Assembly: GCA_031265345.1 (NCBI GenBank)
Contig: JAISCU010000080.1
Span: 1 to 14,939 of the forward strand
DNA: 14,939 nt
Direction: 5' to 3'
Source of the DNA: Bifidobacteriaceae bacterium
GTDB taxonomy: Bacteria > Actinomycetota > Actinomycetes > Actinomycetales > WQXJ01
Below the pieces are notes generated by a model. That model was not told the DNA's origin. It saw only the letters and a list, made by a program, of their open reading frames with translations, and did not search any database. Below, one piece after another: positions 1-14,939 of this stretch (within the stretch, counting starts at the first letter, position 1; each line of letters begins with the position of its first letter). The position numbers and the translations under genes are program-made.

Positions 1-228
1 ATCGGGGAAGGTTCCCTGAATCAGGCGCAGCGCCTCGGGCCCGGACAGCCGGCTCGGGTGCGGCATCCGCGTGACCACTGACAGAGTCTCGAAAGCGGCG
101 TGCCCCGACAGCCCCAGGCGGCGCCCACGTGTCGCCAGCTCGACGGCGCCATGAGCCGGGTGCGCTGGATTGATGAGGGCCAGCGCGGCGCTGGTGTCCA
201 GTAGCAGAGTGTCAGCGCTGGTCGGCAA
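1..228 (-). CDS. vapC: VapC-family PIN-domain toxin, partial (3' end beyond window)
   Basis: Toxin of a type II toxin-antitoxin pair; PIN-domain proteins are Mg-dependent ribonucleases that usually cleave tRNA or rRNA. The 76 visible residues hold the N-terminal PIN core: a hydrophobic strand ending in LLLDTSAAL, with the first metal-binding Asp at residue 11, and AAFETLSVVTRMP with a conserved acidic Glu at residue 47. The C-terminal acidic residues lie outside the window. I chose the TTG at 228 because it is preceded by a GGAGGG ribosome site about 9 nt away and no ATG or GTG occurs in frame nearby. It overlaps the end of the antitoxin gene by 17 bp, the usual coupling for vapBC. Family assignment is firm; the RNA target is unknown. 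Confidence 0.85.
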   Translation of the reverse strand, partial: MPTSADTLLLDTSAALALINPAHPAHGAVELATRGRRLGLSGHAAFETLSVVTRMPHPSRLSGPEALRLIQGTFPD

Positions 229-442
229 GGCGGAACTCCCTCCACTGGTCAGCCGACCAGTCCGGCCCGGCGCGGAGCATCAACTGTCCATCGACCTCGA
301 CGAGCGCGGACTGGGTGGGCACGTCGAGGCGCACGCCGTTCCCGTCCACGGTGATTTCCAGTGGTCCGGGCACCAGTCCCACTGCTTTTCGGATTTCCTT
401 CGGTATGACCACGCGGCCTGCCTTGTCTATGGTTCCAAGCAT
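212..442 (-). CDS. vapB: AbrB/MazE/SpoVT-type antitoxin of a vapBC pair
   Basis: A 76-residue antitoxin expected to neutralise the adjacent PIN toxin and repress its own operon. Residues 1-45 form the swapped-hairpin AbrB DNA-binding fold: GTIDKAGRVVIPKEIRKAVGL is the classic signature (KAGR, then VVIPKEIR), followed by a strand-rich stretch with VRLDVP. The C-terminal part (DWSADQWREFRLADQR) is the likely toxin-binding tail. Its stop lies inside the toxin gene, so the two are translationally coupled. The ATG at 442 gives the standard family length; the ribosome site upstream is weak. It diverges from the ribokinase gene across about 270 bp. No clear operator palindrome was found upstream, unlike the second vapB in this window. 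Confidence 0.88.
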   Translation of the reverse strand: MLGTIDKAGRVVIPKEIRKAVGLVPGPLEITVDGNGVRLDVPTQSALVEVDGQLMLRAGPDWSADQWREFRLADQR

Positions 443-708
443 GGCAGGACTCTACCATCATGTGTGGCTCTGCTAGCCGACGGCGCCGAGCCGCCATCGG
501 TTGGGTGCCAGCGAGGGGGAGCGAACCCAAACCGGTGCTGGTCGCGGGGCGGTCGGCGCAGTGCGCAGGAAACTCGGGGGGTGCCCAAGCGGGGCGTGGC
601 TGTGGCAGGCTTGTTCTGGCAGGAAAAACGGCCGCTGCGCGAGAGCGCTCCACGATGCCCGCCCACTGCCGCAACGCTTCGCACCGACCGAACAAGGAGA
701 CACGCATA
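443..708. other. Divergent intergenic region between vapB and ribokinase
   Basis: No convincing gene in 266 bp. It must contain promoters for both flanking genes, but no good -35/-10 pair stands out. The clearest structure is an imperfect hairpin at 498-534: CGGTTGGGT pairs with ACCCAAACCG with one base bulged and an 18-nt loop. The only other clear signal is the ribosome site of the ribokinase gene (AAGGAG at 694-699). Confidence 0.5.
694..699 (+). promoter_or_regulatory. Ribosome binding site of ribokinase gene
   Basis: AAGGAG, 9 nt before the ATG at 709. It decides the start, because the open frame continues upstream to about 460 without another ribosome site. Confidence 0.8.
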
Positions 709-1668
709 ATGGCGAAAGACGCCCCCTCGAAGGGCTTCCGGGTGGTAGTGGTTGGATCGGCCAACGTGGACTTGGAAGTCCATGTGCCCGGATGGGCGGA
801 ACCGGGCGAATCGGTGGTCGCCACCGCTGCCGACCGGTTCCCCGGCGGTAAGGGCGCCAACCAAGCGGTGGCCGCGGCCAAAGCGGGCGGGGTGACCACG
901 GCGCTGATCGGGGCTTGGGGGGCGGACGCGGACGCGGCTGTGGAGAAGGAGTTCCTCCAGGCCGCCGGCGTGGACATCAGCGCGGTTCGGACGGTGGACT
1001 GCCCCACTGGCATGGCGATCGTGATGGTGGACCCGGACGGCGCCAACGTGGTCACGGTGGTGCCGGGGGCGAACGAACGGGTCGAGCTGGAGGCCGCCGG
1101 CCTGGAACTGATCGCGGGCGCCCGAGTGGTGTTGGCCCAGCTGGAGGTGCCGGTGGCGACCGTGGCCGAGGCGGCCAGAGCGACCAGGGCGGCCGGGGGC
1201 GTCTTCGTGCTCAACGCGGCGCCGGCGGCCGCTGTGCCAGCGGAACTGCTCGAGCACGTCGACGTGCTGGTGGTCAGCCAACGACTGGCCCGCGACCTGG
1301 CGAAGCAGCGCTTCGGCATGTACCCCTCCGACGACGCGACCCTGCTGCGCGCCATCCAACGCCTCGTGCCGTCCGTCGTCATGACCAAGGGCTTCAAGGG
1401 GTCGGTGGTCGCCCAGGCGGGCCAGGAGATCGAGTCCGTCCACGCGCTCCCCGCCGAGGCCGTCGACCACACCGGCGCGGGCGACACTTTCAACGGCGTG
1501 CTGGCGGCCCGCCTGGCCGAAGGGGCCGCCCTGGGCGAGGCCACCCGCGCCGCCACGGCTGCCGCCTCGATCTCCCTGAATCGGCCCGGCGCCGGCCCTT
1601 CGATCCCGGACGCGCGCGAGGTGGCCATCGCCCTGGCGACCGGCCATGTGCCGCCGCCCGCCGCCTGA
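709..1668 (+). CDS. rbsK: Ribokinase-family (PfkB) sugar kinase
   Basis: Cytosolic kinase of the PfkB superfamily, closest in layout to ribokinase (ribose + ATP to ribose-5-phosphate); 319 residues, a normal length. Visible signatures: GSANVDLEVHVP near the start (residues 16-27), the first PfkB signature FPGGKGANQAV (44-54), and the second signature DHTGAGDTFNG (253-263), whose Asp259 is the expected catalytic base. VLNAAPA (168-174) fits the ribokinase VLNPAPA strand. The ATG at 709 has an AAGGAG ribosome site 9 nt upstream; earlier in-frame starts have none. The usual ribokinase NxxE motif (as in PNETEA) appears replaced by VVSQRLARDLA (188-198), so the exact substrate is uncertain. It stands alone: no ribose transporter or LacI regulator is adjacent, and the downstream gene is convergent. 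Confidence 0.85.
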   Translation: MAKDAPSKGFRVVVVGSANVDLEVHVPGWAEPGESVVATAADRFPGGKGANQAVAAAKAGGVTTALIGAWGADADAAVEKEFLQAAGVDISAVRTVDCPTGMAIVMVDPDGANVVTVVPGANERVELEAAGLELIAGARVVLAQLEVPVATVAEAARATRAAGGVFVLNAAPAAAVPAELLEHVDVLVVSQRLARDLAKQRFGMYPSDDATLLRAIQRLVPSVVMTKGFKGSVVAQAGQEIESVHALPAEAVDHTGAGDTFNGVLAARLAEGAALGEATRAATAAASISLNRPGAGPSIPDAREVAIALATGHVPPPAA

Positions 1669-1718
1669 GGGCCGCCCCGCAGTCGCGTCTTGGGCGGTTA
1701 TTGGTCCACCGAGTTTGA

Positions 1719-1763
1719 CGATGCCGCGCCCAGGGGTCCGCTGGGAGCCCAGGCACGGCATCG
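1719..1763. repeat. GATGCCG hairpin between convergent genes
   Basis: CGATGCCGCGCC (1719-1730) pairs with GGCACGGCATCG (1752-1763), 12 bp with one G-T wobble and a 21-nt loop. It lies in the 100-bp gap between the convergent ribokinase and epimerase genes, where it could act as a bidirectional terminator, though there is no T-run. It shares its core with hairpins at 3568, 3707 and 7851, so it belongs to a dispersed palindromic family. Confidence 0.6.
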
Positions 1764-1768
1764 GGCGG

Positions 1769-2842
1769 CTATTCAGGCTTTTGGGCCGTGGCGTGAAGCT
1801 CCCAGTGGCGGTCTTCGGCCGCGTAGTCGAAGGGCGGCTCGGGGTAGGCGGCGAGCACCGGGAAATGCTCGCGCCAGCGGTCCGGGTCGAGGCTGCGGAG
1901 CCAGGCGACCAGGTCGCTGACGCCGGACCCCGGACTGGCCGTGTAGTCGGTGGCGGGTCGGTAGCCCAACGCGGACGCGGCGCTGGTGTCGAGCACGAAG
2001 CTGCCTGGGACGGACCACGGCGTCAGGCCGACTCCGGCGTGCCCGTGGGCGTCGCCGGTGTCCAACGGCACGATCCGGCCCGCATAGCCCATGAGGGAGG
2101 CTATGGTCGCGCCGATCTCCGCAACCGTCGGGGCGGCGGGATCGGCGGCGTTGAGGATGCGTGTGCCGGGGGCGGCCAGCGCCGCCGAGACGACTGCGGC
2201 GATATTGGCGGCGGCGGTGGGATGGAACCGGCTCTCGCCCCGGTGGGCCAACGGAATGCGGGGGCGGCCATCGAGCATACGTTTCACGAACCACCATTCG
2301 CGCGGGTGGCGCGACCCGATCCCGTAGACGGCGGCGGGCCGCAGGATCGTGACCGGGACGTCCGCGGCGTCCAGTAACCGACGCTCCAGCGCCACCTTGC
2401 GGGTCGAATAGTTCCTCGGGCCCGGAGCGACGGTCGCCTGGCCCTCGCTGATCGGGCCCGTGAAATCCGGGAAACCCGTGACGGCGGCATCGTCCAAATT
2501 CCGGCCGACGTGATCGCGGTAGACGGCGGCGGAGGACATGACCACGATGGCTCCGAGGCCATCCTGCGCCGCCAGGAGCTGATCGGCGTGGCGCGGCTCG
2601 TAGGCGATGGTGTCGATGACCGCGTCCGCGCCCGGTTGCAAGGCGCGGGCCGCCGCCTGGTTGTCCTCGCGGTCAAGCGCAACGTGGGCGAGGCGCGGAT
2701 GCCTGGCGTCCGGTCGGGAGAGGCCCGCCAGGGGCACGGCATGGCGGCTGGCGACCACCACCTCCCAGTCCTCGGACGCGAGCCGCAGCGCCACCGCCGC
2801 TCCGATCTGCCCCGCACCAAGGATCAACGCTCTTCTGGTCAT
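1769..2842 (-). CDS. NAD(P)-dependent epimerase/dehydratase-like protein (extended SDR)
   Basis: A 357-residue soluble protein with the Rossmann signature ALILGAGQIGAAVALRL at the N-terminus (GxGxxG at residues 9-14) and the SDR catalytic pair YSTRK (Tyr145, Lys149) preceded by a Ser-rich strand VVMSSAAVY (100-108). DTIAYEP around residues 77-83 fits the cofactor-adjacent loop of NAD-dependent epimerases. The C-terminal third carries the variable substrate domain, ending in a Trp/Pro-rich segment (FPVLAAYPEPPFDYAAEDRHWELHA). The substrate cannot be read; nucleotide-sugar epimerases, isoflavone-reductase-like and other atypical SDRs share this layout. The gene follows the second vapC by 43 bp on the same strand and may be read through from it. 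The start ATG at 2842 fits directly before the Rossmann strand. Confidence 0.82.
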   Translation of the reverse strand: MTRRALILGAGQIGAAVALRLASEDWEVVVASRHAVPLAGLSRPDARHPRLAHVALDREDNQAAARALQPGADAVIDTIAYEPRHADQLLAAQDGLGAIVVMSSAAVYRDHVGRNLDDAAVTGFPDFTGPISEGQATVAPGPRNYSTRKVALERRLLDAADVPVTILRPAAVYGIGSRHPREWWFVKRMLDGRPRIPLAHRGESRFHPTAAANIAAVVSAALAAPGTRILNAADPAAPTVAEIGATIASLMGYAGRIVPLDTGDAHGHAGVGLTPWSVPGSFVLDTSAASALGYRPATDYTASPGSGVSDLVAWLRSLDPDRWREHFPVLAAYPEPPFDYAAEDRHWELHATAQKPE

Positions 2843-2885
2843 GCGGCCACCGTGGCAACCCGTGCCCGCGGCGTGCCCGTGCCGT

Positions 2886-3287
2886 CTATCGCCAATCTTC
2901 GACCACCAATCCGTGGACGCGGGCGAACTCGCTGAGGTTGTTCGTGACCACCGTCATCCCCATGGCCAACGCGTGACCGGCGATCAGGAAGTCGAACGCG
3001 CCGATGGGCGTTCCGCGTCGAGCGAGGTCTGCCCTGATCGCCGCGGCCGCAGCCGCTGCGGGTTCGTCGAACGGCAGCACGGTGACCAGCGAGAGCAACT
3101 CGGTAACGGCCTCACGGTTGGCCTCCGGCCGCGCGGAGCGCTCTACTCCGTAGGCGAGTTCGTGTACCGAGATGGTGGAGACCGCGATGCTCCCCCGTGC
3201 GTCAACGAATCGGGAGCGGGCGGTTTCGGCCCGGCCTCTCAACAGCTCGATCAGGACGCTCGTGTCGAGCAAGTAGCCCGCAGTCAC
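2886..3287 (-). CDS. vapC: VapC-family PIN-domain ribonuclease toxin
   Basis: Complete 133-residue PIN toxin. Acidic residues are in the expected places: Asp8 in GYLLDTSVLIELL, Glu43 in STISVHELAYGVERS, Asp99 in PIGAFDFLIAGHA, and the terminal TNNLSEFARV (115-124), where N/D117 and E120 close the metal site. It is a VapC (FitB-like) Mg-dependent endoribonuclease; the target RNA is unknown. The GTG start at 3287 overlaps the antitoxin stop in a GTGA arrangement, so translation is coupled. A long alanine run sits in the middle helix (residues 77-83). The gene order vapB-vapC-epimerase on one strand suggests the epimerase may be co-transcribed. Confidence 0.92.
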   Translation of the reverse strand: MTAGYLLDTSVLIELLRGRAETARSRFVDARGSIAVSTISVHELAYGVERSARPEANREAVTELLSLVTVLPFDEPAAAAAAAIRADLARRGTPIGAFDFLIAGHALAMGMTVVTNNLSEFARVHGLVVEDWR

Positions 3288-3517
3288 AGCGGTTGGCGTT
3301 CCTGAAGCGGCGGTTGGTCGCGGTCGGCCAGGAAATCCGGGTCCACCCTGCTGCCTTTGTCGAACCAGTCGTCCCAACTCAAATCGGCGGGGATCACCAT
3401 GCGCGCATTGCCCACGATCCGTACCTCGACCTCGCGCACGCTCGAGCCGAACGCCACCGCCTTGGGCAAGCGGATCGCCTGGGTTCGGTTGTTGTAGAAC
3501 ACTTTGGTCGTGGTCAT
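3284..3517 (-). CDS. vapB: VapB/VagC-type antitoxin
   Basis: A 77-residue antitoxin paired with the PIN toxin immediately downstream. The N-terminus TTTKVFYNNRTQAIRLPKAVAF is the hallmark of VapB/VagC antitoxins (AbrB-like fold, NRTQAIRLPK). The middle VREVEVRIVGNARMVIPA completes the DNA-binding barrel, and the tail (SWDDWFDKGSRVDPDFLADR) is the toxin-binding region. I chose the ATG at 3517 because GGAGG lies 6-7 nt upstream and the family motif starts right after it. An inverted repeat 15 bp upstream is the likely autoregulatory operator. The stop overlaps the toxin start by 4 bp. Confidence 0.92.
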   Translation of the reverse strand: MTTTKVFYNNRTQAIRLPKAVAFGSSVREVEVRIVGNARMVIPADLSWDDWFDKGSRVDPDFLADRDQPPLQERQPL

Positions 3518-3531
3518 TTGTCGCCTCCGTC

Positions 3532-3552
3532 GGATATATGGACAGTATATCC
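3532..3552 (-). promoter_or_regulatory. Palindromic operator upstream of the second vapBC operon
   Basis: GGATATA (3532-3538) and TATATCC (3546-3552) form a perfect 7-bp inverted repeat with a 7-bp spacer, the most AT-rich stretch in a GC-rich surrounding. It sits 15 bp before the antitoxin ATG. A candidate promoter on the minus strand (TTGTCC at about 3559-3564, then a CATATA-like -10 about 18 bp on) overlaps it. VapBC complexes normally bind such palindromes to repress their own promoter, which is the inference here. Confidence 0.65.
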
Positions 3553-3567
3553 CAAAACGGACAACGT

Positions 3568-3607
3568 GGCCGATGCCGCCTACTCGGCCGGCCGGGCGGC
3601 ATCGGCC
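3568..3607. repeat. Perfect 13-bp-stem GATGCCGCC hairpin
   Basis: GGCCGATGCCGCC (3568-3580) is perfectly complementary to GGCGGCATCGGCC (3595-3607), with a 14-nt loop. It lies between pckG and the second vapBC operon, both on the minus strand. With the hairpin at 3707 it forms a pair in the same 277-bp gap. It has no T-run on either side, so it is more likely a palindromic repeat than a classic terminator. Confidence 0.7.
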
Positions 3608-3652
3608 CTCTGTTTGGTGGGTTGGGAGCCCGCCGCTTGGGGCCAAAACGAG

Positions 3653-3668
3653 GGCCTGTCCCCTGTTC
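3653..3668 (+). repeat. 16-nt exact repeat, copy 1
   Basis: GGCCTGTCCCCTGTTC recurs exactly at 8505-8520, about 4.8 kb away. At both places the repeat lies close to a GATGCCGCCCAC arm, so the two gaps share a composite repeat rather than an isolated word. Confidence 0.6.
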
Positions 3669-3706
3669 CGGACGGGCCCGGCGGGCGCGGGCACAACCGG
3701 TTAAGC

Positions 3707-3747
3707 GGACGATGCCGCCCACCCAAGTCGGGCAGGCGGCATCGTCC
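3707..3747. repeat. Perfect 13-bp-stem GATGCCGCC hairpin downstream of pckG
   Basis: GGACGATGCCGCC (3707-3719) pairs perfectly with GGCGGCATCGTCC (3735-3747), 15-nt loop. It begins 48 bp past the pckG stop on the minus strand and may help end that transcript, but no T-run follows. Same family as the hairpins at 1719, 3568 and 7851. Confidence 0.7.
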
Positions 3748-3794
3748 ATATTGAAGACGGGTTGGCAGCCCACTTGACGCGGGCGGCCGCGCGG

Positions 3795-5642
3795 CTACTG
3801 CTGGGCGGCGGTGAGGCGCTCGCGCAGGGCCACCAGCTGGCCGGTCAGCTCGGCGGGGAGGCGCTCGCCGAACTGGGCGAAGTACTCCTCGGTGAGGTCG
3901 GCCTCGGCCAGCCAAGCGGTCGGGTCGATCGCGAAGAGCTGGTCCAGGGTGCCTTCAGGCAGGTCCAGGCCCTCGACCGGGAACTCGCCCGGCAGCGGGA
4001 TCTGGCCGATGGCGGTCTTCTCGGAGCCGGCCTCGCCCAGGACGCGGGCGACAGCCCAAGCCAGGACGCGGGAGTTCTCACCGAAGCCGGGCCACAGGAA
4101 CTTGCCAGCGGCGTCCTTGCGGAACCAGTTGACCTGGAAGATCCGGGGCGCCTTGGAGCCCAGGACGGAGCCCATGTGGAGCCAGTGGCCCCAGTAGTCG
4201 CCCATGTTGTAGCCGCAGAACGGCAGCATGGCGAACGGGTCGCGACGCAGCGCGCCCACAGCCCCTTCGGCGGCGGCGGTCTGCTCGGAGGACACGGTCG
4301 CGCCGATGAACACGCCGTGCTCCCAGTTCAGCGACTCGTTGACGACCGGCACGTTGGTGGCGCGGCGGCCGCCGAACAGGATGATGTCGACCGGCACACC
4401 CTTGGGGTCGTTGAACTCCGGGGCGATGATTGGGCACTGCGCGGCCGGAGCCGTGAAACGCGAGTTCGGATGCGCGGAGGGCGCCTCCGAAGCCGGGGTC
4501 CAATCGTTGCCGCGCCAGTCGATCAGGTGCGCGGGCGGCTCCGCGGTCATGCCCTCCCACCAGACGTCGCCATCGTCCGTCAGCGCGACGTTGGTGAAGA
4601 TGGTGTTCTCCAGCATCGACAGCATGGCGTTCTTGTTGGTCTTCATGGAGGTGCCGGGAGCGACGCCGAAGAAGCCGGCCTCCGGGTTGATGGCGTACAG
4701 CCGTCCGTCCGGGCCGGGGCGCATCCAGGCGATGTCGTCCCCCACCGTCTCGACCTTCCAACCTGCAATGGTCGGCTCGAGCATGGCCAAGTTGGTCTTG
4801 CCGCAAGCCGACGGGAAGGCCGCCGTCACCACCGAGGTCTTGCCCTCGGGGCTGGTCAGCTTCAGGATCAGCATGTGCTCCGCCATCCAATCCTCGTCAT
4901 GGGCCATGACCGAGGCGATCCGCAGCGCGTAGCACTTCTTGCCGAGCAGCGCGTTGCCGCCGTAGCCGGACCCGTAGGACCAGATCTCGCGGGTCTCCGG
5001 GAAGTGGGTGATGTACTTCTCATCGTTGCAGGGCCAGGCCACGTCCTCGCGTTGGTTGCCGTCCGCGTCGATCAGCGGATAGCCCACCGAGTGGACGGCC
5101 GGAACGAACTCGACGTCCTCGGTGATCAGATCGAGCGCTTGTTGGCCCATTCGGGTCATGATCTTCATGTTCAGGACAACGTAGGGCGAGTCGGTGATCT
5201 CGATGCCGAGTTTGGAGATATTGCCTCCGAGAGGGCCCATCGAGAACGGGATCACATACATGGTCCGTCCCCGCATGGAGCCGGTGAACACTTTGTCCAG
5301 GATCTTCCGCATCTCGGACGGGTCCATCCAGTTGTTGGTCGGCCCGGCGTCGATCTCCTTGGCGGAGCAGATGAACGTCCGAGACTCCACTCGGGCCACA
5401 TCGGAGGGCTCCGAGCGGGCCAGGAACGAGTTGGGCCGCTTCGCCGGGTTCAGGCGGACGAACGTGCCAGAGGCGACCATCTCATCGGACAGCCGCTTCC
5501 ATTCCTCTTCCGAGCCGTCGGCCCAGACAATCTCGCTGGGCTGGGTCTTTGTCGCGACCTCGGACACCCACTTGATCAGTTTGGCGTTCTTGGTCGGTGC
5601 CGCCGCTGCGATTGCGGCGTACGAGGTGTCAGCAATGGTCAT
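3795..5642 (-). CDS. pckG: Phosphoenolpyruvate carboxykinase, GTP-dependent
   Basis: Cytosolic enzyme converting oxaloacetate + GTP to PEP + CO2 + GDP, the entry step of gluconeogenesis and an anaplerotic reaction in reverse; 615 residues, the normal size. Signatures: [17 protein letters not shown] (75-91), PFSMGPLGG (132-140), [13 protein letters not shown] (232-244), the kinase-1 loop FPSACGKTN (276-284) with the reactive Cys280, [11 protein letters not shown] (300-310), and [19 protein letters not shown] near the guanine site. With a constant offset of 8 from the rat enzyme, Lys236, His256 and Asp303 are the Mn ligands. The ATG at 5642 is chosen because homology starts there; upstream in-frame sequence is low quality and unlike the family. 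It is a single gene, divergent from the RND remnant. Confidence 0.97.
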
Positions 5643-5842
5643 TTCCCACAAAACCTTCCATCGGTCAGTTGTAAACCCCCAGGTGCACCTAACACCCGGA
5701 GGAGGAGCGCGGGTGGCCCGCCGGGGGTCCGGCCGGGCTTCCCGCAGATCGTGAGCCCACATGTCCGATGCCGTCAGTCGGCTCGGGCCGGTCGGTCGCG
5801 ATCCACACCGCGCACTAGCCTATTCCGATTCGGCCTAGGCCT
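5643..5842. promoter_or_regulatory. pckG upstream region with 10-bp palindrome
   Basis: Gap of about 200 bp between pckG and the RND remnant. The clear feature is a perfect palindrome AGGTGCACCT at 5681-5690, 39 bp before the pckG ATG, a candidate operator. No sequence resembling the missing N-terminal half of the RND pump was seen in any frame here. Confidence 0.35.
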
Positions 5843-7633
5843 TTGCTACCGCGCGTCCCGTGCCCGGGTAGTGGCCGCAGTCGAAGGCTTCTATTGGGCC
5901 GCTCCCGGTGCCCGTGTCTGACGGTTCCCGGCACCCGCGTGCCGGTCGCCATCGACGCCGAGGATCAGGCCGCGCAGCGAGCCGAGGCCGAATTGAAGGA
6001 GCGCCACACCGTTGCCCCGCGGCTCTACCTCCCGGCCCTGCGCGGCGCGCTCGGCCATCCGGCCATCACGCTGGCCGTCGCGGTGCTGGTGCTCGAGGTG
6101 ACGGTCGCCTTGATACCGAGCCTCGAGACCAACTTCATGGGCGACATCGGCGGCGCCACGATCAGGGTCAACCAGACTTTCAGCGCCGGGACCTCGCTGA
6201 GCGTCCAGGACGAACAGGCCCAGCGCACCGAACGGGCGATCATGGCTTGCGACTACGTCGAGACGGTCATGACCGAGGTGGGCGTGCCCTCCTCGACCGG
6301 GATCTCGGCCAGCGCCCAACCGATCGCGGAATACTCCTTGACTCTGCGCGACCGGGCGCACGCCAAAGCCGCCCAGAACGAGATCCGCCAGGCGCTCGCG
6401 GACTCGAACGGCCCGCGGGTCATCGAGACGACGGTGGAAAGCGCCGAAGCGGCGTTCCTCGGCACCACGACGGTCGATCTGGTGGTCAGTTCGACCAACC
6501 CCGCCGTTCTGGCCCAGGCCGCCGCGACCGTCGAGCAAGCGGCGCGCCAGACCGCGGGCGCCGTCGATGTGACCAACTCGATGGCCGTGGACCAGCCCCG
6601 CGTCGAGGTCATGATCGACCGTGAGGAGGCGCTGGGCCACGGACTGACCGAATCGGGCGTCTCGGGGCTGTTGCGCGGCGTGATGCTGGCGACCGAGATC
6701 GGTTCGCTGAACACCGGCGAGAACGAGATCCCGGTGGTGGTCTCCCCCGGCGACGTGCCACCCGACGTCGAGACTCTGCGCGACGCGGTCCTCTATTCGA
6801 CGCCTGCGGGGGACGTCAAGCTGAGCGACGTCGCGACGGTCGAAGTGACGGCCGCGCCAGTGACGATCGACCGTTTCAACGGCGAGCGGGCAGCGACGGT
6901 CTCCGCCACGCCGGAGAGCCAGGACCTGGGCGCCTTCGCCGACGCGTTGACCGCCGCCGTGGACGCGCTCGACCTGCCCGCTGGCGTCGAGGTCACCATC
7001 GGCGGGGTGTCGGCCCAGATGACCGAGGCTTTCGACGACCTCGGGACGGCTCTGATCGTGGCGGTCATGATTGTCTACATCATCATGGTGGCGACCTTCG
7101 GCTCGTTGATCCAGCCGTTCATACTGCTCATCTCGATCCCCTTCGCCGCCACCGGCGCTCTGCTGGCCCTGGTGGTGACCGCGACCGCGCTCGGCGTGCC
7201 CGCCTTCATCGGCATGTTGCTGCTGGTCGGGATCGTGGTGGCGAACGCGATAGTGCTGATCGACTTGATCAACCAATACCGCGCCGCTGGCCGCCCCTTG
7301 GCCGAAGCCATCGAAGAGGGCACCCGCAAGCGGCTGCGCCCCATCCTGATGACCGCCGCCGCGACCATCTTCGCTTTGATCCCGATGGCGCTGGGGTTGA
7401 CCGGCGGCGGCGGATCGTTCGTCTCGCAGCCGCTGGCGCTGGTGGTGATCGGCGGGTTGGTCACCTCGACGGCGTTGACCCTGCTGGTGGTGCCGGTCCT
7501 GTACCAGCTGGAGGCGAAGGCGCACGACCGCCGCGAGGCGAGGCGCGACCGGCGCCACGAGTCGCGCCGTCAATCCCGCATCGCCATGCGGGCGGCCCTC
7601 CTGGGCGACCTGGCCGCTCCCGCCGCCGAATAG
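5843..7633 (+). pseudogene. RND efflux permease, C-terminal half only (5'-truncated)
   Basis: Encodes at most 596 residues of an RND-superfamily (HAE/SwrC-like) proton-driven exporter; intact permeases have about 1,000-1,100 residues and 12 TM helices. Present: TM7 (residues 73-92), the second extracytoplasmic porter/docking loop (about 93-398), and TM8-12 (about 401-419, 424-447, 451-476, 499-518, 528-553), with family motifs FGSLIQPFILLISIPFAATGA, GIVVANAIVLIDLINQ, RLRPILMTAAATI and SQPLALVVIGGLVTST. TM1-6 and the first porter loop, which carries the proton-relay aspartates of TM4, are absent. The first in-frame codon after the stop at 5816 is the TTG at 5843; recognisable homology starts near residue 45. 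The C-terminus ends in a basic tail. Likely a deletion remnant; a GTG inside (about 5939) could still express a half-protein. The frame is otherwise undamaged over 1.7 kb, which suggests recent loss or retained use. Confidence 0.75.
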
Positions 7634-7649
7634 CGGACTCCAAAACGCT

Positions 7650-7749
7650 GGGGCCAGGCACCAGCGTCCCGCGCACCAGAACGGCTGCCCAGCCCGCTTC
7701 GGGGCACCGTGATGGCGAAAAGCTGGCTTCGGAAGGCAGGCCTGGCCCC
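7650..7749. repeat. Long inverted repeat enclosing a repeated block
   Basis: GGGGCCAGGC (7650-7659) and GCCTGGCCCC (7740-7749) are exact inverted arms 80 bp apart. A smaller hairpin (ACGCTGG 7645-7651 with CCAGCGT 7661-7667) overlaps the left arm and might terminate the RND transcript, though it lacks a T-run. The interior from 7687 (GCCCAGCCCGCTTCG, then CCGTGATGG) has a diverged copy at 8371. Confidence 0.55.
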
Positions 7750-7777
7750 GGTTGTGCTGCGGCGACGCGCCTGTCGG

Positions 7778-7834
7778 GTGTCCACAAGTGGCTGGAACTC
7801 GGGGCCGTCGCCAGTTGGAGCCGCTTGTGTACAC
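7778..7834. repeat. 57-bp palindromic repeat, copy 1
   Basis: GTGTCCACAAG at the left end and CTTGTGTACAC at the right end are inverted (10 of 11), and the inverse match continues inward with mismatches for about 23 bp. A second element of identical length starts at 7914 and shares GTGTCCACAAGT and CTGGAACTCGGG exactly. Confidence 0.65.
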
Positions 7835-7850
7835 GGACTCAGGAAGCCGC

Positions 7851-7906
7851 CGATGCCGCCGACGGGCTGACCTGCGCGAACGCTGGCGGGCGACCAGGCG
7901 GCATCG
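7851..7906. repeat. GATGCCGCC hairpin nested between the two 57-bp palindromes
   Basis: CGATGCCGCC (7851-7860) pairs with GGCGGCATCG (7897-7906), 10 bp perfect with a 36-nt loop. It is the fourth member of the hairpin family seen at 1719, 3568 and 3707. Confidence 0.6.
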
Positions 7907-7913
7907 GGCAGCG

Positions 7914-7970
7914 GTGTCCACAAGTCCCTGGAACTCGGGCTGGGCGCGAGTTGAAGCTAGTTCTGGACAC
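7914..7970. repeat. 57-bp palindromic repeat, copy 2
   Basis: Begins with GTGTCCACAAG and ends with GTTCTGGACAC; GGTGTCCA and TGGACACC are exact inverted ends if one flanking base each side is included. Interior arms (CTGGAACTCG against CGAGTTGAAG) pair imperfectly. Start-to-start distance from copy 1 is 136 bp. Confidence 0.6.
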
Positions 7971-8018
7971 CCAAAACGCTGCTCGGAGAGCCGAGCGCCC
8001 CAATCGCGGCCTTCGAGC

Positions 8019-8360
8019 GTTCGTGGTCGCCGCGTTCGTGCCACGAACCCCGTCAAGGCGCAATTCACGTCCGGGCCGACTGCGCGGGGGCCTGAAATGC
8101 GGGTCAAACGTGTTCGTGGTCGCCGGGGTCGTGCCACGAACCTCGTCGGGGCGCAATTCACGCCCGAACAGACGGCGCGGGACGGCCGCGGGCGCCGAAA
8201 TGCGGGTCAAACGGGTTCGTGGTCGCCGGAGTCGTGCCACGAACCTCGTCAAGGCGCAATTCACGTCCGGGCCGACTGCAAGGGGACCCGAAATGCAGGC
8301 TGACGGCGTTCGTGGTCGCGGCGCTCGTGCCACGAACCCCATCAAGGCGCAATTCACACC
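8019..8360 (+). repeat. Tandem array of four hairpin-bearing units (about 93 bp period)
   Basis: Units start at 8019, 8112, 8215 and 8308 (spacings 93, 103, 93). Each begins with a 30-nt hairpin: GTTCGTGG, 14-nt loop, CCACGAAC, at 8019-8048, 8112-8141, 8215-8244 and 8308-8337, with both stem arms perfect in all four. Each is followed by a GCGCAATTCAC box, and units 1-3 by GAAATGC and a GGGTCAAAC-like end. Units 1 and 3 share a 33-nt identical run covering the box. The fourth unit stops after the box. Stem arms never vary while loops and tails do, which points to selection on structure or to a palindrome-directed duplication. Confidence 0.85.
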
Positions 8361-8370
8361 GGAGTCGGTC

Positions 8371-8520
8371 GCCCAGCCTGCTTCGCGGCTCCGTGATCGG
8401 AGAAAGTCGGCTTGGCTTTCGGAACAGGGGCCTTCCCGGGTTGTCCCCAAGCGCACGATGCCGCCCACTCGCCGACCCGCGACCATCCGAGCCGCCAGAC
8501 CGGAGGCCTGTCCCCTGTTC
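8371..8520. repeat. Degenerate composite repeat upstream edge of the purA 3' gap
   Basis: Starts with a diverged copy of the block at 7687 (GCCCAGCC, GCTTCG, CCGTGAT). It carries inverted arms GAACAGGGG (8422-8430) and CCCCTGTTC (8512-8520), a lone GATGCCGCCCAC half-hairpin near 8457-8468, and the second copy of GGCCTGTCCCCTGTTC (8505-8520). It looks like a decayed version of the repeats found at 3570-3750. Confidence 0.5.
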
Positions 8521-8560
8521 TGGCCCGGTCAGGACCGGCCGGGGAGTCTACACAGAATCG

Positions 8561-9847
8561 CTATGGGATCAGGGCGTGGCGTTGGACTATGGCGTCGCGG
8601 GCGGGGCCGACCCCGACCACGGAGATGCGCGCGCCGGACATCTCCTCGATGGCCTTGACGTAGGACTGCGCGTTGGGCGGCAGCTGCTTGAAGGAGCGGG
8701 CGCGGGAGATGTCCTCGTCCCAGCCGGGCAGGTACTCGTAGATCGGGCGAGCGTGGTGGATGTCGGATTGGGAGGCGGGCAGGTCGTGATGGACCGAGCC
8801 GGCCACGTCGTAGGCGACGCAGACCGGCACCTTGTCCCAGCCGGTCAGCACGTCGAGCTTGGTCAACACGAAGTCGGTGACGCCGTTGATGCGGGCGGCG
8901 TAGCGGGCCACGGGGGCGTCGTACCACCCGCAGCGGCGGGGGCGTCCGGTGGTGACCCCGTACTCGTGCCCGGCTGCGCGCAAACGCTCCCCGGCGGCAT
9001 CGTCCAACTCTGTCACGAACGGGCCGGAGCCGACCCGGGTGGCGTAGGCCTTGACGACGGCGACCACCCGGTCGATCCGTTTGGGACCCACGCCCGTACC
9101 CGTGCAAGCGCCGCCAGCAGTCGCGTTGGAGCTGGTCACGAACGGATAGGTGCCGTGGTCCACGTCCAGCATGGTGGCCTGGCCGCCCTCGAACAGGACC
9201 GTGTCGCCGCGATCCAGGGCCTCGTTCAACAGCAGGGCGGTGTCCGCGACGATGGGCCGGACGCGGTCGGCGTAGGACTCGAGCTCGTCGACCACCTCGT
9301 CGACCGAGATGGCGCGGCGGTTGTAGACCTTGACCAGCAGATGGTTCTTCTGCATCAACGCGCCCTCGACCTTCTGGCGCAGGATCGAGGAGTCGAACAG
9401 GTCTTGGACGCGCAGGCCGACACGCTGCATCTTGTCCGCGTAGGTGGGGCCGATCCCCCGCCCGGTGGTGCCGATCTGCCGCTTGCCGAGGAACCGTTCG
9501 GTGACCTTGTCCATGGTGCGGTTGTAGCTCGGGATCAGGTGCGCGTTGGAGGAGAGCACCAGCCGGGAGATGTCGATCCCGCGGGATTCGAGCGCCGCCA
9601 GCTCCTGGAAGAGGACCTCCAGGTCCACCACCACCCCGTTGCCGATCACCGGCGTGACCCCCGGCGTGAGGATGCCCGAGGGCAGCAGGTGCAAGGCGTA
9701 GGTCTGCCCTGCGATCACCACCGTGTGCCCGGCGTTGTTGCCGCCGTTGAACTTGACCACGTAATCGACGTCCTGGCCGAGCAGGTCGGTGGCCTTGCCT
9801 TTGCCCTCGTCGCCCCACTGGGCGCCGACAAGCACGATTCCTGGCAT
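8561..9847 (-). CDS. purA: Adenylosuccinate synthetase
   Basis: Cytosolic purine enzyme joining IMP and aspartate with GTP hydrolysis to give adenylosuccinate, the first committed step to AMP. Its 428 residues match the usual length. Signatures: [19 protein letters not shown] at the N-terminus (catalytic Asp13 and the GDEGKGK phosphate loop), [11 protein letters not shown] with the catalytic His, [39 protein letters not shown], and [16 protein letters not shown] near the substrate loop. The ATG at 9847 directly precedes the conserved start and has GAGAGG 6-7 nt upstream. It diverges from nagA across 126 bp. No frameshift or missing residue was seen. Confidence 0.98.
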
Positions 9848-9973
9848 GGTTTCCTCTCAATCGCTTGGAGATTGCGGCGGGTTCCCTTCGGTGCCCCCGC
9901 GAAAGACCCGACCGGAGGGAGGAGATTTCGTGGGGCCGCTAGAAGAGTACCGGAAGAGTGCGACAATGCCGTT
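9848..9973. promoter_or_regulatory. Divergent purA/nagA intergenic region
   Basis: 126 bp that must hold both promoters. A purA ribosome site (GAGAGG) is visible at about 9853-9858. An imperfect inverted pair (GCCCCCGCGAAA against TTTCGTGGGGC) flanks the centre. I see no riboswitch or clear -35/-10 pair. Confidence 0.35.
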
Positions 9974-11368
9974 GTGACTACTGCGCTAAATCCCCCCGGC
10001 GGGGCCTGGGCGATCCGTGGACAGGTCGTGGTGGAGTCAGATCTGTTGCCCGATGCCGCCGTCGTAGTTGAGCAGGACCGGATCAAGTTCGCCGGTCTGG
10101 TTGGCGAGGCGCCGCCTGAATTGGCGGCCGTCATCGAATCCGGGCGTCGATGGGACGGGTACGTGCTGCCCGGACTGGTCGACGCCCATTGCCACGGCGG
10201 AGGCGGGCAATCGTTCCCCGACGCCTCGTGCGCGTCCGAGGCCTTGGTGGCGGTGATGGAGCATCGTCGCCATGGGACCACTTCGCTGGTGGCGTCGTTG
10301 GTGACGGACGCGCCAGAGGTGCTGGTTCGGCAGAGCGCTTTGCTGGCCTCGCTGTGCTTGTCTGGCGAATTGGCGGGCATTCACCTGGAGGGGCCGTTCT
10401 TGTCGCCCGCCTGTTGCGGCGCGCAGGACCCGGCCAAGATGCAGGCCGCCTCGGCCGAGCTGGTGTCTGCTGTGGCGGAAGCGGCGGGCGGGTACTTCGC
10501 CGTCATGACGGTCGCGCCGGAGTTGCCGGGGATTGTCTCTTGGCGAGGCGGCGGCCTTGGTGCGGGTGCTGGTGGGCCTGGCGGCGGGCCGGGCGGCGGG
10601 CCGGGCGGCGGTGGCGGGCTCGGTGTCGGGTTGGGCGGCGGTCCAACCGTGGTCGAAGCGTTGGCGGCCGCAGGCGCCGTGCCGTCGTTTGGGCACACCG
10701 ATTGCACTGGTTCGGAAATGGCGCGAGGCGTCGAGGCGGCTGTGCTGGCGCTCAGCCGGGCGGCCGCGGGTGACCTGGTGCGGGTGGGTTCTGGCCCGGC
10801 GGTTGTTGGTAGGGCGGCTGGCGCGCCGCGCTCGCGTAGCTCGCGTCCGACCGCGACGCACCTGTTCAACGGGATGCCTCCCATTCACCACCGGCGGTCC
10901 GGCCCGGCCCTCGAGTGCCTGGCCCAGGCGGCCGCGGGGGACATGATCGTGGAATTGATCGGCGACGGCACCCACTTGGACCCGCGCACCGTCACGGACG
11001 CGTTCGCCATCGCCGACCCGGACTGCGTCATGCTCGTGACCGACGCCATGGCGGCCGCCGGCATGCCGGACGGTTCGTACCAGCTGGGGCCCGTTGCGGT
11101 CACGGTGCTGGACGGTGTGGCAAGGGTGGCTGGTTCGGAGTCGATCGCCGGAGGCACCGCGCACCTGATTGACGTGGTGCGGACCACCGCGTTCGAGAGC
11201 CGTGTGCCCTTGGCGGTGGCTGTGAGGGCGGCATCGGCCATGCCTGCTTGGGTGTTGGGAATCTCCGACGAGGTGGGTTCGCTGGCACCCGGCAAGCGGG
11301 CGGACCTGGTGCTGGCGGACGGCGGGCTGGTGGCGCGCGAGGTGTACCGGGCCGGCGTGCTGGTGTGA
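9974..11368 (+). CDS. nagA: N-acetylglucosamine-6-phosphate deacetylase with two insertions
   Basis: Amidohydrolase converting GlcNAc-6-phosphate to glucosamine-6-phosphate plus acetate, in cell-wall and chitin sugar recycling. Signatures: VLPGLVDAHCHGG (64-76), GIHLEGPFLSP (135-145; metal Glu139), FGHTDCTG (239-246; metal His241), THLFNGMPP (295-303; metal His296), IGDGTHLDP and LVTDAMAAAG (354-363; catalytic Asp357), then SLAPGKRADLVL at the C-terminus. It has 464 residues against about 380-400 usual. Compared with E. coli NagA, the Glu-to-first-His distance is about 38 longer and the His-to-His distance about 34 longer. The excess is a glycine-rich tract (192-223) and an Arg/Ser/Ala-rich stretch (about 260-293). 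All catalytic residues remain, so activity is plausible. GTG at 9974 is chosen where homology begins; its ribosome site is weak. No nagB is adjacent. Confidence 0.92.
   Translation: MTTALNPPGGAWAIRGQVVVESDLLPDAAVVVEQDRIKFAGLVGEAPPELAAVIESGRRWDGYVLPGLVDAHCHGGGGQSFPDASCASEALVAVMEHRRHGTTSLVASLVTDAPEVLVRQSALLASLCLSGELAGIHLEGPFLSPACCGAQDPAKMQAASAELVSAVAEAAGGYFAVMTVAPELPGIVSWRGGGLGAGAGGPGGGPGGGPGGGGGLGVGLGGGPTVVEALAAAGAVPSFGHTDCTGSEMARGVEAAVLALSRAAAGDLVRVGSGPAVVGRAAGAPRSRSSRPTATHLFNGMPPIHHRRSGPALECLAQAAAGDMIVELIGDGTHLDPRTVTDAFAIADPDCVMLVTDAMAAAGMPDGSYQLGPVAVTVLDGVARVAGSESIAGGTAHLIDVVRTTAFESRVPLAVAVRAASAMPAWVLGISDEVGSLAPGKRADLVLADGGLVAREVYRAGVLV
10547..10644 (+). repeat. Low-complexity GGC/GGG tract inside nagA
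   Basis: Near-repeats of GGCGGGCCG encode Gly-Gly-Gly-Pro units (residues about 201-215) within a 32-residue glycine-rich segment. The tract is prone to slippage; unit gains of 12 bp would keep the reading frame. Confidence 0.7.
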
Positions 11369-11492
11369 CGGTTGGGCGTGGTGTGACGGGCCTGGGGGGC
11401 CTGAGCTGGCGGCGGTGGTGCGGACTGCTGGCCGTGCGAGCCGTGACGGGCGGGCGCGACGACCGTGCTTTCTGATCCGCGAGCGATGTCGG

Positions 11493-11498
11493 TATGAT
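11493..11498 (+). promoter_or_regulatory. Possible -10 element of tRNA-Pro promoter
   Basis: TATGAT, preceded by GG, lies 49 bp before the tRNA 5' end. A weak -35 (TTCTGA) sits 17 bp upstream. It is the best candidate in the 178-bp nagA-tRNA gap, but only suggestive. Confidence 0.3.
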
Positions 11499-11546
11499 GG
11501 GAGGCCGTTGACCGGGTATGCTCGGTCGCTGGCCGTTTTTCGGTCG

Positions 11547-11620
<74 letters not shown>

Positions 11621-11628
11621 CTCGCCAA

Positions 11629-11670
11629 GCCCCTGACCTGCGGAAACGTTGGGTCGGGGGCCTTTGTTTT
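11629..11670 (+). terminator. Rho-independent terminator of tRNA-Pro
   Basis: GCCCCTGACC (11629-11638) pairs with GGTCGGGGGC (11652-11661) with one G-T wobble, followed by CTTTGTTTT. It begins 9 nt after the tRNA end. Confidence 0.8.
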
Positions 11671-11685
11671 GGCCCGGATCCGGGG

Positions 11686-11707
11686 TTTGGACCGTATTTG
11701 GACCGTA
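11686..11707. repeat. Two tandem copies of an 11-bp sequence near the att site
   Basis: TTTGGACCGTA occurs twice head to tail (11686-11696, 11697-11707), between the tRNA terminator and the integrase stop. The place fits integrase arm-type or excisionase binding sites, which are often short direct repeats; this is an inference. Confidence 0.5.
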
Positions 11708-11743
11708 TGAGAACGGGCACGGTCGGCATTTGGCGGCGCCTCC

Positions 11744-13018
11744 TCACAACTCCGGGCCGGTCGGGCGGGCTGGTTTGGGGGCCGGGTTCGGGGTTTGGTA
11801 TTCGGCTTGGCGGGCGGCTTCCATGGCGGCGGCGACCTCCCCGAGGCGGGACGGCCAGAGGTGCCCGTAGACGTCGAGGGTCATGGCGGCGGAGGCGTGG
11901 CCGAGCATCTGCTGGACCACTTTGACGTCGGCGCCGGCGGCGATCGCTGCGGAGGCGGCCGTGTGGCGCAATTTGTGGGGGGTCAGCCCGAGGCCGTCGA
12001 GCTCGGCGGCGGCGACGGCTTTGTCCCACACGCGGCGCCGCCAGTTGTGGTCGAAGACGGGGCCGCCGCGCCTCGCGGTGAACACGAACTCGCCGGGGCC
12101 GCGGCCTTGGACGAGTTCGGCGAGCTGGTCGGCGAGGAACCCGGGTAGGGGGACGGTGCGCCGCTCCCAGCTTTTCGGGGGTCCGAGCTTCCGGCCTCCG
12201 TCGCGGCCCTGGGTCCAGGTCTGCGCGACCCTGAGGGTGCGGGCGGCGGTGTCGAGGGCGCCGGTTTTCGCGGCGAGGGCCTCGTTGATGCGCAGCCCGG
12301 TGTACGCGAGCGTGTACACCAGGGCGGCGTCCTGCCGGTCCCCGGTGGCGTTTTGGGCGGCGGCGGCGAGGTCGCGGACCTGGTTGTGGGTGAGGTAGAC
12401 GTGGTCTTCGGGGACGGGCCGGGGGATCGACAGGCCGGTGGCGGGGTTCTTCGCGATCCGGTCGTTCGCCATCGCCCATTTGAAGATCGCGCCGAGGATG
12501 GTGACCATGTGCTCTATCGAGGCGGGCGCGAGCGGGGCGCGCATGGTGCGGGCGGGGTGGTCGCGGGGAGGGTTCGAGCCGCGGACCTTGTACCGGGCGG
12601 GCGCTTTCCCGCGGGTCAGGTCCGCGACCCAGGCGGCCAGGTCGGCGCGGCTGATCGAGTTGACCGGCTTCGGCCCGAACTTCGGGACCATGTACATCCG
12701 CAGCTCCCGCTCGTAGCGGACGTACGTGGACTCCCGGATCCTCAGGTGCCCGGCGAGCCACTCCTCGGCGACCTCCGCGAAGGTGGCCTTGCCAAGCGCG
12801 GGGTCGCGGTACACCGACGCGCGGATGTCGTTGTCGAGCTTCGCCGCGAACTCGTCCGCGTCGGCGCGTTTGCTGAACATGCGGGTCCGCTCTTGGCGGG
12901 CTTTGTCCGGGTCGGAGTCGTCGAACCACCGCACCCGCCAGCGCGCCCCGACCCCGTAACGGCTGGTGCGGGCCTTCTTCCGGTCGTGCCAGCGGTCCTC
13001 GACCCACGCTCTGGCCAT
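11744..13018 (-). CDS. int: Tyrosine recombinase / phage-type integrase
   Basis: Catalyses site-specific integration and excision of the element, probably at the adjacent tRNA-Pro. Its 424 residues show an N-terminal arm-binding region (1-75, with RWRVRWFDDSDPDKARQE), an SAM-like core-binding domain (about 78-190), and the catalytic domain (about 205-400). All catalytic residues are present: Arg243 in YTGLRINEA, Lys282 in PKSWERRTVP, His348 and Arg351 in PHKLRHT, His374 in MLGHAS, and Tyr384 in LDVYGHL. Within the core-binding domain, residues about 137-162 (basic, Pro/Arg-rich) look like an insertion between two helices. The ATG at 13018 has a strong AGGAGGGG ribosome site. The gene ends 124 bp from the tRNA and reads toward it. 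Confidence 0.96.
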   Translation of the reverse strand: MARAWVEDRWHDRKKARTSRYGVGARWRVRWFDDSDPDKARQERTRMFSKRADADEFAAKLDNDIRASVYRDPALGKATFAEVAEEWLAGHLRIRESTYVRYERELRMYMVPKFGPKPVNSISRADLAAWVADLTRGKAPARYKVRGSNPPRDHPARTMRAPLAPASIEHMVTILGAIFKWAMANDRIAKNPATGLSIPRPVPEDHVYLTHNQVRDLAAAAQNATGDRQDAALVYTLAYTGLRINEALAAKTGALDTAARTLRVAQTWTQGRDGGRKLGPPKSWERRTVPLPGFLADQLAELVQGRGPGEFVFTARRGGPVFDHNWRRRVWDKAVAAAELDGLGLTPHKLRHTAASAAIAAGADVKVVQQMLGHASAAMTLDVYGHLWPSRLGEVAAAMEAARQAEYQTPNPAPKPARPTGPEL

Positions 13019-13095
13019 TCGTCCCCTCCTGGTTGGTTGGTTGCACTTGGCTGCCAGGAAGGTGCTTCGGCCTTCCCCGGATGCGAGGAGTTGCG

Positions 13096-13299
13096 ATGGA
13101 AGCGAGCGTGGAGGGGCGGACGATGACGTCGGCGGAGCTGTCGGAGCGGTGGTCGATCCCGGTGTCGACGCTGGCGCACTGGCGGAGCCTGGGCCAAGGG
13201 CCGGCGTATGTGAAGCTGCGCGGCGCGGTCCGCTACCGGCTGCGGGACGTGGAGGCGTTCGAGGACGCCCACCTGGTGCCCGCCGGGGCCTCGGGCTGA
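13096..13299 (+). CDS. xis: Excisionase-like MerR/HTH DNA-binding protein
   Basis: A 67-residue protein with one winged-HTH domain: MTSAELSERWSIPVSTLAHWRSLGQGPAYVKLRG, then VRYRLRDVEAFEDAHL. This is the helix_turn_helix_17 / excisionase pattern (ELAERW-x-VPxSTLxxWR, GPxYxKLG, VRYRxxDVExF). Such proteins bend DNA to steer the integrase toward excision, or repress it. The ATG at 13096 has GAGGAG 6 nt upstream; the ATG at 13123 also has a ribosome-like GGAGGGG, so a 58-residue form is possible. It is divergent from int (77-bp gap), unlike the int-xis tandem order of pSAM2-like elements, so the shared gap may be a regulatory switch. It converges on the DUF4913 gene across a strong terminator. Confidence 0.85.
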   Translation: MEASVEGRTMTSAELSERWSIPVSTLAHWRSLGQGPAYVKLRGAVRYRLRDVEAFEDAHLVPAGASG

Positions 13300-13316
13300 C
13301 CCGGCGGCGGGCAAGG

Positions 13317-13359
13317 CGGCGGGCCCCGCCCCCCTGGTTGGAGGGGGCGGGGCCCGCCG
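13317..13359. terminator. Bidirectional terminator between xis and DUF4913 gene
   Basis: Perfect 17-bp stem: left arm 13317-13333, right arm 13343-13359, 9-nt loop (CTGGTTGGA). TGTTT follows on the plus strand, so it best terminates xis; its position between convergent genes also suits the minus-strand operon. Confidence 0.8.
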
Positions 13360-13378
13360 TGTTTCCCCGGGCGGGGGC

Positions 13379-14068
13379 TTATTGGGCGTGGAGGCGGATG
13401 GCTTCGGCTTGGTCGAGCATCTCTTGGTAGTGGTCTTCCAGGTCGCGGCGGCGCCCGACGTGCCATTCGACGTAGGTCAGGAAGTCGTCGTGCCGGTCGA
13501 GGAGGTTGACGGGCGGCGGCTCGTCCGCCGGGTCCGGGGCGGGCTCGCCGGGCCACAGGGCGAGCTTGTGGGGCCGGTCTCTGGCGATCCCGGTGCCGGC
13601 CCCAGCGACGGCTTCCCGCATCCGCAGCTGCCACTCGTCGAGGTCCCTGATCCACCCGAACGGGGCGGACGCGTGCTGGGCCGGGTCGTACGCGCCGAGC
13701 CAGTGGCACCGCAGGGCGGACAGGTGCTCGCGGAGCTGCGGATGGCGGTGCCAGTACGGGGGGATGACGTTCGGCGGGACCGAGAACAGGCGCCGCAGGT
13801 CCTCCACCCACTCGTTCAACGCCAGCCACTCGTATTCGAGGTCGTCGCCGGACAGGGCCGCCCACACCACCGGGCGCGCCGGCCCGTCCCCGGCCTCGTC
13901 CCGCGGCCACCCGCCCGGCCCGAAGTCCCCGCCCCACGGGTCCGCGCCCGGGCCCGTGTCCGCGCCGGCGTGGTCGGGCGCGGCGGCTTCGGCGTCGGCT
14001 TCGGGCGGCGGCCCTTGGTTGTCGTTTTCGCTGTGGTCCGCGGTCATGGGCTTCTGGCCGCCTTTCAC
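13379..14068 (-). CDS. DUF4913-like protein of mobile elements
   Basis: 229 residues of unknown function. Residues about 1-65 are disordered and rich in Asp, Glu, Gly and Pro. The folded part starts near residue 72 (DDLEYEWLALNEWVEDLRRLF) and continues with VIPPYWHRHPQLREHLSALRCHW, then GWIRDLDEWQLRMREA. The pattern of W/L-W-V, PxxWxxHP, LxALxxHW and a final acidic-aromatic helix fits DUF4913, found in actinobacterial plasmids and integrative elements. A C-terminal helix (HDDFLTYVEWHVGRRRDLEDHYQEM) may be coiled coil. The GTG at 14068 overlaps the SSB stop (ATGTGA, 4 bp or less); the ATG at 14047 is an alternative giving 222 residues. It is last in the methyltransferase-SSB-DUF4913 operon. 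Confidence 0.7.
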   Translation of the reverse strand: MKGGQKPMTADHSENDNQGPPPEADAEAAAPDHAGADTGPGADPWGGDFGPGGWPRDEAGDGPARPVVWAALSGDDLEYEWLALNEWVEDLRRLFSVPPNVIPPYWHRHPQLREHLSALRCHWLGAYDPAQHASAPFGWIRDLDEWQLRMREAVAGAGTGIARDRPHKLALWPGEPAPDPADEPPPVNLLDRHDDFLTYVEWHVGRRRDLEDHYQEMLDQAEAIRLHAQ

Positions 14069-14553
14069 ATTCCCGCCGCCGGCGCGGCGGCGATCCGGTC
14101 CTGGTAGGGGGCGCGCGGGTCGCGGCCTTCCGGGCCGGCCCCGGTCCGCGCCGCCTGGGGGGCGGCGGGCGCGGCGTGCTGGGCGCGCCGCGGGGTCCGG
14201 TCCACCTGGTAGGCGGTCATGGCGGCGTCGTGGCCGATGCGGCGCGCGTTGAACTCCTCCCAGTCGGTCTCGGCGCCGTCCGGGCCGGCGGCCCGGCGGG
14301 TGTGGACGCGGCCCTCCGCGACGAACCGGTCGCCTTTCCTGAACACGGCGGCGGCCTTCTCGGCCTGCCGCCCGAACACGACCAAGTCGTGGTAGGACGG
14401 CTCGCCCTGCGTGAACGAACCGTCCTCGTTCGGGGTGTAGTGCTCCTGCCCGACCCGCATGTACGCGCGCGGCTGGCCGCCGTCCGGGCGGGACAGGACC
14501 GGGTCCGTCACCACGAACCCGCTCATCGACGCCTGCGTCTTGATTGGCCTCAC
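14065..14553 (-). CDS. ssb: Single-stranded DNA-binding protein (element-encoded)
   Basis: Coats single-stranded DNA during replication, transfer or recombination of the element. Its 162 residues contain an OB fold at about 8-118: FVVTDPVLSRPDGGQPRAYMRVGQEHY, SYHDLVVFGRQAEKAAAVFRKGDRFVAEGRVH, then EEFNARRIGHDAAM. LVVFGRQAEKAA and GDRFVAEGRV are the family core. The rest (119-162) is Ala/Pro/Arg-rich, and the protein ends in RIAAAPAAGM without the acidic DDDIPF-type tip that chromosomal SSBs use to recruit partners. The GTG at 14553 overlaps the methyltransferase stop (GTGA) and has GAGGAG about 7 nt upstream; the internal Met10 is a weaker alternative. Confidence 0.9.
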   Translation of the reverse strand: MRPIKTQASMSGFVVTDPVLSRPDGGQPRAYMRVGQEHYTPNEDGSFTQGEPSYHDLVVFGRQAEKAAAVFRKGDRFVAEGRVHTRRAAGPDGAETDWEEFNARRIGHDAAMTAYQVDRTPRRAQHAAPAAPQAARTGAGPEGRDPRAPYQDRIAAAPAAGM

Positions 14554-14939
14554 AGCTGTCTCCTCAACTCGTCTTGGCCGCCGTCCGGTTCGGGCGGCCC
14601 TCCACCGTCAAGTGCGCGCCCCGCCCCGCAGCCCCGGCTGTCGGGCTCCGGCGGGTTGGCGCCGGCCCGGCGGGCGGCGGCGACCAGGACCCGCAACGCC
14701 AGGGCGGCCTGCTGCGGGACGACCCCGTTGCCGAGCATCTTGAGCTGCTGGCGGCGCGTCAGCCCGAGCGCCGGATCCGTCACCCACCCGCAGTCGAGGC
14801 CGGCGAGCCATTCGACTGCGGCCGGGTTGGGCCGCATGACTCCTTTCCGGTCGGGCAGGCACGGCGGCGGCGGCTCCCTTCCGGTCTTGGCCGCCCAGTG
14901 GTCCGCGGACCGCTGCCACGCCCCCCAGGGGCGGCCCGG
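14550..14939 (-). CDS. Cytosine-5 DNA methyltransferase, C-terminal part (5' end beyond window)
   Basis: 129 residues of a phage/element-type C5 methyltransferase are visible; the open frame runs to the window edge. WGAWQRSADHWAAKTGREPPPP, then MRPNPAAVEWLAGLDCGWVTD, then LTRRQQLKMLGNGVVPQQAALAL match the conserved C-terminal region of these enzymes. GNGV corresponds to motif X, which packs against the SAM site; the VEWLAGL segment is the usual VEWMMGLP. The catalytic PC motif and target recognition domain lie outside. The tail after motif X (about 40 residues) is Gly/Pro/Asp-rich and unremarkable. It is the first gene in view of the operon with ssb and DUF4913, and likely protects element DNA from host restriction. 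An internal ATG at 14837 is not the true start, since homology continues upstream. Confidence 0.85.
   Translation of the reverse strand, partial: PGRPWGAWQRSADHWAAKTGREPPPPCLPDRKGVMRPNPAAVEWLAGLDCGWVTDPALGLTRRQQLKMLGNGVVPQQAALALRVLVAAARRAGANPPEPDSRGCGAGRALDGGGPPEPDGGQDELRRQL

What the first reader, a model, noticed from the sequence alone, without database searches (positions are those of the whole stretch)
8019..8360. Tandem array of four identical-stem hairpins with a conserved GCGCAATTCAC box
Seen: four 30-nt hairpins with invariant 8-bp arms (GTTCGTGG/CCACGAAC) at spacings 93, 103 and 93, each followed by GCGCAATTCAC. Loops and tails vary but the arms do not, so structure seems conserved. 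It lies in a 0.9-kb gap between a broken pump gene and purA. It could be a structured RNA array, a multimeric protein-binding site, or a palindromic mobile repeat expanding locally. No known family name comes to mind.
Basis: partly seen in the sequence, partly recalled or inferred. Interest (0 to 1): 0.7.

Follow-up and report, generated by a model that had tools for sequence, protein, structure and literature searches.

The report
Phased palindrome array between two genes
Four near-identical palindromic DNA sites lie in a row between two genes of an uncultured actinobacterium and appear to belong to a scattered family whose copies usually sit exactly 93 bases apart, which suggests docking sites for an unknown DNA-binding protein.

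Summary
In detail: four copies of GTTCGTGG-N14-CCACGAAC at 8019, 8112, 8215 and 8308, each followed by GCGCAATTCAC. The unit is larger than reported: an imperfect dyad of about 66-75 bp with outer boxes some 10 bp beyond the inner arms. No genome is held for the window. The exact array was not found in 18 family genomes, but diverged relatives are dispersed in 4 of 18, at least 58 units at 23 loci in G316. There 33 of 35 neighbouring dyads start exactly 93 bp apart, like two of the window's three intervals (the third is 103). Spacers are near random between loci, and some near-identical neighbours have unrelated 21-bp spacers. Within G316 stem positions vary independently, which disfavours an RNA stem; between genomes the arms change together. 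Best reading: helically phased, dyad-symmetric protein-binding sites of a new dispersed repeat family. Kinship with the window array rests on architecture and an in-register shuffle test (0 of 200); profile models and BLAST were weak. Protein and function are not identified.

The parts
7997..8360 (.). Whole array: four ~75-bp dyad units (inner hairpin + outer boxes)
7997..8071 (+). Unit 1; inner dyad 8019-8048; upstream outer box degenerate (CAATCGCG), downstream box GCGCAATTCAC 8058-8068
8090..8164 (+). Unit 2; outer box GAAATGCG 8094-8101, inner dyad 8112-8141, box GCGCAATTCAC 8151-8161
8193..8267 (+). Unit 3; outer box GAAATGCG 8197-8204, inner dyad 8215-8244, box GCGCAATTCAC 8254-8264; the interval from unit 2 is 103 (spacer 10 bp longer)
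8286..8360 (+). Unit 4; outer box GAAATGCA 8290-8297, inner dyad 8308-8337, box GCGCAATTCAC 8347-8357
8561..9847 (-). purA (adenylosuccinate synthetase); its 3' end faces the array
   Evidence: PF00709 E 6.5e-178
5843..7633 (+). RND efflux pump ORF, C-terminal half only; its 3' end faces the array

Best explanation
The array is four tandem, dyad-symmetric DNA sites on a helical register, one locus of a dispersed intergenic repeat family of an uncultured Actinomycetales lineage. Each unit has an inner inverted repeat around a variable centre and an outer pair of short boxes about one DNA turn (10 bp) further out. Inferred: a homodimeric or higher-order DNA-binding protein grips the four boxes, and neighbouring complexes contact each other, which is why dyads keep a 93-bp step (about 9 turns; the window's exception is +10 bp, about one more turn) while the DNA between them drifts. 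Half-sites change together between genomes because both halves follow one changing protein specificity. Shown here: architecture, dispersal in relatives, fixed spacing, stronger conservation of boxes than of linkers and spacers, no gene-orientation bias. Inferred: the protein, cooperativity, and a chromosome-organising rather than gene-specific role.
For: Relatives: the arm pattern TTCGTGATC..GATCACGA gives 27 matches (one site counted on both strands), all in 1 of 18 family genomes (G316), reversed-pattern control 0. Model R2 matches 7 of 18 at E <= 1, strongly (best E 1.5e-7 or lower) in G316, G423, G263 and G355; model R3 matches the same 4 of 297 order genomes at 1e-4. Spacing in G316: 33 of 35 intervals are 93, one 92, one 94, at 16 loci; in G423 7 of 7 are 93 (coordinates). 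Between-locus identity of 33 G316 93-mers: inner arms 0.93, outer boxes 0.79, linkers 0.60, spacers 0.38 against 0.31 by composition. Some near-identical dyads have unrelated spacers of equal length. Stem positions 11/62 in 58 G316 units: AC 25, GC 15, AT 9, GT 9; linkers do not pair. Context: convergent 7, divergent 6, codirectional 12 of 25 resolved loci, 7 of 32 unresolved, against 19/22/39 of 80 background gaps in G316. Flanking genes have no common function: 20 of the 28 ORFs scanned. Window kinship, in-register alignment with a pair-preserving null: to G316 2.00 against -7.53 +- 1.17 (0 of 200), to G423 0 of 200, G263 1 of 200, G355 13 of 200; shared 93-bp step and 10-nt linkers.
Against: No protein identified. 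Profile models hit the window only weakly: R2 unit 1 E 0.0013, R3 best E 0.059; R1 built from the window does not find the G316 units; BLASTN of the array against 194 fetched loci gives nothing better than E 0.010. With free end gaps the similarity to G263 units was not above null (166 of 200 shuffles reach it) and some best alignments were out of register. Across genomes the arms show both-side changes above shuffles (67 cells against 34.4, 0 of 500), which a hairpin would also give. Not all arrays show unrelated spacers: 11 of 33 within-array pairs are at or below 43% identity, the rest higher, and in L289 linkers differ (0.40) while spacers agree (0.95). Only four units on one contig for the window species; the 103-bp interval is a single case. 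Genomes are fragmented, unnamed assemblies. Box conservation could partly reflect recent copying or gene conversion.
Confidence: 0.55

Rival explanations
1. A selfish dispersed palindromic element (REP/BIME- or MITE-like). Dyads are copied around the chromosome, and into fixed positions beside existing copies, by a transposase or by recombination at hairpins; they serve no host function.
For: Dispersed at 23 or more loci in G316; species-specific variants; uneven presence, strong in 4 of 18 genomes; some near-identical dyads with unrelated spacers suggest the dyad, not the 93-bp unit, is copied or homogenised; no 93-bp array by TRF beside purA in the relatives examined; one of 20 flanking ORFs scanned is a DDE transposase (L280).
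Against: Outside the dyad no terminal repeats; only the few bases next to it show weak conservation, at most 0.9 bit. Y1_Tnp is present in 6 of 18 genomes but does not match repeat presence (absent in G423 and G355; present in G368, G329, G232, G277, which lack strong repeat matches). Selfish copying alone does not explain unequal decay of boxes and linkers.
Confidence: 0.25
2. The hairpins act in RNA, as bidirectional terminators or 3'-end stabilisers between the convergent purA and pump genes.
For: Window array lies between two 3' ends; inner hairpins fold; arms co-vary between genomes.
Against: No orientation bias over loci; no covariation within G316, A.C combinations more common than G.U; fold z-scores -1.15 to -3.26; no T-run terminator-like site in 7600-8600, 1.0 expected in shuffles; outer boxes and a fixed 93-bp step are not needed by a terminator.
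Confidence: 0.1
3. The dyads are target sites of a tyrosine recombinase: about 11-bp arms around a variable 6-bp centre, in tandem, with outer accessory boxes.
For: In G316 the core reads 11-6-11 with invariant arms and variable centre (the dif-like comparison is recalled); the centre is rarely palindromic (2 of 58) and occurs as reverse-complement pairs such as ACCAGC (15) and GCTGGT (9); its end bases are associated over all units, p 7e-5.
Against: That association weakens with one unit per locus (p 0.066); no tyrosine recombinase among the 20 of 28 flanking ORFs scanned; the window has 14 nt between its 8-bp arms.
Confidence: 0.07

Closest known systems
REP / BIME elements (PMC3733652 and PMC2817692, passages read)
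   Same: Palindromic, mostly extragenic, dispersed, sometimes clustered; suggested protein binding and chromosome organisation
   Different: Dyad of about 60-75 bp rather than 20-40; no conserved GTAG or CGTC tag across the family; clusters mostly head-to-tail, not alternating; fixed 93-bp register; no match to Y1 transposase presence; neither paper's main text holds the word Actinobacteria
Dispersed prokaryotic satellites (PMC6749651, abstract and section 10 read)
   Same: Tandem repeats of one family at several intergenic loci; [quoted passage not shown]
   Different: Here only the 72-bp dyad is shared between loci; the 21-bp spacers are not, though their length is
BrickBuilt MITE minisatellite of Porphyromonas gingivalis (PMC4596501, abstract read)
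   Same: Intergenic tandem repeats, 19 copies of the element in one genome
   Different: 23-nt unit without spacers, with leader, tail and small inverted-repeat ends; no such ends found here
MIRU of mycobacteria (recalled; search listing only)
   Same: Intergenic tandem units of similar length at dozens of loci in an actinobacterium
   Different: Recalled as not dyad-symmetric; not compared by sequence

Membership tests
REP (GTAG/CGTC superfamilies) | 20-40 bp palindrome | tested here: not met
   conserved dyad spans columns 7-66 (60 bp) in G316, about 66-75 in the window
REP (GTAG/CGTC superfamilies) | terminal GTAG or CGTC tag | tested here: not met
   GTAG in 8 and CGTC in 4 of 48 relatives' units; in the window GTAG in 0 of 4, CGTC somewhere in 4 of 4; tag position not tested
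REP (GTAG type) | associated RAYT / Y1 transposase | tested here: not met
   PF01797 in 6 of 18 genomes, does not match repeat presence; whether Y1 genes are flanked by dyads was not tested
BIME | alternating orientation of palindromes | tested here: not met
   best-strand calls agree within 14 of 16 multi-unit G316 arrays; mixed in L279 and L289
MITE | terminal inverted repeats at element ends | tested here: not met
   flanks of 23 loci: at most 0.9 bit in the bases next to the dyad, mean about 0.1 bit at 41-100 nt
MITE | target-site duplication | not tested
   -
CRISPR array | short near-identical repeats with unique spacers of constant length | tested here: inconclusive
   spacer length is constant and some spacers are unrelated, but repeats are about 72 bp and diverged and many spacers within an array are similar; no exact viral match for the 2 spacer patterns tried
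CRISPR array | adjacent cas genes | tested here: not met
   no Cas family in 20 of 28 nearest ORFs, 13 of 15 loci; wider neighbourhoods not scanned
Dispersed satellite family | one tandem repeat unit recurring at several loci of a genome | tested here: met
   16 multi-unit loci in G316; not testable for the window species itself
93-bp dyad family of G316/G423/G263/G355 | tandem step of 93 bp | tested here: met
   window 93, 103, 93
93-bp dyad family of G316/G423/G263/G355 | sequence similarity of the dyad beyond its being a palindrome | tested here: met
   in-register score above pair-preserving null: G316 and G423 0 of 200, G263 1 of 200, G355 13 of 200; but profile and BLAST hits weak
Known Rfam RNA family | match above gathering score | tested here: not met
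   only a tRNA at 11547-11620

The most novel reading that the evidence does not exclude
A chromosomal ruler system: 72-bp four-box dyads are placed or maintained at exactly 93-bp steps, independently of the DNA between them, by a nucleoprotein assembly that both binds the sites and sets the distance at which a new copy is made or kept, producing repeat/constant-length-spacer arrays that look CRISPR-like but are not CRISPR.
Probability: 0.15. Interest if true: 0.85.

Novelty: new variant of a known kind. Interest (0 to 1): 0.6.

Why it matters
If right, this lineage has a repeat family in which DNA distance, not only sequence, is preserved between protein sites at many intergenic loci, with arms that change from genome to genome. 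That would make the old question of what dispersed palindromic repeats are for directly testable: find the binding protein, change the spacing by 5 or 10 bp, and see what fails. In some arrays copying of the dyad is separated from copying of its spacer, which ordinary tandem duplication does not explain.

Tried and rejected
Exact-sequence searches. Window array as DNA in 18 family genomes: 0 of 18 at 1e-5, without a positive control. In 200 genomes around G005: 124 of 200 at E <= 0.01, but the matches listed are 20-71 nt long with best E 1.6e-5; I judged them G+C-rich chance without a shuffled control. Whole gap in 6 genomes: 2 of 6 at E <= 0.01, 23 and 34 nt. Hairpin pattern 0 of 6; box pattern 0 of 9; hairpin 0 and box 1 (L076) among the first 80 and again among 100 fetched loci. 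Window hairpin pattern in 18 genomes: 2 of 18, and the reversed control also 2 of 18. Model R1 (window units) in 18 genomes: 9 of 18 at E <= 1, best 0.0072, not followed up.

Plain 93-bp tandem duplication with neutral decay: rejected as the whole story, because some adjacent near-identical dyads have unrelated spacers and boxes decay less than linkers. Coding repeat (93 = 31 codons): no three-base periodicity of variability over 72 columns (1.30, 1.25, 1.25 bits), and the 92, 94 and 103 steps break frame. Integron attC: outer boxes resemble the R-box consensus as I recall it, but box spacing differs; recalled, not tested. Orthologous purA gaps: loci around purA taken from 17 of the 18 family genomes (18 loci, two of them in G355; 3 loci end at or soon after purA) show no 93-bp array by TRF; single dyads there were not excluded. 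Spacers against 0.35 Mb of G316: 6 hits outside arrays with 2 or 3 mismatches of 21, for 34 spacers, judged chance without a control. R2 and R3 scored only part of the first-look candidates in each genome, and R3 over 297 genomes used stricter filters, so copy numbers and absences are bounds. ORF contexts come from a simple GC3 picker that over-extends starts; L379 may be codirectional rather than convergent, and the unresolved L384 probably codirectional; 9 of the 32 loci are from G423, G263 and G355, while the background is from G316. The 58 units and 23 loci (23 loci also) leave out the weakest unit, L386 (59 units at 24 loci). The first similarity test let ends hang free; I repeated it in register, which raised G263 from not similar to 1 of 200.

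Full report
What is there. The window is a 14,939-base contig with 70% G+C; in the protein search its pump protein stands in one contig of that length, and no genome is held for it. Four copies of GTTCGTGG-N14-CCACGAAC lie at 8019, 8112, 8215 and 8308, with GCGCAATTCAC after each; none of 200 shuffles gives such a hairpin. The region is a 93-bp tandem repeat of 3.6 copies. The gap is 927 bp between the 3' ends of an RND pump ORF that holds only the C-terminal half of the family and of purA.

The unit is larger than reported. Upstream GAAATGCG can pair with the CGCAATTC of the downstream box across 10-nt linkers, so the dyad is about 66-75 nt. Inner arms never vary among the four units, so within the window there is no covariation evidence either way. 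From the hairpin start 42 of 50 columns are invariant, but only 6 of the next 19 and 7 of the 22 upstream.

Finding the relatives. purA led to a family of 18 genomes; its five best purA matches are 91-93% identical. The window array itself matches none of the 18 at 1e-5, in a search without a positive control. I sampled 1.14 Mb from relatives and looked for tandem identical hairpins. G316 (purA 93%) gave two arrays of period 93 and a hairpin pair 92 apart. A pattern of their arms gave 27 matches (one site on both strands), all in G316, control 0. Thirty-six units from 15 loci align without gaps. Model R2 from them matches 7 of 18 genomes at E <= 1: strongly G316, G423, G263 and G355, weakly (0.04 to 0.43) G277, G232 and G413. 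A model from 48 units of the four genomes (R3) matches the same four of 297 order genomes at 1e-4, with stricter filters. In the loci fetched, G316 has 59 units at 24 loci; counts below use 58 at 23, leaving out the weakest (L386).

Architecture of the relatives. In G316 the conserved columns are an outer pair GTGCRAC / GTYGCAC, 10-base linkers, and inner arms ATCGTGATCC / GGATCACGAA around a variable six-base centre. Starts of neighbouring units differ by 93 in 33 of 35 cases, 92 and 94 in the others, at 16 loci. In G423 the starts give 7 of 7 intervals of 93; in G355 one pair is 93 apart; the five G263 loci fetched are single units. Between loci of G316, inner arms are 93% identical, outer boxes 79%, linkers 60%, spacers 38% with 31% expected from composition. 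Outside the dyad, at 23 loci, only the nearest bases show weak conservation, at most 0.9 bit. Within arrays, some near-identical dyads are separated by unrelated 21-base spacers: 90-95% linker identity with 19-43% spacer identity in L378, L379 and L395; 11 of 33 within-array pairs are at or below 43%. Gapped alignment rescues 1 of 7 low pairs tested. Other arrays have similar spacers, and L289 shows the opposite, linkers 0.40 and spacers 0.95.

RNA or DNA. Among 36 G316 units the paired fraction and covariation do not exceed shuffles, linkers do not pair, and a variable stem pair shows A-C 25, G-C 15, A-T 9, G-T 9 of 58, with no avoidance of non-pairs. Against this, across the four genomes the arms change on both sides more than shuffles allow (67 cells against 34.4); symmetric half-sites read by a dimer would do the same, so that result does not separate the two. 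Gene context is not biased: convergent 7, divergent 6, codirectional 12 of 25 resolved loci, 7 of 32 unresolved, against 19, 22 and 39 of 80 background gaps in G316. No T-run terminator-like site is found in 7600-8600. Twenty of 28 nearest ORFs at 13 of 15 loci were scanned and belong to unrelated families (citrate synthase, CoaE, SMC, an esterase, TetR, MarR and others; one DDE transposase; two without a family).

Does the window belong. Shared: tandem arrangement, two of three steps of 93, about 10-nt linkers, outer boxes of the ATGCG / CGCA type, variable centre. Sequence: with a null that shuffles pairs as pairs and ends penalised, window units score 2.00 against G316 units, null -7.53 +- 1.17, 0 of 200; G423 0 of 200, G263 1 of 200, G355 13 of 200; the four units singly reach 0, 2, 1 and 0 of 200 against G316. 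With free ends the result was 0, 0, 166 and 9 of 200 for G316, G423, G263 and G355. Profile searches are weaker: R2 hits unit 1 at E 0.0013 as the best place in the window, R3 at 0.059, R1 does not find G316 units, and BLASTN gives nothing better than 0.010. I hold kinship as likely, not proven.

Mechanism. A fixed distance kept while the sequence in between is lost points to protein complexes that touch along the helix; 93 bp is about nine turns and the window's exception adds ten bases (helical pitch recalled; a single case). Which protein, and what for, is not known; even spread over gene contexts suggests a chromosome-level role rather than one regulon. Selfish copying is the main rival; Y1 transposases do not match repeat presence.

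Literature. Searches (titles and abstract starts seen) showed no report of such a family; the library lacks most subscription journals. REP papers (PMC3733652, PMC2817692: passages) describe 20-40 bp tagged palindromes and BIMEs; a survey of satellites (PMC6749651: abstract and section 10) names two organisms with transposed long non-coding satellites; BrickBuilt (PMC4596501: abstract) is a 23-nt minisatellite in a MITE. PMC11707648 (passages) concerns termite Bifidobacteriaceae of low G+C; I saw nothing there on this lineage.

Noticed in passing
window 7777-7834 and 7913-7970: Second palindromic pair in the same gap (GTGTCCACAAG..CTTGTGTACAC type), 78% identical, 136 bp apart; its arm resembles the actinobacterial DnaA box as I recall it.
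   Followed up: partly
window 7674-7755 and 8357-8444: Diverged direct repeat (73%) flanking the array on both sides.
   Followed up: partly
window (15 places) and G316, G232, G263 samples: Octamer CGGCATCG/CGATGCCG is about 6 to 12 times more frequent than base composition predicts (window 15 against 1.2; G316 133 against 21), but near expectation under a maximal-order Markov model.
   Followed up: partly
window 5843-7633: RND pump ORF holds only the C-terminal half of the family; a pump relative also lies near purA in L105, L106, L107, L109 and L111.
   Followed up: partly
window 11547-14553: tRNA gene next to a tyrosine integrase ORF (11744-13018, -) with an SSB-like ORF beyond (14065-14553, -): likely end of a tRNA-integrated element.
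   Followed up: no
window 3555-3771: Imperfect direct repeat (70%) with CGATGCCGCC hairpins at 3571 and 3710, overlapping the start of an ORF with a PIN domain (2886-3773).
   Followed up: no
L266 1-480 (G232): Looks like a CRISPR array: about 36-nt palindromic repeat ending in ATTGAGGC, period about 71.
   Followed up: no
L106 6281-6411, L306 921-1026, L308 11492 (G263): Another dispersed tandem palindrome, AACTAATTCC..GGAATTAGTT, in pairs 55-72 bp apart; in L106 between two convergent pump genes.
   Followed up: no
L115 1884-2149 (G248): 80-bp tandem repeat, 3.3 copies, directly downstream of purA in a more distant relative; it looks unrelated by eye, not tested.
   Followed up: no
G423 contigs C46, C90, C94, C126, C292, C346: Dyad arrays sit close to contig ends, as if the repeats break assembly, so copy number there is probably underestimated.
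   Followed up: no
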